In this document: positions 1 through 64,000 of the stretch, in pieces
Numbering within the stretch: position 1 is the stretch's first letter
Layout: each line of letters starts with the position of its first letter
DNA from: Spirosoma rigui
GTDB taxonomy: Bacteria; Bacteroidota; Bacteroidia; Cytophagales; Spirosomataceae
Direction: 5' to 3'
Assembly: GCF_002067135.1 (NCBI RefSeq)
Contig: NZ_CP020105.1
Span: 1,116,001 to 1,180,000, forward strand
DNA: 64,000 nucleotides
Notes under the pieces: generated by a model
What the model saw: only the letters and a program-made list of their open reading frames with translations
Told to the model about the DNA's origin: nothing
The model's database searches: none
Program-made: the position numbers and the translations under genes

Positions 1-176
1 CGTCAGGTTTCAAGCGTATTCAAGGTTGTATGAGCAAACGCGAAAAGCCGCTGGAAGGACATTCCGGCGGCACGAATGGGTAACAGTAAGTTTTTGAAAT
101 TTGTTGCTAAAAGCACCGGTCCAGCCAGGCATTGAGCCAATATTTACCAATACGTTTTCAGGCTTGCCATTCAGCC
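1..176. other. Window start without a supported gene
   Basis: Short frames reach the left edge but none carries a recognisable motif. One (+ strand, ending near 91) could be the tail of a gene outside the window. Confidence 0.3.
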
Positions 177-620
177 CTAATCTTCCTCGCTGAGCATTCC
201 AAAATCAATGTTTTCGTTTTCCAGCATTTTACGGATTCGGGGGCTGTCTTCGAAAACGATCACTAGTACTTTTTTGTCTATCGCATCATCATCGACCCAC
301 TTCCAGTCTTCGGCCGTGGCGTCCAGAATATTCAGCACGTTCCCCACCTTGGCCGGGTCCCGTTCCTTACTGATGAGGTCGTTTGTGTTGGTGAAATACA
401 ACACAATTCGTTCGTCTTCGAGCCACTGTAGATCATTAAGCGAATCGTTCAATGCTTCCAGCGTAAAGCCGAAGTCCGGTATTTCCAGCAGGTCGGCCAT
501 CTCTTCATAAAACTGCCGGAGTGTTGTGGTTTTTCGGCCGTCGATATGAGCAATGAAATAGTCGTTATACCGCGCTTCGAGTTCACGTTCCGACTGAGAA
601 ATCAGGATGTTAGGCGTCAT
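177..620 (-). CDS. Barstar-like (barnase-inhibitor family) protein
   Basis: A 147-residue acidic protein. The stretch YFIAHIDGRKTTTLRQFYEE, then the FGFTLEALNDSLNDLQWLED region and a strand ending in YFTN, match the barstar fold: first strand with IDG, a helix, then the NLDALxDxLxDLxW-type segment. Barstars inhibit barnase-type ribonucleases by plugging the active site. No ribonuclease gene is adjacent, so the partner is unknown; many genome-encoded barstar-like proteins are orphans. I chose the internal ATG at 620. An in-frame ATG at 662 would add 14 residues (MIEAVFCAKFYTYP) that do not look like barstar. Family assignment is fairly secure, the function is inferred. Confidence 0.72.
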   Translation of the reverse strand: MTPNILISQSERELEARYNDYFIAHIDGRKTTTLRQFYEEMADLLEIPDFGFTLEALNDSLNDLQWLEDERIVLYFTNTNDLISKERDPAKVGNVLNILDATAEDWKWVDDDAIDKKVLVIVFEDSPRIRKMLENENIDFGMLSEED

Positions 621-778
621 GGGATAAGTGTAAAATTTGGCGCAAAATACAGCTTCAATCATGTTTCCACGTGAAACTGATAATCAGACAGTTGTAATCG
701 TATGTAACCAGTTAAACCCTGGTTACTTAAGTGATTTTGAAAAAATGAGCCCGTAAAAGTACAATTATAGGTCGAATA

Positions 779-804
779 AAAAACCCTCCTTAGCGGAGGG
801 TTTT
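779..804 (-). terminator. Intrinsic terminator after the isomerase-like gene
   Basis: An 8-bp stem (AACCCTCC / GGAGGGTT) with a short loop, followed on the reverse strand by a T run. It lies just past the stop codon of the reverse-strand muconolactone-isomerase-like gene and would end that transcript. Confidence 0.85.
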
Positions 805-811
805 ACTAGTT

Positions 812-1108
812 TTAGTTCAGCGAAAAAAGAGGTATTCGAGCCGCCACCATATTATGGAACATCAACTCGGTGATAACGGGAGTCATGTATTTTATGAGGG
901 GAAACTCTGAAACCGACTCCATCACTTCAGTCTCGGAGTCGGCTTTGAAAATGCACCAAAGTTTCTGCCGGTCAACGGAGAGCGAGTACGAGAGTAAGAA
1001 ACCTTTCTCCATCAATTCTTCCACCTTAAGTCGCTGGGCAGGAATCCGGTTTGCGAACCCCTCGTCCATCACGTCTGGAAGATCAAATTCAACCATGTAC
1101 TGGCTCAT
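812..1108 (-). CDS. Muconolactone delta-isomerase-like protein
   Basis: A 98-residue single-domain protein. The N-terminal strand MVEFDLP, the RxPAQRLKVEELMEKGFL helix-turn, the LWCIFKADSE strand and the terminal FPLIKYMTPVITEL segment follow the ferredoxin-like fold of muconolactone isomerase and the related dimeric alpha/beta-barrel (YCII-like) proteins. Muconolactone isomerases act in the catechol branch of the beta-ketoadipate pathway, but many homologues sit outside it and have unknown substrates. It is the last of three co-directional genes after a carboxylesterase and a ring-cleaving dioxygenase, with 41 nt to the esterase and a terminator behind it. That context suggests a role in aromatic or quinone turnover (inference). 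Confidence 0.7.
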   Translation of the reverse strand: MSQYMVEFDLPDVMDEGFANRIPAQRLKVEELMEKGFLLSYSLSVDRQKLWCIFKADSETEVMESVSEFPLIKYMTPVITELMFHNMVAARIPLFSLN

Positions 1109-1143
1109 ACGTTTTGTTGTTTAGTGAATGCCGGACAATGGCG

Positions 1144-1160
1144 GGTTGGTCAGACCAACC
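1144..1160. repeat. Short palindrome over the esterase stop codon
   Basis: GGTTGGTC and GACCAACC separated by one base form a near-perfect 17-nt palindrome that contains the esterase stop codon. It could be a weak processing or pausing hairpin between the esterase and isomerase-like genes; no T run follows, so it is not an obvious terminator. Confidence 0.45.
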
Positions 1161-1788
1161 GTTCATCTGCTATCAGCAAATTAACGATGTTTAACTCATC
1201 TTCGTTGATAGAGTGAGGAAAATTCGGATATAACTTTGTGGTGACAGCCGCTCCCATCCGATCAAAAACGTGTTCAGATTCTAGAACGCGTTCTTTGGGT
1301 ACGTGCGAATCCACATCGCTGCATCCCAAAAAAACGGGCGTCTTTTCGAACGATCCTTCATACTGCCGATCGGTGCCGGCCGGACCGATAAGCCCACCGC
1401 TCAGCCCGAAAATACCACCATACTGCATCGCATTTCGGGCAACGAATTCGAGTGTCAGGCACGCTCCCTGTGAGAAGCCCAGCCAGTAAATTTGGGCGGG
1501 CTTAAAATTATAATCCGACTGTAGCCGACCCCGCAAACTAGCCAGCACGTCCAGTGCCGACGACAGGTAAGGTTCGTTCTCGTTCAGAGGTCGCAGGAAC
1601 GAGGTAGGATACCAGGTATTGCCGGTTGCCTGCGGGGCAATGAACGCAAATTTATCGCTCTTGATGTGGTTGGAAAGCGAAAGAATATCGGCGGCTGAAC
1701 CGCCCCGGCCATGGACCATGACCATAACGCTGGTTGCCTCATTTAACGGTTGACCAGCGGTAAGGAAATTATTCGGATTGTGGATCAT
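1150..1788 (-). CDS. Phospholipase/carboxylesterase family alpha/beta hydrolase (MhqD-like)
   Basis: A 212-residue cytosolic alpha/beta hydrolase. Visible motifs are the oxyanion loop HGRGG (about 26-30), the nucleophile elbow GFSQG with Ser106, an acid in GCSDVDSHVP (Asp158 or Asp160) and the catalytic His192 in FPHSINEDE. The length and the GFSQG elbow fit the small phospholipase/carboxylesterase family, which includes Bacillus MhqD. It sits directly downstream of a ring-cleaving dioxygenase of the MhqE/MhqO type, the same pairing as mhqE-mhqD, a quinone-responsive operon. Its natural substrate is not known; hydrolysis of a ring-fission ester or lactone product is an inference. No signal peptide. 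Confidence 0.82.
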   Translation of the reverse strand: MIHNPNNFLTAGQPLNEATSVMVMVHGRGGSAADILSLSNHIKSDKFAFIAPQATGNTWYPTSFLRPLNENEPYLSSALDVLASLRGRLQSDYNFKPAQIYWLGFSQGACLTLEFVARNAMQYGGIFGLSGGLIGPAGTDRQYEGSFEKTPVFLGCSDVDSHVPKERVLESEHVFDRMGAAVTTKLYPNFPHSINEDELNIVNLLIADERLV

Positions 1789-1819
1789 TCCAGTAACGAT
1801 TGAATCCGGAGCAAGAAAA

Positions 1820-1904
1820 ACGGTTTACTAAATCTTTTTCAGGAGTTCATTCATGAACGCTGTGAAACCGATTCAGTAAACCGTCTCCGGAATGAAAAAG
1901 ATTT
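1820..1904. repeat. Interleaved inverted repeats between dioxygenase and esterase genes
   Basis: Two inverted-repeat pairs are interleaved. ACGGTTTACT (1820-1829) pairs with AGTAAACCGT (1875-1884), and AAATCTTTTTC (1830-1840) pairs with GAAAAAGATTT (1894-1904), the latter reaching the dioxygenase stop codon. A separate hairpin, GTTCAT/ATGAAC, lies at 1845-1858. Because the order is A-B-A'-B', both long stems can form together only as a pseudoknot; otherwise they are alternatives. This is 115 bp of non-coding DNA inside an apparent operon. Confidence 0.6.
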
Positions 1905-2841
1905 AGTTGAGAACGATCTCGGGTAACTCAGCTTCGACTTTGGCCCGGCGTGACTCATACTGCGGGGGCAGCTTCAGAGCCATGCCCAATTCAGCCAGGG
2001 GCTCGTCGACCGCAAAACCCGGTGGGTTCGTTGCAATCTCGAACAGGATACCGCCGGGCTCCCGGAAATAAATGCTGTGGAAATACTGCCGGTCCAGCAC
2101 GTTCGTCGGGTGGTAGCCAGCTTCGGTCAGCAGCGCCTGAATCGTCAGCTGGGTAGCATCTGAATCGGTCGAAAACGCGACGTGGTGAACCGATCCGGCA
2201 CCCTGCAGCGAGCGAACATCAGTAGGCGAGTGTAACACGTCAACGTAGTTGCCAGGGCCACCAACGCCAGCTTTGAACCGGAACCGTCCCTCTTCTTCAC
2301 TTACCAGCGTATGCTGCATGGTTTCCGTGAGCAATTTGACGGTTTTGTCAGGATTGGATTCGTTTAACGTAACGGTATGGAATCCGCGAACGGCAAACTC
2401 CAGCGGAATACGTCCGTTGTTCCAGCCCGGCCGCTGATCTTCGTCGTTAAATACCAGCTCGACACCGGCTCCGTCGAAATCTTCAAACCGGAGGTACGTT
2501 TCCGAAAAACGTTTGTACGGTCCCGCATACGGAATGCTTTGCTCATGTAGCCGATCAATCCAGAAACTCATGGCGGCTGTTGGCACCGAAAACGCCGTGT
2601 AGGTCAATTGGCCAACACCTTTACGCCCACGGGGTAGGTTTCCGTATGGGAAGAACGTCAGGATAGTACCCGGAGACCCTGTTTCGTTGCCGTAGTACAG
2701 GTGATAAACGTCCGGCGCGTCGAAGTTGACCGTCTTTTTAACAAGCCGCAGCCCCAGCAAGCCGGTGTAGTAATCAACGTTGCGTTGGGTATCTCCTGCC
2801 AGAGTTGTAACGTGGTGAAGTCCGTTTATGAGCGTTTCCAT
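1903..2841 (-). CDS. Ring-cleaving dioxygenase, VOC superfamily (MhqE/MhqO type)
   Basis: A 312-residue two-module vicinal-oxygen-chelate protein. Each half begins with the family's His motif: GLHHVTTLAG near residues 7-16 and FHTVTLNE in the middle, with SVHHVAFST and GGILFEIATNPPGF supplying the later metal-ligand His and Glu. The length and the ATNPPGF signature match ring-cleaving dioxygenases such as Bacillus MhqA/E/O, which are thought to open hydroquinone-type rings using Fe(II). I chose the ATG at 2841; an ATG two codons earlier is possible. It is the first gene of the esterase/isomerase-like cluster. The substrate is inferred from homology and context. Confidence 0.85.
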   Translation of the reverse strand: METLINGLHHVTTLAGDTQRNVDYYTGLLGLRLVKKTVNFDAPDVYHLYYGNETGSPGTILTFFPYGNLPRGRKGVGQLTYTAFSVPTAAMSFWIDRLHEQSIPYAGPYKRFSETYLRFEDFDGAGVELVFNDEDQRPGWNNGRIPLEFAVRGFHTVTLNESNPDKTVKLLTETMQHTLVSEEEGRFRFKAGVGGPGNYVDVLHSPTDVRSLQGAGSVHHVAFSTDSDATQLTIQALLTEAGYHPTNVLDRQYFHSIYFREPGGILFEIATNPPGFAVDEPLAELGMALKLPPQYESRRAKVEAELPEIVLN

Positions 2842-2895
2842 ATGCACTTAAATGGTTATCAGGTGAAAATGTTTAATTCGTGTAGTTGTATTTAG

Positions 2896-2905
2896 TGTAT
2901 ATACA
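2896..2905. promoter_or_regulatory. Palindrome upstream of the dioxygenase gene (possible operator)
   Basis: TGTATATACA is a perfect 10-bp palindrome about 55 nt upstream of the dioxygenase start, within a longer imperfect AT-rich palindrome. MarR-family repressors often bind such sites and control the mhq genes in Bacillus, but no MarR gene is nearby, so this is only a candidate operator. Confidence 0.35.
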
Positions 2906-2929
2906 TTTAATTTGAAATGGAAGTTCAAT

Positions 2930-2962
2930 AAAAGAGCCCGACTTTACTAAGTCGGGCTCTTT
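2930..2962 (-). terminator. Intrinsic terminator after pdhA
   Basis: AAAAGAGCCCGACTT pairs with AAGTCGGGCTCTTTT around a short loop. On the reverse strand it ends in a T run, 50 nt past the pdhA stop codon. The arms are A/T-flanked on both sides, so it could also work on the other strand. Confidence 0.9.
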
Positions 2963-3013
2963 TACTCAGATTATATCCTGCTTCGTCTTATAACGAACGG
3001 AGCAGGGTACCGG

Positions 3014-4072
3014 TTATTCCATCAGGAATGGGTAATCGGCCTGCATGTACACATCTTTGAAGGCTTCTTCAGCAGGTGGGAAGGGCGATTCTTCGGCAAA
3101 CTTCACCGACTCATCAACAATCCCTTTAATCTTCTGATCAATAGCATTTAGATCATCTTCTGTAGCAATACCCTGCTCCAGAATCCGCGCTTTGATCATT
3201 TCGATCGGATCACGCTGTTTGTACTGCTCCACCTCGTCTTTAGACCGGTATTTCTGGGGGTCAGACATGGAGTGACCGCGGTAGCGATACGTCCGGAATT
3301 CCAGGAAAGTAGGACCATCACCGGCACGGGCCCGCTCGGCAGCGCGGCCAACGGCTTCGTGAACGGCTTCAACGTCCATCGCGTCAACGGGCTCGGCGGG
3401 CATATCGTAGGATTCGCCGATGGTGTACAGTTCCGTTACGTTCGATGTACGGGCGACCGACGTACCCATAGCATAGCCGTTGTTTTCAACCACGAAAATG
3501 ACGGGCAGTTTCCACAGCATCGCCATGTTGAAGGCTTCATGCAGGGCACCCTGACGAACGGCGCCGTCGCCCATGAAACAGATGCAGAGGTTATTAGTCT
3601 TGTTGTATTTTTCGGCGAAAGCAATGCCCGCGCCCATCGGCACCTGAGCGCCTACAATACCGTGTCCGCCCACAAAGTTGACAGACTTATCAAAGATGTG
3701 CATGGAGCCGCCTTTGCCTTTTGACGAACCCGTCTGTTTGGCAAATAACTCAGCCATCACCGCTTTCGGGTCGGAGCCGAGCGCCAGTGGGATACCGTGG
3801 TCACGGTAAGCCGTTATCCATTTATCGTCTTTGGTAAGTGCCGTATAGGACCCCGACGAACCCGCTTCCTGCCCGATATACAGGTGACAGAAGCCACGAA
3901 TTTTTTGCTGCCCATAAAGCTGACCGGCTTTCTCTTCGAATTTCCGCTGCAACTGCATCGACTCGTACCAGTACATATAGCGCTCCTTTGGGTGTTGCGC
4001 TTTGGCAGCAACGGCCGACTTCGGCGACGGAGCATTACCGTTCTGTTTAGCTTTCTCTTTGACGCTCGCCAT
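3014..4072 (-). CDS. pdhA: Pyruvate dehydrogenase E1 component, alpha subunit
   Basis: A 352-residue protein giving the thiamine-diphosphate-binding half of the heterotetrameric E1, which decarboxylates pyruvate and passes the acetyl group to lipoyl-E2. The ThDP motif runs from GDG (168-170) to NN (197-198), with the conserved AVRQGALHEAFNMA between. The substrate-side HxGxxGxQVPxGxG segment is at about 137-148 and the loop YRYRGHSMSDPQKYR at about 264-278. Residues 1-28 are a basic, Ala/Lys-rich tail. The E1 beta gene is not beside it, so the complex must be split across the genome. It is transcribed divergently from recF and has its own terminator. Confidence 0.95.
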   Translation of the reverse strand: MASVKEKAKQNGNAPSPKSAVAAKAQHPKERYMYWYESMQLQRKFEEKAGQLYGQQKIRGFCHLYIGQEAGSSGSYTALTKDDKWITAYRDHGIPLALGSDPKAVMAELFAKQTGSSKGKGGSMHIFDKSVNFVGGHGIVGAQVPMGAGIAFAEKYNKTNNLCICFMGDGAVRQGALHEAFNMAMLWKLPVIFVVENNGYAMGTSVARTSNVTELYTIGESYDMPAEPVDAMDVEAVHEAVGRAAERARAGDGPTFLEFRTYRYRGHSMSDPQKYRSKDEVEQYKQRDPIEMIKARILEQGIATEDDLNAIDQKIKGIVDESVKFAEESPFPPAEEAFKDVYMQADYPFLME

Positions 4073-4149
4073 GTGATGTATTCAATAAAGTCTGTAGGAC
4101 GGTCTTGCAGTCGGGGTGCCGAACAACTGTCAACCTAACAAACCGACCG

Positions 4150-4157
4150 TATCTTTG
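4150..4157 (+). promoter_or_regulatory. Candidate -7 box upstream of recF
   Basis: TATCTTTG fits the Bacteroidota -7 consensus TAnnTTTG. It lies 109 nt upstream of the recF start in the recF/pdhA divergent region. I do not see a strong -33 TTG at the expected distance, so it is a candidate only. Confidence 0.45.
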
Positions 4158-4265
4158 TTGGCAACTAAGTCGGTTTGCGGTAAATGGCTAACAACAGTCG
4201 GCCAAATGCCGTGACCTGTGATATCTGCCGCGAAATTACGCAATCCCGCGTTATGCGCCACATCT

Positions 4266-5390
4266 ATGCACCTGGAAAAGCTGAGCCTGACCAATTTTAA
4301 GAATTACGAAGACGGACGGTATGCCTTCGGGCGGCAGGTGAACGTAATTGTGGGGCCCAACGGCAGCGGAAAAACCAATCTGCTGGATGCCGTTTATTTC
4401 CTGTCACTCAGCAAAAGCGCCTTCCAGAGTCAGGATACCTTTAGTATTCTGCACGACACCGACTATTTCATCATCGACGGTATATTTGAGGAATATGACG
4501 ATCGAAACGTTCAAATAACCATCAGCCTGCAGCGCGGCCAGCGCAAGGTGCTCATGGCCGACAAAAAGCCCTACGAACGAATCAGCGAACATATTGGCCG
4601 CTTTCCGGTCGTCCTCATTGCTCCCAACGATACGGATCTTGTCCGCGAACACAGCGAGGAGCGCCGGCATTTTTTCGACGGCGTCCTGTCGCAACTTGAT
4701 CCTGACTACCTGCGCACCTACCTGACCTATCAGCAGGTGTTGAAACAACGGAACAGCCTGCTCAAACTCTTCGCTGACCGCAACCAGGTGGATAACGACA
4801 TGCTTGATACGTATGATGAACCGTTGCTGGAACTGGGTCAAAAAATTCACGACCGCCGTCAGCAGTTTGTCAACGAATTCCTCCCCCACTTCCGCGCCCA
4901 CTATGCTTACCTGAGTGGCGATCGCGAAGAGGTAACGATTGTGTATGAATCAGAAGTGAGCAATCCCGATTTCGCCGACGACTTTCGGCATTTCCGCCGG
5001 CGGGATACGGTATTGCAACGGACCACGATGGGCATCCACAAAGATGACTACAGCTTCCTTATTACGGGTGGACGCGCCGGTGAGCAGCCAGCCAGTGAAC
5101 CCGTTCCGCTGAAAAAGTTTGGGTCGCAGGGACAGCAGAAGACCTTCGTTATTGCATTGAAACTGGCCCAGTTCGATCAGCTCGAAGCCCGAAAAGGCGT
5201 CAAACCCATTCTTCTTCTCGACGATATATTCGACAAACTCGATGACCGCCGGATTGGTAAGCTGATTCAACGAATGGATGAAGGCGCTTTCGGTCAACTG
5301 TTCATTACCGATGCCCGTCCGGAACGTACCCGTGAACTCCTCAGGCACGTTCAGGCCGATGTGCGTTTTTTTGAAATCGGGCTGCATTAG
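4266..5390 (+). CDS. recF: DNA replication and repair protein RecF
   Basis: A 374-residue SMC-like ATPase that loads RecA at single-strand gaps with RecO and RecR. The protein begins MHLEKLSLTNFKNYE, the standard RecF opening. The Walker A motif GPNGSGKT is at 30-37. The C-terminal part has the ABC signature-like KKFGSQGQQKT and Walker B/D-loop PILLLDDIFDKLD. An upstream in-frame start at 4218 would add 16 residues not seen in the family, so I chose 4266. Unlike many bacteria, it is not beside dnaA or dnaN; such scattered recF positions are common in Bacteroidota. The next gene begins 28 nt downstream. Confidence 0.95.
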   Translation: MHLEKLSLTNFKNYEDGRYAFGRQVNVIVGPNGSGKTNLLDAVYFLSLSKSAFQSQDTFSILHDTDYFIIDGIFEEYDDRNVQITISLQRGQRKVLMADKKPYERISEHIGRFPVVLIAPNDTDLVREHSEERRHFFDGVLSQLDPDYLRTYLTYQQVLKQRNSLLKLFADRNQVDNDMLDTYDEPLLELGQKIHDRRQQFVNEFLPHFRAHYAYLSGDREEVTIVYESEVSNPDFADDFRHFRRRDTVLQRTTMGIHKDDYSFLITGGRAGEQPASEPVPLKKFGSQGQQKTFVIALKLAQFDQLEARKGVKPILLLDDIFDKLDDRRIGKLIQRMDEGAFGQLFITDARPERTRELLRHVQADVRFFEIGLH

Positions 5391-5418
5391 ATTCTACGGG
5401 GTACTGGCTTCCTTCCCC

Positions 5419-6810
5419 ATGAAGAACACATTCCTTCTTGTTGCCATGCTGGCTCTGGGCGAACAAGTAGCGGCCCAACAGCCTTTCCGCAGCGGACCGC
5501 TGAAGGTATCGGAGAACAAACGCTACCTCGTTCATGCCGATGGATCTCCCTTTTTTTACCTGGGCGATACCGCCTGGGAGCTGTTTCACCGGTTGAACCG
5601 CGCTGAGGCTGATCGCTACCTGAAACGACGGGCGGAGCAGGGCTTTACAGTTATCCAGGCCGTAGCGCTGGCCGAACTGGACGGGCTGAATACGCCCAAC
5701 GCCAATGGAGATAAACCCCTGTTGAACAACGACCCAACGACCCCCAACGAAGCCTATTTCAAGCACGTTGACTACGTCATCGACAAAGCTGCCGAATACG
5801 GACTGGTCATTGGCCTGCTGCCTACCTGGGGCGACAAACTGTTCAAGAGCAGCTGGGGACAAGGGCCGCAGATCTTCAATGCGCAAAACGCCAATGCTTA
5901 TGGCCGCTGGATTGGTGATCGCTACAAAAATCGGCCAAATATTATCTGGATCATGGGGGGCGATCGAAATCCCCGCGAGGGTACCGAAGACGTAGCTATC
6001 TGGCGCGCCATGGCCGAGGGCGTTCAGGCGGGTGCCGGCGGACCCGATAAAGCGCTAATGAGCTTTCACCCGCAACCTAACGCAACAGCCGACGGGGGTT
6101 CGTCGAAGTGGTTTCACCGGGACAACTGGTTAGATTTTAACATGCACCAGAACGGACACTGCCGGGATACACCGGTCTACGCTAAAATAACTGTTAGCTA
6201 CAACCGGATACCTACGAAGCCAACGATGGATGCCGAACCGATTTACGAGGACCACCCGGTTTGTTTCAACGCCAATGATCTTGGTCTTTCCAACGCGCTG
6301 GACGTCAGGAAAGCTGCTTACCTGGACTTGTTTGCCGGCGCGCATGGTCATACCTACGGTTGCCACGACATCTGGCAGATGTACAGTCCGGGGCGCGAAT
6401 CAGTGAATGGAGCCCACCTGAACTGGGCCGACGCAATGGAACTCACGGCTGCCAATCAGATGAAGTTTGTCCGTCGGCTCATGGAGTCACGGCCCATGCT
6501 CGAACGGATACCGGACCAGTCACTGGTGGTAGAGAGCGATTACCCGGCTGCCGAGCGGATTCAGGCAACGCGGGGCAACAGCTACGCACTGGTCTACACA
6601 GCCGCCGGAAAACCCTTTACGGTTAATATGGGAAAGATTTCGGGCAAGGACGTATCGACCAGCTGGTTCAACCCCCGAACGGGTGATGTAAAGGGCAATG
6701 GCAAAATTGCCAACACGGGTCGGCACCGCTTCGTCCCACCCACTACAGACTATGGGCAGGATTGGATACTAATCTTAGATGACAGCACGAAACGGTACTC
6801 GTTTCCCTGA
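5419..6810 (+). CDS. Exported glycoside hydrolase, GH140/DUF4038 (apiosidase-like)
   Basis: A 463-residue protein with a signal peptide (MKNTFLLVAMLALGEQVAAQ). The body starts LKVSENKRYLVHADGSPFFYLGDTAWELFHRL, typical of DUF4038, a TIM-barrel family whose characterised members include GH140 apiosidases that release apiose from rhamnogalacturonan II. The barrel continues through GLLPTWGDKLF, IIWIMGGDRNPR, FNMHQNGHC and GHTYGCHDIWQMY. The last 90 residues match the small C-terminal beta domain often called collagen-binding-like. The longest reading frame opens at 5278 inside recF; the ATG at 5419 is right because the signal peptide begins there. The exact substrate is an inference. Confidence 0.85.
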   Translation: MKNTFLLVAMLALGEQVAAQQPFRSGPLKVSENKRYLVHADGSPFFYLGDTAWELFHRLNRAEADRYLKRRAEQGFTVIQAVALAELDGLNTPNANGDKPLLNNDPTTPNEAYFKHVDYVIDKAAEYGLVIGLLPTWGDKLFKSSWGQGPQIFNAQNANAYGRWIGDRYKNRPNIIWIMGGDRNPREGTEDVAIWRAMAEGVQAGAGGPDKALMSFHPQPNATADGGSSKWFHRDNWLDFNMHQNGHCRDTPVYAKITVSYNRIPTKPTMDAEPIYEDHPVCFNANDLGLSNALDVRKAAYLDLFAGAHGHTYGCHDIWQMYSPGRESVNGAHLNWADAMELTAANQMKFVRRLMESRPMLERIPDQSLVVESDYPAAERIQATRGNSYALVYTAAGKPFTVNMGKISGKDVSTSWFNPRTGDVKGNGKIANTGRHRFVPPTTDYGQDWILILDDSTKRYSFP

Positions 6811-6837
6811 CAATCCGCTGATAAAGATCAGCTTTCC

Positions 6838-6870
6838 AGCCCGGCAACTATTGGTTCGTCGGGCTTTTTT
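6838..6870 (+). terminator. Intrinsic terminator after the GH140-like gene
   Basis: AGCCCGGC and GTCGGGCT form an 8-bp stem with one G-T pair around a 15-nt loop, followed by a T run, 27 nt past the stop codon. Confidence 0.8.
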
Positions 6871-6912
6871 GTCGGTTCACTCTAGCTATAGAGCCGTTCA
6901 TCATTTTAGCTA

Positions 6913-6952
6913 TTGACAAATGGAGGAAACTGCGAACCTTTGCAAAGTTTCC
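6913..6952 (+). promoter_or_regulatory. Promoter and candidate TetR operator of the efflux operon
   Basis: A -33-like TTGAC (6913-6917) lies 19 nt from AACCTTTG (6935-6942), close to the Bacteroidota TTG / TAnnTTTG promoter with one deviation (AA for TA). An inverted repeat, GGAAACT (6925-6931) and AGTTTCC (6946-6952), straddles the -7 box. That is where a TetR repressor would block transcription of its own operon. The assignment to the adjacent TetR protein is inferred. Confidence 0.5.
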
Positions 6953-6984
6953 GGAGTTTACCCTTCTAAAGTACAAATCAGCGA

Positions 6985-7644
6985 ATGAAGGAACGGATTC
7001 AAACGGCGGCCGAACAATTGTTCTGGAAATACGGTGTTCGATCGGTAACGATGGAGGACATTGCTCGCCAGTTGGGCATCTCCAAGAAAACGATCTATCA
7101 GAATTTTACGGATAAGGAGGATATACTGTATCAGATCATTCAGGGGAAAATCGAGAACGACGTGTCGAAAATGGACTGTATGGCCGTGGAGACAGACAAT
7201 CCTATCGAAGAGATCATGATGGTCATGGAGTTGATGCGCAAAAATCAGCATGACGTGAGCCCGGTGCTGGTGATGGATATCAAGCGGCACTACCCGCAGG
7301 CTTATGCCTTGTTCCGCCAGATGATGGATCAGCATCTGATGAAATCTATTCTTGATAATATTCAAAAAGGAATGGATAGAGGACTGTACAGAAAAGACAT
7401 TCAACCAACCATTTTAGCCCGTCTGCGCATTGAGCAGATCGAACTCGCATTCAACAACGACTTCTTCCCAACGGATCAATATTCCATGCTGGACATCCAG
7501 CGCGAATTAATCCACCACTTCGTGCGCGGAATGCTCACGGAACAAGGCTTCACCATTTACAACCTGTATGTTAATCAACACAATTATGAGAATACCTCTT
7601 ACCAGACGAACGCTGCTAGTTTGGCTTCTTACCCTACTGAGTAG
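6985..7644 (+). CDS. TetR/AcrR family transcriptional regulator
   Basis: A 219-residue regulator. The N-terminal helix-turn-helix is clear: IQTAAEQLFWKYGVRSVTMEDIARQLGISKKTIYQNFTDKEDIL covers about residues 5-47, with recognition helix SKKTIYQNF. The rest is a helical ligand-binding and dimerisation domain with no obvious specificity signature. It is the first gene of a TolC-adaptor-RND operon and overlaps the TolC gene by about 60 nt. It is therefore likely the local regulator of the pump, probably a repressor released by pump substrates (inference). A candidate operator lies 33 nt upstream of its start. Confidence 0.93.
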   Translation: MKERIQTAAEQLFWKYGVRSVTMEDIARQLGISKKTIYQNFTDKEDILYQIIQGKIENDVSKMDCMAVETDNPIEEIMMVMELMRKNQHDVSPVLVMDIKRHYPQAYALFRQMMDQHLMKSILDNIQKGMDRGLYRKDIQPTILARLRIEQIELAFNNDFFPTDQYSMLDIQRELIHHFVRGMLTEQGFTIYNLYVNQHNYENTSYQTNAASLASYPTE

Positions 7645-8962
7645 CACAGGTACGTTGCTGGCTCAAAACCGGCAGGGCTTCACGTTGCAGGAGGCCATTC
7701 AGTTTGCCACGCGGGAAAACATCAACATCAAAAACACACAACTCGACGCGCTGAGTGCTGAAGGCCGTATTCGCGAACTCAAAGCCGTTTCGTTACCTCA
7801 GGTAGCCCTCGGCGGTTCCTTTATCGATAACCTCATTATTCAGCGGGCCTTCTTACCAGCCAACTTTTTCGACCCGAACGCGTCGCCCGATGCGCCGGCG
7901 GTACCGGTTCAATTTGGGGTCAAATACTCGGGAAACCTGGCTGGTAGTGTTAACCAACTGCTATTCGACGCAGCCTACCGGGTGGGTCTGAAAGCTGCTA
8001 CGGTCTACCGGGAACTGGCGCAGAAAACAGTAACGGCCTCGAAAATCACGATTGCCGAGCAGGTTGCCAAGGCCTATTACGGTGTCCTGGTGAGCGAAGA
8101 GCGCGCTAAACTGCTCGACCTGAACATCACCCGCATTGATACGTTGCTCCGCGATACACGAGCCATGAACAAGCAGGGCTTCGTCGAAAAGCTGGATGTT
8201 GATCGACTCGAAGTGCAGGTCAACAACCTGAAAGCCGAACGGCAGAACGTACAGAATCTGATTGGTCTGAGCTATTATCTGCTGAAGTTTCAAATGGGCC
8301 TGGGTATCAATGACGAGATTACCCTAACCGACAAAATCCAGGACGTGAGTCTGGACGAACTGGAACGGTCAATTGTGCTCGAACCGATCTTCGATTATAA
8401 CAACCGGATTGAGTACTCAACGCTGCAAACGCAGCTTCAACTGGCCGATCTGGATATTCAGAACACGGTAAAAGGGTATCTGCCCCGGCTGTCGGCATCG
8501 TTCAATTACGGCTACAACAATGGTCGCAACCGCTTTGCCAACATTGTAGACTCGCCCTGGCTTAACTTCTCCACGGTGGCATTAAACCTGTCAATGCCCA
8601 TTTTTGACGGTTTTGCCCGAAAATATTCGATTCAGCAGAAACGGTATACGCTCCAGAAGGCCCAGAACAGCGGTGTGTTGCTGAAGAACTCCATTGATCT
8701 GCAGCAAAAGCAGGCAACTATTACGCTGACGAACAACATCCAGACCCTGCGGACGCAGCAGCGTAACCGGGACCTGGCCGCCGAGATTGTGCGAGTAACA
8801 CGAATCAAATACAAAGAAGGCGTTGGCTCTAACATCGAAGTACTGAACGCTGAAACATCGTCCCGGGAGGCTCAGACCAACTATTTCAGTGCGCTTTACG
8901 ATTTCCTGATCGCCAAGGTCGACCAGGACAAAGCAACGGGCAAACTCTACATCGGACAATAA
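7586..8962 (+). CDS. TolC-family outer-membrane efflux protein
   Basis: A 458-residue protein with a signal peptide (about 1-27, ending TGTLLAQ). The mature part opens with FTLQEAIQFATRENINIKN, the standard first repeat helix of TolC proteins. The second repeat, with SMPIFDGFARKYSIQQ, follows in the last third. TolC trimers form the outer-membrane duct of tripartite pumps. The start overlaps the end of the TetR gene; an ATG at 7568 is an alternative but places extra polar residues before the signal peptide. An 84-nt gap separates it from the adaptor gene. Together with the adaptor and RND genes it makes a complete drug or solute exporter. Confidence 0.92.
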   Translation: MRIPLTRRTLLVWLLTLLSSTGTLLAQNRQGFTLQEAIQFATRENINIKNTQLDALSAEGRIRELKAVSLPQVALGGSFIDNLIIQRAFLPANFFDPNASPDAPAVPVQFGVKYSGNLAGSVNQLLFDAAYRVGLKAATVYRELAQKTVTASKITIAEQVAKAYYGVLVSEERAKLLDLNITRIDTLLRDTRAMNKQGFVEKLDVDRLEVQVNNLKAERQNVQNLIGLSYYLLKFQMGLGINDEITLTDKIQDVSLDELERSIVLEPIFDYNNRIEYSTLQTQLQLADLDIQNTVKGYLPRLSASFNYGYNNGRNRFANIVDSPWLNFSTVALNLSMPIFDGFARKYSIQQKRYTLQKAQNSGVLLKNSIDLQQKQATITLTNNIQTLRTQQRNRDLAAEIVRVTRIKYKEGVGSNIEVLNAETSSREAQTNYFSALYDFLIAKVDQDKATGKLYIGQ

Positions 8963-9046
8963 ATTTTCACTGAACAAGACACAATGGGTAGTGAACTGAA
9001 CGAACCCGTCGGCGGGTAGCCACGCAGTACCCATCACACGAAAACT

Positions 9047-10177
9047 ATGAAATCTTACTACGCTATTGCCCTGACCACAAGCTTATTACTAGCCTGCTCA
9101 GCGGAGAAAAAGAATGATTTGCAAGGGAAACGGGAAGAACTCGCTGAACTCAAAGCGCAGCAGGTCGACCTAACGGCGAAAATCAAAGCGATCGAAGCCG
9201 ATGTGAACAAGCTGGACCCTAAAAAGGCCGAAGTTGCCCGTGTTAAAGACGTAACGGTGTCACCCATCGCTGCGACTACATTCCGGCACTTTGTGGAGTT
9301 GCAGGGAACCATCGATGCAAAAAACAACGTGCAGGTATCGCCCAAATCGGGTGGTGTCGTGACGGCAGTGTACGTGAAAGAAGGCGACAATGTTCGGGCG
9401 GGGCAGGCTATTGCCAAGGTCGACGATCAAATCCTGCGCGAATCGCTGGGCGAAATCAAGACGCAGTTGTCGCTGGCTAATACGGTTTATGAAAAGCAGG
9501 CAGCGCTTTGGAAGCAGCAGATTGGTACCGAAATCCAGTATCTGCAGGCCAAAAACAACAAGGAAGCGCTGGAACGGCGACTGGCTACGCTTAACGTTCA
9601 GTTGAGCCAGTCTACGGTGACGGCGCCCATATCGGGCGTAGTCGATCAGGTGATCGTGAAAGTAGGACAGTCGGCTGCGCCGGGCATTGGACTGGTTCGG
9701 ATCGTGAACCTGTCGCAGTTGAAGGTAGTGGCGAAAGTAGCGGATTCATACGCCGGCAGCGTTCGCAAAGGCGACGCAGTGATGATCCAGTTTCCGGATC
9801 TGAACCGGGAAATGAACTCGCGCATCTCGTTCGTTTCCACTACGGTAGACCCTCTGAGCCGCACATTTACCATTGAGGCCCCCCTCCCGTCGGACAATGC
9901 GCTGAAGCCAAATATGCTGGCCCGTATCAAAATTAACGATGAGACGAAAGCGAACGCCATTACCATCAACCAGAACCTGATTCAGAGCACCGAAAGTGGA
10001 CAACTGGTTTACATAGCTGTAACGGAAGGAAATAAGAAGATAGCAAAAGCACGGCCGGTGAAAACGGGGCCGTCGTACGGTGGCAAGATCACGATAACGG
10101 AAGGCTTGCAGGCGGGTGACCAGATCGTCACGGCCGGGTATCAGGATTTGGTAGACGGACAACCGATTAGTTTCTAA
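9047..10177 (+). CDS. RND efflux periplasmic adaptor (membrane fusion) lipoprotein
   Basis: A 376-residue HlyD/AcrA-family adaptor. The leader MKSYYAIALTTSLLLACS has a good lipobox (LLAC), so the mature protein is lipid-anchored. A charged coiled-coil stretch (about 22-60) follows directly after the anchor. The barrel-sandwich (lipoyl-like) halves show at QVSPKSGGVVTAVYVKEGDNV and VTAPISGVVDQVIVKVGQ, flanking the alpha-hairpin (about 130-190). The beta-barrel and membrane-proximal domains follow. It links the RND permease to the TolC duct. The extra N-terminal coiled coil is a variation on the usual layout. Confidence 0.93.
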   Translation: MKSYYAIALTTSLLLACSAEKKNDLQGKREELAELKAQQVDLTAKIKAIEADVNKLDPKKAEVARVKDVTVSPIAATTFRHFVELQGTIDAKNNVQVSPKSGGVVTAVYVKEGDNVRAGQAIAKVDDQILRESLGEIKTQLSLANTVYEKQAALWKQQIGTEIQYLQAKNNKEALERRLATLNVQLSQSTVTAPISGVVDQVIVKVGQSAAPGIGLVRIVNLSQLKVVAKVADSYAGSVRKGDAVMIQFPDLNREMNSRISFVSTTVDPLSRTFTIEAPLPSDNALKPNMLARIKINDETKANAITINQNLIQSTESGQLVYIAVTEGNKKIAKARPVKTGPSYGGKITITEGLQAGDQIVTAGYQDLVDGQPISF

Positions 10178-10249
10178 CGCATCAGGGCGCAGACGTGTGG
10201 AGACATACAGTGCAAACCAGCAGGTTTGCGTTCCATCTTTTCATAAGCT

Positions 10250-13200
10250 ATGAAATTTGAACAGTATAAAACGCTCGGCTTTACCAACTGGTGCGTCGAA
10301 AACCGGACGGCGATTTACATCTTCACCTTCCTGATTACGCTCGGTGGGCTATTCGTTTATAACAACCTGCCCAAAGAGCAATTTCCCGATATTAAAATCC
10401 CGCAGGTATACATCAACACGGTGTATGTGGGCACGGCCCCGGCCGATATCGAAAATACGATCAACAAGCAGATCGAGAAGCAGCTAAAGTCCATCTCGGG
10501 CGTTAAGCGCATCAAATCGAATGCCCTGCAGGACGTATCGGTCATTCTGGTCGAGTTCAACCCCGATGTGCAGACGGCGGAGGCCCTGCAGCGCGTTCGG
10601 GATGCCATTGACAAGGCGAAGCCCGACCTGCCCCAGAAACTCGATGCGGGTCCGACAGCCCAGGATGTCAACTTCTCGGAGTTTCCGATCATGAACATCA
10701 ACATGGCCGGTAATTTCTCGTTGAAGCAACTTAAGGAGTATGCGGAGGACTTGCAGGATGCCATCGAAAGTATGCCCGAAATTCGTCGGGTAGACATCGT
10801 TGGGGCGTTGGAACGCGAAATCCAGATCAACGTCGATTTACCCAAGATGCAATCGGCTGGCCTGGCCTTTACCGATATTCAGCAGGCTGTTCAGGGCGAA
10901 AACGTGAACGTATCGGGAGGAGAACTGAACGTTGACGGGGTTCGGCGGACGGTGCGCGTAAAGGGTGAATTCACGGATGTGGCGCAGATTCAAAACCTCC
11001 AGATTCGGACCGCTACGGGCGCTACGGTGCGGCTTGGTGATGTAGCTGATGTGCAGGACAGCTTCGAGGAGCAGCAGGATTTTGCCCGGCTCGACAACAA
11101 ATCGGTTGTGACGCTCAACGTAATCAAACGGGCCGGATCGAACCTGATTTCGGCAGCCGATAACATTGAGAAAACGATTGAAGAGTACAAGGAAACTCGT
11201 TTTCCACAGGGTCTCGACATTAAAGTGACGGCCGACCAGTCGGAGCGGACCCGCGAAAACGTCAATGATCTGATCAACACGGTAGTACTGGGTTTTATCT
11301 TCGTCGTACTCGTACTGATGTTCTTTATGGGTGTCCGGGATGCCATCTTCGTAGGGCTGTCGGTACCACTGTCGGCGCTGGTGGCGTTTGTGTTGATGCC
11401 CGTTCTCGGTCCGGTGGTTGGTACGGCGTTTACGCTGAACACCATCGTTCTGTTTGCCTTTCTGCTGGGTCTTGGTCTGGTGGTCGACGACGCTATTGTG
11501 GTGATCGAGAACTCCCACCGGCTTTTCAACGAAAACAAAGACTGGGACATCAAGCAGGCCGTGAAAGCAGCCGCGGGTGAGGTATTCGCACCCGTATTCT
11601 CTGGTACGTTAACGACCATTGCGCCATTCTTTCCGCTGCTGTTCTGGCCGGGTATTGTGGGTGAGTTTATGAAATTTCTACCCCTGACGCTTATTCTGAC
11701 TCTGTTCGCATCACTGTTCGTTGCCTACGTGATCAACCCGGTGTTTGCCGTAACGTTCATGAAACGGCACGAAGACGAAAACCACAAAGACACCAAGCCG
11801 GGATTTAAAGAGATTCAGCGGCCGGTGATCATCCTGACCGTACTGGCTGGCGTAGGCTACGTGATTGACCGGGGTATTGGTAACCTGTTTGTGCTGTTCC
11901 TGATTCTCTACGTTTTCAACCACTACGTGCTGACGCCGAAACTGATCGTACCATTCCAGGACCGGTTGCTGCCAAGTTTGAAGAGTGGTTACCGTCGCCT
12001 GATCTCGTGGATCCTGACGGGCTACCGACCGGTGTTTGCCGTAGTGGGTGCGTTTGCCATGCTGATTCTGACGTTCGTGATCGTGGGTATTGCGAAGCCG
12101 AAAGTATTGTTCTTTCCGAGTGGTGAACCGGATTACATCTACGTGTATAACGTGATGCCGGTGGGTACGGACGCCCGCGTAACGGATTCTGTCACGAAGG
12201 TGATTGAGAAGCGGGTATTCAAGGTGCTGAAGGAAAACAACGCGACGGATATTGTCAACTCCGTTATTTCAAATGTCGGTAAGAACGCCGGTGACCCAAC
12301 CAATCCCGACCGATCGGCAACGCCCCAGAAATCGAAGGTTACCGTAGCGTTTAAAGGCAACGAAGAACGCAAAGGCATCTCAACGGATTCGTTGCTGGCA
12401 AAAGTGCGGGTAGCCATGCGTGGCTTACCGGGTAGCGAAATCTCGGTAGAACGCGAAAGCAATGGCCCGCCAACGGGTAAACCCATTGCTATTGAAATTG
12501 CCGGGGAGGATTTTGGTCAGCTGCAGGCGATTGAAAAGCAGGTTCGCCAGCGCATCAGCCAGGCGGGTATTCAGGGTATTGACCAGTTGAAGTCGGACCT
12601 GATTACGAACAAACCAGAGATCGTTATCAACATCGACCGCGACAAAGCCGAACGCGAAGGAATTTCGTCGGGGCAGGTGGCGCTGGCCATCCGGACAGCA
12701 CTGTTCGGTACGGAGGTATCCCGTTTCCGGGACGCGAAAGACGAATATCCGATCATGGTTCGTCTGAAGCCCGACGACCGAAGCCAGATCGATCGTCTGT
12801 TGAGCCTCAATGTTGTGTATCGCGACATGGCCAGCGGGGGGCAATTGCGGCAGGTGCCGGTCACGTCGGTAGCCAACATCAGCTACTCGACGACATTCAG
12901 CCAGATTAACCGGAAGAATCAGGAACGCCTGGTTACGCTTAACTCAGACGTAGTACCGGGATATAATGCCAACCAGATCGTAGCGCAAATTCAGCAGGTG
13001 GTCAACGATATGGACGTACCAAACGGCTATACCATCAAGATGGGTGGCGAGCAGGAGGACCAGCAGGAATCGATGACGTTCCTGATCTCGGCCTTTGGTA
13101 TCGCCATTCTCCTGATCTATCTGATTCTGGCAACGCAGTTCAACTCGGTTGTGAAGCCACTGATTATTTTCGTTACGATCCTGCTGTCGCTGATCGGGGT

Positions 13201-13693
13201 GTTTCTCGGTTTCGTAATTACGGGTAAGTCGTTTTCGGTTATCATGTCGGGCGTGGGCATCATTGCCCTGGCGGGTATTGTGGTTAAGAACGGTATCCTG
13301 CTCATCGAATTCATTGAAGAGCTGCGGGGCCGGGGTGTTCCCCTGCGCGAGGCCATCATTGAAGGGGGCGGTATTCGTCTGACACCCGTGTTGCTGACCG
13401 CGTCGGCTGCGGTATTAGGGCTGATTCCGCTCGCGTTTGGCCTGACTGTCGACTTCGTTGGCCTGTTCCGCGACTTCGATCCACACGTAGTGGTTGGGGG
13501 CGATTCGTCGGTGTTCTGGAACATTCTGGCCTGGACAATCATCTATGGCCTGACGTTCTCAACGGTACTTACGCTGGTCATTGTACCCTGTTTGTACTGG
13601 ATCAACGAGCGCGTCCGTATGAAGTGGTTTGGTAAAAAAGACCCCGCCCTGGAAATGCGTCGGCAAGAGCAGCCGGAAGAAGAACTGGTATAA
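10250..13693 (+). CDS. RND-family efflux permease (AcrB/MMPL superfamily)
   Basis: A 1147-residue proton-driven exporter, slightly longer than AcrB (1049). TM1 is near residues 19-36, followed by the first large periplasmic loop. TM4 carries the proton-relay pair Asp413-Asp414 in GLVVDDAIVVIENSHR. An extra hydrophobic stretch near 520-560, rich in I/L/V/F, lies between the two halves. The second half ends with the TM10-12 motifs GIVVKNGILLIEFIEE, LTPVLLTASAAVLGLIP and the final VLTLVIVPCLYW. The C-terminal tail is polar and acidic. The substrate class cannot be read from sequence; the TetR-TolC-adaptor context fits drug or hydrophobic-solute efflux. Confidence 0.95.
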   Translation: MKFEQYKTLGFTNWCVENRTAIYIFTFLITLGGLFVYNNLPKEQFPDIKIPQVYINTVYVGTAPADIENTINKQIEKQLKSISGVKRIKSNALQDVSVILVEFNPDVQTAEALQRVRDAIDKAKPDLPQKLDAGPTAQDVNFSEFPIMNINMAGNFSLKQLKEYAEDLQDAIESMPEIRRVDIVGALEREIQINVDLPKMQSAGLAFTDIQQAVQGENVNVSGGELNVDGVRRTVRVKGEFTDVAQIQNLQIRTATGATVRLGDVADVQDSFEEQQDFARLDNKSVVTLNVIKRAGSNLISAADNIEKTIEEYKETRFPQGLDIKVTADQSERTRENVNDLINTVVLGFIFVVLVLMFFMGVRDAIFVGLSVPLSALVAFVLMPVLGPVVGTAFTLNTIVLFAFLLGLGLVVDDAIVVIENSHRLFNENKDWDIKQAVKAAAGEVFAPVFSGTLTTIAPFFPLLFWPGIVGEFMKFLPLTLILTLFASLFVAYVINPVFAVTFMKRHEDENHKDTKPGFKEIQRPVIILTVLAGVGYVIDRGIGNLFVLFLILYVFNHYVLTPKLIVPFQDRLLPSLKSGYRRLISWILTGYRPVFAVVGAFAMLILTFVIVGIAKPKVLFFPSGEPDYIYVYNVMPVGTDARVTDSVTKVIEKRVFKVLKENNATDIVNSVISNVGKNAGDPTNPDRSATPQKSKVTVAFKGNEERKGISTDSLLAKVRVAMRGLPGSEISVERESNGPPTGKPIAIEIAGEDFGQLQAIEKQVRQRISQAGIQGIDQLKSDLITNKPEIVINIDRDKAEREGISSGQVALAIRTALFGTEVSRFRDAKDEYPIMVRLKPDDRSQIDRLLSLNVVYRDMASGGQLRQVPVTSVANISYSTTFSQINRKNQERLVTLNSDVVPGYNANQIVAQIQQVVNDMDVPNGYTIKMGGEQEDQQESMTFLISAFGIAILLIYLILATQFNSVVKPLIIFVTILLSLIGVFLGFVITGKSFSVIMSGVGIIALAGIVVKNGILLIEFIEELRGRGVPLREAIIEGGGIRLTPVLLTASAAVLGLIPLAFGLTVDFVGLFRDFDPHVVVGGDSSVFWNILAWTIIYGLTFSTVLTLVIVPCLYWINERVRMKWFGKKDPALEMRRQEQPEEELV

Positions 13694-13709
13694 CGTGCAT
13701 GATTGCGCG

Positions 13710-13769
13710 ACTGCGTGATTGAATGAATGTAACGATCCTGCGGGAATCACATTCACTCGATCACGCAGT
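13710..13769. terminator. Long hairpin between convergent genes
   Basis: Two 21-nt arms (13710-13730 and 13749-13769, core ACTGCGTGAT / ATCACGCAGT) pair with two imperfections around an 18-nt loop. It lies between the stop codons of the convergent RND and CBM9-like genes. It probably stops transcription from both sides, although no clean T run follows. It resembles the other long palindromes of this window in placement. Confidence 0.6.
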
Positions 13770-13776
13770 TGTGTAC

Positions 13777-14571
13777 TCACCTATTGAATACTACCTCGCT
13801 CCATTTTTCGGGTTGGTGGGTATCGTAAACGCCGTGGGGTGTCATAACCATCGCCGGGTGCGGTTGCACTTCGTTGCCCGATACGGTTAATGTCTGAAAT
13901 CGACCCAGAAACATCCGCCAACTGTCACCCGGTTGGGGCGGCAGGCTCCGGCCGTTGGCCAGGAGCGTCAGACTGGCCCAGGGGATAGCAATTTCCAGCG
14001 TCCATCCCTTATCAATATCGCTGTTATCGTTCAGGGTACCATCAATCTGAACGGCCGTTTCAAGGCCTGGCATGTCGTAGTTGAGGAAAGCCCAGCGAAG
14101 CCCCCGAGGGTGGGTTCCGTACCAGAATGAAGGACCGCTTCGGTCGAAGTCACCGCCGAACGTGAGTGCCTGCGTACTAAAGACGTCGAAGGCTGGCGTA
14201 TCAAACCGGCTGCCTCGCTGATAAGCGTCTTTCCAGATAAAAAATACCTCATATACCGTATTCAGAGCGTTTACTTCCAGTTCATAGTAACAGTCGCCCC
14301 CATCGATAAACAGTTCGAGATCATTCTCCAGAAAAATGATTGCGTCGCGTTCGGTGAGGTGGGCTTCCACGAAGGGTTCTTCGGCCCGGAAAGCAACGTA
14401 GAGGTGCGTGTCACTCCATAGAATAGCAGCCTGGGTATTAAAAAGTCCCGGCGCACCCGAAACCATATCCACGAACCGGTGACTCCAGGTGGCTTGCTGC
14501 CATACGTCCTTGCTAATGTCACCGTCGGGGGTGATCCCGCTGGTAATTTTTTGGGCAATATAGGGAGGCAT
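13777..14571 (-). CDS. CBM9-like carbohydrate-binding family protein
   Basis: A 264-residue protein without an evident signal peptide. It begins MPPYIAQKIT and continues PDGDISKDVWQQATWSHRFVD, then ILWSDTHLYVAFRAEEP and FLENDLELFIDGG, then YYELEVNALNTVYEVFF. This matches the CBM9-type beta-sandwich often annotated as carbohydrate-binding family 9-like in Bacteroidota. The closing VQPHPAMVMTPHGVYDTHQPEKWSEVVF is typical of the family. True CBM9 modules bind reducing ends of xylan and cellulose; stand-alone cytosolic versions have no established function. I chose the ATG at 14571 over 14595. It converges on the RND operon. Confidence 0.75.
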   Translation of the reverse strand: MPPYIAQKITSGITPDGDISKDVWQQATWSHRFVDMVSGAPGLFNTQAAILWSDTHLYVAFRAEEPFVEAHLTERDAIIFLENDLELFIDGGDCYYELEVNALNTVYEVFFIWKDAYQRGSRFDTPAFDVFSTQALTFGGDFDRSGPSFWYGTHPRGLRWAFLNYDMPGLETAVQIDGTLNDNSDIDKGWTLEIAIPWASLTLLANGRSLPPQPGDSWRMFLGRFQTLTVSGNEVQPHPAMVMTPHGVYDTHQPEKWSEVVFNR

Positions 14572-14722
14572 ACAACATAATTTTTGGGTAAACATAGGCG
14601 ATAGCCCGCTGAAATACAGCCTGAACTAAACTTTGTTGCGCGTAGATTGGTATCGTTAACAACGGCCACCAGCATCCCCGTTACCAATACGGGCTCAAGT
14701 TGTACGTAGACCTAATTCATTC

Positions 14723-16006
14723 ATGAATAGAACCGCATTTTTGTTCATCATACCGGCGCTCTTACTACTGATCGACGTGTATGTCTTCCAGGCTATCAAA
14801 ACAATCAGTCGATCAGCCAGCGAAAGCACTCAGCGTACTATTGCCATCGTTTACTGGGGTTTCACCGCACTGGCTCTTATCCTCTACGTGGTGATGCAAC
14901 TGCTTCCCCCCGACTCCATCAGCCGTCAAACGAGAACATTTCTGCTGGCAGCCATTGTTATTCCTTATTTCTCCAAATTTTTTGCCGTTCTGGTCATTCT
15001 GATCGATGACATTGGCCGTTTTTTCCGGTGGATCGTATCGCTGTTCTACAAGCCTGAACTGCGGGAAGCCGTAGTCGAGAATACCAATCCGGTCGTACCG
15101 GCAACGTCAGATACCATTCCCCGGTCAGAATTTCTGATGAAGGCAGCCCTGGTGGTGGGCGCCGTTCCGCTGGTAGGTTTCTCCTGGGGCATCATTTCCG
15201 GGGCGCACGATTACCGCGTTCGTCGCGTTCGGCTGCCGCTGAAAAACCTGCCTTCCGGCTTCAACGGCATGACCATCGCGCAGATATCCGACATTCACTC
15301 GGGTAGCTTCTTTAACAAAACGGCCGTCCGCGGGGGAGTGGAACTGCTCATGAAACAGAAGCCGGACGTTGTCTTCTTCACCGGCGATCTGGTCAACAGC
15401 CATGCCGAAGAGGTCAATGCCTACATCGACATATTCGACAAAGTAAAGGCTCCACTGGGCGTCTATTCAACCCTGGGCAACCACGACTACGGTAAGTACG
15501 TGCAGTGGCCCAGCGCCCAGGCCGAGCGGCAGAACGTGCTGAACGTAGTGGCTGCCCACAAACAGATGGGCTGGAACATTCTGATGGACGAAAACAAGAT
15601 TCTGGACCTGAACGGCGATAAAATCGCGTTGATCGGTGTACAAAACCTTGGTTTCGGGCCGGCGGCTCTGCGGGCGGGTAATCTGGCCAAAGCCTACCGG
15701 GGTACCGAAGAATACCCCGTTAAGCTGCTTCTCTCCCACGATCCAACCCACTGGGACGCCGAAGTCCGGCCTAAGTTTCCCGATATCGATGTACAGTTCA
15801 GCGGACATACCCACGGGGCGCAGTTCGGGGTGGACATCGGTGGGCTGCAATGGAGCCCGGCGCAGTATTTTTACAAGCAATGGGCGGGCTTATACGAAGA
15901 CGGCAACCAGCGGCTATACGTCAACCGGGGCTATGGCTACATCGGTTACCCCGGTCGGGTGGGTATCCTGCCCGAAATTACACTCTTCGAGCTTGTGAAA
16001 GCCTGA
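14723..16006 (+). CDS. Membrane-anchored metallophosphoesterase
   Basis: A 427-residue protein. The N-terminal third is membrane: TM helices near 4-24, 43-62 and 73-93, and a further hydrophobic segment near 137-157. The catalytic domain carries all five calcineurin-like blocks: QISDIHSG (about 187-194), FTGDLVNS, TLGNHDYG (about 251-258), LLLSHDP and FSGHTHGAQFG (about 357-367). The arrangement resembles YkuE/YaeI-type enzymes, some of which hydrolyse lipid-linked pyrophosphates such as UDP-diacylglucosamine. That substrate is a family-level possibility only. Divergent from the CBM9-like gene, with about 150 nt between starts. Confidence 0.9.
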   Translation: MNRTAFLFIIPALLLLIDVYVFQAIKTISRSASESTQRTIAIVYWGFTALALILYVVMQLLPPDSISRQTRTFLLAAIVIPYFSKFFAVLVILIDDIGRFFRWIVSLFYKPELREAVVENTNPVVPATSDTIPRSEFLMKAALVVGAVPLVGFSWGIISGAHDYRVRRVRLPLKNLPSGFNGMTIAQISDIHSGSFFNKTAVRGGVELLMKQKPDVVFFTGDLVNSHAEEVNAYIDIFDKVKAPLGVYSTLGNHDYGKYVQWPSAQAERQNVLNVVAAHKQMGWNILMDENKILDLNGDKIALIGVQNLGFGPAALRAGNLAKAYRGTEEYPVKLLLSHDPTHWDAEVRPKFPDIDVQFSGHTHGAQFGVDIGGLQWSPAQYFYKQWAGLYEDGNQRLYVNRGYGYIGYPGRVGILPEITLFELVKA

Positions 16007-16138
16007 TATTTTAAAACAGGAAAGCGAACAGGGTGTTACGGTATGCGGACGCAGCGTCCAATGCGCCACGCATGGATTACGTTCGGATTTATTTATCGGC
16101 TAAATTCACTAAACAATCAGAACAACTACCAAACACTC

Positions 16139-16996
16139 ATGAAAATCGTCTTTATTACCGGTCTCTCCTTTTTTATGTCGCTGTTTTCCTGGCTGACGCC
16201 TAAGCCAGTGGAAACCAGTATTCCCGAATGCCACAGTGCGGTCGGAAACGACATGTCGGCCATGGCGGCCGATCCGGCGTTCCAGGCCCTGCACCTGGCT
16301 CCGTTGCCGTTTACCTACAAGGGAGCCGGCGACATGATTACGTTCCCGACCGTCGACGGACAACCTGCCAACGGATTTCTGCTTAAAGCCAAAAAACCGT
16401 CGAACAAATGGCTGCTGGTGTACCAGGAGTGGTGGGGGCTGAACGATAACATCAAGAAAGAAGCCGAAACGTACTACAACGACCTGAAAGACGTGAACGT
16501 ATTGGCCGTGGATATGTATGACGGCAAAGTTGCCACCGAGCCGGCAGAAGCGGGCAAGCTCATGCAGGGTGCCGACCAGAAGCGGCTCGAATCGATCATG
16601 AAAGGTGCTATTGCCTACGCGGGTCCCAAGGCTGAATTTGCCAGTGTGGGCTGGTGCTTCGGTGGTATGCTCTCGCTGAAGTCGGCCATGCTGGAAGGTA
16701 AGCAGGCCAAAGGATGTGTAATGTACTACGGCAGGCCCGAGCAGGACGTTGAAAAGCTGAAAACGCTGGAAACGGATGTTATTGGTTTCTTCGGTACGCA
16801 GGACAAAGGTATCACGCCTGAGTCGGTAAAAATGTTCGAAGAGAACATGAAGAAAGCTGGCGAGAAAGTAACGGTGAAAATGTACGATGCCGGTCACGGT
16901 TTCGCCAACCCGAGCAATCCGGTATATAACAAGGAAGCTGCTGCCGATGCCTACAAGCTGTCGCTGGCTTACCTGAAGAACAAACTGAAAGCCTAA
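16139..16996 (+). CDS. Exported dienelactone hydrolase family protein
   Basis: A 285-residue alpha/beta hydrolase with a signal-like N-terminus (MKIVFITGLSFFMSLFSWL). The body has QEWWGLNDNIKKEAETYYNDL, the dienelactone-hydrolase substrate-pocket region, and a Cys nucleophile elbow GWCFGG (Cys about 172). The triad is completed by an Asp in FFGTQDKGITPE and the His of YDAGHGFANP. DLH enzymes open lactones of aromatic degradation, but many homologues act on unknown esters. The reading frame extends upstream to 16043, yet the ATG at 16139 starts the signal peptide and is the likely start. A terminator follows. Confidence 0.88.
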   Translation: MKIVFITGLSFFMSLFSWLTPKPVETSIPECHSAVGNDMSAMAADPAFQALHLAPLPFTYKGAGDMITFPTVDGQPANGFLLKAKKPSNKWLLVYQEWWGLNDNIKKEAETYYNDLKDVNVLAVDMYDGKVATEPAEAGKLMQGADQKRLESIMKGAIAYAGPKAEFASVGWCFGGMLSLKSAMLEGKQAKGCVMYYGRPEQDVEKLKTLETDVIGFFGTQDKGITPESVKMFEENMKKAGEKVTVKMYDAGHGFANPSNPVYNKEAAADAYKLSLAYLKNKLKA

Positions 16997-17048
16997 TTTT
17001 TGAGATTGCTTACCGGCAATTTGCCGGTGGCTTGACTCCATCGTCACC

Positions 17049-17082
17049 CATCGCCCACGGCACTAAAACGCTGTGGGCGATG
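17049..17082 (+). terminator. Terminator after the dienelactone hydrolase gene
   Basis: CATCGCCCAC and GTGGGCGATG form a 10-bp stem followed by TTATTT, 52 nt past the stop codon. A smaller hairpin (ACCGGCAA/TTGCCGGT, near 17012-17028) precedes it. Confidence 0.75.
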
Positions 17083-17160
17083 TTATTTAGTGAAGGCTTA
17101 AACCTTTGCCCAGCTGGTTTGTCTAATAGATAACAGTTGACAATTATAACGAACTTGACG

Positions 17161-17502
17161 ATGAAAACGATAAAACTGATGCCCCTGTTAACGGCTGGTT
17201 TACTGGTCGTATTACTGGCAAGTTGTGGTCCATCCTACGTAGGCGTTCGTACGGCGCCAAATTATGGATATGGCTACGGTTACGGACCGGGCTACTACGG
17301 GGCTCGTCCGTACTACAACTATGGCTATCGTCCTGGCTATGGCCGTCCACCGGTCATTGTGCAGCGCAGAACCTATGTTGTTCCGCAAACACGGTACAGG
17401 AGTAACCCCTCCTACTCGCCAAACGCCCGGTCGGGTCGGTATGACAACGGCGGCTACCGGAGCAATGGTCCCGGTAATGGCCGCTCGCGCGGACCCAGGT
17501 AA
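17161..17502 (+). CDS. Small Gly/Tyr-rich lipoprotein
   Basis: A 113-residue protein with a lipoprotein signal peptide (MKTIKLMPLLTAGLLVVLLASC, lipobox LASC). The mature part is low complexity: repeated GYG/YGYG, PYYNYGYRPGYGRP and then Arg/Gly/Asn-rich sequence to the end. It has no enzymatic motifs and is very basic. Similar short exported Gly-Tyr-rich proteins are common in Cytophagales; no function is known to me. The ATG at 17161 is preferred to one eight codons upstream because the signal peptide begins there. A terminator follows. Confidence 0.75.
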   Translation: MKTIKLMPLLTAGLLVVLLASCGPSYVGVRTAPNYGYGYGYGPGYYGARPYYNYGYRPGYGRPPVIVQRRTYVVPQTRYRSNPSYSPNARSGRYDNGGYRSNGPGNGRSRGPR

Positions 17503-17533
17503 GCTGGACGTCGATAAATAGAGGATTACTGGA

Positions 17534-17581
17534 AGAGGCAGCCTGATCAACGTTTTAATCGTTGACCGAGCTGCCTCTTTA
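17534..17581 (+). terminator. Terminator after the Gly/Tyr-rich lipoprotein gene
   Basis: AGAGGCAGC (17534-17542) pairs with GCTGCCTCT (17570-17578), with an inner stem TCAACG/CGTTGA, followed by TTTATCT. It lies 32 nt past the stop codon and shows that the next gene starts at 17619 rather than at the earlier in-frame codon at 17562. Confidence 0.8.
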
Positions 17582-17618
17582 TCTGTTGTGTAGATTGCAG
17601 CCAAAAACCACAACAGCG

Positions 17619-18341
17619 ATGACGAAACTGTATACTTTGTTCCTGCTGATAATCTGTTTGTTACCAAGTGCGTATGCCGGACCAGCCGATTCACTTATCT
17701 ACGACAATACGACGCCCGCCAACCGATCGGTGCTGCTGGCCAAATTACAGGCGCTTCCCTGCGGAATCAAAGCTGCCGACACAAAAGCTGTCATTCTCGA
17801 CAAACTGAACTTGTTTTTAGCCAACTACCAACCAAATCCCCATTTTGCCGAAGACCGCTATGCAAAAGCTGCGGTGGAACAGGCGCTAAAAGGGGTTCTG
17901 ACGGGTGGCTACGGCATTGGAGCGGTATTGGTGAACAGCGCGGGGGAAATTCTCCACGGTGCTTACAACCAGCAGCTTCAGACGGGCCGCTCCGATTTGC
18001 ACGGCGAAATGGCATTATTAACTGAGTTTGAGAGCTTGCCGCAATTTAAACGATACCGGTCTACGGGAAATTTTACCGGTGGTGGCACCACCATCTATAC
18101 TGAGCAGCTGCGGTTGTATACGTCAGCCGAACCCTGCCCCATGTGCTTTATTCGGGTTGCTATTGCAGGTGTCGATACCCGCTACGTAACCACCGGACCC
18201 GACGACGGCATGAACGAACGAGCTTCGTGTTTACCGCCTTTTTGGTATCAGTTGAGTCAGAAACATACCGTCGAGGCAGCGCGAACGGCCCCAGTGTTAC
18301 GGCAGGTTGCTCACTGCCTTTTTTACTCGTTTTTGCTATGA
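17619..18341 (+). CDS. Exported nucleoside/cytidine deaminase-fold protein
   Basis: A 240-residue protein with a signal peptide (MTKLYTLFLLIICLLPSAYA). The C-terminal two thirds is a zinc deaminase domain: GYGIGAVLVNSAGEILHGAYNQ, the HGEMALL motif (His about 128, catalytic Glu two residues on; usually HAE) and AEPCPMCFIRVAIAG (PCxxC near 171-174). Guanine deaminases and TadA share the EPCPMC form. These enzymes are normally cytosolic, so an exported one is unusual. Its substrate could be free nucleobases or nucleosides in the periplasm (inference). Its last 19 nt overlap the end of the convergent gene. Confidence 0.82.
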   Translation: MTKLYTLFLLIICLLPSAYAGPADSLIYDNTTPANRSVLLAKLQALPCGIKAADTKAVILDKLNLFLANYQPNPHFAEDRYAKAAVEQALKGVLTGGYGIGAVLVNSAGEILHGAYNQQLQTGRSDLHGEMALLTEFESLPQFKRYRSTGNFTGGGTTIYTEQLRLYTSAEPCPMCFIRVAIAGVDTRYVTTGPDDGMNERASCLPPFWYQLSQKHTVEAARTAPVLRQVAHCLFYSFLL

Positions 18342-18739
18342 GCGACGTAGTCACCGGACCTGATCACCTTTTTTCCATCGGTTGAGAGGTTGAAAAGATA
18401 CACCCAGCAATTGATCCAAGTGTTGTTTATCCGTACCGGAATCACCCTCCGAACGTATTCATGCGGCTGGTCGTAATCGTCACCAATGCCTTCGTACGCG
18501 TCCAGTTGATCGAGAATAGCCGATTTTTTGGCACCGATATTGTACACAGTTCCCCATACTGTTGTTGGAGAATTAAGCTGGTAGGTAGCACCGGGGTAGC
18601 TACCCAGATCGAGCAATTGGCCGGGAAAGGCAGTCTCACCTACCAACAGACTATGCTGGCTCAGGAACTGTGCGTACGTGTTCATAAACGCTGGCCGAAG
18701 GGTACCGTAGACAAACAGGTAATCAGGGTTTTGGGTCAT
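18323..18739 (-). CDS. Gamma-glutamylcyclotransferase (AIG2-like) family protein
   Basis: A 138-residue single-domain protein. The family opening is YLFVYGTLRPAFMN (about 7-20), which forms the glycine-rich substrate loop. The catalytic Glu is in LDQLDAYEGIGDDY (about 78-91), and the strand ending VYLFN follows. Enzymes of this fold release 5-oxoproline from gamma-glutamyl amides, but bacterial members vary in substrate. It converges with the exported deaminase gene and overlaps its 3' end by 19 nt. It is transcribed alone. Confidence 0.88.
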   Translation of the reverse strand: MTQNPDYLFVYGTLRPAFMNTYAQFLSQHSLLVGETAFPGQLLDLGSYPGATYQLNSPTTVWGTVYNIGAKKSAILDQLDAYEGIGDDYDQPHEYVRRVIPVRINNTWINCWVYLFNLSTDGKKVIRSGDYVAHSKNE

Positions 18740-18816
18740 GCAACGGGCAAAAAAACCTTTTGGTTGAAGTGACTAAGAAAGTTAATTTAGCGTTACTGGT
18801 AAAACAGGTTGATGTT

Positions 18817-19023
18817 ATGAAAAAGAAAACGGGATTTTTATTAATGGCAGCCACCTTATTTCTGGTGGAAATGCCACTGGAAACAAAGGCTATGTCGGCC
18901 AAATCGACTACGGAAACGACAGCAATCGGGCGCAAGCGGAAAGGCTATAAACCGAAGCGTGGCGGGCTGTTTAATACCGGTCTTTTCCGCAAAAAGAACC
19001 CCTGTGGATGCCCTAACCATTAA
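18817..19023 (+). CDS. Small exported basic protein of unknown function
   Basis: A 68-residue protein with an N-terminal signal-like segment (MKKKTGFLLMAATLFLVEM). The rest is basic and ends in the ordered stretch RGGLFNTGLFRKKNPCGCPNH with a CxC pair. The conserved-looking tail suggests a small exported family rather than a chance frame; I do not recognise its function. I chose the ATG at 18817, since the 19 residues before it look unrelated. It is followed by a clear terminator, which supports a real transcription unit. Confidence 0.6.
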   Translation: MKKKTGFLLMAATLFLVEMPLETKAMSAKSTTETTAIGRKRKGYKPKRGGLFNTGLFRKKNPCGCPNH

Positions 19024-19057
19024 GCTATTGTTAAGAAATTGTATTTATATCAGAATC

Positions 19058-19080
19058 AGGCCCTTATGTGGGCCTTTTTT
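19058..19080 (+). terminator. Terminator after the small exported protein gene
   Basis: AGGCCC/GGGCCT stem, 6-nt loop, then a run of six T, 35 nt past the stop codon. Confidence 0.85.
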
Positions 19081-19124
19081 GTTATTATTACTTGTAAAAT
19101 TCTGTGTTTCAACGTAAAATTTCG

Positions 19125-19132
19125 TACCTTTG
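19125..19132 (+). promoter_or_regulatory. typA promoter -7 box
   Basis: TACCTTTG matches the Bacteroidota TAnnTTTG box, 89 nt upstream of typA. The inferred 5' leader contains a hairpin, GTAACAG (19150-19156) with CTGTTAC (19164-19170). Confidence 0.6.
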
Positions 19133-19220
19133 CGGGCTGAAACACGGCTGTAACAGACTCTGGCTGTTACCATCTGAAACAATCATCTAGCAACCAGAGG
19201 TTATCACCGATTCAATTCGT

Positions 19221-21035
19221 ATGCAATCCATCAGAAATATAGCCATTATTGCCCACGTTGACCACGGCAAAACGACCCTGGTTGACAAGATTATTCACGC
19301 GTCCAAACTCTTCCGGGACAATCAGGAATTCGGCGACCTGATTTTGGACAACAACGACCTGGAACGGGAACGGGGAATCACCATCGTATCCAAAAACGTT
19401 TCGGTTCGTTACAAAGACGTTAAAATCAACATCATCGATACTCCGGGCCACAGTGACTTCGGCGGTGAAGTTGAACGTGTACTGAAAATGGCCGATGGCG
19501 TTTGCCTGCTGGTCGATGCTTTTGAAGGTGCTATGCCCCAAACGCGCTTCGTGTTGGGTAAAGCGCTGCAGCTTGGCCTCAAGCCAATCGTGATCGTGAA
19601 CAAGGTCGATAAAGAAAACTGCCGTCCCGACGAGGTGCATGAGCAGGTGTTTGACCTGATGTTCAACCTGGGCGCTACCGAAGATCAGCTGGACTTCCCA
19701 ACCGTTTACGGTTCGTCGAAGCAAGGCTGGATGGGACCGGATTGGAAAACCCCAACTGACAACATCACCTACCTCCTCGATACGATCGTTGAGACAATTC
19801 CGCCGGCACCCATGAACGAAGGTCTGCCCCAGATGCAGATTACCTCGCTCGATTATTCGGCCTTCGTGGGTCGGATTGCCATTGGCCGGGTACACCGGGG
19901 AACGCTGAAAGAAGGGGCTAACATGGCCCTGGTGAAGTCAGACGGTTCGATCAAGAAAGTAAAGATCAAAGAACTGCAAACGTTTGAAGGTCTTGGCAAA
20001 CTGAAAGCCAGTGAAGTTCCCTGCGGAGATATCTGCGCGGTAACGGGTCTGGAAGAGTTTGAAATTGGTGATACGCTCACGGACGTTGAATTTCCGGAGG
20101 CACTCGAGCGGATATCGGTCGATGAGCCAACGATGAATATGCTCTTCACGATCAACAACTCGCCCTTCTTTGGTAAAGAGGGTAAGTTCGTTACGTCGCG
20201 TCACCTGCGTGATCGTTTGTACAAAGAGATCGAGAAAAACCTCGCTCTGCGCGTCGAAAACACAGACAGCGAAGATCGCTTCCTGGTATACGGTCGGGGT
20301 ATCCTTCATTTGTCGGTCCTGATCGAAACCATGCGTCGCGAAGGCTACGAGCTACAAGTAGGGCAGCCTCAGGTGCTGTATAAGGAAGATGAAAATGGCC
20401 ATAAACTGGAGCCGATCGAAACCCTCGTGGTCGATGTACCGGAAGAAACGGCTGGTAAAGTAATTGAACTGGCCACACAGCGGAAAGGTGAACTGCTCAT
20501 TATGGAGCCGAAGGGTGACCTTCAACACCTTGAGTTCGAAATTCCGTCGCGTGGTCTAATTGGTTTGCGGTCGAACGTTCTGACGTCAACCTTTGGTGAG
20601 GCTGTTATGTCGCACCGGTTCAAAGAGTACCAGCCTTACAAAGGACCCATCCCCGAGCGGATCAACGGTTCGCTGATTTCGATGACCAGCGGTACGGCTA
20701 CGGCCTACTCGATCGACAAGCTACAGGATCGTGGTTCGTTCTTCGTTGAGCCAGGTGATGAAATATACGCGGGCATGGTCATTGGTGAGCACAACCGTCA
20801 GAATGATATTGTTGTGAACGTGCAGACGGCCAAACAATTGACGAACATGCGGGCATCGGGTTCGGATACGAACGTTAAGATCGCTCCGAAAATTGCGTTC
20901 TCGCTCGAAGAGTCGATGGAGTACATCCAGAAAGATGAATACCTGGAGGTAACACCGAAATCGATGCGTATCCGGAAGATCTACCTGGATGAAAACGAGC
21001 GTAAGCGGAACCAGAGTAAGTTCGCAATGGCTTAA
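19221..21035 (+). CDS. typA: Translational GTPase TypA/BipA
   Basis: A 604-residue ribosome-associated GTPase of the EF-G class, acting in 50S assembly and stress or cold adaptation. G1 is AHVDHGKTT (11-19), followed by G3 DTPGHSDFGGEVERV, G4 NKVD and the switch I region RERGIT. Then come the beta-barrel domain II, two alpha/beta domains and the TypA-specific C-terminal domain with RGLIGLRSNVLTSTFGEAVM. The length is standard for the family. It has its own promoter and is followed by a terminator, so it is probably monocistronic. Confidence 0.97.
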   Translation: MQSIRNIAIIAHVDHGKTTLVDKIIHASKLFRDNQEFGDLILDNNDLERERGITIVSKNVSVRYKDVKINIIDTPGHSDFGGEVERVLKMADGVCLLVDAFEGAMPQTRFVLGKALQLGLKPIVIVNKVDKENCRPDEVHEQVFDLMFNLGATEDQLDFPTVYGSSKQGWMGPDWKTPTDNITYLLDTIVETIPPAPMNEGLPQMQITSLDYSAFVGRIAIGRVHRGTLKEGANMALVKSDGSIKKVKIKELQTFEGLGKLKASEVPCGDICAVTGLEEFEIGDTLTDVEFPEALERISVDEPTMNMLFTINNSPFFGKEGKFVTSRHLRDRLYKEIEKNLALRVENTDSEDRFLVYGRGILHLSVLIETMRREGYELQVGQPQVLYKEDENGHKLEPIETLVVDVPEETAGKVIELATQRKGELLIMEPKGDLQHLEFEIPSRGLIGLRSNVLTSTFGEAVMSHRFKEYQPYKGPIPERINGSLISMTSGTATAYSIDKLQDRGSFFVEPGDEIYAGMVIGEHNRQNDIVVNVQTAKQLTNMRASGSDTNVKIAPKIAFSLEESMEYIQKDEYLEVTPKSMRIRKIYLDENERKRNQSKFAMA

Positions 21036-21056
21036 GTCAATCAGCCAGTAAGTTCA

Positions 21057-21092
21057 CAAAAAATGCCCTCCTGCTAGCAGGAGGGCATTTTT
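21057..21092. terminator. Bidirectional terminator between typA and the reverse-strand genes
   Basis: AAAAAATGCCCTCCTGCT pairs perfectly with AGCAGGAGGGCATTTTTT: a G/C stem with an A run before and a T run after, so it works on both strands. It sits between the convergent typA and the small protein gene at 21096. Confidence 0.92.
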
Positions 21093-21095
21093 TGT

Positions 21096-21290
21096 TCAGG
21101 ATGGTTTTACGAGCCGGAAGGCGAGGGAGCTTTTCACACTGGCGGGCAATGGAGTGGGCGGGGCGGCTACGTACGTGTATGTTGTCGTGATGGTGGATTG
21201 GGCTGTCAGATACTCCGTCTGTCGACGCGTGATTTGGTATGCCGCTACAAAGAGAGTCATACCAATGACAGTCATAATTGTCTTTTTCAT
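21096..21290 (-). CDS. Small membrane or exported protein, unknown
   Basis: A 64-residue frame that starts MKKTIMTVIGMTLFVAAYQI, a plausible signal or single TM segment, and continues with a Thr/Ala/Pro-rich tail. It follows two exported-protein genes on the same strand (18 nt after the second) and ends at a bidirectional terminator, which supports its being the last gene of that operon. No family is recognisable. It may be real but could be a chance frame. Confidence 0.5.
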   Translation of the reverse strand: MKKTIMTVIGMTLFVAAYQITRRQTEYLTAQSTITTTYTYVAAPPTPLPASVKSSLAFRLVKPS

Positions 21291-21308
21291 ATCGTTGTTT
21301 TGTACGCC

Positions 21309-21929
21309 TTAAAAACTGAATCCCATTCGAAAATACAGGCGGTTATACCGCCGATACTCAATTTGTGACAGCGTCTGTACGCCATCTACAGAGGCTGTTT
21401 GCCGGGCCTGCTGGTGTTTGTACCCGGCGCTGATCAAAAATCCTGTCCTGTTGTCCCTGCTAATACGAACGCCCAAACCAGGGCTCCATAGCCACCCGCC
21501 CGTCAATTCCTTATCGTGCGGGTTTGGTCCTCGAAACGCATACCCACTTTCCAGGCTGTAAAAGGGTGATATTCGGTGAGGACTGCCCAGCAAATCGCCC
21601 TGAATGATCCCCGCAACGGGAAAAAAAGCTGAGTTATTGTAGTAATCGACGCCCGTTGATACACCAACGGCGGCCCTCGTGTTAATTATGTAACTATGTG
21701 TTGCATGAATTGTTAGACCGATCCGGTTACCCGTAGGCCGTTGAACGGGCGAATATACCGTATAATAGTAATATCCGTAGTTCGGGTACCCAGGATCGGG
21801 CCGTACACGACCCGCCTGAATACCCATCTGAACCGTTGTACGCCACTTTGGTGCACCAGCTGGCTCATTCTGTGATAAAGCGTTCTGCACAGCTATTAAT
21901 ACGAGTAAACTTGTAAGTTGGATTTTCAT
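21309..21929 (-). CDS. Outer-membrane beta-barrel-like protein
   Basis: A 206-residue protein with a signal peptide (MKIQLTSLLVLIAVQNALSQ). The mature part has alternating polar/hydrophobic strands, many Tyr and Gly, and ends in an aromatic residue (RLYFRMGFSF), typical for a small outer-membrane barrel. Family identity is not clear. It begins 6 nt after the stop of the LVIVD lipoprotein gene, so the two are almost certainly co-transcribed and may act together at the cell surface (inference). Confidence 0.7.
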   Translation of the reverse strand: MKIQLTSLLVLIAVQNALSQNEPAGAPKWRTTVQMGIQAGRVRPDPGYPNYGYYYYTVYSPVQRPTGNRIGLTIHATHSYIINTRAAVGVSTGVDYYNNSAFFPVAGIIQGDLLGSPHRISPFYSLESGYAFRGPNPHDKELTGGWLWSPGLGVRISRDNRTGFLISAGYKHQQARQTASVDGVQTLSQIEYRRYNRLYFRMGFSF

Positions 21930-21935
21930 GAGAAT

Positions 21936-23246
21936 TCAGCTGGCTGGTGTGGCGGCAATCTTACTCAACAACTGTAGGTTCGCCGGGTTCGAATAATCGT
22001 ACTGATACAGACCGTCCTTACCAATGACCAGCAGCGTTTTAGACAGCGGAATCACGTCGAACGTGTTGACGTTGGTAAATGTCTGCCGAACCCTGATATC
22101 CATGGCGTTCGATGCATCATATACGCTTAGCCCGTTGGTGCCCTGGCCAATGAACAGACTGGGATAATCGATGCCAAGTCCATAGGGGGTTTCGACGGGA
22201 TACGTCTTGACCCGCCTTGGCGATGTCAGGTCAGTTATGTCAATCACATCCAGCACATCCTGGCTGTTCGTGCCACACGTGCTGGTTCCCCGCAGGGTTA
22301 CGTAGGCGTAGTTCTCGTGAACAACAACGGGGTCGCAGGAGCGAACGTGGCTTAGGGCCGACAACTGTTTAGGCTCCCGGGGGTTGCTGACGTCGATGAT
22401 GTACAGTCCCGACGTCGTACCAATGAACAGACTGCTCCGGTAGGGGAATATAGTTTCGACGCCCCAATTCAGATTGATGGTCTTTCCTTTCACCGGTTTG
22501 GCCGGATCACCAATGGTGAACGGCTGCAGGACGGAGCCATTGACCACATAAAGCTGATCATCGACAATAGCAAAACGAGCCATTGATCCACCCACGCCTA
22601 CCGTCGGTACTGCCACTGGGTTACTGCCCGACTTGCTGGAGTTGAACGCCGTAGCAAAGTCATACATCGTGTAATAGCGACCGAACCAACTCATCGGGAT
22701 CAGGTAGGGTAATACGTTGAACGTGCCTTCGCAGTCGGTGCTGACGGTTTCGGTGGCAATTTCCTCTTTCGTATCGCTTACCTTTTCGCTAGCCTTATCG
22801 TAATACCAGCTGGTTCGGCCAACCTGCCCGTTTACGAAGCCTGTTTCGGTGCGGCCCACCTCACGAATGCTGGCTGGATTACTGATGTCTAGCGCAACCA
22901 GGTCCATGTAGCTGTCGGCATACAGGATGTTGTCACGAACGGCCAGATCGACATTACCGGGAATGCTCAGAAACGAAACAGGCCTGGGCGCAGCAGGATT
23001 GCTGTTGTCGATGATGTGAATGCCTTTTTTTACCTCAACGATGAACAGGTATTGATCCTTCACATACAGTTTGCCCGGTTCTTCGAGCGGGCGGGCTGGT
23101 CCGGACGTAACTGCCTGCCGTAGTTCGGCCACCGAAAACTGAACGGGGGTATATTTTCGGTACGTTCTCACCTGCTGACACTTGTCTGTACAGGCCGTGA
23201 GGTAAAGCAGTGGCAATAAGAAAATAAGTAGAACAGATTGTCTCAT
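21936..23246 (-). CDS. LVIVD-repeat beta-propeller lipoprotein
   Basis: A 436-residue lipoprotein (leader MRQSVLLIFLLPLLYLTAC). The mature part has recurrent units of the LVIVD type: YLFIVEVKKGIHIIDNSNPAAPRP, ILYADSYMDLVALDISNPA, SLFIGTTSGLYIIDVSNPREP, SLFIGQGTNGLSVYDASNAM and a last YQYDYSNPA. Each gives one four-stranded blade, so a propeller is expected. A Cys-containing insert after the second repeat (about 160-220) breaks the regular spacing. LVIVD proteins are surface-associated in many Bacteroidota; their ligands are unknown. First gene of a three-gene operon. Confidence 0.88.
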   Translation of the reverse strand: MRQSVLLIFLLPLLYLTACTDKCQQVRTYRKYTPVQFSVAELRQAVTSGPARPLEEPGKLYVKDQYLFIVEVKKGIHIIDNSNPAAPRPVSFLSIPGNVDLAVRDNILYADSYMDLVALDISNPASIREVGRTETGFVNGQVGRTSWYYDKASEKVSDTKEEIATETVSTDCEGTFNVLPYLIPMSWFGRYYTMYDFATAFNSSKSGSNPVAVPTVGVGGSMARFAIVDDQLYVVNGSVLQPFTIGDPAKPVKGKTINLNWGVETIFPYRSSLFIGTTSGLYIIDVSNPREPKQLSALSHVRSCDPVVVHENYAYVTLRGTSTCGTNSQDVLDVIDITDLTSPRRVKTYPVETPYGLGIDYPSLFIGQGTNGLSVYDASNAMDIRVRQTFTNVNTFDVIPLSKTLLVIGKDGLYQYDYSNPANLQLLSKIAATPAS

Positions 23247-23318
23247 ACGCAGGAATGGATAGTCCCTGCTGCATTGATTCTTCTGAATACGAAACGGTTG
23301 TAAATCGATAAAAATAAA

Positions 23319-23351
23319 ATTGCCCGGCTGTCTTGACTACGGCCGGGCAAT
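23319..23351 (-). terminator. Terminator after the serpin/lipoprotein pair
   Basis: ATTGCCCGGC pairs with GCCGGGCAAT, and on the reverse strand the stem is followed by TTTATTTTTATC. It ends the transcript of the lipoprotein at 23470 and the serpin upstream of it. Confidence 0.85.
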
Positions 23352-23469
23352 GTTGGTCTTACACAAAAGTCAGAAATTACGGTTCCCAGCGCGCCCTGTC
23401 AGCACTACCTGCATGACTTTGCTGGTTGGTAAACATCAGGCGGAAGATGGCCTGTGTTGTATCGGATTA

Positions 23470-23910
23470 TCACTTCACGCGGATATACTCCAGCAAACCA
23501 CCCTTTTCACCGCCGTGGTACAACCGCAACCGGTTGTCGGTTGGTAGTTCAAAGCGAACAACATCACTCAAGCTGGTGAAGTAAGTCTGTTCGAATTGAA
23601 GAGCCTGGGGTGAACCCGCCAGTTTAGTACTGCCTACACTTGTAAAGACCATGAGTCCATCCACGGCAGCCGATAAAAAGGCATCGTAGGTGTTAACGGC
23701 GGCCTTTCCGCTGGCACTGAAGTGAATAATGTCTTTGGGCGGATTAGCAGTGTCCAGCGCAAAAATCAGCGTAGTCGCATACGAAGAGTCCGGAGCTGCT
23801 AGTCGCCAGGTTCCAACCAGCCTGGCGACGCCCGGAGCCACTTCCCGTTTGTCCTCCCCACACTGGGTAAGAAGCAGGATAACAAAAGCGGCTACTATAA
23901 TATTCCTCAT
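23470..23910 (-). CDS. Small lipoprotein, lipocalin-like fold suspected
   Basis: A 146-residue protein with leader MRNIIVAAFVILLLTQC (lipobox-like LTQC; Gln before Cys is less common). The mature part begins LVGTWRLAAPDS and ends DNRLRLYHGG...LLEYIRVK. The opening GTWxL and the closing strand pattern are those of small lipocalin-like or META-like lipoproteins of Bacteroidota. No ligand residues can be assigned. Its ATG overlaps the serpin stop codon in ATGA, so translation is probably coupled to the serpin. Confidence 0.7.
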   Translation of the reverse strand: MRNIIVAAFVILLLTQCGEDKREVAPGVARLVGTWRLAAPDSSYATTLIFALDTANPPKDIIHFSASGKAAVNTYDAFLSAAVDGLMVFTSVGSTKLAGSPQALQFEQTYFTSLSDVVRFELPTDNRLRLYHGGEKGGLLEYIRVK

Positions 23911-25154
23911 GAATTAGATAGGGTTGGATTGGCAATTTTGCCCACAAACAATACTGTTCCCGATGTTTTCTCATGAATGACAAACACGAAAGGCCGATCG
24001 CAAAGGGTGGGTAACTGAGCCGATGTGGTTGAAACACCACCCGTAGTAACGGCGGCAGCTTCGGTACCTTTCTCGTCAACAGCCACGAACGTATTCTGTT
24101 TAATGAAACTCAGCGTCAGGTTGCCTTCGGGATTGATTTTTGTGAAGTCAGCCTGGTCCGTGAAGGCCGTTGGCATACCCATCGCGCCCAAAATGCTATT
24201 TAGCTTTATGGCATAATTCAGCGTGAACCTGGGCAGGCCTATGTCCATTTTGCCGGGCTTCATTGTCTGCTGTAACTGCGTCCAGTCGTCGCCGGTAACG
24301 TTTTTCAGTACCGCGTCGGCTGTAGTGCCCTGTGCGGGCAGCAAAACGGTCATGGCATACCTAGTGTCGTCAGACCCGTACGGTAGCTCAAAGGCCGTGT
24401 AGGTAGCCCCTTGCGCCTGGCGTACAGTCGTACTGAGCCGCATCATCTTCACTGTTGCTTCGGCACCCGACGCGAGCGTAAAGGGTGAATCGATGGTGTT
24501 CTCCGGTTTGAACTGCGTCTTCCAGTCGCCTTTGAAGTAAAGCGCATTCAGTAGAAACATGACGTTCTCCGGCTGGATGGCGTCAATCACTTTCGGAATT
24601 TTCCCGTTCGTCTGTCGACTGGCCCAAGCATTTATGGTGCCTACCGTAGCCGGATTGTTGAAGTCCTGTGCCGATAGTTCAGCCTGAAAAGTTTGTTTTA
24701 ATACGTCCTGAAACGACGCAGCCACAGTGAATGTATTCCGGTACCAGACCGCGTTAGCCAGCCGGAGCGTTACCTTCGGGTCCAAGACGGGCAGGTTTAC
24801 CATCAGGTTCTGGTAGGTATCATTGGCGCTGGCCAGCGTCTGGGCGTCGAGATGAAGGGTTTTCTGAATTTCCTGCGCCGTTTGGGTATTGGCACCGTTC
24901 AGAAGCATACCGAGCGCCATGTGCAGGCTCAGGGGAGACACAAACACGTTTTTAGCTGTCCCTTCTTCCTGAACGACTCGCTTAGCCAGATCGAACGCAA
25001 ACCGATTCGTCTGACTGGCAAACGGAGCAGACACGCGCAGTTCTCCCGTTGGCGTACTGGAAGCGGGGTTTACATGGGTATTTTTGCAGCTAACGGCCAA
25101 CGCCAGAAAACTTGAAATAGCTAGGGTAAGCCATGAAAATAGGTTCGTTTTCAT
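23907..25154 (-). CDS. Serpin-family protease inhibitor (lipoprotein)
   Basis: A 415-residue serpin with a lipoprotein-type leader (MKTNLFSWLTLAISSFLALAVSC). Core motifs include NVFVSPLSLHMALGMLLNGA, FLLNALYFKGDWKTQF and the C-terminal DRPFVFVIHEKTSGTVLFVGKI. The reactive-centre hinge is canonical for inhibitors: VDEKGTEAAAVTTG (Gly363 onward, small residues at P15-P9). By standard hinge counting P1 falls near the SSer/Thr-rich TTSA stretch, which would suit an elastase-like or other non-tryptic protease (inference). Serpins are scattered among bacteria. It starts a two-gene operon with a small lipoprotein. Confidence 0.93.
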   Translation of the reverse strand: MKTNLFSWLTLAISSFLALAVSCKNTHVNPASSTPTGELRVSAPFASQTNRFAFDLAKRVVQEEGTAKNVFVSPLSLHMALGMLLNGANTQTAQEIQKTLHLDAQTLASANDTYQNLMVNLPVLDPKVTLRLANAVWYRNTFTVAASFQDVLKQTFQAELSAQDFNNPATVGTINAWASRQTNGKIPKVIDAIQPENVMFLLNALYFKGDWKTQFKPENTIDSPFTLASGAEATVKMMRLSTTVRQAQGATYTAFELPYGSDDTRYAMTVLLPAQGTTADAVLKNVTGDDWTQLQQTMKPGKMDIGLPRFTLNYAIKLNSILGAMGMPTAFTDQADFTKINPEGNLTLSFIKQNTFVAVDEKGTEAAAVTTGGVSTTSAQLPTLCDRPFVFVIHEKTSGTVLFVGKIANPTLSNS

Positions 25155-25199
25155 AAGTCAGGTTCATCTGGTTATAAAAAACATAACAACGGGAGTGTA

Positions 25200-25676
25200 C
25201 TATTGACACTCTTTGAAGGCTTCCCGCCGGCTGCGAAGCGCATCGACCAAAGGCTCAAAACCCGGAATGGTCTGGTTGTATTCAAACGTAACCCGGTGCT
25301 TTCGTCCGCCTGTTTCCAGTTCGATATACTCAGCCCCACCGTCGGCGCAGTCGGGGCAGCCAATCCGTTCGGGCTGTTGGCTAAATGCGTCGAAACTAGC
25401 CAGTGCTTTCAGGGCATTCCACTCGTCGGGGGTAATCGTTGCCTGACAGGACTTGGTAGGTACCTGTTGCGTACGGTTACCGTTCTGGGTGAGTGTGACA
25501 CTTGTGCCGTTCAGCACGTAGTCATTGAAGCAGTAACCAACGCACATGCCAAACGAAGTACCGGTACGGATGGTAAGCGGATCGGGTGACCCCGTCTCAG
25601 CTGCCGATCGAACCGTAGTTTCTGCACAACGTCCAAGCATTGCCATGGCCAGTAGGGTGAAAAGGAGCTGTTTCAT
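25200..25676 (-). CDS. Small exported Cys-containing protein
   Basis: A 158-residue protein with a signal peptide (MKQLLFTLLAMAMLGRC). The lipobox-like LGRC has Arg just before Cys, which is unusual, so lipidation is uncertain. The mature part has FGMCVGYCFNDYVL, KSCQATITPDEWNAL and IGCPDCADGGAEYIELETG, giving several Cys that may form disulfides. I do not recognise a family. It is 4 nt downstream of the barrel/anti-sigma-like gene and is probably the third gene of the sigma-factor operon. Confidence 0.7.
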   Translation of the reverse strand: MKQLLFTLLAMAMLGRCAETTVRSAAETGSPDPLTIRTGTSFGMCVGYCFNDYVLNGTSVTLTQNGNRTQQVPTKSCQATITPDEWNALKALASFDAFSQQPERIGCPDCADGGAEYIELETGGRKHRVTFEYNQTIPGFEPLVDALRSRREAFKECQ

Positions 25677-25680
25677 CGGC

Positions 25681-27378
25681 TTAAAAGTGATAATCGATTC
25701 CAAAACTCATACCTGTCGAGGTGGGGCGGCTTTGCACAACCGACTCGGGCCGGGTGCCAAACCCTAGTGAGGGCTGGTACATGCCGGCCAGCGATGCCGA
25801 CCACTGTTTGGACGGACGGTAGCGGAAGCGGGCGCCCATGGTAGCGGCCAGGGAAACGGGCTTGTAAACGCCGTCTTTGGCCGTGACAACCAGTTCATCG
25901 CCCACGGTATTGCGCACAAAAATATTGGACAGAAATCCGCCAATCAGCGCCATGCCGAGTCGTTTTCGGGGACGTAGCTGGTAGCCCACCTGAACCGGTA
26001 CCTGTACAAACTGATAGTCGTTGGCGATCGTCTGGCGCGCCTGTGGGTTGTAATTGTTCTGTAATGAATACCGGCTGGTGGCCGCGCTGTTCATATCGGC
26101 ACTGACGAGTACATTGCTGGCTGCCGGAGATGCCTTGGCAACGCTGGTCCGCAGGGCGTCGACATACAGCGTTGCGTCTTTAGGGCTGGCCGAAGGGGTA
26201 AAGGCCTGCAAACTGTATACCGATGTCTGCTGAACCGGACTGTCGACCGTTGATCGACCGGCCAGATACCCTACCCCCGACTCGACCGACCAGTGTTCGT
26301 TTAGCTGAACACCCGCTCCGGCCTGGTAGGCTACCGAGAAGTTGGCCCGGCTGGCAATGGCCGCCTGTCCCACACTGCTGTTGCTTAGTGCCGTTGTTTT
26401 CGCAAACGAAGCCTGTGCCGACCGGATTGCAACGGTTGGATTGAAAGCACCTGGCATCATACTCAGCGAAGCCCAGGCCTCGTGTGCAACCCGTTTGGGC
26501 TGAGCAACGGCTGGTTCCAGGGCGGGCTCGGCCGGGCGGAACCAGACGATACGATGAATAGTACCGGACGACCGTAACCGCAGCGCGCGGGCCGTCAGTG
26601 CATCGAAAGAGGGGGCCTGGCGCATGGCGGCATCTCCACCCTGTTCGCCTGCAGTGGAACGAGCAACGGTTCCAGGAGCTACGGGTACCGTTGTAGTCGA
26701 AACCGATCCGGGTTGCAAATCCGTTCGTCCAGCCGACTTCATCGATACCAGCGGGCTTTGCTGGTCAGTGAGCACTGGCTCAGGCTGAGCGTTGATTATA
26801 GATAGCTCAATCGACAGCTGGGGCACATTGGTCCTGGCTTCACGCTGGCGGGTTACTGGGGCGAGAGCAACCCGGGGCCGGGATTCGGCCTGCTCCCGTG
26901 CGGTCAATTCGGCCGGTTGGGCCAGTACTGTACCGGCTTGATCATTGATGGAGCGAGCTCCCTGTTTGGCCAGGGCAATGGTGTTATCAGGTTGGTGCGT
27001 ACCGGCCGCGGTCTGAATGGGCGCGTTTTTAGACAGTGGACCGGTGGTATCAACTGGTTTCGACGGGGCTACTGCTACGTGTTTAACCGGAGCTGACACC
27101 TGCTGCCGGGCAACAGAACTGGATTCGTGGACAGGAACACGGTGCAACCCCCACCAGCCCAGCAGGACCAGCGCTACGGCTGCTGCCACACCCGTACCCC
27201 AGACAAACGGTTGCGACGACATAAACCCTGCGCCCCACAACGGCAGGATTTTGGGTTTACTACCCTCGTCTAACCGGCGTTCGACCGCATCCCACACGCG
27301 AAGTGGGGGCGTTTCGGCGGCTTCCTCGAAAGCTTTCCGCCAAAAATCGTCCGGTATGTTCTGTTCAAGTTCACTCAT
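25681..27378 (-). CDS. Anti-sigma-like membrane protein fused to an outer-membrane barrel
   Basis: A 565-residue protein. Residues 1-50 are a charged cytosolic-type segment, IPDDFWRKAFEEAAETPPLRVWDAVERRL, like the N-termini of Bacteroidota anti-sigma proteins. One TM helix follows (FVWGTGVAAAVALVLLGWWG, about 58-77). A long Ala/Pro/Thr/Gln-rich linker runs to about 290. The last 200 residues alternate like beta strands, with SVESGVGYLAGRS, VPVQVGYQLRPRKRLG and the terminal TGMSFGIDYHF of an outer-membrane barrel. Its start overlaps the end of the ECF sigma gene by 8 nt. It probably sequesters that sigma factor and may sense the envelope. Confidence 0.72.
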   Translation of the reverse strand: MSELEQNIPDDFWRKAFEEAAETPPLRVWDAVERRLDEGSKPKILPLWGAGFMSSQPFVWGTGVAAAVALVLLGWWGLHRVPVHESSSVARQQVSAPVKHVAVAPSKPVDTTGPLSKNAPIQTAAGTHQPDNTIALAKQGARSINDQAGTVLAQPAELTAREQAESRPRVALAPVTRQREARTNVPQLSIELSIINAQPEPVLTDQQSPLVSMKSAGRTDLQPGSVSTTTVPVAPGTVARSTAGEQGGDAAMRQAPSFDALTARALRLRSSGTIHRIVWFRPAEPALEPAVAQPKRVAHEAWASLSMMPGAFNPTVAIRSAQASFAKTTALSNSSVGQAAIASRANFSVAYQAGAGVQLNEHWSVESGVGYLAGRSTVDSPVQQTSVYSLQAFTPSASPKDATLYVDALRTSVAKASPAASNVLVSADMNSAATSRYSLQNNYNPQARQTIANDYQFVQVPVQVGYQLRPRKRLGMALIGGFLSNIFVRNTVGDELVVTAKDGVYKPVSLAATMGARFRYRPSKQWSASLAGMYQPSLGFGTRPESVVQSRPTSTGMSFGIDYHF

Positions 27379-27931
27379 TTCTCACAGGCGGTAAGCCGTA
27401 TCGTTGTTCACGTTGTAATTTCTGCTGTAGTAACCCCCTCGCCCGCGCGTACTGGGATTTGGAGGTTCCTTCGGCTATATCGAGCAGTTCAGCTATTTCG
27501 GGGTGGTTATAGCCTTCAATGGCGTACAGATTGAACACCGCGCGGCAGCCCGGCGGTAACTCCTGGATCAATTGAAGCAGGTACTGATAGTTCAGCGTGG
27601 GTAGGCTCGTATCGGCTTGTGGCAGTACGGGAGCCAACTCCTGCACGTCGACCGCCTGATCCCAGGGCTTTTCCTTCCGGAGGTGCTTCAGCGCCGTGTT
27701 GATCACAATTCGTTTCAGCCAGGCCTCCAGCGGACATTCGAACCGGAACGTATCGATATGCCGGAAGACCTTGACAAACGCATCCTGCAGTACGTCTTCG
27801 GCTTCGTCCGGGTCTTTGACATACCGTTTGCAAACGACAAAGAGCTTCCCGGCAAACCGCTCATAGAGCTGTCGCTGCATAACCCGGTCCTGCCGACGGC
27901 ACCCTTCGACTAATGCGTAATCATCCTGCAT
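27371..27931 (-). CDS. ECF-type RNA polymerase sigma factor
   Basis: A 186-residue sigma-70 family protein with regions 2 and 4 only. Region 2 has YERFAGKLFVVCKRYV and DPDEAEDVLQDAFVKVFRHI, then FECPLEAWLKRIVINTALKHLRK. Region 4 is LPPGCRAVFNLYAIEGYNHPEIAELLDIAEGTSKSQYARAR, its helix-turn-helix near the C-terminus. It directs polymerase to a small regulon when its anti-sigma partner releases it. The anti-sigma-like gene overlaps its 3' end by 8 nt, so the two are translated together. Confidence 0.95.
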   Translation of the reverse strand: MQDDYALVEGCRRQDRVMQRQLYERFAGKLFVVCKRYVKDPDEAEDVLQDAFVKVFRHIDTFRFECPLEAWLKRIVINTALKHLRKEKPWDQAVDVQELAPVLPQADTSLPTLNYQYLLQLIQELPPGCRAVFNLYAIEGYNHPEIAELLDIAEGTSKSQYARARGLLQQKLQREQRYGLPPVRNE

Positions 27932-28131
27932 ATCAACGTTGACAGTCTAAAGACCCCTGCTCAACCCGTAGGGTTGGAACTGGGTAAAAAAAAAGTGTGC
28001 GCTCTTTTATAGGCTGTAGGCTCCTGTAGATCAAGGTGGAAAAAACGTATAATTAACCCTTGTCGTTCGCAAATACCCGACCGCAGATGTTGACTACCCC
28101 CGGAAATCTAACGCCTTAATTCTGATTCATG

Positions 28132-28139
28132 TATATTTG
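28132..28139 (+). promoter_or_regulatory. -7 box of the isomerase/PVC-dehydrogenase unit
   Basis: TATATTTG matches TAnnTTTG, 25 nt upstream of the ATG at 28165. The implied 5' leader is very short, which also argues for the ATG at 28165 over the TTG at 28153. Confidence 0.5.
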
Positions 28140-28164
28140 ATAAACCCTTTGGTTGCTACTGCTT

Positions 28165-29019
28165 ATGACTCGTCGCGATGCATTACGTTGGTCACTGGGC
28201 GCGGGAATAACGGCTCTGGCCTACCCTACCTGGTCATTGGCAGCCGCAGGCTCCCGCTTCAGAGTTGGCGCCTGCGACTGGTCTATCGGTCCCGCCGGTG
28301 ACATCAACGCCTTTACGGTGGCCAAACAGATCGGGCTGGATGGCATCCAGGTGAGTCTGAACACCAAAGGGGACCACAACTATCTTCGTCTTCCCGACAT
28401 GCAGGGGCGCTACCGGGAAGCCGTGCGGGAATCGGGCGTAGCGGTGGGCGGCCTGGCCATTGGCCTGTTGAACGAAATTCCCTATAAATCCGATCCGCGA
28501 ACGGAACAATGGGTGCAGGATAGTGTCGATGTGGCCGTGGCATTGGGTGTGAAAACGATCCTGCTGGCCTTTTTCTCGAACAACGATCTCCGGAATGACC
28601 GGAAAGGGACAGACGTCGTTATTGAGCGGTTGAAGGCGGTTGCTCCCAGGGCCGAGAAGGCCGGTGTTGTGCTGGGTATTGAGTCGTGGCTGTCGGCACC
28701 AGAGCATCTCGCCATTATGGACGCTGTTGGCTCGCCGGCCGTCAAGGTCTACTATGACGTGTGCAATTCGTCGGTGATGGGTTACGACATCATCCGGGAA
28801 ATCCGGATGCTGGGTAAAGACCGTATCTGTGAGTTTCACCTGAAAGAGAACGGATACCTGCTCGGCAAGGGAAACGTTGACCTGATTGCCGTCCGGAAGG
28901 CGCTAGATGAAATCAACTACACGGGATGGATTCACATAGAAGGGGCGGTACCAGCCGGGAAACCGATGCTGGCGAGCTATATTGAAAATAATAGGACGGT
29001 ACGGTCGCTGTTTGTGTAA
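28165..29019 (+). CDS. Exported sugar-phosphate isomerase/epimerase-like TIM-barrel protein
   Basis: A 284-residue xylose-isomerase-like TIM barrel. The N-terminus MTRRDALRWSLGAGITALAY has a twin-arginine-type motif followed by a hydrophobic stretch, so it is probably exported folded. Barrel strands show as GLDGIQVSLNT, VGGLAIGLLNE, KTILLAFFSNN, LGIESWLSAPEH, VKVYYDVCNSS, ICEFHLKENG and WIHIEGAVP; the E, D, H and E at strand ends are the usual metal ligands. Such Tat-exported members are often encoded with DUF1080 and PVC-type dehydrogenase proteins and are thought to act on oxidised sugars (inference). The haem-dehydrogenase gene starts about 60 nt downstream. Confidence 0.82.
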   Translation: MTRRDALRWSLGAGITALAYPTWSLAAAGSRFRVGACDWSIGPAGDINAFTVAKQIGLDGIQVSLNTKGDHNYLRLPDMQGRYREAVRESGVAVGGLAIGLLNEIPYKSDPRTEQWVQDSVDVAVALGVKTILLAFFSNNDLRNDRKGTDVVIERLKAVAPRAEKAGVVLGIESWLSAPEHLAIMDAVGSPAVKVYYDVCNSSVMGYDIIREIRMLGKDRICEFHLKENGYLLGKGNVDLIAVRKALDEINYTGWIHIEGAVPAGKPMLASYIENNRTVRSLFV

Positions 29020-29082
29020 ACAGACAGTTAGGCTTTTGGCTTAAGGTTGACCTGTCACGTGACTATGTTCTTAACGAGTACC

Positions 29083-32000
29083 ATGAAACTAACGATTACC
29101 GCGTTCAACGGGCTGCCAATGGCCCTGATTACGGCTGGGTTACTGTTTCTGGCCGGGCAAACCGGTCAGTTGAAGACCGGATCGTCTGCCAGCTTCGATC
29201 CCAACACGGGCTACCATCGGCAGGGGCAGCTTCTGGGCGGACCGGATTCGACCCAGACGCTTTACCTGCCGGACGATCTGGAGGCAACCCTCTGGGCCGA
29301 AGCGCCCCTATTCTACAACCCGACCAATATGGACATTGATGCCAAAGGGCGGGTGTGGGTCACAGAAGCCGTTAACTACCGTGCCTTCAATAACAAACCC
29401 GGACCGGACGGTAGCGAGGGTCGGCTTGATCATCCCGAAGGGGAGCGGGTCATGATCCTGGAAGATACTAATGGCGACGGGAAGGCTGATGCCAGCAAGG
29501 TGTTTGTAACAGACCCTGACCTAGTATCGCCCCTCGGGATTGCCGTTATTGGCAATAAAGTTATCGTATCCTGCTCGCCCAATATCGTTGTGTACACCGA
29601 TGAAGACGGCGATGATAAGCCCGATAAAAAAGAAATCATGCTAACGGGGTTTGGTGGGCTGGACCATGACCACGCTCTGCATGCCATTGTCGCCGGACCC
29701 GACGGAAAATACTACTTCAACACGGGAAATGCCGGACCACACGTCGTTACCGACCGTGATGGCTGGACACTACGGTCGGGAAGCCTGTACGTTGGTGGAA
29801 CACCCTACAACAAAGTCAATCATGGTAACCAGGTCAGCGACGATGGTCGTGTTTGGGTGGGGGGCATGGCGCTGCGCATCAATCCTGACGGGTCGAACCT
29901 GAAGGTGATGGGGCATAACTTCCGGAATAACTACGAAACGGCGCTGGATTCATACGGGAACATGTGGCAGAACGACAACGACGACCAGGTGGTAGCCTGT
30001 CGGACGAGCTGGCTCATGGAAGGGGGGAATGCCGGCTATTTCAGCAACGACGGCACCCGGTACTGGCAGGGGGACCAACGCCCGGGTCAGTCGATTCCGG
30101 TAGCGCACTGGCACCAGGAAGATCCTGGCGTAATGCCCGTGGGCGATATTTCCGGGGCGGGTTCACCCACCGGTATGGTAGTGTATGAAGGAGATCAACT
30201 GGGGCCGCAATACCGGGGTATGGTCTTCAGTGCCGAAGCCGGGCGCAACGTAATTTTTGCCTATAAACCTGAAATATGGGGTGCGGGCTTCCGGATGCCC
30301 CGTACCGACCTGATCAGTACGTTTCCGCAGGTGAGTGAAAATTATAAATGGGACGACGTAGCCACGGATACCCGCAAGTGGTTCCGACCGAGCGACATTG
30401 CTGTTGGAACCGATGGGGCGCTGTACATTGCCGACTGGTACGATCCCGTTGTGGGGGGCCACCAGATGAAGGATAAAAAAGGCTATGGCCGTATCTACCG
30501 GATCACACCTAAAGGCAGGAAACTGCGGTCGCCCAAAATCGATCTTCGCTCGATAGACGGTCAGATTGCGGCCCTGCTCAATCCGGCGGTAAACGTTCGG
30601 ATGCTGGGCTTCGAGGCCCTGCGCGAACGGGGCGAGGATGCCGTTGAGCCCGTACTGGCGTTGTTGACATCAGCAAACCCGTATCATCGGGCGCGGGCTA
30701 TTTATCTGCTAGCCCATTTAGGGGCCGAAGGGCAGTTTGAAGTGGAGCGCTTACTGAAGTCGGCTGACACTCCAACGCGGCTGGTCGCCCTACGGGCCCT
30801 GCGTAGTATAACGCCGGAAAACTCGAAAGCTATTCCGGCATTGACCGCATCTCAAAAAGCATTGATGCCATTATTGGGTAATCTGGCTAACGACCCCAGT
30901 GCGTCCATACGGCGTGAGGTGGCGGTGGCGCTGCGCGATGTTCCCTACTCCGAGTGTCGTTACATGCTGCTGAACCTGGTGAAGCGCTACGACGGGCAGG
31001 ATCGGTACTACCTGAACGCGCTGGGTCAGGCGGCTGATGGTAAAGAGGAGGCCCTGTTTGCCGACCTTCGTGCTACGCTCCCTGCCGAACCGGCCCAGTG
31101 GGATCAGAAAACGGCTAACCTGGTTTGGGAGCTGCATCCGGCGTCGGCCGCTGGCATGTTAAAAGCGCGGGCCGAATCCCCGCAACTTTCGGCCGAGGCT
31201 CGTAAGCAGGCGATTGTAGCGCTGGGATTTATCAAAAGTGAAGCCGCTGCCCGTATGATGTTCGATCTGACAAAATCACCCGACCAGGCTATTGCGGAGC
31301 AGGCGATGTACTGGACCGGTTTCCGGCGGGGCAATGACTGGGCCAAGCTGCTAAACTGGAATGAACTGATGCCCCTAAAGGTGTCTGCTGCGGAGCAGAA
31401 GATGCTGGCGAAGCGGCAAATCCTGCTGGATGAATACAAGTCAGACGCCGAGAAGCGACGAACGGCACTCGAAATGGCGCGTGATGCCGAAGGGGGTAAA
31501 GTACTGGTTGGACTGGCGGCCGATGGTAAACTGTCTGATATGCTCATGAAAGCGGTTTCGTCAACAATACTGAAAAATCCTGACCAAACGGTGCGCTCTT
31601 TGGCGAGAGAATACTTCAGCCCCCGAAAAGCGGTTGAGTTGGTGAGTGATGAGGCCACCCGGCCCGGACGCACCGAGTCCGCCAAAGCCGAAACGGCCGC
31701 GGCTGTCATTTCGCCAGTGGTGTCGACCAGAACGGCCATTGTCAAGCCGGAGACAACAAAAGCTGAACCCGTTAAAAAGGTAGCCATTATCGAAGAGAGA
31801 AAAGAAACATCGTCGGCGCGGAAGGAGAACACGTCAGAATCGCTGGCACCGGCGGCTTCAGTAACCAATGGAAGACCCGGATTTGTGCTCGATCAGATCG
31901 CGGCTCTGACGGGCGATGAGCGAACAGGTCAGGCTGTATTTAAAACAACCTGTGCGTCCTGCCATCGGTATAAGCAAGTCGGGAACGATGTTGGACCGGA

Positions 32001-32316
32001 TCTGACGCAGATCCACCAGAAGCTTGACAAGAACGCACTGATCGATGCCATCCTTAATCCCAGTGCTGGCATTGCTTTCGGTTACGAACCGTGGCTGCTT
32101 ACGACCAAAACCGGCCAAACCTATTACGGTTTCCTGGTGAGTGACGGTGAGCAATCGGTGGTTATCAAGGGTGTAACGGGGCAGAAGCATACCATTGCAG
32201 CGGATAATGTAGCCTCGCGCAAGCAGTTCAAAAATAGCCTGATGCCCCGCCCTGAATCGATGGGTCTTAAGCCCCAGCAGATTGCGGACCTCACGGCTTT
32301 TCTGCTAAAGCAGTAA
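29083..32316 (+). CDS. PVC-type haem-binding protein with sugar-dehydrogenase-like propeller
   Basis: A 1077-residue exported protein. After a signal-like segment, a beta-propeller resembling soluble sugar dehydrogenases spans roughly 50-480 (NPTNMDIDAKGRVWVTEAVNYR, GDGKADASKVF, DGALYIADWYDPV). HEAT-like helical repeats follow to about 840. A low-complexity Lys/Glu/Thr linker (about 855-920) then leads to a C-terminal cytochrome c domain with CASCH (about 956), VGPDLTQI and the family's closing Met-containing SLMPRPESMGL. These proteins are annotated as putative membrane-bound dehydrogenases. The substrate is unknown; carbohydrates are likely from context. Start chosen as the ATG before the hydrophobic stretch; 29065 is possible. 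Confidence 0.85.
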   Translation: MKLTITAFNGLPMALITAGLLFLAGQTGQLKTGSSASFDPNTGYHRQGQLLGGPDSTQTLYLPDDLEATLWAEAPLFYNPTNMDIDAKGRVWVTEAVNYRAFNNKPGPDGSEGRLDHPEGERVMILEDTNGDGKADASKVFVTDPDLVSPLGIAVIGNKVIVSCSPNIVVYTDEDGDDKPDKKEIMLTGFGGLDHDHALHAIVAGPDGKYYFNTGNAGPHVVTDRDGWTLRSGSLYVGGTPYNKVNHGNQVSDDGRVWVGGMALRINPDGSNLKVMGHNFRNNYETALDSYGNMWQNDNDDQVVACRTSWLMEGGNAGYFSNDGTRYWQGDQRPGQSIPVAHWHQEDPGVMPVGDISGAGSPTGMVVYEGDQLGPQYRGMVFSAEAGRNVIFAYKPEIWGAGFRMPRTDLISTFPQVSENYKWDDVATDTRKWFRPSDIAVGTDGALYIADWYDPVVGGHQMKDKKGYGRIYRITPKGRKLRSPKIDLRSIDGQIAALLNPAVNVRMLGFEALRERGEDAVEPVLALLTSANPYHRARAIYLLAHLGAEGQFEVERLLKSADTPTRLVALRALRSITPENSKAIPALTASQKALMPLLGNLANDPSASIRREVAVALRDVPYSECRYMLLNLVKRYDGQDRYYLNALGQAADGKEEALFADLRATLPAEPAQWDQKTANLVWELHPASAAGMLKARAESPQLSAEARKQAIVALGFIKSEAAARMMFDLTKSPDQAIAEQAMYWTGFRRGNDWAKLLNWNELMPLKVSAAEQKMLAKRQILLDEYKSDAEKRRTALEMARDAEGGKVLVGLAADGKLSDMLMKAVSSTILKNPDQTVRSLAREYFSPRKAVELVSDEATRPGRTESAKAETAAAVISPVVSTRTAIVKPETTKAEPVKKVAIIEERKETSSARKENTSESLAPAASVTNGRPGFVLDQIAALTGDERTGQAVFKTTCASCHRYKQVGNDVGPDLTQIHQKLDKNALIDAILNPSAGIAFGYEPWLLTTKTGQTYYGFLVSDGEQSVVIKGVTGQKHTIAADNVASRKQFKNSLMPRPESMGLKPQQIADLTAFLLKQ

Positions 32317-32380
32317 AAGGCTGCCAAAAACACGAAACCCTGCCAATGTTGGCAGGGTTTCGTGTTTTTGGCAGCCTTTT
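32315..32380. terminator. Exceptionally long perfect convergent terminator
   Basis: Arms of 31 nt (32315-32345 and 32350-32380) are perfectly complementary around a 4-nt loop. The arm begins AAAAGGCTGCC and the other ends GGCAGCCTTTT, so each strand ends in a T run. It overlaps the last base pairs of the PVC-type gene and faces the holin-like gene 4 nt away. It ends both convergent transcripts. Confidence 0.9.
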
Positions 32381-32383
32381 CAA

Positions 32384-32719
32384 TTAAACGATAGCGTCGA
32401 TCAGGGACGTTACGAGGGAAACGACTATACTGAACAACAAGGCGGCAATGAAGCCACTCACGCTGAAGCCGGGCACTAGATAAGCCGCCAGATAGACCAT
32501 CAGTACGTTGATCACGATCAGGAACAGACCGAGTGTAAGGATCGTAATGGGAATGGTCAGAATAGTCAGGATGGGCTTTACAAAGGCGTTCAGCAACCCC
32601 AGTACAATGGCAATGACGAGATAGGTGCTGGCACCACCTGAAACAGAAATACCCGGAATAAACAGGCTGGCGACGTAAACGGCCACCGCACTGATAAGAA
32701 TGCGAATGATTAAACCCAT
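32384..32719 (-). CDS. Phage-holin-superfamily IV-like small membrane protein
   Basis: A 111-residue, very hydrophobic protein with four TM helices (about 2-22, 27-47, 51-76, 84-109). NAFVKPILTILTIPITILTLGLF between helices 2 and 3 is the signature of this family, known as mycobacterial 4-TMS holin superfamily IV (DUF360). Despite the name these are chromosomal housekeeping-type membrane proteins of unknown function, and no phage genes are nearby. I chose the ATG at 32719, where the family begins (MGLIIRILIS); the upstream 18 residues are unlikely. Confidence 0.85.
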   Translation of the reverse strand: MGLIIRILISAVAVYVASLFIPGISVSGGASTYLVIAIVLGLLNAFVKPILTILTIPITILTLGLFLIVINVLMVYLAAYLVPGFSVSGFIAALLFSIVVSLVTSLIDAIV

Positions 32720-32793
32720 GTGTAATGTTGGTTTGGTGAACAGATAAACTTCAGAGACACCAACAACCCACAATCGGCTTTGTTCAAACTGTA

Positions 32794-33429
32794 CTACTTG
32801 GCGTGACGGCTCTGTAATACGGCTACGATCTCATCCAGGTCAATATTTTTGTATTCGAGCAGGACCAGGTAATGAAACAGCAGGTCGGCAGCCTCACCCC
32901 GGAACAGATCGTCGTCGGTATCTTTGGCTTCAATCACGAGTTCAACAGCCTCCTCCCCTACTTTCTGGGCAATCTTGTTGACGCCCTTTTTGAACAATGA
33001 TGCGGTGTAGGACGTATCGGCGGGATTCACTTTGCGGTCATGAATTACTCCTTGCAGGTAATTCAGAAACTGGGCCTGGCCTGGTTTGGCCGCGTCAGGA
33101 GTGGCTTCGGCCTGATTCACTTCGTTGAAGCAGGTATCGGCTCCCGTGTGGCAAGTGGGTCCGTCAGGATTGGCTTTAATGAGCAACGTATCGCCATCGC
33201 AGTCGACCCGGATCTCGTGCACGTGCAGGAAGTTGCCCGATGTTTCACCTTTGGTCCAAAGCCGTTGCTTGCTTCGGCTAAAAAACGTAACAATACGTTC
33301 GGCTGCGGTTTTGTCGTAAGCCTCGCGGTTCATATAGCCCAGCATCAGGACTTTCGCCGTCTGGGCGTCCTGAATAACGGCCGGGATCAGACCGTCGGGT
33401 GATTTATCGAAATTGATCTCGGAATTCAT
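32794..33429 (-). CDS. hisIE: Bifunctional phosphoribosyl-AMP cyclohydrolase / phosphoribosyl-ATP pyrophosphatase
   Basis: A 211-residue fusion catalysing steps 2 and 3 of histidine synthesis. The HisI half (about 1-110) has LMLGYMNREAYDKT, FFSRSKQRLWTKGETSGNFL and the zinc/magnesium site VDCDGDTLLIKANPDGPTCHTG. The HisE half (about 115-211) has a MazG-type helical fold with the acidic EEAVELVIEAKD and the GEAADLLFHYLVLL segment. HisI and HisE fusions are common. No other his gene is in the window; it sits downstream of the trp cluster, 96 nt after trpA, on the same strand. Confidence 0.96.
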   Translation of the reverse strand: MNSEINFDKSPDGLIPAVIQDAQTAKVLMLGYMNREAYDKTAAERIVTFFSRSKQRLWTKGETSGNFLHVHEIRVDCDGDTLLIKANPDGPTCHTGADTCFNEVNQAEATPDAAKPGQAQFLNYLQGVIHDRKVNPADTSYTASLFKKGVNKIAQKVGEEAVELVIEAKDTDDDLFRGEAADLLFHYLVLLEYKNIDLDEIVAVLQSRHAK

Positions 33430-33525
33430 GCCGTAAAGGTACAGTCCAATAATCGGAAGTGCGCCATATGCCCTACGTCAACGTACAGCTTACAGCGCAC
33501 TTCCAACTTTTCGCTAACTAGAATA

Positions 33526-34374
33526 TTACGCCCGGATGGTGTCTACGAAGGCCTGGATGCTCTCCGGCGACGTTCCATGATCGTCGAGGTGGCGGATAAA
33601 GGCGCTACCAACAATGGCTCCATTGGCGTTGGCACAGGCCGAGTCAAAGGTTTCGTGGTTGTTGATGCCGAAGCCGATCAGGCGCGGATTACGCAGGTTC
33701 ATAGCCTTGATCCGCTCGAAATAAGCGCGCATGGGATCGCTGATGCCGGTGACCGAGCCGGTGATACTGGCCGACGAGACCATGTAAATAAAGCCATCTG
33801 ACTCCGCGTCAATCAGCCGGATACGCTCATCCGTCGTCTGGGGTGTAATCAGGTTCACGTTCAGGATACCATATGCGCGAAATGTTTCGGCATACTCGTC
33901 CAGGAACAAATCGAGTGGCAGGTCAGGCAAAATAACTCCGTCAACGCCTACTTCGCGGCACATCCGGCAGAAATTCTCGACTCCGTACTGAAGCACCGGG
34001 TTGATGTAGCCCATCAGCAGGATCGGTACCGTAATGGGCTCGCCTGTCGAATCGGTCCGGCAACCCACCAGCTGATCGAACAGCTTCTTGATCGACATAC
34101 CGTTCTCCAGCGCCCGGCCATTGCTCTTTTGAATCGTTTCACCATCGGCAACGGGGTCCGAATACGGCATACCAATTTCAACCAGGTCTACCCCTGCCTG
34201 TTGCAGTCCGCGCAAGATGGTAACCGTATCGTCCAGGTGCGGAAACCCGGCGGTGAAATAAATATTAAGGAGCCGCTCGCTTTTACGCGAAAACAGGCTT
34301 TTGATGCGATTTTCCGTCGTGCCGTCCGTTTCGGTTGGCCGTTGGATGTCGGGTTGCTCTATCATGATCGTCAC
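33526..34374 (-). CDS. trpA: Tryptophan synthase, alpha chain
   Basis: A 282-residue TIM barrel that cleaves indole-3-glycerol phosphate to indole and glyceraldehyde 3-phosphate and passes indole through a tunnel to TrpB. The catalytic Glu and Asp lie in VEIGMPYSDPVADGE, followed by IQKSNGRAL. GVDGVILPDLPLD and the phosphate-binding SITG and GFGINNHE segments follow. An alternative start two codons further in (MIEQPD) is possible. It is the last trp gene, 21 nt after trpB. Confidence 0.97.
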   Translation of the reverse strand: MTIMIEQPDIQRPTETDGTTENRIKSLFSRKSERLLNIYFTAGFPHLDDTVTILRGLQQAGVDLVEIGMPYSDPVADGETIQKSNGRALENGMSIKKLFDQLVGCRTDSTGEPITVPILLMGYINPVLQYGVENFCRMCREVGVDGVILPDLPLDLFLDEYAETFRAYGILNVNLITPQTTDERIRLIDAESDGFIYMVSSASITGSVTGISDPMRAYFERIKAMNLRNPRLIGFGINNHETFDSACANANGAIVGSAFIRHLDDHGTSPESIQAFVDTIRA

Positions 34375-34395
34375 AGCTGACCGTCTCGGCCGGCA

Positions 34396-35595
34396 CTACA
34401 AATACTGGGAATAGGTACTCAAATCTTTATCGCCACGCCCCGACAAACAAACGACGACAACATCGTCGGCTTTAAGGTTCATGTGCGACAGAGCCGCCAG
34501 AGCGTGCGCGGTTTCGATGGCCGGGATGATGCCTTCGAGCTTGCTGAGCTGGAAACCAGCGGCCATGGCGTCTTCGTCGGTAATGGCGTAGAAGTCACCC
34601 CTACCCGACTCGAACAGGTGCGCGTGAAGCGGTCCAATGCCCGGGTAATCGAGCCCCGCCGAAATGGAATAGGGCTCCGTCACCTGTCCGTCTTCGGTTT
34701 GCATCAAAATTGTCCGGCTACCGTGCAGGACTCCTGGTTTGCCAAGCGCTGTTGTGGCGGCCGAATGGCCTGACTCAACACCATGTCCTGCGGCTTCAAC
34801 GGCTACCAGCCGCACGGAGGGTTCGTTCAGGTAGTGGAAAAAAGCACCGGCTGCGTTGCTTCCCCCCCCTACGCAGGCTACTACGTAATCCGGATTTTCG
34901 CTGCCCGTTTTGGCAAACAGCTGTTTCCTGGTTTCCTGCGAAATAACCGACTGAAAGCGGGCGACCATATCCGGATACGGGTGTGGGCCCACTACTGAGC
35001 CGATGATGTAGTGCGTATCGACGGGGTTATTAATCCAGTGACGCATGGCCTCGTTGGTCGCATCTTTAAGCGTCTGACTACCCGACGTAGCTGGCACCAC
35101 TTTGGCACCCAGCATACGCATCCGGTCTACGTTAGGCTGTTGCCGCTTCATATCGACGCTGCCCATATAAACGATGCATTCGAGGCCCATCAGTGCACAA
35201 ACGGTGGCCGTTGCTACGCCGTGCTGACCGGCGCCCGTTTCGGCAACGATGCGCTTTTTGCCCAGCCGCTGCGCAACCAGGATCTGACCAATGGTATTGT
35301 TGATCTTGTGCGCGCCGGTATGACATAGGTCTTCGCGCTTGAGGTAGATGGTGGCACCTACCGTCTCCGAAAGCCGCTTGGCCAGGAACAAAGGCGTTGG
35401 CCGGCCAACGTAATCTTCCAGCAACTGCTGAAACTCGGCCTGAAACGACGGATCGGCGGTGATGGTGAGGTAGTTCTGCCGAAGTTCCTCTACGTTAGGG
35501 TAGAGCATTTCCGGGATGAATGCTCCGCCAAAATGGCCATAAAACCCCTTATCTGATACCTCGAAAGAGGTGGTTGGTTCAATTGTGGTTTGCAT
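34396..35595 (-). CDS. trpB: Tryptophan synthase, beta chain
   Basis: A 399-residue PLP enzyme joining indole and serine. The PLP lysine is in [33 protein letters not shown], the phosphate-cradle [16 protein letters not shown] and the terminal [17 protein letters not shown] are all present. The N-terminal [19 protein letters not shown] is the canonical TrpB1 opening, so it should pair with TrpA. A 255-nt hairpin-rich gap separates it from trpF, the largest inside the cluster. Confidence 0.97.
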
Positions 35596-35610
35596 AGGAT
35601 TGGGCTGTTT

Positions 35611-35641
35611 GGCACAACCGTTCTGTCAGAACGGTTGTGCC
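35611..35641. repeat. Perfect hairpin just upstream of trpB
   Basis: GGCACAACCGTTCT and AGAACGGTTGTGCC pair over 14 bp around 3 nt, ending 16 nt upstream of the trpB start. There is no T run, so it may stabilise or process the downstream trpBA message rather than terminate it. Confidence 0.6.
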
Positions 35642-35651
35642 AGGATTCGTG

Positions 35652-35798
35652 ACGAAGTACTTTGCAAACTTCGTATTGTTGCCGGAAGCGGCTTTACTAG
35701 GCTGTGATTATCCCGGCGCATGGCGGGATATACGCATCGGTTGGCCTTTTCTGCGCGGGCGGAAGGCTATCGGTCAATACACGCGGCTCCTCCGTGTA
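35652..35798. repeat. String of small hairpins between trpF and trpB
   Basis: Non-coding DNA holding successive short inverted repeats: ACGAAGT/ACTTCGT (35652-35674), GCCG/CGGC (35681-35692), TATCCCG/CGGGATA (35709-35730) and TACACG/CGTGTA (35778-35798). No convincing reverse-strand frame covers it. It may be an RNA regulatory or processing region or decayed sequence. Confidence 0.45.
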
Positions 35799-35850
35799 CG
35801 GCGTTGTTGGTTACATGAACGTAAACGCTACCGGAGAGGTCTTCCTTGTA

Positions 35851-36495
35851 TTACACGGCTTCTTCTTCCTCTACGGGCCGCAGGCGATTAATCAGCTCCT
35901 TCACTTTGGCTACATCCTTAACGCCGGGGGCTGTCTCTACCTGGCTGTTCACGTCAACGCCATACAACTTCATGCCTTTGAGCGCCGTCAGCTGATCGAG
36001 GTTGTCGAGGCCGATGCCTCCGCTGATGAAAAAGGGCTTTTCGTTATCGTAGCGGCTTAGGATGCTCCAGTCGAACGTATGGCCGTTGCCACCGGGCTGA
36101 TCACCTTTAGCATCGAAGAGGAAAAAGTCGCACTGGGCTTTGTAGTTGTTCAGCATCGAGAAGTTAAACGACTCATCGACCCGGAACGCCTTGATGATGT
36201 TGATGCCCCGGTTGCGCAGGCTCCGGCAGAAATCGGGTGTTTCATTGCCGTGCAGTTGAACGTACTGGAAATCGTATTTTTTCACGGTACGCAGGATAAA
36301 TTCCGGGCTGGCGTTCACGAAAACGCCCACCTTTCGGATCGAGCGGGGCAACGCTTTGACTACCTCCTCATCCAGCTCATCGCCCACGTAGCGGGGCGAC
36401 TGGTCGTAGAAAATGAACCCAACGAAGTCGGGACCAAGGGCGGCAATCTCTTTCAGGTTGTCGGCATCGCGCAGACCGCACACTTTGATTTTCAT
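35851..36495 (-). CDS. trpF: Phosphoribosylanthranilate isomerase
   Basis: A 214-residue TIM barrel, the third enzyme-bearing step of Trp synthesis after TrpD. The family opening MKIKVCGLRDADNLKEIAALG carries the catalytic Cys (Cys6). GFIFYDQSPRYV, VGVFVNASPEFI, VQLHGNE, the catalytic Asp in FLFDAKGDQPGGNG and the phosphate-binding FISGGIGLDN and GVDVNSQVETAPGVKD follow. The C-terminal tail is acidic (EEEEAV-like). It starts 11 nt after trpC. Confidence 0.97.
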   Translation of the reverse strand: MKIKVCGLRDADNLKEIAALGPDFVGFIFYDQSPRYVGDELDEEVVKALPRSIRKVGVFVNASPEFILRTVKKYDFQYVQLHGNETPDFCRSLRNRGINIIKAFRVDESFNFSMLNNYKAQCDFFLFDAKGDQPGGNGHTFDWSILSRYDNEKPFFISGGIGLDNLDQLTALKGMKLYGVDVNSQVETAPGVKDVAKVKELINRLRPVEEEEAV

Positions 36496-36506
36496 AGCTG
36501 TACGAG

Positions 36507-37313
36507 TTAGATAGGTATGGTTGTCGAGTTAAACTGAGCGACCAAGCCCGCCAGGGCTGCTGCCGGATCGGACGTTTTCATAAACGCTTCGCCGATCAGA
36601 AACCCGTCGAAACCCGCCTGAAACAACGCCCGCATGGTTTGGGCATCGTGCAGGCCACTTTCAGTGATCTTGGCAAACGTGTCTGGAATGCGCTCAATCA
36701 GTCGCATGGACGTATCAATAGATGTAACAAATGTTTTAAGATTTCGGTTGTTAACACCCACCAGATCGACCGTATGCGTTAGCGTGCGGTCGAGTTCGTC
36801 CTCATCGTGCACTTCGAGCAGGACCTGCATACCTACGTTGTGTGCCAGTTCGCTGAGGTCAATAACTTGTTGGGGCGTCAGGCAGGCGGCAATGAGCAGC
36901 ACCAGGTCGGCTCCCCACGCTTTTGCCTCCAGAATCTGGTAATCATCAATGACGAAGTCTTTCCGAAGAATAGGCGTCTCGGGATTGGCCAGACGGGCGG
37001 CCTGCAAATCGGCCAGGGTACCCCCGAAAAATGGTTCATCCGTCAACACGGACAACACGGCCGCACCGGCTTGCACGTACCCCTGCGTCGTGGTTGCTAC
37101 GTCGGCCTGGTCGTTGATAACACCTTTGGATGGAGATTTGCGCTTGAATTCGGCAATGATACCCGTTGAACGGTAGGCCTGAACGGCGTCGCGCGCTGAC
37201 AGGGGCATTCGCTTAAAATCGGGCATCAGTTCCAGCGCCGATATCGGGGTAGCCGCCATGCGTTCGGCGACTTCAATTCGTTTTTGAGCAACTATCTGGT
37301 CCAGAATGGTCAT
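36507..37313 (-). CDS. trpC: Indole-3-glycerol phosphate synthase
   Basis: A 268-residue TIM barrel converting CdRP to indole-3-glycerol phosphate. It shows IIAEFKRKSPSKGVI, the catalytic-lysine and phosphate segment; VLSVLTDEPFFGGTLADL; PILRKDFVIDDYQI; LLIAACL; LLEVHDEDELDR; GVNNRNLKTF; and ITESGLHD with GFLIGEAFM. It is a stand-alone TrpC, not fused to TrpF as in E. coli. It is separated from trpD by 93 nt. Confidence 0.97.
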   Translation of the reverse strand: MTILDQIVAQKRIEVAERMAATPISALELMPDFKRMPLSARDAVQAYRSTGIIAEFKRKSPSKGVINDQADVATTTQGYVQAGAAVLSVLTDEPFFGGTLADLQAARLANPETPILRKDFVIDDYQILEAKAWGADLVLLIAACLTPQQVIDLSELAHNVGMQVLLEVHDEDELDRTLTHTVDLVGVNNRNLKTFVTSIDTSMRLIERIPDTFAKITESGLHDAQTMRALFQAGFDGFLIGEAFMKTSDPAAALAGLVAQFNSTTIPI

Positions 37314-37406
37314 AATACATAAGACGGACTACGGTCCGTACAACCCTGAGGCTACTTATCAATATAAAGGCAGTTGCCCGGTGGCCAAACGGCCAGCGGC
37401 ACGTTC

Positions 37407-38393
37407 CTACATCATTAACTTCTTAAAACAGGCCAGCGCCCGGCCGCTTTCCAGCGATTCGAGCGCCATCGATACGGCCTCGGCCCGGTCATTTGTTTTA
37501 CCCGCGGCCAGGAGTGCCATCGCCGAATTGGCCAGAACTGCCTGTGTTTGAGCCGGTGTGGCCTGGTTGTTCAGCACATTCATGAATATCTGCGCTGATT
37601 CGTCCAGCGTTCGTCCTCCTGCCAGTGACTCGGCGCTCAACTTATTCATTCCCAGATCTTTCGGTTCAAGCAGCAATTCGGTGTGGTTACTGATGACCTT
37701 AAAGGCGCCCGTCAGCGATATTTCATCGTACCCGTCGAGCGCGTGCAGGATCATAAACTGCTTGTCTGTCTGCTGATAAAGGTACGCATATAATCGAGCC
37801 AATTCAAGGTTGAACACGCCAACGAGCTGTTTTTGAGGACGTGCGGGGTTGACCATTGGGCCGAGTACGTTGAAAAACGTTTTCACGCCCAGTTCTTTCC
37901 GGATCGGGCCAATATTCTTCATGGCCGGGTGAAACAGCGGAGCGTGCAAAAAGCAGATACCAGCCGTTTCTATCTTCCGCTGTAACTCGCCGATATCGTT
38001 CGTGAATCGATAGCCCAGATACTCCATAACGGTCGACGAACCAACCAGTGATGAAACTCCGTGGTTACCGTGCTTGGCAACGCGTTGCCCCGCCCCGGCT
38101 ACGACAAAGGACGACAGCGTCGAGATATTGAACGTGTCTTTGCCGTCGCCCCCGGTTCCACAGAGATCCATAGGATCGTAGGCGTCCAGATCGATGGGCA
38201 GACAGAGTTCGAGCATGGCGTCACGGAAGCCCTGTAGCTCTTCGACGCGCAAACTGCGCATCATGTACACGGTGAGAAACGACGCAACCTGCGACGCGTT
38301 ATAAGCACCCTGTCCAATGCCGATCAGGGTCTGACGAGCCTGTTCTTTAGACAGCGTTTTGTATTCGAAGAGGTGATTTAGTATTGCTTTCAT
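37407..38393 (-). CDS. trpD: Anthranilate phosphoribosyltransferase
   Basis: A 328-residue class-III phosphoribosyltransferase joining anthranilate and PRPP. The PRPP-binding motif is CGTGGDGKDTFNIST, followed by KHGNHGVSSLVGSSTVMEYLG, FLHAPLFHPAMKNIGPIRKELGVKTFFNVLGPMVNPA and YDEISLTG. It stands alone rather than fused to TrpG. It lies 37 nt after trpG in the same direction. Confidence 0.97.
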   Translation of the reverse strand: MKAILNHLFEYKTLSKEQARQTLIGIGQGAYNASQVASFLTVYMMRSLRVEELQGFRDAMLELCLPIDLDAYDPMDLCGTGGDGKDTFNISTLSSFVVAGAGQRVAKHGNHGVSSLVGSSTVMEYLGYRFTNDIGELQRKIETAGICFLHAPLFHPAMKNIGPIRKELGVKTFFNVLGPMVNPARPQKQLVGVFNLELARLYAYLYQQTDKQFMILHALDGYDEISLTGAFKVISNHTELLLEPKDLGMNKLSAESLAGGRTLDESAQIFMNVLNNQATPAQTQAVLANSAMALLAAGKTNDRAEAVSMALESLESGRALACFKKLMM

Positions 38394-38430
38394 GGGGTGT
38401 TTTATTGTGGCAACGCGACCGCACAGGACG

Positions 38431-38997
38431 TTAGATCGACAGCCAGTTCTCGATCATTTTTACGCCATTTTCAGTCAGCACCGATTCGGGGTGAAACTGT
38501 AGACCCCGTACATCGAACCGGGTGTGGGCGAGGGCCATAACACGTCCGTGCTCATCGACGGCCGTTGTGCGTAGTTCGGCCGGCATCGAATCGGGGACTA
38601 CCGTCCAGGAGTGGTACCGGCCAACCGTTAGTTCTTCGGGAATACCAGCGAAGAGCCGCTCGGAGGGGTCCGTTACGTTAGTCCGGTGCGCTACGCCGTG
38701 CAGTACGTCGCCCAGGTTTTCGAGTTGCGCGCCATACACCTCACCAATACCCTGGTGCCCCAGGCAGATACCCAGGATACTTTTGGTTGGGCCATATTCA
38801 GCCACCAGCTCCTGCATAATACCCGCTTCGGAAGGGATACCGGGACCCGGTGAGAGCATGATTTTGTCATATTGGGCCACATCTGTCAGGGCAATTTTGT
38901 TGTTCCGGATCACATCCGGCCGGTACCCCAGCTCCCGCAGTATGTAGACGAGGTTGTAGGTGAACGAATCGTAGTTGTCTAAAACGAGAAGTTTCAT
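38431..38997 (-). CDS. trpG: Anthranilate synthase, glutamine amidotransferase subunit
   Basis: A 188-residue class-I amidotransferase that supplies ammonia to TrpE. It opens KLLVLDNYDSFTYNLV. The oxyanion PGPGIPSEAG is at about 50-59, the nucleophile Cys78 in GICLGHQGIGEVYG, and the His-Glu pair in QFHPESVLTENG. In some bacteria the same subunit serves both anthranilate and aminodeoxychorismate synthases; its place directly after trpE supports the Trp role here. An 84-nt gap separates it from trpE. Confidence 0.96.
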   Translation of the reverse strand: MKLLVLDNYDSFTYNLVYILRELGYRPDVIRNNKIALTDVAQYDKIMLSPGPGIPSEAGIMQELVAEYGPTKSILGICLGHQGIGEVYGAQLENLGDVLHGVAHRTNVTDPSERLFAGIPEELTVGRYHSWTVVPDSMPAELRTTAVDEHGRVMALAHTRFDVRGLQFHPESVLTENGVKMIENWLSI

Positions 38998-39081
38998 AAA
39001 TAAGGGGAGGAACGGGAGGAAGAACGGACGTAGGAGTATAATACGCTCCTATTCCCTTCGTCTTTTTTCTGCCTGATCCGG

Positions 39082-40515
39082 TTAAATAGTTTTTGCCTGT
39101 TCGATGGCCATCCGAAGGGCGGCCAGTTTGTTATGCACTTCCTGTAATTCACTTTCCACGACCGATTTAGCGACTACGCCCGCGCCCGCCTGATAGTACA
39201 GGGTGTTGTCTTTACTCATAAACGTGCGGATCATGATGGCGTGGTTGAATTCACCATCAAAACCCATATAACCAATGCTACCGGAGTAGAACGAGCGGCT
39301 CAGGCTCTCGTAGCGATCAATCAGCTGCATGGCGTTATGCTTGGGCGCACCAGATAGTGTGCCGGCGGGGAACGTTTCAGCAACGATCTGGAGTGGATCA
39401 GCTTCGGTAGTGAGCTCACCCACCACTTTAGACACGAGGTGAATGACGTGCGAGTAATACTGCACCTCCTTGAACGTTTCGACCTTCACAACGTCGCAAT
39501 TGCGGCTGAGGTCGTTACGGGCCAGATCGACCAGCATCACGTGCTCGGCTGACTCTTTCGGGTCATCGTAGAGCTTCTGGGCCAGTTCGGCATCGCGAAT
39601 ATCGTCGCCGGTGCGCCGGAAGGTACCGGCGATGGGGTAAATAGTGGCCTGACGATCTTTGACCACAATCTGCGACTCGGGCGAGGAGCCGAAAATCTTG
39701 TAGTTGCCGTAGTCGAAGTAGAACAGATAAGGTGATGGATTCAGCGAGCGTAGCGACCGATAGACGTTGAATTCGTCGCCCATGAAAGGCGTCTCGAACC
39801 GCCGGGAGAGAACAATCTGAAATACATCACCCCGCTGGCAGTGATCTTTGCCCTTCTGAATGACAGCGCGGAACTCATCGTCGGTGAAGTTAGACTGTTC
39901 AGGACCCGTGGGACTGAAGGTATAGGTCGGATAATTGCGCCCTGTAATCATGTCGCTGATGTCATCGAGCGTGCTGTCGGGCTGCGAATCGCCGTTGCTG
40001 AGGTAGCTGTGCTCAAAGAGATACAGTTCGTCTTTGAAATGGTTGATGGCGATAACGTAGCGGTATACGGTGAAAACGGCCGCTGGAATCTGATTTTCTT
40101 CGGGGACGGGTGCGTGTAGCGTAATGTCTTCAAAGCTCTGTACCGCCGGGTAGCCGAAGTAGCCGAACAGACCATTATTAATGAACGGAAACGGCGCTTT
40201 CTCGTGGTCGAAGCTATCCTTGAACTGTTGCAGGGCGGCCAGCATGTCATTGGGCCGTACATCGGTGATCGTTTCCGGCTGGCCGGGCATGCGTACCGTC
40301 AGCCGTTGCCCTTCGTAAGAAAACTGCGCAACGGGATCGAAGGCAATGTACGAAAAGCTGTTGTCGTTGCCGTGGTAGTCCGAGCTTTCGAGCAGGATAC
40401 TGTTGCGGTAGCGGTCCCGGATGCGGAGGTAGATGCTAACCGGCGTAATGATGTCGGCCAGCATGCGTTTATGGCGGCTAACAATACGGTAGGAGGTTGG
40501 TTGGGTCGTGATCAT
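39082..40515 (-). CDS. trpE: Anthranilate synthase component I
   Basis: A 477-residue chorismate-binding enzyme making anthranilate. The regulatory LLESSDYHG near residue 40 carries the LLES element that binds tryptophan for feedback inhibition. The catalytic domain shows QIVLSRRFETPF, YLFYFDYGNYKIFGSSPE, PIAGTFRRTGDD, ELAQKLYDDPKE, HVMLVDLARNDL, TFPAGTLSGAPKHNAMQLI and GSIGYMGFDG. I chose the ATG at 40515: the 29 residues upstream would run through the attenuator terminator. Control is likely both allosteric and by attenuation. Confidence 0.96.
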   Translation of the reverse strand: MITTQPTSYRIVSRHKRMLADIITPVSIYLRIRDRYRNSILLESSDYHGNDNSFSYIAFDPVAQFSYEGQRLTVRMPGQPETITDVRPNDMLAALQQFKDSFDHEKAPFPFINNGLFGYFGYPAVQSFEDITLHAPVPEENQIPAAVFTVYRYVIAINHFKDELYLFEHSYLSNGDSQPDSTLDDISDMITGRNYPTYTFSPTGPEQSNFTDDEFRAVIQKGKDHCQRGDVFQIVLSRRFETPFMGDEFNVYRSLRSLNPSPYLFYFDYGNYKIFGSSPESQIVVKDRQATIYPIAGTFRRTGDDIRDAELAQKLYDDPKESAEHVMLVDLARNDLSRNCDVVKVETFKEVQYYSHVIHLVSKVVGELTTEADPLQIVAETFPAGTLSGAPKHNAMQLIDRYESLSRSFYSGSIGYMGFDGEFNHAIMIRTFMSKDNTLYYQAGAGVVAKSVVESELQEVHNKLAALRMAIEQAKTI

Positions 40516-40533
40516 TTTTTGGTATATAATGGC

Positions 40534-40569
40534 AAAAAAATAAGGCTCACCGGGATGACGGTGAGCCTT
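40534..40569 (-). terminator. trp attenuator terminator
   Basis: AAGGCTCACCG and CGGTGAGCCTT form an 11-bp stem around a 6-nt loop, followed on the reverse strand by ATTTTTTT, 19 nt before the trpE start. A terminator in front of the first structural gene, behind a Trp-rich leader peptide, is the attenuator arrangement. The segment 40552-40562 can pair instead with 40602-40612 over the leader stop codon. Confidence 0.9.
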
Positions 40570-40601
40570 GGTATATCTGTTGGTAAACAACAATAGCGGC
40601 A

Positions 40602-40612
40602 ACCTTCATCCC
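40602..40612 (-). promoter_or_regulatory. Candidate antiterminator strand of the trp attenuator
   Basis: On the reverse strand GGGATGAAGGT includes the leader stop codon. It can pair with ACCGTCATCCC (40552-40562), which spans the loop and the end of the ascending arm of the terminator: 10 of 11 positions pair, with one A-G mismatch. A ribosome paused at the Trp codons would leave it free; one at the stop codon would cover it. Confidence 0.75.
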
Positions 40613-40641
40613 AAATGAGAAGAATGCCACCACCAGATCAT
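40606..40641 (-). CDS. trpL: trp operon leader peptide
   Basis: A 12-codon frame encoding [11 protein letters not shown]. Codons 3-5 are three consecutive TGG Trp codons, an arrangement very unlikely by chance in the gap before trpE. Low charged tRNA-Trp would stall a ribosome there, exposing the downstream segment 40602-40612 and favouring the antiterminator; ample Trp lets the ribosome reach the stop codon and the terminator forms. This is the classical design of proteobacterial trpL. Its own ribosome-binding site is not obvious. Confidence 0.88.
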
Positions 40642-40692
40642 GTTTACCGAGTTATTCACGAGTTAACTTGTTTTGCTTTTTTTACTCCTGTG

Positions 40693-40766
40693 TCGGGGTG
40701 GCGGGATTCGAACCCACGACCTCTACGTCCCGAACGTAGCGCGCTACCAGGCTGCGCTACACCCCG
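40693..40766 (-). tRNA. tRNA-Pro (anticodon CGG)
   Basis: A 74-nt cloverleaf on the reverse strand: acceptor CGGGGTG/CACCCCG, D arm GCGC AGCCTGGTA GCGC, anticodon arm CTACG TTCGGGA CGTAG (anticodon CGG), variable AGGTC, T arm GTGGG TTCGAAT CCCGC, and discriminator A. CCA is not encoded. It lies 51 nt upstream of trpL on the same strand, with no clear terminator or promoter between, so transcription could run from it into the trp leader. Confidence 0.97.
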
Positions 40767-40798
40767 AATTGGGTCACAAAGATAAATTGATTGTTTTT

Positions 40799-41584
40799 TT
40801 ATTTGACTACGTTGGCCCCTAATTTTTTACGAATAAAATTGGCCAGTTCCGTTGGAACCTCCCACGGCAGTAGGTGGCCTGCTCCTGCGCAACTATCCAG
40901 CGTAGCGCCCGGCAGGTAAGGAAGCGTCAGTCGGGGCTGCACATCGGGTGGAAGCGCCCGGTCTTCTGAACCCACGATGATATGCACCGGTACCGTAACC
41001 GTCGCCATCCGGGCCGAAATATCTTCTCTGCTGCCTGCCAGCAGCCAAGCATCCCAGGCCGGTTTGCTCGTTCGCAGGTCATCGGCAATGATTTGCTCCC
41101 GAATGGCCTTCGAAACGTGTACTTCGGTAATGTTCTTCAACGTCTGTTCGGCGGCTGCCCGCTGCCCGTGGCCCGCGAGCAGCTTTTGCCGCTCATCGTC
41201 GGGTATGGGTTCAGGAACGGGCGGGGAGGGCGAAACCAGCAGCAGCGACTGCAAACCGGCCGGCTGCCGGCTGGCTAACGCCAGCGCTACTTTGCCGCTC
41301 ATGGAGTGGCCTACCAGCACAAAATCAGAAACGCCGTGCTGGTGCAGGCTATCGCCTACATCGTTAGCCATATCATCGACCGTATAGCCATTGTCAGGCG
41401 AGTCCGAATCGCCATGGCCGCGCAGGTCAATGGCAATGCACCGGTAGTCGTTTCCTAGCAGATGCATCACTTCCCGCCATTCCTGGGCTGATCCGCCAAA
41501 GTAATGCAGGAAAATTAGCGTCAGCGGGCCGGTGCCCGATTCCAGCGTGTGGAGGGGGGCAGGTGTTGCGTTTCTGGCCATCAC
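40799..41584 (-). CDS. Alpha/beta-hydrolase-fold protein
   Basis: A 261-residue cytosolic hydrolase. The oxyanion region is LIFLHYFGGSAQEWREV, the nucleophile elbow VGHSMSGKVAL (Ser about 95), the acid in IIVGSEDRALP and the His in CAGAGHLLPWE. It belongs to the large group of esterases, lactonases and haloperoxidase-like hydrolases, and the substrate cannot be named. Its start overlaps the GH1 stop in ATGA, so it is the last gene of the SDR-GMC-GH1 operon and probably acts in the same pathway. Confidence 0.85.
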   Translation of the reverse strand: MMARNATPAPLHTLESGTGPLTLIFLHYFGGSAQEWREVMHLLGNDYRCIAIDLRGHGDSDSPDNGYTVDDMANDVGDSLHQHGVSDFVLVGHSMSGKVALALASRQPAGLQSLLLVSPSPPVPEPIPDDERQKLLAGHGQRAAAEQTLKNITEVHVSKAIREQIIADDLRTSKPAWDAWLLAGSREDISARMATVTVPVHIIVGSEDRALPPDVQPRLTLPYLPGATLDSCAGAGHLLPWEVPTELANFIRKKLGANVVK

Positions 41585-42912
41585 ATAGCTACTTTAAGGC
41601 GGGCGGGACGTTCGGTTATTTCGAGCATCTCGGCGTGGGGTACAATGGTAATCTGACCAAACTGCTTCAGCAGGTTCTTGTACGCTTCGCATACTGGCCG
41701 TGGTTTGCGGTTGAGGTCATACAGCCCGCACTCGTTGACGTGGTTTTTCACTTCAGCCAGTTGAATATCCCAGTCGATCTGGTCGATCAGGCTATACCAG
41801 GTAAAGCCTAACACCGGAACGCCATCCTGCCGCATACGCATGATACTGATCCACTGTTTGTGCAGCCATATAACGGCCTGATCAGCTTCAAAGACGTTTG
41901 TTTCGGTGTGCATCACGGGCAACTTGTACCGTTCGTAGTAATCTTTGGTAATCTCGTACCAGCCCAGTACGTCCATCGACGTCTGGATACTACCGTCCTG
42001 TAGTTTTATTCGCTCGTTTCGACCGTAGTAGTCATTACCCATAATCTGATAGCCGGGCGGCTTACCCGCCATGAACCACTCGTATTCCTTCCGGGTCATC
42101 CCATTGTCGAGCAGGTACATGAGTACCGTTGCCGAAGGGGCATTGGCATACAGAAGATCCAGCGACAGGAAGCGTAATTCATTGTCCAGGGCCGTTTCTG
42201 CGGAGGGGGTAGCGCAGAGTTCATGCGTGAACTCGGCGCTCTCGCTCTGCACAATCACGCAATCGTTTCGGTGCCGGGCAATCTGTTGTGTACCCATGAT
42301 GCTGGCCGCTACGGCGTGTTTCATGGCCGTTACAAAGCCCTTGTCGGTTTTAAGCTGTTCGTTCCAGACGCCGTCTTTGCCGCTGATCCGGGCGGTTACG
42401 TAAATCTCATTGACGGGGGTGTAATACCGCACCCACGGGTAGCGTTTGGCAACGGCACCGGCATAGTCGGCAAAATGAACGGGCAGCTCGGGGTTCTGGA
42501 AGTTTTCGATCCAGTCCGGCACGCCGAAATGCATCAGATCCAGAATGGGCATGATATCCAGCCGTTTCATCTCGTTCATTACTTCATCGGCAAAACTCCA
42601 GTCGTACTTGCCCGGTGCTTTATGGATGCTGTAGTATGGCAGTCCGTAGCGCAGTACCCGCAGACCGGTTTCTTTTACCAGCCCCAGGTCTTCCTTCCAG
42701 CGGTCGTAATGCCCGCATTCGCGTAGCTGATCGCGCCGGATTTTCCCTTTGCCAATGGTTGGGTAGGAACACTCGATGCCCGTCGCGAACATGAAATTTC
42801 CCGGATTATCATCGGGCAGGCCGCTGCCGTCGTGGCCACCCGCCCCGCCAAACTGATCACCAGCGTAGTTGCCATCGCCGTACTTTTTTTTGATATTCTG
42901 AAGAAAATTCAT
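41581..42912 (-). CDS. Glycoside hydrolase family 1-like protein
   Basis: A 443-residue TIM-barrel protein. The acid/base Glu is in YTPVNEIYVTA and the nucleophile-type Glu in VMHTETNVFEAD, the two GH1 catalytic positions. The start differs from typical beta-glucosidases: FMFATGIECSYPTIGKGKIR, GHYDRWKEDL and VLRYGLPYYSIHKAPGKYDW, as in a subgroup often encoded with GMC and gluconate-type dehydrogenases. No signal peptide, so it is cytosolic. An earlier in-frame ATG at 42948 is possible. The substrate is unknown; a glycoside or sugar acid is likely. Confidence 0.85.
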   Translation of the reverse strand: MNFLQNIKKKYGDGNYAGDQFGGAGGHDGSGLPDDNPGNFMFATGIECSYPTIGKGKIRRDQLRECGHYDRWKEDLGLVKETGLRVLRYGLPYYSIHKAPGKYDWSFADEVMNEMKRLDIMPILDLMHFGVPDWIENFQNPELPVHFADYAGAVAKRYPWVRYYTPVNEIYVTARISGKDGVWNEQLKTDKGFVTAMKHAVAASIMGTQQIARHRNDCVIVQSESAEFTHELCATPSAETALDNELRFLSLDLLYANAPSATVLMYLLDNGMTRKEYEWFMAGKPPGYQIMGNDYYGRNERIKLQDGSIQTSMDVLGWYEITKDYYERYKLPVMHTETNVFEADQAVIWLHKQWISIMRMRQDGVPVLGFTWYSLIDQIDWDIQLAEVKNHVNECGLYDLNRKPRPVCEAYKNLLKQFGQITIVPHAEMLEITERPARLKVAM

Positions 42913-43002
42913 GCTCTTGACGCAGTCGAATGTCAGCAGGTCATGCATAGCGTTGGTCGAACCGTGGCCTGTGGGGTACGTACGACACAGCGACTCGCTG
43001 AC

Positions 43003-44544
43003 TTATGACGTTTTTAAAAAATTATCCGCCGTGCGGAGCGCGAGCGCCATGATCGTCAGGGCGGGGTTCACGCTCAGTGCACTTGGGAAGGTTGAGTTAT
43101 CACTGATGTATAAGTTGGGAATGTCATGCGATTGCCCCTGCGCGTTCACCACCGACGTGTCGCGATCGTTGCCCATACGACAGGTGCCAATGACGTGCGC
43201 ATTTCGGGGGAAGGCCCAGACGTTTTTAGCGCCGGCAGCATCCCAGATCTCCCGCATAACCTTATTGGCGTGGGCTGTCATACGTTCTTCACTTTCGCCG
43301 TTTGAGAAATAGACACGGGGTTTGGGCAGACCCCGAACGTCTTTTTCGTCGGACAACTCCAGGTAATTATTCTCGTAGGGCAGGCAGTCGCCGAGGATGT
43401 TAATGCCTGCTACGTGATTATAAGCCGCAGCAGCCCGTTTCAGCTCCTGGCCCCACAACCCCCGGCCCCGTGCCATCTGGCTCATGTAGGTAACCGGCAT
43501 AACGCCAATAGATTGAAGCAGATACCCCCCCACAAAGTCGGCCTTATCGGGGCGGTGCATATCTTCCGAAATCAGGGAGCCGGGGATACCCTTATACGGG
43601 CGGACATCTTCGTCGAATTCGCCCCATATCTGCAGACCCGTGTGCGCCATCACATTGCGACCTACCTGGCCGCTGCTGTTGGCAATGCCATTCATGAGCA
43701 GCAGACGGGGCGTTTCAATGGCTCCGGCGCACAAAAACACGAAATGGCACTTTTGTCGCTCCTCCTGTCCGTTCCGGATGTAGATGACTTCGGTGATTTT
43801 GCCTGACGCATCCCGCACAAACTGGGTAACGAAGCATTCGGGTCTGACTTCGGCACCGTGATGAACGGCCAGCGGAATGTAGGTTACGTCCATGCTGGCT
43901 TTGGCGCCGTTGTTACAGCCGGCCTGGCAAAAGCCCCGATTGGTGCAGGCATGCCGGTAGCCAACCCCTTCCTGGTAATAGCCCGCGGACAGGGCTGCGT
44001 TAGCCGCCGGTGACGTTTTTATGCCGATTTCCCGGCAGCCCCGTTCCATGAGCTGACCCGCGCCATTGAGGGGCAGCGGCCCGAGGGCATATCCTTTCTG
44101 GCGGGATGGACCCCAGGGGTAAGGTGATGGTCCGGATACACCAATAAACTGCTCAACTTCCGTGTAGTAAGGCTCAATCTGGTCGAAGCCGAAGGGCCAG
44201 TCTTCGCCCACACCAAATTCACTACGTATCTGTAGATCGTCGGGTTGGGCGCGGGGAGTATAAGCGGTGTAGTGCAGCGTTGAACCGCCCACACCCGTAC
44301 CGGAATTGTTATTCCCGAAGGGAAGCGGGTCGTTACCGGCACTCAGGCGCTCATCGTTCCAGAACAGTTTGTCCTGCGACCGTTCGTCCGTGGCGAAATC
44401 TTTAGCGGGATTCCACTGCTTACCAGCTTCGAGTGCTACGACGCGCAACCCGGCGGCAGCGAGCCGCGCCAGCAAAGGAGCCCCGCCCGCCCCGGTACCG
44501 ATAATGACGGCGTCGACGGTTTCGTTGGTTGAATAATGTTGCAT
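43003..44544 (-). CDS. GMC-family FAD-dependent oxidoreductase
   Basis: A 513-residue flavoenzyme. The ADP-binding fold is IGTGAGGAPLLARLAAAGLRVVALEAG near the N-terminus. The GMC signatures include GTGVGGSTLHYTAYTPR, a Cys-rich patch HACTNRGFCQAGCNNGAKAS and FLCAGAIETPRLLLM. The C-terminal catalytic region has VIGTCRMGNDRDTSVVNAQGQSHDIPNLYISDNSTFPSALSVNPA. It resembles the large subunits of gluconate/2-keto-sugar dehydrogenases and has its small subunit gene 27 nt upstream. Neither has a Tat or Sec signal, unlike the periplasmic membrane-bound complexes. Confidence 0.9.
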   Translation of the reverse strand: MQHYSTNETVDAVIIGTGAGGAPLLARLAAAGLRVVALEAGKQWNPAKDFATDERSQDKLFWNDERLSAGNDPLPFGNNNSGTGVGGSTLHYTAYTPRAQPDDLQIRSEFGVGEDWPFGFDQIEPYYTEVEQFIGVSGPSPYPWGPSRQKGYALGPLPLNGAGQLMERGCREIGIKTSPAANAALSAGYYQEGVGYRHACTNRGFCQAGCNNGAKASMDVTYIPLAVHHGAEVRPECFVTQFVRDASGKITEVIYIRNGQEERQKCHFVFLCAGAIETPRLLLMNGIANSSGQVGRNVMAHTGLQIWGEFDEDVRPYKGIPGSLISEDMHRPDKADFVGGYLLQSIGVMPVTYMSQMARGRGLWGQELKRAAAAYNHVAGINILGDCLPYENNYLELSDEKDVRGLPKPRVYFSNGESEERMTAHANKVMREIWDAAGAKNVWAFPRNAHVIGTCRMGNDRDTSVVNAQGQSHDIPNLYISDNSTFPSALSVNPALTIMALALRTADNFLKTS

Positions 44545-44571
44545 AATAGGGGTATGGGTGCCGCTGCCGAA

Positions 44572-45159
44572 TCAGAGAGGCCGGGGTTCGCGATCTTCCA
44601 GGTTGTTTAGTCCCAGCCGGTTCCAGGCGGGTTGATCGGCCATCCCGACGTACCCGATTGTTTCCTGCACCAGTGGGTGGCTGTAGTAATTCTCGACGGC
44701 TTCGGCGAGCATTTCTTCAAAAAAGCGCTCTGAGGGCATAGATTGCCAGATTACTCCGGGCGCATCACCCGTCTGAACAAGCCCTAACACCTGATCCTGT
44801 TGTTCGGTGGTGAGCTGCTGAAACGGCCGTTGAAACAGCGCCTGCGCACTTTCGTCAATGCCAGCCAGCCCCCGCCGATAGGCTTCATGGTCGGTGGGCA
44901 TGGTGTCATACCGCCAGCCGTTGGACTTGTTTTCGGCGAGCCGGTCGTCGATGTCGCCCCATAGTTCGATGACCTGACTACCATCGTCCTGCGGAATCAG
45001 TCGGTTACAGACCGCTTCCAGTAACGAATATTCGTCAGTTGTGAAGAATATAGGTTGTCGACTGGGGGCAGCAAGCCGTTCGGTCAGGACCTGCCGCGTT
45101 ACGTCGGTAACCTGATCCGTATCGAGCAGCGCCCGAACAGTATTGGGTGGGTAAGGCAT
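44572..45159 (-). CDS. Gluconate 2-dehydrogenase subunit 3-like protein
   Basis: A 195-residue partner protein of GMC dehydrogenases. It shows FFTTDEYSLLEAVCNRLIPQDD, the characteristic N-terminal segment of the subunit 3 family, and a conserved tail VQETIGYVGMADQPAWNRLGLNNLEDREP. In classical enzymes this subunit is exported and stabilises the flavoprotein. Here the N-terminus (MPYPPNTVRALLDTDQVTDV) has no signal, so the pair is likely soluble and cytosolic. It precedes the GMC gene by 27 nt and follows the SDR gene by 26 nt. Confidence 0.85.
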   Translation of the reverse strand: MPYPPNTVRALLDTDQVTDVTRQVLTERLAAPSRQPIFFTTDEYSLLEAVCNRLIPQDDGSQVIELWGDIDDRLAENKSNGWRYDTMPTDHEAYRRGLAGIDESAQALFQRPFQQLTTEQQDQVLGLVQTGDAPGVIWQSMPSERFFEEMLAEAVENYYSHPLVQETIGYVGMADQPAWNRLGLNNLEDREPRPL

Positions 45160-45185
45160 GGGAATAAAATGTGTGATATAGAGCG

Positions 45186-46052
45186 TTAACCCAGTTTGCC
45201 TCCCGTTACTTCTACGATACTACCGGTGATAAAGCTGCCATCGCTGGAAGCGAGCAATACGTAGGCGGGTGCCAACTCTTCGGGCTGGCCGGGGCGGGCG
45301 AGGGCAACCTCATGCCCAAAATTTTTGACTTCATCCTTGGGCATGGTTGCCGGAATGTTGGGCGTCCAGACGGGGCCGGGTGCTACGCAGTTCACGCGAA
45401 TGTTGCGTTCGCCCAGCTGAATGGCCAGCGATTTCGTAAACGCGTGGATGGCTCCTTTCGTAGCGGTATAGTCTACCAGAATGGGGTTACCCACAATGCC
45501 CACAATACTGCCGGTATTGACAATGCAGTCACCTTCGTTCAGGTGCGGCAGGGCGGCTTGTGCCATAAAGAAGTAAGCCAGAATATTCGTATCGAACGTG
45601 CGCCGGAGCTGCTCTTCGGTAATATCTTCGAGTTTTTGCTGCGATTGCTGAAAGGCCGCGTTGTTGACCAGGATATTCAGCTTGCCGTATTTTTCCACCG
45701 TCTGCCGAACGGCATCTTCACACAGGCTTTTCTGCCGAACGTCAGCCTGAATGACCAGACACGAGCGGCCTTTCGACTCAACCATTCGCTTGGTATACTT
45801 GGCATCGTCGGTATTTTCGTTGTACACAATGGCGATATCGGCTCCTTCCATGGCGAAGGCAATGGCGACCGCCCGGCCAATACCGGAATCAGCACCCGTG
45901 ATGAGCGCAATTTTATCGGTGAGTTTACCCGCTGGCTTGTAGTTCGACAAGTCACTGTCGGGCGCGGGGTCCATATCTGCCTGACGGGCGGGGTAAGGAA
46001 GCTGTTGACCGGGAATTTCTTCGGCTTTGGGGCGAAATTCAGATTGACTCAT
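45186..46052 (-). CDS. Short-chain dehydrogenase/reductase (YghA-like)
   Basis: A 288-residue extended-N-terminus SDR. The NAD(P) motif is ALITGADSGIGRAVAIAFAMEGADIAIVY, then NNAAFQQ, the catalytic Ser of IVNTGSIVG, and YTATKGAIHAFTK (Tyr and Lys). It ends GSFITGSIVEVTGGK. The first 45 residues, FRPKAEEIPGQQLPYPARQADMDP, match the YghA/YhdF general-stress SDR group. First gene of the five-gene operon SDR - subunit 3 - GMC - GH1 - hydrolase. Confidence 0.92.
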   Translation of the reverse strand: MSQSEFRPKAEEIPGQQLPYPARQADMDPAPDSDLSNYKPAGKLTDKIALITGADSGIGRAVAIAFAMEGADIAIVYNENTDDAKYTKRMVESKGRSCLVIQADVRQKSLCEDAVRQTVEKYGKLNILVNNAAFQQSQQKLEDITEEQLRRTFDTNILAYFFMAQAALPHLNEGDCIVNTGSIVGIVGNPILVDYTATKGAIHAFTKSLAIQLGERNIRVNCVAPGPVWTPNIPATMPKDEVKNFGHEVALARPGQPEELAPAYVLLASSDGSFITGSIVEVTGGKLG

Positions 46053-46152
46053 GGTATAACGTTGAAATTGGTACGAACCGTTGATCTGGTTACTACTGGG
46101 TTTTGCAGTGCAGTCTAGCTAAACAGTCGTTTAACGATTTTGTTGTCACCAA

Positions 46153-46184
46153 CAAAAAAGAGCCGTCTGACAACCAGACGGCTC
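46153..46184 (-). terminator. Terminator after the DUF2141 gene
   Basis: GAGCCGTCTG (46160-46169) pairs with CAGACGGCTC (46175-46184); the reverse strand then runs into TTTTTTG. It lies 44 nt past the DUF2141 stop codon. Confidence 0.88.
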
Positions 46185-46227
46185 AACAAAAGCGGGCATA
46201 CCCGTAGCGGAGCGGGTTGGGAGGAGG

Positions 46228-46695
46228 TTACATTTCCATCAAACTGACCGGGATACGCTTGTTCTCGGCAAGATCGAACGCACACTGGCCAAAGCTGGGT
46301 GGTCCCATCAGCATCGTTACGTTCGAAAAGCCAAACGGTTCGGCGGGCATCGCACCGTTAAAATCGATCTTTTCGTTTCCATTCAGATCCTGATACAACC
46401 GGACAGCGTACCGGCCTGCCGGCAGACTGTCGAACGTGATGACCAGATCGCCCGATGCCGGTACGGTGGCAACTTTGGTGCGGTATGACTCACCATCGAA
46501 GGTTTCGGTGCTGTTGGCCAGGCCCACGCGGATTGTTCCCGTACGTTTTGACAGGCTGGAAACCACGATCGTCAGCGAGTGAGGACCGGCGGTTGATACG
46601 GTGGTTGAGGTTGTGGCGGTCTGTGCCAGGGTGGGGCGGGCCGTGGCCGCGACGAACAGAGCGGTGACAGCCGCGACTTTGAAGAGGTTTTGCAT
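46228..46695 (-). CDS. Exported DUF2141-domain protein
   Basis: A 155-residue protein with a signal peptide (MQNLFKVAAVTALFVAATARPTLAQ). The domain reads SLTIVVSSLSKRTGTIRVGLANS, then ITFDSLPAGRYAVRLYQDLNGNEKIDFN and GAMPAEPFGFSNVTMLMGPPSFGQCAFDL, all hallmarks of DUF2141. The DxNGNxKxDFN stretch resembles a calcium-binding loop. Function is unknown in the family. Monocistronic, with its own terminator. Confidence 0.88.
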   Translation of the reverse strand: MQNLFKVAAVTALFVAATARPTLAQTATTSTTVSTAGPHSLTIVVSSLSKRTGTIRVGLANSTETFDGESYRTKVATVPASGDLVITFDSLPAGRYAVRLYQDLNGNEKIDFNGAMPAEPFGFSNVTMLMGPPSFGQCAFDLAENKRIPVSLMEM

Positions 46696-46910
46696 GCTGG
46701 GTATTGGTCTAACCGGTGATCATGTGTTTTTCTTTCATACAAACGTAGGTCCTAAAGGCTATTGATTGCAACGGAAAGGGATGAATAGCAAAGAGCTGGG
46801 ACAACTGACAAGAAAATGGGCCAGCCGGCGCGTATATACCATGTGGCCGACCGGGTGAAGTGGGCGTGTTTTGAACAGTGAGCCCGGGCTGGCAGTTTAG
46901 CAGGAGCCTG

Positions 46911-46931
46911 TCAGGACCAATTTTGTCCTGA
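46911..46931. promoter_or_regulatory. Inverted repeat upstream of the small protein gene
   Basis: TCAGGAC and GTCCTGA, 7 nt apart, 36 nt upstream of the ATG at 46967. A TAACTTTA box (46940-46947) near the TAnnTTTG consensus follows, so the repeat could be an operator for this promoter. Confidence 0.35.
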
Positions 46932-46966
46932 AATAGTACTAACTTTAACAGATAAAATCACTCGTT

Positions 46967-47173
46967 ATGACCCAGTATCAACTTGTCGAGAAAAGTGACA
47001 TCCAGCACCATAATGAATACTACGAACTGCGGACCACACAAACCGAAGACCCGCGTAGCCTGTTCTTCACGACAAACGAAGAAAACCTCGAAGAAGTAGC
47101 TGCCGATATTGCAAGCAGCGAACTGTCGGGTGTGGAACACTATACCGTCATTCCGCACCGGAAAGACAGCTAA
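46967..47173 (+). CDS. Small acidic protein of unknown function
   Basis: A 68-residue protein, MTQYQLVEKSDIQHHNEYYE at the start, with no signal, metal site or membrane segment. Charged residues dominate and the predicted pattern is alternating strand/helix, consistent with a small folded domain. I recognise no family. A promoter-like TAACTTTA box and an inverted repeat lie upstream, and the acyl-CoA dehydrogenase gene follows 29 nt later on the same strand. Confidence 0.55.
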   Translation: MTQYQLVEKSDIQHHNEYYELRTTQTEDPRSLFFTTNEENLEEVAADIASSELSGVEHYTVIPHRKDS

Positions 47174-47176
47174 TTC

Positions 47177-47184
47177 TATCTTTA
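47177..47184 (+). promoter_or_regulatory. Possible -7 box before the acyl-CoA dehydrogenase gene
   Basis: TATCTTTA (one base from TAnnTTTG) lies 18 nt before the ATG at 47203; transcription from it would give a very short 5' leader. Weak, because no -33 element is evident. Confidence 0.3.
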
Positions 47185-47202
47185 CCCACCGCCTTGTACA
47201 CC

Positions 47203-48447
47203 ATGGAACCGCTGTTTGCCACCCCCCAGACGGAGGCCCTTGTGCCCCGTATCCGTGAGTTCGTCGTAAATGAACTCGTTCCGCTCGAGACAACCGGGCA
47301 CCTGACCGGTAACTTCTCGACAGTTGCCAGGATCCTCGATCAGAAGCGCGAACTGGTAAAAAAAGCAGGCTTGTGGGGGCTTCAGCACCGTGTAGACGAA
47401 GGGGGCCTGGGCCTCAGCCTGTGCGAGTTTGGGCAGATCAGCGAGGTATTGGCCTGGACGCCCTTCGGCCATTACACGTTTAACTGTCAGGCCCCCGATA
47501 TCGGGAACATGGAGTTAATGAACAAATACGCGCCGGAGCACCTCCGGCATAAATACCTGGAGCCGCTCAAGGAAGGTACTATTCGTTCCTGCTTCTCCAT
47601 GACTGAGCCGGAATTTGCCGGGTCCAATCCGACCCGGATGGGGACTACGGCGGTGCGTGATGGCAATGAGTTCGTCATCAATGGCCGGAAGTGGTTTACC
47701 TCTTCGGCCGACGGTTCGGCGTTTGCCGTCGTCATGGCCGTAACCAACCCCGATGCATCGCCCCACCGCCGGGCCAGCATGCTTCTGGTGCCGACTGATA
47801 CGCCGGGTTTCGAACTGGTACGCAACATCAGTATTATGGGCGACGGGTCCGATCACTGGGGTAGCCACGCTGAAGTCACTTATACCGACGTTCGGGTGCC
47901 GGTCGAAAACCTGATCGGGGGCGAGGGCATGGGCTTCACCCTGGCACAGGAGCGACTGGGACCGGGCCGGATTCACCACTGTATGCGCTGGATCGGAATC
48001 AGCGAGCGTTGTTTCGACCTGATGTGCCGCCGGGCCGCCACCCGCGAAATGGAAGATGGGGTGATGCTGGGCGAAAAACAGTTTGTGCAGGGTTGGATTG
48101 CCGAAAGCCGCGCCCAGATCGATGCAGCCCGGTTAATGGTGTTGCGTACTGCGCAGAACATCGATAAGCTTGGCGCAGCGGCCGTACGCAACCAGATTTC
48201 AGAAATCAAGTTCTACGTAGCTGATGTCATGCTCACCGTCATTGATCGCGCCATCCAGACCTACGGGGCTATGGGTATTACCGATGATGTAATCCTGCCC
48301 TGGTATTACCGGCACGAGCGCGGAGCCCGGATTTACGACGGTGCCGATGAGGTACACAAAACTGCTTTGGCCCGTAGTATTTTGAAAGAATATGGACTCG
48401 ACACGCGCAAAAACAAACCCGTCGATCTGGCTGCCGCCCGTGCATAG
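47203..48447 (+). CDS. Acyl-CoA dehydrogenase (ACAD10/11-LvaC type)
   Basis: A 414-residue FAD enzyme that should desaturate or rearrange acyl-CoA. It shows CFSMTEPEFAGSNPTRM, GRKWFTSSADGSAFAVVMAVT, GSHAEVTYTDVRVPVENLIGGEGMGFTLAQERLGPGRIHHCMRWIG and TYGAMGITDDVILPWYYRHERGARIYDGADEVHKTALAR. The last stretch is typical of the bacterial enzymes related to human ACAD10/11 and Pseudomonas LvaC. A phosphotransferase gene of the matching type is 33 nt downstream. The ATG at 47203 is preferred to the TTG at 47194. Confidence 0.9.
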   Translation: MEPLFATPQTEALVPRIREFVVNELVPLETTGHLTGNFSTVARILDQKRELVKKAGLWGLQHRVDEGGLGLSLCEFGQISEVLAWTPFGHYTFNCQAPDIGNMELMNKYAPEHLRHKYLEPLKEGTIRSCFSMTEPEFAGSNPTRMGTTAVRDGNEFVINGRKWFTSSADGSAFAVVMAVTNPDASPHRRASMLLVPTDTPGFELVRNISIMGDGSDHWGSHAEVTYTDVRVPVENLIGGEGMGFTLAQERLGPGRIHHCMRWIGISERCFDLMCRRAATREMEDGVMLGEKQFVQGWIAESRAQIDAARLMVLRTAQNIDKLGAAAVRNQISEIKFYVADVMLTVIDRAIQTYGAMGITDDVILPWYYRHERGARIYDGADEVHKTALARSILKEYGLDTRKNKPVDLAAARA

Positions 48448-48480
48448 GCCCGAAAACCGGGTTTAACCAGCTTCTTCAGC

Positions 48481-49596
48481 ATGACATCCATCAAACAGGA
48501 TACGCCTACGACTACGCGACCCGGAGAAGAACTCAATATCCCGGCTCTGCAAACGTACCTTCATGATCATATTCCCGGTTTGGGTACCATTACCCGCGTG
48601 GCCCAGTTTCCTGGCGGTTATTCAAACCTGACGTACCTGCTCAGCGTAGAGGCTGGCGGCTCTGCCGCCCACGATTACGTACTGCGTCGGCCACCGGTCG
48701 GCGCAAAAGAGATCAAAGGAGGCCACGACATGATCCGGGAATTCAAGGTATTGAGTCTGCTGTCAGTAGCTGGGTACCCGAAAATTCCGGCTCCGGTTGT
48801 ATGTTGCGAGGACGAATCGGTGCTGGGTTGCCCGTTCTACATCATGGCCCGGGTGCCGGGCGTAATCCTGCGGGCAAATACCGCCCCCAACATGACTATC
48901 TCAGCCGACATCATGCGTCGGCTATCGGAGTCACTGGTAGATAATCTGGTGGAACTGCACGCGCTCGATAGTCAGCAGACTGGACTGAGCCAGCTGGGAA
49001 AACCGGAAGGTTACGTGAAACGGCAGGTAGAGGGCTGGAGCAAACGGTATCTGGCTGCTCAAACCGACGATGTACCGGCCATGACCGATCTCGCGCGGTA
49101 CCTGACCGATGCACTACCCGACGAGAATGCACCGGGACACAACGCCCCGACGCTGCTTCACAATGATTTTAAGTATGACAATGTCGTATTCGATGTTGAT
49201 GCGCTAACCGGTGCGTCGACGGCTGATGTTCGGGCGGTGCTCGACTGGGAAATGTGCACTGTGGGCGATCCGTTGATGGACGTGGGTACATCGCTGTCGT
49301 ACTGGGCCGAGGCAGGCGACGATCCGTTCCGGAAAACATTCAACCTAACTCATCTGCCCGGCAACCTCACCCGTTTGGAGTTTGCCCGGCGCTATGCCGA
49401 GGGCAGTGGACGGGATATTTCCAACCTGCTCTACTACTACGTCTTCGGGCTGTTCAAAAATGCCGTGGTCATCCAGCAGATTTACGGGCGGTACAAAAAG
49501 GGGTTGACCAACGATCCCCGTTTTGCCGGCTTACTGGCCGGGGTGCAGGCGCTGTCGCGGGAAGGGGTGAAATCCCTGGAAGCAAACCGATACTAA
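48481..49596 (+). CDS. Phosphotransferase family protein (ACAD10/11 kinase-domain / LvaA-like)
   Basis: A 371-residue APH-fold kinase. The N-lobe has QFPGGYSNLTYLLSV, YVLRRPPVGAKEIKGGHDMIREFKVL and CPFYIMARVPGVIL. The catalytic loop is LLHNDFKYDNVVFD (about 224-237), and the metal-binding Asp is in AVLDWEMCTVGDPLMD (about 252-267). In animals this domain is fused to the acyl-CoA dehydrogenase of ACAD10/11, and in Pseudomonas lvaA and lvaC are separate genes: the kinase phosphorylates 4-hydroxyacyl-CoA and the dehydrogenase removes phosphate. The adjacent ACAD gene suggests the same pathway here (inference). Confidence 0.88.
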   Translation: MTSIKQDTPTTTRPGEELNIPALQTYLHDHIPGLGTITRVAQFPGGYSNLTYLLSVEAGGSAAHDYVLRRPPVGAKEIKGGHDMIREFKVLSLLSVAGYPKIPAPVVCCEDESVLGCPFYIMARVPGVILRANTAPNMTISADIMRRLSESLVDNLVELHALDSQQTGLSQLGKPEGYVKRQVEGWSKRYLAAQTDDVPAMTDLARYLTDALPDENAPGHNAPTLLHNDFKYDNVVFDVDALTGASTADVRAVLDWEMCTVGDPLMDVGTSLSYWAEAGDDPFRKTFNLTHLPGNLTRLEFARRYAEGSGRDISNLLYYYVFGLFKNAVVIQQIYGRYKKGLTNDPRFAGLLAGVQALSREGVKSLEANRY

Positions 49597-49615
49597 GCAA
49601 CGCCATTTTCTGACT

Positions 49616-50401
49616 ATGACCAACGCTTTTCTGATCATCGATACCCAGTTTGATTTCTGCCATCCCGATGGCGCCCTGTTTGTGCCGGGTGCCGAGCAGG
49701 ACGTTGAACGAATGGCTTCCCTGATTCGCAACCACGCCGGGCGGATCGACCACATCGTTGTCACGCTCGATACGCACCACCGGCTCGATATTGCTCATCC
49801 CCTGTTCTGGACCAACGTCCGGGGTGAGCATCCCGCCCCGTTCACCCGGATTACACTTGAAGACGTAGTGAGCGAACGGTGGATACCCCGCTTTGCCGCC
49901 GACCAGGTTCGTACTTATATCCGGAACCTTGAATCCGATGGACAGTTTCAGCACTTTATATGGCCACCCCACTGTCTGATCGGGTCGCGCGGGGCTGCAC
50001 TGCACGATACGCTGTTCGAGGCACTCAACTACTGGACGCAACAGCGCGACCGTGATTACGTAGCGGTGCAAAAGGGCCTCTATCCTCTAACGGAGCACTT
50101 TGGTATCTTTCGGGCGCAGGTGCCTGATCCGGCCGTACCGGATACGCAGCTCAACACCACGCTTATTGCCGATCTGGATCGGTTTGATACCATCTACCTG
50201 ATGGGCGAAGCTAAGTCACACTGCGTGGCCAACAGCCTGAAACAGTTGCTGGATTACGCGCCCGCGCTGGTTTCCAAACTGGTGCTCGTTACGGACTGCA
50301 CCTCTGATGTTACAGGATTAGGGTACCTGGCCGATCCGATCTACGCAGAAGCACGGGAACGGAACGTGCCTTTTATGGAATCTGGTGCAATTTTTAGCTG
50401 A
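49616..50401 (+). CDS. Isochorismatase-fold cysteine hydrolase (nicotinamidase-like)
   Basis: A 261-residue hydrolase. The triad appears as Asp9 (LIIDTQFDFCHPDG), Lys in VAVQKGLYPLTEHFG, and Cys about 202 (GEAKSHCVANSL). TLDTHHRLDIAHPLFW and FIWPPHCLIGSRGAALHD are the metal and substrate regions of nicotinamidases. It is longer than PncA (about 210) because of an insert around 70-105. The activity could be nicotinamide deamidation or another amide. It follows the phosphotransferase gene by 19 nt. Confidence 0.85.
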   Translation: MTNAFLIIDTQFDFCHPDGALFVPGAEQDVERMASLIRNHAGRIDHIVVTLDTHHRLDIAHPLFWTNVRGEHPAPFTRITLEDVVSERWIPRFAADQVRTYIRNLESDGQFQHFIWPPHCLIGSRGAALHDTLFEALNYWTQQRDRDYVAVQKGLYPLTEHFGIFRAQVPDPAVPDTQLNTTLIADLDRFDTIYLMGEAKSHCVANSLKQLLDYAPALVSKLVLVTDCTSDVTGLGYLADPIYAEARERNVPFMESGAIFS

Positions 50402-50421
50402 AAACCCGTACTTTTCGGCTT

Positions 50422-51051
50422 ATGGAAAAGACGCTGCCCTTATTTCCGCTCAACTTAATCGTGTATCCTGGTGAGGATCTGAATCTGCACATCTTCGAAC
50501 CGCGCTACCGACAACTCATCAACGAATGCATCGAGGAAGAACGCACGTTCGGTATTCCTGCCTTTATCAATAATAAATTGCCCGGCTACGGTACTGAAAT
50601 GCACGTAACAACGCTGCACAAACGATACGAAGACGGTCGGATGGATGTGAAATCGAAAGGGCTGGGTGTTTTTAAGCTGGTAAACTTCGAAAACCCCGTA
50701 GCGGGAAAGCTCTACGCGGGGGGCGATGTCGAACTGGTAGAACCCGGAGACGGGTTCAGCGCACACGTTGATGCGCTCGCCGAGCGCGTTGGGCGGCTCT
50801 ATACCTTGCTGCAAATTGAAACGGATTATGATCCACTCGTAGAGAACTTCTCGTACCGGGTTGCGCATAAAGTTGGGCTATCGGTTGAGCAGGAATACGA
50901 ACTACTGACGCTGGAAAGCGAAGCTGAGCGACAGCTCTTCCTTATCCAGCACCTCAATAATGTCCTACCTGTTGTCTCTGACATGGAGCGAACCAAGCAG
51001 CGTATCCGCATGAACGGCCACTTCAAAAACCTCGATCCGTTGAATTTTTAG
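50422..51051 (+). CDS. Lon N-terminal (substrate-binding) domain protein
   Basis: A 209-residue protein with only the Lon substrate-binding domain: LPLFPLNLIVYPGEDLNLHIFEPRYRQLINECIEE at the start, FGIPAF, then helices with QLFLIQHLNNVLPVVSDMERTKQRI. There is no AAA or Ser-Lys protease part. Stand-alone Lon-N proteins are widespread; a role in substrate recognition or ubiquitin-ligase-like adaptors has been proposed for some. It follows the cysteine-hydrolase gene by 20 nt and is probably the last gene of that operon. Confidence 0.88.
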   Translation: MEKTLPLFPLNLIVYPGEDLNLHIFEPRYRQLINECIEEERTFGIPAFINNKLPGYGTEMHVTTLHKRYEDGRMDVKSKGLGVFKLVNFENPVAGKLYAGGDVELVEPGDGFSAHVDALAERVGRLYTLLQIETDYDPLVENFSYRVAHKVGLSVEQEYELLTLESEAERQLFLIQHLNNVLPVVSDMERTKQRIRMNGHFKNLDPLNF

Positions 51052-51130
51052 GGACTGATCAATGACCAGGCACCTGAAACAACGGTTGGGAGCCTGTCAT
51101 GCATTCAAGTACTCGCCCGTTATTCACTCC

Positions 51131-52282
51131 CTAATGTTTCTCGTTCACTTCACCGATCTTTTTGGCTCGTTTGGGGAGCTGATCGGCAAGATCCTGGAAA
51201 TTTTTGATAGGAGGGCGCGGTTTCTCGGCTTCGCCGATCAGGAACCCGTACGGTTTCAGGGAATCGACAGCGTCGAAAATTACTTTCAGGATGGCGGTCA
51301 TTGGCAGAGCCAGAATCAAACCAGGGAAACCCCATACGTTTTCCCACAAGATCAGGACGATAATGGCCGCCAGTGGATTGATACTGACTTTGGAGCCGAC
51401 AATGTAGGGCGTAATGAAGTTACCTTCTATTGTCTGCACAAACAGAAAAATACCAATGACGCCCAGCGCTTTGAGCGGGTTATCGTCTGTAACGAGGGCA
51501 TAGGCAGCAGGTAGCAATGAACCCAATGAAATGCCGAAATACGGGATCAAAACGAGGCAGGCGCCAAAGAAACCAAAGAAGACAGCGTAATCAATTCCTA
51601 AAATCAGCAAGCCGACGGTCATTAACGTGCCAATGATCAAAATAACCAGCACCAGTCCGGCGAGGTAGTCTTTGACGACCGTGTAAATACCCTGCATCAC
51701 GGCATCTATTTTCGATTTGCGCGTGTCTTCGAAAGCTTTGTAGAAAAACGAACGGAAGAAATCCCGGTAGAGCAGGAAGAAGAAAATAAACAGCAGTACC
51801 AGAAAAACGTCGGTCAGCGTGCTCGTGGTAGCCAGTAACGTTGAGGTTAGGATGGCTCCACCTTCGGCCAGCGCCTGATTGACGTATTTCCTGACTTCCG
51901 ACACCTGCCGTTGCCTGTCGATGTTAAAACGTTCGTCGGCAAACGTTTGCAATTGGTCGAGGTATTTATTGCCCCGCTCAATCAGCTTGGGTATAACTTC
52001 GGCGAAGCTGCTGATTTGAAGCGAAACAGTGTATAAAATGCCCGTAATAACGGCCAGGGTCAAAATCAGGCACATGATAATGGCCAGAATTCTGGGTATT
52101 TTCCAGCTTTCGAGCCGCCGGGCCAACGGGAAAAGTAATACCGCAAACAAAATGGCGAAGACAAGCGGAATAAGCACACCCTGCAGCGTGTGTAAACCAT
52201 AAATGATGATTACCAGCGACAGTAACACGCAGGTTACTCTGGCATAGGAGGGGAGCTGGATTTCCCGAGGTCGTAAGTCCAT
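51131..52282 (-). CDS. AI-2E/YdiK-family transporter
   Basis: A 383-residue membrane protein. Hydrophobic segments fit eight TM helices (about 18-36, 37-54, 66-87, a long extramembrane helical stretch to about 150, then 154-180, 218-243, 244-272, 283-300 and 320-345). The LLYRDFFRSFFYKAF, YLAGLVLVILIIGTLMTVGLLILGIDYAVFFGFFGACLVLIPYFG and NFITPYIVGSKVSINPLAAIIVLI blocks are diagnostic. Family members include autoinducer-2 exporters and Na+/H+ antiporters, so the substrate is open. Divergent from the response-regulator gene. Confidence 0.9.
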   Translation of the reverse strand: MDLRPREIQLPSYARVTCVLLSLVIIIYGLHTLQGVLIPLVFAILFAVLLFPLARRLESWKIPRILAIIMCLILTLAVITGILYTVSLQISSFAEVIPKLIERGNKYLDQLQTFADERFNIDRQRQVSEVRKYVNQALAEGGAILTSTLLATTSTLTDVFLVLLFIFFFLLYRDFFRSFFYKAFEDTRKSKIDAVMQGIYTVVKDYLAGLVLVILIIGTLMTVGLLILGIDYAVFFGFFGACLVLIPYFGISLGSLLPAAYALVTDDNPLKALGVIGIFLFVQTIEGNFITPYIVGSKVSINPLAAIIVLILWENVWGFPGLILALPMTAILKVIFDAVDSLKPYGFLIGEAEKPRPPIKNFQDLADQLPKRAKKIGEVNEKH

Positions 52283-52588
52283 GATGTTGCATTAACTCAC
52301 ATAGGGGCTTAATCGTTATGTTTATAGTAAAATAGCCACTAGTACTATTTACCCAGTGCATGCCCTGCCGTTCCGATCAATAGAATAGCTTACCCGTTCT
52401 GGAAATAGAAGAGGGAAATTAGTTTTGGTAAGATGCTGGTTTTCAGAGAAAAATAAAGACGAATATCCGCTATAGAGCTGTTAAGTTTTTGTTAAGGATA
52501 CGTATCCATGTCATAACGTTGTGGATAAGGAGTGTAACTTCGGGCAGCCAGCCAGTAGGGCAGGCTTTACTCACCAACCTCGCTTCGT
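52283..52588. promoter_or_regulatory. Intergenic region between transporter and response regulator
   Basis: About 306 nt with no convincing gene. It holds the promoters of the divergent AI-2E and response-regulator genes. Visible elements are direct repeats GTTAAG-N5-GTTAAG (52480-52496) and the perfect palindrome GGATACGTATCC (52496-52507), overlapping the second repeat. These could be binding sites for the downstream OmpR-family regulator. Confidence 0.5.
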
Positions 52589-53296
52589 ATGAGTGCTGCA
52601 AAAGCTGCTCAACCATTGCATCGAGTTTTAGTCGTTGATGACGACGCCGACATTGTCGAAATGCTCGAATACAACCTCACCAAAGAAGGCTACGATGTAC
52701 GCACGGCTACTGATGGACGCAAAGCGCTCGAAGTGGCCCGTACCTACCTGCCCGAACTGGTCGTACTTGACATTATGATGCCCCACCTGGATGGGATCGA
52801 AGCCGGTCGTCAGTTGCGGGACATCCCGGAAATGCGCCAGACCTATATTCTGTACCTCACAGCTCGCTCGGAAGAGTACTCGGAGGTGGCAGCGTTCGAC
52901 GTAGGTGCCGATGATTACATTACGAAACCTATCAAGCCCCGCGCCCTGATGAGTCGTATCAATGCTCTGTTCCGGCGGGAAGCCCAGAAGGCCGATCCCG
53001 GTGAGCAGATTACCATTGCCGACCTGAATATCAACCGGAAGAATTACTCCGTCAGCCAGGGCGATAAATCGGTTATTCTGCCCAAGAAGGAGTTTGAACT
53101 GCTGTTCTTTCTGGCCCAGCATCCCAACAAAGTATTCAGCCGCGAAGAGCTGCTGCAAAAGATATGGGGTGCCGATATTTATGTGCTCGAACGTACGGTC
53201 GATGTTCACATCCGTAAACTCCGTGAAAAAATTGGCGATACGCACATCCGCACCCTCAAGGGTGTAGGCTATATGTTTACCGACGCGGCCGAGTAG
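52589..53296 (+). CDS. OmpR/PhoB-family response regulator
   Basis: A 235-residue two-domain regulator. Receiver domain: acidic pocket DDD (17-19), phospho-acceptor Asp61 in VVLDIMMPHLDG, and the conserved Lys in DYITKPIKP. The winged-helix output domain ends with the recognition region VFSREELLQKIWGADIYVLERTVDVHIRKLREKIG. It is paired with a sensor kinase 136 nt downstream. The genes have the PhoB/PhoR or BaeR-like composition, but the stimulus is not evident. Confidence 0.96.
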   Translation: MSAAKAAQPLHRVLVVDDDADIVEMLEYNLTKEGYDVRTATDGRKALEVARTYLPELVVLDIMMPHLDGIEAGRQLRDIPEMRQTYILYLTARSEEYSEVAAFDVGADDYITKPIKPRALMSRINALFRREAQKADPGEQITIADLNINRKNYSVSQGDKSVILPKKEFELLFFLAQHPNKVFSREELLQKIWGADIYVLERTVDVHIRKLREKIGDTHIRTLKGVGYMFTDAAE

Positions 53297-53410
53297 CCGG
53301 GTAGAAAGGTGAAACCGGGCCGCTGGCGCGGAGCGAGTGACTGAAACAGGAGTAAGCCGAGTTCAGTCACTCGCTCCGCGCCAGCGGCCCGGTTTCACCT
53401 TTCCACCCGG
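53297..53410. repeat. Palindrome with 49-nt arms between regulator and kinase genes
   Basis: Left arm 53297-53345 and right arm 53362-53410 are complementary at 48 of 49 positions, separated by 16 nt. The inner ends are GAGTGACTGAA and TTCAGTCACTC. It starts one base after the regulator's stop codon and ends 21 nt before the kinase ATG. It is GC-rich and has no T run, so its transcript would be a very stable hairpin rather than a classical terminator. Confidence 0.9.
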
Positions 53411-53431
53411 TTAGTTTTCTATCTTTACATC

Positions 53432-54469
53432 ATGTCCCTGAGTCCCCGTATTATTGCGCTGTTGCTGGCGTGTCTGATTTCGGCACTTACCGTCGTTTTT
53501 CTGACATTTGTCGAGGGTGTTACCAACACGATGTTGTTCGTGGTTGGCCTTTCATCTTTTGTTGTCTCCTTTTTCCTCGTCCTGTATGCCATTGAACTGC
53601 TGGTATTTCGTGAGGTAAACAAGATGTACAAGACGATCCACAAACTGAAGATCCGCGACTTCACGATTTCCCGCAAAACGATTATCAAAAACACGAATCC
53701 GTTCAAGAAACTGAACGATGAAATTTTCGTGTATGTCGCCAAGAAACAGAAGGAGATCGACGAACTGAAACGGCTGGAGCAATTCCGGCGCGAGTTTCTG
53801 GCCGATGTATCACACGAGTTGAAAACGCCAATTTTTGCCGCTCAGGGCTTTATTCATACGCTCATTGATGGCGCTGTCGATGATGAAAAGGTGCGTGATA
53901 AATTTTTGTCTAAAGCCGCTAAAAGCCTCGATGGTCTCGACGCGCTGGTGAAGGACCTGGTAGCCCTTTCCCAGCTGGAAACCGGCGAAGTAAAAATGAA
54001 CTTCGTTCGGGTCGATTTACGGCACGTAACGCAGGAAATTTTCGAGCAACTGGAAAAGATCGCGCATACCAAACACATCTCGCTCGAATTCAAAGCGACC
54101 CACGCTGGCTCCATCTGGGCAAAAGCAGACCCGCAGCGTATTACGCAGGTTATGACGAACCTGATCGAAAACGCGGTGAAGTACGGTAATGAGAACGGTC
54201 GTGTGGTGGTGTCGTTGGAGGAGGACAAAAAACAGGTAGTCGTATCCGTCCGGGATGATGGTCCCGGCATTCCGCCGGAACACCTGAGCCGAATATTTGA
54301 ACGGTTTTACCGGGTTGAGAAGAGCCGGTCCAAAGACCGGGGCGGTACCGGTCTGGGCCTGGCTATCGTCAAGCATATTCTCAACGCCCACAAGGCCAAA
54401 ATTACCGTTATGAGCAAGCTGGAGAAGGGAACAACCTTCCGCTTCAAACTGGAAAGGATGGATCAATAA
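53432..54469 (+). CDS. Sensor histidine kinase (PhoR-like)
   Basis: A 345-residue kinase. Two N-terminal TM helices (about 5-26 and 35-57) enclose almost no periplasmic domain. A cytosolic segment then leads to the phospho-acceptor FLADVSHELKTPI (His about 127). The ATPase domain has the N box LIENAVKYG, G1 VRDDGPGIPPEHLSRIFERFYR and G2 GGTGLGLAIVKHIL. The lack of a sensor loop suggests membrane or partner-protein sensing. A TATCTTTA box (53420-53427) sits 5 nt before the ATG and may give a nearly leaderless message (weak). Confidence 0.95.
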   Translation: MSLSPRIIALLLACLISALTVVFLTFVEGVTNTMLFVVGLSSFVVSFFLVLYAIELLVFREVNKMYKTIHKLKIRDFTISRKTIIKNTNPFKKLNDEIFVYVAKKQKEIDELKRLEQFRREFLADVSHELKTPIFAAQGFIHTLIDGAVDDEKVRDKFLSKAAKSLDGLDALVKDLVALSQLETGEVKMNFVRVDLRHVTQEIFEQLEKIAHTKHISLEFKATHAGSIWAKADPQRITQVMTNLIENAVKYGNENGRVVVSLEEDKKQVVVSVRDDGPGIPPEHLSRIFERFYRVEKSRSKDRGGTGLGLAIVKHILNAHKAKITVMSKLEKGTTFRFKLERMDQ

Positions 54470-54496
54470 CCGACTGTTTTTGACTGCTCCAGCCGC

Positions 54497-55759
54497 TTAT
54501 ATGATTCGTTTGAGCGCGAAACTGGCAATGACGATCTGCCCGCTGCGCCGAACCAGGAGCGACACTTCCTTGCCTTCTCCCTTCTGAAGGACTTTGTAGA
54601 TATCGCTGATCGACAGTTCGTTGACAGAGCTGTTGTTGATAAACAGGAGTTCGTCCCCTTCTTTCAGACCAGCCATGTCGGCGGGCGACCCGTCAATGAT
54701 CTTATCGACGTAGTAAGTACGGTAACGATCCCCTTTGGCCCGTAGCTCCATACCACTCATGTCGTGCTCGAAGCCCTCCCGCATCAGCCGTTTAATGGGC
54801 TTCATGACAACGTAGCGGTCGGGGTAATTGAATGTGACATTGAACCGGCGCAGGAGTTCGCAGCCTACATTACCCTGCCGCTCAGGCATGTCAATTAATT
54901 TCATTCCAAATGAAGTACTGTCGGGGAACGAAGCCAGGATGTTATCCAGCTCATACCGGCCAAAACGTACTTTCTGAATCCGGCCCATGCTGCCGTTGAT
55001 GACCCCGTTGAGACCCCGGCCCAGCTGCGCCCGGATAATTTTGACGGGGAGTGGCATTGAAGCCGTACTACGCGACCGGTCGAGCAGCAGGGCGTGACCA
55101 GCACCCGTATCGAGTACCACCCGCAACGGCAGCGACTTTTCGCCGTCAAACACCGACAGAGCATCGGTATAGGCTTTGGTATCCTGGATGGTGATGGGGT
55201 AGCGGTCACCTTTCCGCTTTTTGTAATGGTATTTTTTGGGGTCCATCAGCGTGATTTCCCGACGTTGGAAATCGACATTCACCACAAAATTGGCGAAGAT
55301 CTCGTAGCCGAAAATACCATGCACAGGGGTTCCTACATACTCCGACAGTTTGAGGATATCTTCGTCCAGAATGACCAGATTATGGTGCGATGCTTTGAGC
55401 CCGCCCAGGCTCAGACGGTTGTCGATAGCTACCGACGCGGTTAAGCTGCCGCCCTCACCGGCACCTGCCAGTTTGATCTTGCGCGTCAGGCGCAGGGGTT
55501 GCTGGCGGAAGGCCGAGGGATCGGTGATGATGGTGTTGCTGACACCCGTATCCAGAATAAACTGCAATGTATCTGACTCATTGACCCGAACCGGAACAAT
55601 GATTAGGTTGGAATGGAGCTGGAACGGAATTCGGGTCCAACTGCGGTTCCCGGCGATGAAAAAGCCGTAACGATCCTTATCCGGCGTCCGGAGGTTGTCA
55701 TCGCCCCGTGCGGCCAGGCCGGTGCATACAAGCACGACGAGTAGAACCAGCGTTTTCAT
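54497..55759 (-). CDS. Exported aspartyl protease-like protein with PDZ domain
   Basis: A 420-residue protein with a signal peptide (MKTLVLLVVLVCTGLAARG). Two aspartyl-protease-type motifs, FILDTGVSNTII (Asp70) and VVLDTGAGHALL (Asp217), lie in two related halves, so one chain can make a bilobal, pepsin-like or double retropepsin-like active site. The C-terminal 90 residues form a PDZ domain, with SPADMAGLKEGDELLFINN. Bacteroidota carry many such proteins with unclear substrates. Not adjacent to an obvious partner; convergent with the sensor kinase. Confidence 0.85.
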   Translation of the reverse strand: MKTLVLLVVLVCTGLAARGDDNLRTPDKDRYGFFIAGNRSWTRIPFQLHSNLIIVPVRVNESDTLQFILDTGVSNTIITDPSAFRQQPLRLTRKIKLAGAGEGGSLTASVAIDNRLSLGGLKASHHNLVILDEDILKLSEYVGTPVHGIFGYEIFANFVVNVDFQRREITLMDPKKYHYKKRKGDRYPITIQDTKAYTDALSVFDGEKSLPLRVVLDTGAGHALLLDRSRSTASMPLPVKIIRAQLGRGLNGVINGSMGRIQKVRFGRYELDNILASFPDSTSFGMKLIDMPERQGNVGCELLRRFNVTFNYPDRYVVMKPIKRLMREGFEHDMSGMELRAKGDRYRTYYVDKIIDGSPADMAGLKEGDELLFINNSSVNELSISDIYKVLQKGEGKEVSLLVRRSGQIVIASFALKRII

Positions 55760-55994
55760 AGTAGTTGTTTACAGCATTGAAATTACGCATTTTTTTATCC
55801 GAATAACACAAAACCAAGCGAACAAGTTTGTCCTGTGTATAAACGGTTTAGATAGGATAAGGGTAGTGAGGAGGGATTTAGGGGAGAGCGAATTATTCCA
55901 TTCCGTCGAAAAGACCTAATTTCGCCCATAGATGAGGGTTTTACTCGTTTGCAAAATTCTTTCGAACTGATTTTGAACCGATTATTAATTTGCC

Positions 55995-56756
55995 ATGCGT
56001 AAAAAAATTGTTGCCGGTAACTGGAAAATGAACAAGACAGCCGAGGAAGCCAAGGCGCTGCTATCGGAAGTTGTCAACATGATTAAGGACGAAGTCACGA
56101 GCGATGTTGAGGTGGTGCTGTGTCCTCCTGCACTATACCTGACCACTTTCAGACAGTACGTGACGGCGGGCGGCAAAATTTCGCTTGGTGCACAGAATTG
56201 CCACGAGAAAGCGTCGGGTGCCTACACGGGCGAAATCTCGGCACCAATGCTCAAATCAATCGGTGTTGACTATGTCATTCTGGGACACAGCGAGCGCCGG
56301 CAGTATTTTGGCGAAACCAACGCGCAACTGGCGGAGAAAGTAAACATCGCGCTCGAAAATGGCTTGACGCCTATCTTCTGCTGCGGTGAGTCGCGGGAGC
56401 TGCGGGAAAATGGGGATTATGATGCTTTCGTAAAAAATCAGCTGACCGAAAGCCTGTTCCACCTGTCGGCAGAATCATTTGGCAAGGTTGTTATTGCTTA
56501 TGAGCCAATCTGGGCTATTGGTACGGGTTTGACGGCTTCATCGGGTCAGGCGCAGGATATGCACTTCGAACTGCGTCGGCACATTGCTGATCAGTACGGT
56601 GATGCCATAGCGCAGGATACAAGTATTTTATACGGCGGTAGCGCCAACGAAAAGAACGCGGCCGAACTGTTCGCGCAGCCCGACGTTGACGGTGGCCTGA
56701 TTGGTGGTGCCTCGCTCAAATCGCGCGAGTTCACAATCGTCGTAAAAGCCGCTTAA
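55995..56756 (+). CDS. tpiA: Triosephosphate isomerase
   Basis: A 253-residue TIM barrel of glycolysis interconverting DHAP and glyceraldehyde 3-phosphate. The active-site Lys11 is in GNWKMNK, His in LGHSERRQYFGE, the catalytic Glu in YEPIWAIGTG, and the phosphate loops are SILYGGSANEKN and GGLIGGASL. Length and all motifs are standard. It is followed by a strong GC-rich hairpin. Confidence 0.98.
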   Translation: MRKKIVAGNWKMNKTAEEAKALLSEVVNMIKDEVTSDVEVVLCPPALYLTTFRQYVTAGGKISLGAQNCHEKASGAYTGEISAPMLKSIGVDYVILGHSERRQYFGETNAQLAEKVNIALENGLTPIFCCGESRELRENGDYDAFVKNQLTESLFHLSAESFGKVVIAYEPIWAIGTGLTASSGQAQDMHFELRRHIADQYGDAIAQDTSILYGGSANEKNAAELFAQPDVDGGLIGGASLKSREFTIVVKAA

Positions 56757-56760
56757 CACG

Positions 56761-56834
56761 TGTAGAGCCGCCTTTGGGGTCGGCGTCGTGATACGTAACC
56801 TTCATACACGCCGACCCGCAGGGGCGGCTCTACA
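56761..56834. repeat. Long two-part hairpin after tpiA reaching the cupin start codon
   Basis: TGTAGAGCCGCC (56761-56772) pairs with GGCGGCTCTACA (56823-56834), and an inner stem GGGTCGGCGT (56777-56786) pairs with ACGCCGACCC (56808-56817). It begins 4 nt after tpiA. The right arm's last base is the A of the cupin gene ATG. It resembles dispersed TGTAGAG...CTCTACA hairpins of Bacteroidota. Confidence 0.8.
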
Positions 56835-57370
56835 TGGATACCGCTCCGTATTATATCCAGTCGCTCAGGCTACAGCCTCACCCGGAGGGCGGCTACTTCG
56901 CCGAAACCTACCGCTCGGCCGAAGAGATCGGTCAGGATGCCCTGCCCGGCCGTTTCGGTGGTGCGCGTTCATTTGGGACCGCTATTTACTTTCTGCTCGA
57001 ACACCACAATATCTCCGCGCTGCATCGTATCCAGTCCGATGAAATCTGGCATTTCTACGCGGGTGGCGCGCTGGAGATTTTTATGATTACCCCAACCGGC
57101 GAGTTGACGGTTGTCCGGCTGGGGCGTAATCCCGAAAAGGGGGAAGTCTTTCAGGCAGTCGTTCCGGCGGGTTGCTGGTTCGGCTCTGCTCCCGCAGCGG
57201 GTGTCGACTTCTCGCTGGTTGGCTGTACCGTAGCACCGGGCTTCGACTTTGCCGATTTCGAAATGGCCGACCGAGACAAACTGGTAGCTGAGTTTCCAGC
57301 CCACAGAGAAGTAATTGACAGGCTATCTTACTTACCCGGAACACACCAAACAAAACGATCTTACTCGTAG
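56834..57370 (+). CDS. DUF985 cupin-like protein
   Basis: A 178-residue single-domain cupin: YYIQSLRLQPHPEGGYFAETYRS at the N-terminus, FGTAIYFLLEHHNISALHRIQSDEIWHFYAGGALEIFM in the core and VVPAGCWFGS and SLVGCTVAPGFDFADFEMAD after, all typical of DUF985. The function of the family is not established. The ATG at 56834 abuts a strong hairpin, so translation may be limited by RNA structure; the family's usual start falls close to this codon, so I keep it. Confidence 0.85.
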   Translation: MDTAPYYIQSLRLQPHPEGGYFAETYRSAEEIGQDALPGRFGGARSFGTAIYFLLEHHNISALHRIQSDEIWHFYAGGALEIFMITPTGELTVVRLGRNPEKGEVFQAVVPAGCWFGSAPAAGVDFSLVGCTVAPGFDFADFEMADRDKLVAEFPAHREVIDRLSYLPGTHQTKRSYS

Positions 57371-57386
57371 AAACCAACGCTATCGC

Positions 57387-58325
57387 ATGAAAGTCAGTTA
57401 TGTATTGATTTGTCTTTTCCTGAGTCTCTTGTCAGGTACGAGCCAGGGGCAGGAGCCGTTAACGTCCAGTTCTTTGGAAGGCCGGTGGGATATGGTCGTA
57501 GACATGGCTGGTAAACAGTCGCCGGGCTGGCTGGAAGTAAGGCATTCCGGCAATCACACCCTCGTCGGGCGGGTGATGTTCCTGTTCGGTAGTGCCCGAC
57601 CCATTGCAAAAATCAACTACACCAACGGAACGTTCGATTTCTCGGTCCCTCCCCAATGGGATAAGGGTGATACTGACCTTCAGTTTAAAGGAACCATCAG
57701 TGCCGGTTCCCTGACCGGAACCGTTACCTACGTCGACAATAAAGTGTACACGTGGACAGCCAGTAAAGCGCCATCCCTCCGGCGAAACAAAGCTCCTCAG
57801 TGGGGTAGTCCGCTGCCGCTGTTCAACGGAAAAGATAGTAAGAGCTGGCATACAACCGGGCCAAATCAATGGGTTGTTGAGGCTGGTGTATTGAAAAGCC
57901 CAAAACCGGGTGCCAATCTGATTACCAATCAGGTATTCACTGATTTTAAATTACACGCCGAGTTCCGTTACCCCAAAGGAGGGAATAGTGGCATATACCT
58001 TCGGGGACGCTACGAAGTGCAGTTAACTGACAGCAAAGGACTCGAGCCACTCGATGACCAGTTCGGCGGGGTTTATGGCCTCCTCGCTCCCAATGAAATG
58101 GCTGCCAAAGCTGCGGGCGAATGGCAGTCTATCGACATTACGCTCATTGGACGCAGAGTAACGATCGTAGCGAATGGCATTCCCATAATCATCGATCAGG
58201 TAATCCCTGGTATTACGGGTGGTGCACTGGATAGCCGGGAAGGAGAACCTGGCCCTATCATGCTACAGGGTGACCACGAGGCTATCGAATTTCGAAACAT
58301 CTCGATCATTCCGGTTAAACAATAG
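57387..58325 (+). CDS. Exported DUF1080 (3-keto-disaccharide hydrolase-like) protein
   Basis: A 312-residue protein with a signal peptide (MKVSYVLICLFLSLLSGTSQGQ). The first half is a beta domain not recognised with confidence. The second, from LFNGKDSKSWHTTG onward, is a DUF1080 concanavalin-like domain with DFKLHAEFRYPKGGNSGIYLRGRYEVQLTDS and the closing IEFRNISIIPV. Some DUF1080 proteins hydrolyse 3-keto-glycosides. The ATG at 57387 starts the signal peptide; the frame continues upstream into the cupin gene. A large hairpin follows. Confidence 0.85.
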   Translation: MKVSYVLICLFLSLLSGTSQGQEPLTSSSLEGRWDMVVDMAGKQSPGWLEVRHSGNHTLVGRVMFLFGSARPIAKINYTNGTFDFSVPPQWDKGDTDLQFKGTISAGSLTGTVTYVDNKVYTWTASKAPSLRRNKAPQWGSPLPLFNGKDSKSWHTTGPNQWVVEAGVLKSPKPGANLITNQVFTDFKLHAEFRYPKGGNSGIYLRGRYEVQLTDSKGLEPLDDQFGGVYGLLAPNEMAAKAAGEWQSIDITLIGRRVTIVANGIPIIIDQVIPGITGGALDSREGEPGPIMLQGDHEAIEFRNISIIPVKQ

Positions 58326-58340
58326 CGGATTAAGCCCTTC

Positions 58341-58408
58341 TGATACGCAAATGGGATACCAGCCCGGCAGTGATGCCTCTCCAGCTGGTATCCCATTTAC
58401 GTGTATCA
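58341..58408. terminator. Long hairpin after the DUF1080 gene
   Basis: AAATGGGATACCAG (58349-58362) pairs with CTGGTATCCCATTT (58385-58398), with outer TGATAC/GTATCA continuing the stem. It lies 16 nt past the stop codon. No strong T run follows, so its termination strength is uncertain. Confidence 0.65.
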
Positions 58409-58521
58409 ATCAGGGAAGTAGAACCGGTGTCCATTACTCCGCTGTTCCACTAACTGTTTTCGGAAAACATGCGCTGTTGATCTCTCGGCTGTAAGCTTTC
58501 CGGTGTAAAATTCGGCTCTCC

Positions 58522-59601
58522 CTACCGGAAGCTCACGTTCCCAAACTTCGAGACAACCCGAACCTTTGTACCCGTCCCGCGGCCAATTTTACCTACATAC
58601 TGCTTAGTCAGTCGTGGGCCTCGGCTGTTTTCCGTTTTATCGTCGGGATTGGTCGTTAAGTGAAAAGCCGGACCAGATAGGTAGTTGAAGTTTCCATAGG
58701 ATACCGTCACGTCGAAATCCGAGTCTGCGTTGTTGTCCATCGGTATGGCAACGGATGAATACGAAGCCTGAATGTCGAGGTTGTCGGCGGTTTTGGGCAT
58801 TTGCTCGATGCGGAATCCGCCCGAGAAGCTAAGCTTAATGCGCCCGGACTCACGAAGTGTTCCGATGGTAGCGCCGGAGTAGTCAATGTCGGCGTTGAGC
58901 CGCCCTACTTCACCGATACGTAGCTTGCCGAACTTATTCACCAGCGTTAGAACATTGACCCGGTCCAGATCAAGTCCGCCGTAAGCAATATCCAGTTTCC
59001 CCTGGTCCAGCGTGCGGATGGTGGCCTGACCGTAGGCGACGTCGATGTCATTGACGCGGTTCGCCAGATCGTCGGCGTTGAAGTTGCCGTATCGGTTATG
59101 CACCGTCAGTGGCGCGTAGAAAGCCGGGATGTTGGTGTTGCCAAACCGGTTACGTACGGTTAACGCGTTCTGACGCGGCATTGAGACGGCGTAGTCGATT
59201 CGGACATTGTTCCGCTCTTTGCCGTTTTTCCAGTTGCCTACGTTCCAGTTCGACGTACTGCTCTGGCTGAAGTTCGTGCGAATGACGATTTGGTTGCCGG
59301 TCCGTTTTTCGTCGATGTCGACCGCATCCATAAACCGCTGGGCGCGTTCCTCCGAGTCTGAATTGGCCGAAATGGTGATTTGCACCCGGATTTCTTTCTT
59401 ATCCCAAAGGGCAACCGTTACCTGACCGAATTGATTGTCGACCGTGAGGGCGTCGCTGGCGTCTACGTCAAACAACTTGATAATCGTTTTCTTCTTCTCA
59501 ACGTTACCTGCAACAACGGGGTCCTCACCCCCGATAGTGGGGTCTTTGGCCCAGGTCAGCAATGGCAACGCACACAGTACTAGGCTATACAGGATTTTCA
59601 T
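58522..59601 (-). CDS. DUF4097-like exported beta-repeat protein
   Basis: A 359-residue exported protein (MKILYSLVLCALPLLTWAK). The mature part is a solenoid of repeated strands: LTVDNQFGQVTV, LTVRNRFGNTNI, LTVHNRYGNFNA, IDVAYGQATI, LTLVNKFGKLRI, ADIDYSGATI, KVRVVSKFGNVSF. This is the putative-adhesin/DUF4097 pattern. Function unknown; such proteins are often controlled by or linked to ECF systems. It overlaps the anti-sigma-like gene by 17 nt and is probably the third gene of that operon. Confidence 0.8.
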   Translation of the reverse strand: MKILYSLVLCALPLLTWAKDPTIGGEDPVVAGNVEKKKTIIKLFDVDASDALTVDNQFGQVTVALWDKKEIRVQITISANSDSEERAQRFMDAVDIDEKRTGNQIVIRTNFSQSSTSNWNVGNWKNGKERNNVRIDYAVSMPRQNALTVRNRFGNTNIPAFYAPLTVHNRYGNFNADDLANRVNDIDVAYGQATIRTLDQGKLDIAYGGLDLDRVNVLTLVNKFGKLRIGEVGRLNADIDYSGATIGTLRESGRIKLSFSGGFRIEQMPKTADNLDIQASYSSVAIPMDNNADSDFDVTVSYGNFNYLSGPAFHLTTNPDDKTENSRGPRLTKQYVGKIGRGTGTKVRVVSKFGNVSFR

Positions 59602-60208
59602 GGGTCTGTCGGTTGATGCGCTGGATAACACGCAACTGTTCGTTAAGCAGATTAATCTGGTAATGCAGATTCTGAATCATGGCCTGGATGAGCACGTCCT
59701 GATTCGGGTTTTGGGGCAGATCGGCCTTAAGCGACTGGTACGATTTCTCGAGCCGGTCCAGGTCCGTAGCAAACTCCCGGTACAGGTCGGGGTTGTCTTC
59801 GGTCATCTGTTTGAGTTCGGCGCGCTTGTTATCGATCAGCCGGGTATATTGCACGACCTCCTTGGCATAGGACGGGTTCACCGCCACCACATCCGGCTGT
59901 TGTGCTACTCCATACTGGTGATTGATATAGAATAGACTACCCGCCAGAATGAGTACCGCGATAGACGCGGCTACCCGCCAGTTTAATCCCGCCCAGAACC
60001 GTCCGCTGCCGGTAGTGGGTTGATCCTGATTCCGGTGAATCTGCTGAAACGGTGACGTAGTGGTTGGGCGGGTCTGAATGGTTTCAGCACTGTCTGGATT
60101 TTGTTCGTTAAGGCCGGCCTCTATCTTCTTCCACAGATCGCTGGGCGGCTCCCGGTCAAATGCTTCGTGGTTGTCGCGAACGAAGCGTTCAAGATTATCT
60201 TTTTTCAT
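59585..60208 (-). CDS. Anti-sigma-factor-like membrane protein
   Basis: A 207-residue protein. The N-terminal cytosolic part has MKKDNLERFVRDNHEAFDRE and PPSDLWKKIEAGLNEQ, the same PPxxxW motif as in the anti-sigma-like protein of the other ECF operon in the window. A TM helix (VAASIAVLILAGSLFYI, about 78-94) follows. The periplasmic part is a helical, coiled-coil-like region. It follows the ECF sigma gene by 12 nt. Role inferred: holding that sigma factor at the membrane. Confidence 0.75.
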   Translation of the reverse strand: MKKDNLERFVRDNHEAFDREPPSDLWKKIEAGLNEQNPDSAETIQTRPTTTSPFQQIHRNQDQPTTGSGRFWAGLNWRVAASIAVLILAGSLFYINHQYGVAQQPDVVAVNPSYAKEVVQYTRLIDNKRAELKQMTEDNPDLYREFATDLDRLEKSYQSLKADLPQNPNQDVLIQAMIQNLHYQINLLNEQLRVIQRINRQTHENPV

Positions 60209-60220
60209 GTGTTTTGTTGT

Positions 60221-60796
60221 TTACTTTAACAAGTCAAGCAGGCGTTTTTTTCCCCGCAGATACTGGGTGCGGGACGTTGTTTCGCTAATGTTTAATACGT
60301 TACCAATTTCCTCGTGGTCATATCCTTCAAACAGGTACAGCGAGAGTACCACCCGGTAACCTTCGGGTAACTGGCTCAACGCCCGTCGAACCCGTTCCAC
60401 TTCCAACTGCACACCTTCTTCATCATACGGCTCGGTATCGGCAAAATCGGGCTGGCCTGTACCGTCGTTGTCTTCGTCGCCAAACGGGATCGAATCCAGA
60501 CTCACCAGGGCCAGCCGGCGGCCGCGCAGGTGGTTGATGGCCCGGTTAACGACGATCTGCTTCAGCCAGGCGCCAAATGTGCTTTGCCCCCGGAACGAAC
60601 CAATGTGGCTGAAGGCGTCAATGAACGCTTCCTGCAGCACATCTTCGGCTTCAGCTTCGTGATTAACGATGCGCAGGCAAACATTGTACATGGCCTTCAC
60701 GTACTGCTGATACAGGTCATACTGAGCCCGTCGCTCGCCTTGCTGACAGCGTTTAACCAGATCACTATGCCGGTCTGGGTACGGTTTGGAGTCCAA
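60221..60796 (-). CDS. ECF-type RNA polymerase sigma factor
   Basis: A 191-residue sigma factor of regions 2 and 4. Region 2: YDLYQQYVKAMYNVCLRIVNHEAEAEDVLQEAFIDAFSHI, then FGAWLKQIVVNRAINHLRGR. A short acidic linker (GDEDNDGTGQPDFADTEPYDEE) leads to region 4: LSQLPEGYRVVLSLYLFEGYDHEEIGNVLNISETTSRTQYLRGK. First gene of the operon sigma - anti-sigma-like - DUF4097-like. Confidence 0.96.
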   Translation of the reverse strand: MDSKPYPDRHSDLVKRCQQGERRAQYDLYQQYVKAMYNVCLRIVNHEAEAEDVLQEAFIDAFSHIGSFRGQSTFGAWLKQIVVNRAINHLRGRRLALVSLDSIPFGDEDNDGTGQPDFADTEPYDEEGVQLEVERVRRALSQLPEGYRVVLSLYLFEGYDHEEIGNVLNISETTSRTQYLRGKKRLLDLLK

Positions 60797-60910
60797 CAGG
60801 TTCAGAACAAAGGTGGTTTAGGTGGCAGTCAGGGGAAAGACAACACCGATGGCTTCAGCGTTGCACCAGTGCGCAAAGATTTTCGGTAACTTACCTAAAA
60901 TTACACGGTT

Positions 60911-61348
60911 ATGTACGAACAGAATATGGTTCGTCTTTCCTCGTTCATGACGATAGTACTAATTCCCCATTCGGTCACCGGATCGTACTGAGCAAGCTGA
61001 CGATTGAGTTGGGCGTGCTGTTTTACCACGCAAAGACCATACAACTGGTTCCGCTCCGGGAACGCCCCTGGACGAAGGGCCAGGCTTTCCCGTACCGGAT
61101 GTAATTCTGTATAATCAGGAAGCGGGACAGACGCGGGTCATCATTGAGGTCTGTGCGAACCGTGGCCTGAAAAGCGACCTTAAAAGGTCATTCACCTAAT
61201 TGATGATGATGACTACGGCATTCTGGAAGGGTTTGCCTACGACCATAAAATGCACTCCTAGCTCCGGTACCAGAAAGGCAATGGCGGTGTGGCAACGGCC
61301 TCGTCCTATTCCGAGTTCATGGGCGTCGGGATGGGCGGTATGGTGTAA
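60911..61348 (+). pseudogene. Decayed Uma2-family (DUF820) endonuclease-like gene
   Basis: Reading across frames gives one Uma2-like protein in pieces. The first frame starts MYEQNMVRLSSF; the next reads SPFGHRIVLSKLTIELGVLFYH up to QAFP; the next PDVILYNQEAGQTRVIIEVC to SDLK; the last VIHLIDDDDYGILEGFAYD to a stop at 61348. At least three frame changes and one in-frame TAG (S-stop-L near 61260, presumably a former Trp codon) break it. PDVILYN and the IIEVC strand with a Lys are the PD-(D/E)XK core of Uma2 proteins. No intact copy is here. Confidence 0.8.
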
Positions 61349-61464
61349 CCTGTGCTTCCCCTCTTTTCGGCTTCTCCCGGCCAGACATTCCCGCCAATTT
61401 CCTATCAACCCCGACCAAATTTTTTCCTACTTTTACTTGTTATAGAAGGATAGAAGCGACGTTG

Positions 61465-63759
61465 ATGATCGATTACTTATCAAGTTTGAATGACCCCCAG
61501 CGCGAAGCCGTCATGCACGGCGACGGACCGCTGATGATTATAGCCGGTGCCGGTTCGGGCAAAACCCGCGTACTGACCTACCGCATTGCGCACCTGATTG
61601 AAAATGGCGTCGATCCGTTCCGGATTCTGTCGCTCACCTTTACCAACAAGGCCGCCGGTGAAATGCGGAAACGCATCGAAAGCGTGGTAGGCACCGAAGC
61701 CCGCAACATCTGGATGGGTACGTTCCACTCCGTGTTTGCCAAAATTCTCCGTATCGAAGCCAAAGCCATCGGCTATACCTCCAATTTCTCGATCTACGAT
61801 ACCGACGACTCCAAGTCGCTGATCCGTACCCTCGTGAAGGAAATGGGACTCGACGACAAGGTATACCGGGCCAACAGCGTGTTCGGGCGGATATCGGGTG
61901 CCAAGAACCGGCTCATTGGGCCGGACGATTATATCAACAATGCCATCATTCAGGCCGACGACGAAGCGGCCCGGATGCCCCACGTTGGCCGGATTTATAA
62001 GCAGTATGCCATGCGGTGCTTTGCGGCCAATGCCATGGACTTCGACGATCTGCTGTTTAACACGAACGTCCTGTTTCGCGACCACCTCGATATTCTGAAC
62101 AAGTACCAGCATAAATTTCAGCACGTGATGGTCGATGAGTTTCAGGATACCAACGTATCCCAGTACCTGATCACGCGCAAACTGGCGGCCGTTCACCAGA
62201 ACATCTGTATCGTCGGCGACGATGCACAGAGTATCTATGCGTTCCGGGGAGCCAACATCGAGAACATCCTGAACTTCCAGCGCGACTACGGTAAGGAAAA
62301 CGTCAAGATTGTGAAGCTGGAGGAGAATTACCGTTCTACCAATACCATCGTGCAGGCGGCTAATTCGATCATAGCCCGCAATAAAAACCAGCTGGAGAAG
62401 CGCGTTTTTACCTCCAACGAAGACGGTCCGCTGATTGATGTGATTAAGGCCTCGTCGGACAACGAAGAAGGGCGTCTGGTGGCTTCGTCTATTTTCGAAG
62501 CCAAAATGAACGACTCGCTGGTCAACAACGACTTCGCCATCTTATACCGGACTAACGCTCAGTCGCGGGCGTTCGAAGAAGCGCTGCGAAAGGTGAGCAT
62601 TAAATACCGTATCATCGGCGGTCTGTCGTTCTACCAGCGCAAGGAGATCAAAGACCTCATTGCCTACCTGCGCTTTACGGTGAACCAGCAGGACGAAGAA
62701 GCCTTCAAGCGGATCATCAACCTGCCCAAGCGCGGTATCGGTGATACGACCGTTGCCAAAATAAGCGTGATTGCCGCCGAGAAGGAGGATTCGGTTTGGG
62801 AGATCGTTGCCGATATTAACAAACATATTACGGGCCGGTCGGCGCTGGCGATCGAAGCATTTGCTGATCTGATCAAGAGCTTCAAACTGCTGCTCGATCA
62901 GAAAGATGCCTTTGACGTAGCCTCGCACATTGCCAAAGCGTCGGGCCTGCTTAAAGAACTCTACGACGACAAAACCGTAGAAGGTCTCGCCCGCTACGAA
63001 AACGTGCAGGAGTTGCTGAACGCCATCAAGGAGTTTGTCGATAATCCTGACAACGAAGACAAAAGCCTGAGCGCCTTCCTGCAGTCGGTTTCGTTGCTCA
63101 CTACCGCCGACGAGAAAGAAGACGACGGTGACAACGACCGGGTGACACTCATGACCATCCACGCGGCCAAAGGGCTGGAGTTCAAGCACGTCAATATCGT
63201 TGGGCTGGAGGAGGACCTGTTCCCGAGTCAGATGATGCTCGAAAGCCGGAGCGATCTGGAAGAGGAACGACGGCTGTTTTACGTAGCCATCACCCGCGCC
63301 GAAAAGCGCCTGACGGTATCCTACGCCGAAACCCGGTACCACTACGGTCGCCTGAAAATGTGCGAGCCGAGCCGGTTTCTGATGGAAATTGATCAGAAAT
63401 ACCTGAAAATTTCGAAACAGCGGTCGGCCCCGAGCCGAATGGATTTTGACCGGCCGGAGCGCGACCGGAGCGAAACGACATCGACCGGGTCCATGGCGTT
63501 TGTCCGATCGCTGGCGCAGAAAACGGCGCGCTCGCAGGCTCCGCAGCCAACTGTCTCGCACACGCCATCGGCTGACTTTGCCCCAACCAGTACCGCCGAA
63601 CTGGCTGCCGGTCAGCGGGTTGAGCACGCCAAATTTGGATTTGGTACGGTGAAGGCTGTTGACGTGAACGGTACCGAGCGAAAGGCAACGATTGCTTTTG
63701 AAAAAGCGGGGGAGAAGGTGCTGTTGCTTAGTTTCGCGAAGTTGCGCGTGGTGTCATGA
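61465..63759 (+). CDS. pcrA: UvrD/PcrA-type DNA helicase
   Basis: A 764-residue superfamily-1A 3'-5' helicase. Walker A is GAGSGKT (28-34), Walker B DEFQDTN, then GDDAQSIYAFRGANIENIL (motif III), LEENYRSTNTIVQAAN (motif IV), TIHAAKGLEFKHVNIVGLEEDLFPSQ (motif V) and RRLFYVAITRAEKRLTVSYA (motif VI). A flexible tail then ends in a Tudor-like domain, GQRVEHAKFGFGTVKAVD, which in PcrA contacts RNA polymerase. The length and C-terminal domain fit PcrA/UvrD better than RecB/Rep. The ATG at 61465 follows a TTG. Confidence 0.95.
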   Translation: MIDYLSSLNDPQREAVMHGDGPLMIIAGAGSGKTRVLTYRIAHLIENGVDPFRILSLTFTNKAAGEMRKRIESVVGTEARNIWMGTFHSVFAKILRIEAKAIGYTSNFSIYDTDDSKSLIRTLVKEMGLDDKVYRANSVFGRISGAKNRLIGPDDYINNAIIQADDEAARMPHVGRIYKQYAMRCFAANAMDFDDLLFNTNVLFRDHLDILNKYQHKFQHVMVDEFQDTNVSQYLITRKLAAVHQNICIVGDDAQSIYAFRGANIENILNFQRDYGKENVKIVKLEENYRSTNTIVQAANSIIARNKNQLEKRVFTSNEDGPLIDVIKASSDNEEGRLVASSIFEAKMNDSLVNNDFAILYRTNAQSRAFEEALRKVSIKYRIIGGLSFYQRKEIKDLIAYLRFTVNQQDEEAFKRIINLPKRGIGDTTVAKISVIAAEKEDSVWEIVADINKHITGRSALAIEAFADLIKSFKLLLDQKDAFDVASHIAKASGLLKELYDDKTVEGLARYENVQELLNAIKEFVDNPDNEDKSLSAFLQSVSLLTTADEKEDDGDNDRVTLMTIHAAKGLEFKHVNIVGLEEDLFPSQMMLESRSDLEEERRLFYVAITRAEKRLTVSYAETRYHYGRLKMCEPSRFLMEIDQKYLKISKQRSAPSRMDFDRPERDRSETTSTGSMAFVRSLAQKTARSQAPQPTVSHTPSADFAPTSTAELAAGQRVEHAKFGFGTVKAVDVNGTERKATIAFEKAGEKVLLLSFAKLRVVS

Positions 63760-63926
63760 AAGGGGTTGTAAATTGATCGAGAAGAAGATGAATCAACTGG
63801 CATCCGCTCAATTCATCAACTCTGGACCGATACTTGATCGAACCGGTAAGGCCGACACGAATTAATACAAAACAGGTTACTGCTTTCGTTCTTTCTGAAA
63901 GTAGTACACGTCCGTTCCGTAACTGT

Positions 63927-64000
63927 ATGAATGCCAATGGTGCCATAGCCGCCGGGTTACTTTTGCTGCTTACTTCTTTCTCGGCAAATAGTCAGCCCGG
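63927..64000 (+). CDS. Start of an exported protein, cut by the window edge
   Basis: From the ATG at 63927 the first 25 codons read MNANGAIAAGLLLLLTSFS then ANSQPG, a good signal peptide. The rest lies outside the window, so no function can be assigned. Confidence 0.55.
   Translation, partial: MNANGAIAAGLLLLLTSFSANSQP

Follow-up and report, generated by a model that had tools for sequence, protein, structure and literature searches.

The leader in front of the trpEGDCFBA operon of Spirosoma rigui is very probably a ribosome-mediated transcription attenuator. It lies on the minus strand of the 64,000-nucleotide stretch that was analyzed (hereafter the window; all coordinates are positions in it). 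Its parts, their conservation, their alternative pairings and their spacing are evident from the sequence and from its comparison with relatives. A short ORF rich in codons for Trp precedes the Trp biosynthesis operon, and an intrinsic terminator, recognized by sequence and fold, separates the leader from the first gene. An antiterminator that excludes the terminator shares its ascending arm and shows compensatory change between lineages, relatedness among them being ignored. With a ribosome footprint of the size that we assume, the spacing would free the antiterminator when a ribosome stalls at the Trp codons and block it when the ribosome is at the stop codon. A Trp-codon attenuator had been proposed in an earlier note on this DNA, and this reading holds on the strength of conservation in the genus, covariation across lineages and near-constant spacing.

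The first gene of the operon, trpE (39082..40515, ATG at 40515), has TIGR00564 trpE as its best NCBIfam model, with 421 bits, under the curated cut-off of 517.7. It is followed on the same strand by trpG (38431-38997, TrpG/PabA subfamily), trpD (37407-38393), trpC (36507-37313), trpF (35851-36495), trpB (34396-35595) and trpA (33526-34374). Models scored above cut-off for each of these genes except trpF, whose best model is just under it (200 of 215). The gene order is thus trpE-G-D-C-F-B-A, then hisIE.

The minus strand carries, from 5′ to 3′, tRNA-Pro(CGG), the leader ORF, its TGA stop, the terminator, the T run and trpE. Three consecutive TGG codons are present in the leader at 40627..40635, as noted earlier. 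The peptide had been taken to have 11 residues starting at ATG 40641. This internal ATG is absent in six of 36 loci of the genus (L004, L013, L019, L020, L025 and L035), and all 36 have an ATG or GTG 21-27 nt ahead of the Trp run (31 ATG and 5 GTG, the window having GTG). The start is therefore most likely GTG 40659, judging from this comparison, and the ORF (40606..40659) would encode 17 amino acids followed by a TGA stop at 40608-40606. An NCBIfam search with two trp leader queries matched no leader-peptide model.

The terminator is an 11-bp hairpin with a 6-nt loop, AAGGCTCACCG-TCATCC-CGGTGAGCCTT (40542..40569), followed by a T run at 40534..40540. Both had been described before; the distance from the T run to the trpE ATG is 18 nt, not 19 nt as stated then. 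The hairpin folds at -20.1 kcal/mol (z -6.98), and the whole leader region at -50.2 kcal/mol vs -31.2 +/- 3.8 for shuffles (z -5.05). The alternative pairing put forward earlier, of GGGATGAAGGT (40612-40602) with ACCGTCATCCC (40562-40552) in 10 of 11 positions, is real but incomplete: GCC at 40600-40598 forms three more pairs with GGC at 40567-40565, giving about 13 bp in total. Pairing analyses place the antiterminator 5′ strand at 40598..40612, overlapping the TGA stop, and the 3′ strand at 40552..40567, which comprises the terminator ascending arm, the loop and the first base of the descending arm. None of 200 dinucleotide shuffles of the sequence that follows the Trp run matched the native pairing with the terminator arm and loop (p 0.005).

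All 36 genus genomes searched contain a trpE orthologue, and leader, Trp run, stop codon and terminator were found in 36/36. In the alignment of relatives suggested in the earlier note, the TGG run does not vary, and each of the 36 genomes keeps both stems described there. A third helix had escaped description. In this protector hairpin (1:2; 40594..40635), positions 40635-40618, which include the Trp codons, pair with 40611-40594, and the antiterminator 5′ strand is hidden. In the genus alignment A1, consisting of 35 distinct rows, the 14 protector pairs are formed in 99.6% of cells. One of these pairs joins the His codon's third base to the base that follows the stop codon, and it is U-A instead of C-G in 10 sequences; C/U at the first position tracks G/A at the second with one exception and five gaps. 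This stem shows the clearest compensatory change inside the genus. The terminator helix is paired in 100% of cells of the 35 sequences, with one compensated pair, in one sequence. The antiterminator helix is 98.0% paired, and none of its pairs is changed on both sides within A1. The covariation check proposed earlier gave one compensated pair for the terminator in the genus, and for the antiterminator strands covariation between lineages (see below) but not within the genus. A second trpE copy, 75% identical and without a leader, was seen in one genome (L037, G024).

WWWHS is constant across the 36 genus leaders, as would be expected of a TnaC-like arrest peptide, in which IWWWHSS itself, rather than slow decoding of UGG, would halt the ribosome. 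We consider such an arrest peptide highly unlikely. The third base of the His codon changes synonymously together with its RNA partner, so the conservation is at least partly that of the RNA. Outside the genus the residues flanking the Trp run vary, while the run persists in most leaders.

The antiterminator is too conserved in the genus to be proved from it alone, and wider relatives were therefore compared. A model built from alignment A1, R1, at E<=0.01 matches 94 of 200 family genomes and 91 of 390 order genomes, Spirosoma's own genus being counted in both. Where R1 also hit the reverse strand of a locus, the hit is most likely the terminator palindrome read backwards, and such hits were set aside. 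For an estimate independent of R1, genomes were searched for TrpE and the upstream region was inspected, a leader being a short ORF with at least 2 W in 4 residues. Such an ORF was found upstream of trpE in 77/80 genomes of a named set, which spans Spirosoma, Dyadobacter, Hymenobacter, Algoriphagus, Flavobacterium, Sphingobacterium and Pedobacter, and in 40/53 class, 28/42 phylum and 5/5 order genomes. The same rule on the reverse strand gave 8/80, 3/53, 2/42 and 0/5, respectively, and a small number of the positives probably represent chance ORFs. No leader was found by this rule in 3/80 named, 13/53 class and 14/42 phylum genomes. The class set holds 53 of 60 class-level genomes outside the order, three being omitted at contig edges and four as low partial matches; the order set holds five of six order-level genomes (G234 was omitted); the 42 phylum genomes were picked to spread over families and are not a random sample. 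The sets overlap (L142 = L029, L143 = L035, L144 = L075, L154 = L113, L169 = L228 and L185 = L224). A slightly stricter rule found a leader in 176 of 180 loci and a terminator in 172 of those 176, L068 and L139 being omitted from the 180 as second copies of loci already included. In L073 and L074 a leader is present and the parser returned no terminator, though R1 aligned both loci end to end.

Eight of 74 loci examined have an R1 match and no trpE downstream (L106, L107, L127, L129, L130, L131, L133 and L136). By eye, a Trp-rich leader and a terminator precede an apparent trpB in L127 (approximately 300-460 of the strand matched). L131 (approximately 300-460) looks much the same, its downstream frame apparently being broken; the leaders of these two loci carry YWCWH or YWHWH. 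No Trp leader was seen by eye in L106, L129, L130, L133, L136 or L107. Two tandem Trp-rich leaders, each with its own terminator-like hairpin, precede a single trpE in L115, L126, L132 and L158.

The antiterminator was assessed in each sequence by pairing the sequence that follows the Trp run with the terminator ascending arm and loop and comparing the result with dinucleotide shuffles. Pairing beats the shuffles at p<=0.05 in 145 of 172 loci: 36/36 from the genus, 55/62 selected by R1 and 54/74 from the named set. The remaining 27 loci fail at this threshold, and the antiterminator is therefore not recognized everywhere by the shuffle rule. Among the failures are six Hymenobacter loci with a WWWP-type leader (L161, L162, L163, L165, L174 and L177; p 0.055 to 0.72), which may use another pairing, and some Sphingobacteriaceae-like loci (L181, L187 and L199). 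The Hymenobacter WWWP leaders continue with a Gly/Arg-rich tail, such as WWWPYGNSGRDNLCVR.

The antiterminator of the window pairs GGGATGA with TCATCCC. In other lineages the strands are GATGAACAG with CTGTTCATC, GGGAAAG.TCAG with CTGG.TTTCCC, and TCGTGA with TCACGA. Strands were swapped among 229 distinct loci out of 239 in which leader and terminator were parsed. Sixty of the distinct loci had been selected by R1 and are for this reason biased towards having a leader. Own strands paired at a mean of -16.5 kcal/mol vs -11.3 for swapped ones, the lowest of 2000 permutation means being -12.07; relatedness among loci is ignored in this comparison. Within the genus, own and swapped strands are alike (-22.68 vs -22.35), as one would expect of an antiterminator so conserved. 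Judging from these sequences, the antiterminator strands co-vary between lineages.

The position of the antiterminator relative to the Trp codons is also constrained. In 74% of 227 loci, the distinct loci minus two with a long spacer, its 5′ strand begins at a distance of 13-19 nt from the end of the Trp run, compared with 19% of shuffles; the median distance is 15 nt. This spacing fits a ribosome of the footprint that we assume stalled on a Trp codon. The stop codon position is much more variable than the start of the 5′ strand. The span of the duplex overlaps the stop codon in 133/172 loci, and in 126/172 (90/136 outside the genus) a stop-codon base takes part in the pairing, so the overlap is common and not required. 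An antiterminator running through the leader stop codon, to which the earlier note had drawn attention, is therefore true of the window and frequent elsewhere, but it is not general. The co-varying antiterminators and the near-constant ribosome spacing provide phylum-scale evidence for leader-peptide trp attenuation in Bacteroidota.

From the arrangement of these parts we infer how termination, ribosome stalling and a response to Trp could come about in the window leader. RNA polymerase, probably starting from the tRNA-Pro promoter, would transcribe the leader, and a ribosome would begin the 17-residue peptide. With enough Trp-tRNA the ribosome would clear the Trp codons, reach UGA and cover GGGAUGAAGGU; the antiterminator would then be blocked, the terminator would form and transcription would stop. 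When Trp-tRNA is scarce, the ribosome would stall at UGG, open the protector hairpin and free GGGAUGA.GGU.GCC, which would pair with the nascent GGC..ACC.UCAUCCC, allowing trpEGDCFBA to be transcribed. In a transcript with no ribosome, both protector and terminator would form and transcription would stop. Constrained folding with a ribosome mask, whose lengths we assumed, gave matching structures at most mask positions. Masking at either of the first two Trp codons makes the antiterminator the minimum, even with a complete terminator. With the mask at Trp codon 3 and the terminator complete, the terminator is the minimum (-25.2), a marginal result, and the order of synthesis would therefore decide. 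A mask over the stop codon permits the terminator alone, and an unmasked leader folds into protector and terminator. Translation in Bacteroidota mostly starts without a Shine-Dalgarno sequence, so a working attenuator would need tight coupling of transcription and translation. The window leader could serve to test such coupling in this phylum.

The tRNA-Pro(CGG) gene (40692..40766), identified by a tRNA search directly upstream of the leader and on the same strand, would need an end of its own, and the hairpin could be the constitutive terminator of that unit, with a trpE promoter further downstream and the leader ORF being incidental. We give this explanation very little credence, given that only 18 nt lie between the U run and trpE, and that loci across the phylum, most of those scanned having no tRNA, share the Trp run, the spacing and the co-varying antiterminator. 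With the hairpin read as part of an attenuator, the tRNA linkage is the less expected part of the arrangement and is worth a second look.

In the window, 32 nt separate tRNA-Pro(CGG) from the leader start. A promoter-like box, TATCTTTG (40777..40784, minus strand), precedes the tRNA and matches TAnnTTTG, which we take to be the Bacteroidota -7 promoter consensus. Upstream of the leader, ARAGORN calls a tRNA-Pro in 27/36 genus genomes; in L007, L026 and L032 the call is a 93-nt gene with an insert. The other nine have no ARAGORN tRNA, and short or decayed remnants were seen by eye. The TAnnTTTG box is found before the tRNA or its remnant in 36/36. A further tRNA-Pro-like copy, degenerate and carrying an insert close to the T arm, was also seen by eye in at least eight genomes. 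In a further 15 loci picked for having a tRNA-Pro call, which represent 12 genomes beyond the genus together with L142 and L143 in the genus and L144, a repeat of L075, the box starts 13-19 nt before the tRNA in 15/15. In L073-L076, L088 and L144 (Rudanella) the leader ATG lies 12-15 nt after the tRNA, too close for a promoter to fit in the gap. The box kept before tRNA or remnant and these tight gaps thus make it likely that tRNA-Pro and the trp leader are transcribed together.

A different tRNA gene is interposed in some relatives. In Xanthocytophaga flavus (L157), leader and trpE are separated by a tRNA-Trp gene (1406-1479), which begins 3 nt past the last T of the T-rich tail of the terminator. 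A tRNA-Trp(CCA) is interposed in three of eight genomes of the Xanthocytophaga family (G875, G881 and G882; L326-L328), two of which, G875 and G881, were shown to have a second tRNA-Trp gene elsewhere. Two others (L329 and L330) have leader and trpE with no tRNA between them, and the query matched nothing in the remaining three. L259, from a genome outside Spirosoma's order, also has a tRNA-Trp(CCA), at 53-124, between attenuator and trpE.

On balance, we think it rather likely that the trp operon of Spirosoma, Rudanella, Larkinella and their kin lacks its own promoter and forms the distal portion of a tRNA-Pro(CGG) transcription unit, with the 5′ end of the attenuator produced by tRNA processing and the tRNA promoter retained for trp even where the tRNA has decayed, and that in the kin of Xanthocytophaga and in a single genome from another order a switch sensing charged tRNA-Trp also sets the amount of tRNA-Trp. 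If functional, an attenuator with an interposed tRNA-Trp would control the supply of the very tRNA that it senses, forming a feedback loop. These tRNA linkages point to one way in which an operon may acquire a promoter.

A T-box or a metabolite-binding riboswitch sensing tRNA-Trp or Trp directly would regulate the same operon through the same terminator, and can be practically discounted, since no T-box or riboswitch model of Rfam reaches its gathering score in the window or appears among the hits with E up to 10 when 371 and 161 bases spanning the leader are searched, and the leader is only about 125 nt long with the ORF as its conserved core. The best-scoring leader family for the window's attenuator is RF00513 Trp_leader, presumably proteobacterial trpL, whose 26.7 bits (E 0.002 over 371 bases) fall short of its gathering score, 41 bits. 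The two share the same logic and the same order of parts. In E. coli trpL the stop codon stands between segments 1 and 2, whereas that of the window is inside the antiterminator 5′ strand. Vitreschak et al. reportedly described some attenuators in Bacteroidetes/Chlorobi in 2004, and a 2008 review by Merino et al. is said to treat trp regulation. No title on trp attenuation in Spirosoma or Cytophagales was found among the matches listed, a coverage that takes in few subscription journals.

Passages of Weinberg et al. 2010 (PMC2864571) describe Bacteroid-trp, RF01692, as a probable cis-regulatory RNA in Bacteroidetes, and Rfam names it a tryptophan peptide leader. It comes from the same phylum as the window leader, is of the same peptide-leader kind and lies upstream of trpE in tested loci. 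The antiterminators differ, TCGTGA:TCACGA being found in Flavobacterium-type leaders and GGGATGA:TCATCCC in the window. RF01692 passes its cut-off (gathering score 49 bits) upstream of trpE in 7/20 loci (four Flavobacterium, one Bizionia, one Aquimarina and one Bacteroidia MAG), in one of 16 further loci (L230) and in 6/101 genomes of the family of Spirosoma rigui. It has no match around the window leader up to E 10 and none in the Spirosoma rigui genome at E<=0.01. Actinobacterial trp attenuators, as presented in passages of a BMC Microbiol 2005 study (PMC1262725), consist of leader peptides with double or triple UGG, an antiterminator and a GC-rich terminator with poly-U. These are the parts found in the window, with other pairing triples (gGCC-rGCy-GGCC) and in another phylum. 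In Bacteroidota, sections of a Flavobacterium psychrophilum transcriptome study report strong clues for leader-peptide attenuation before amino-acid biosynthesis operons (PMC9723704), and sections of a Bacteroides thetaiotaomicron study report short ORFs in long 5′ UTRs that are reminiscent of leader peptides (PMC7366714). The main text of the former, when searched, gave neither trp nor tryptophan, and that of the latter neither trpE nor tryptophan.

The novelty of the window leader is modest because Rfam already holds a trp leader of this kind for the phylum. It is a divergent trp attenuator of the catalogued kind that scores under both Rfam cut-offs, and it adds a branch of trp attenuators that falls below both existing models.

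The Spirosoma rigui genome contains one more leader-like element. A short ORF rich in His codons (MISQRATAFPLRHRRHHRGC; L322, 1121-1183) was seen upstream of hisG and is perhaps a His leader.
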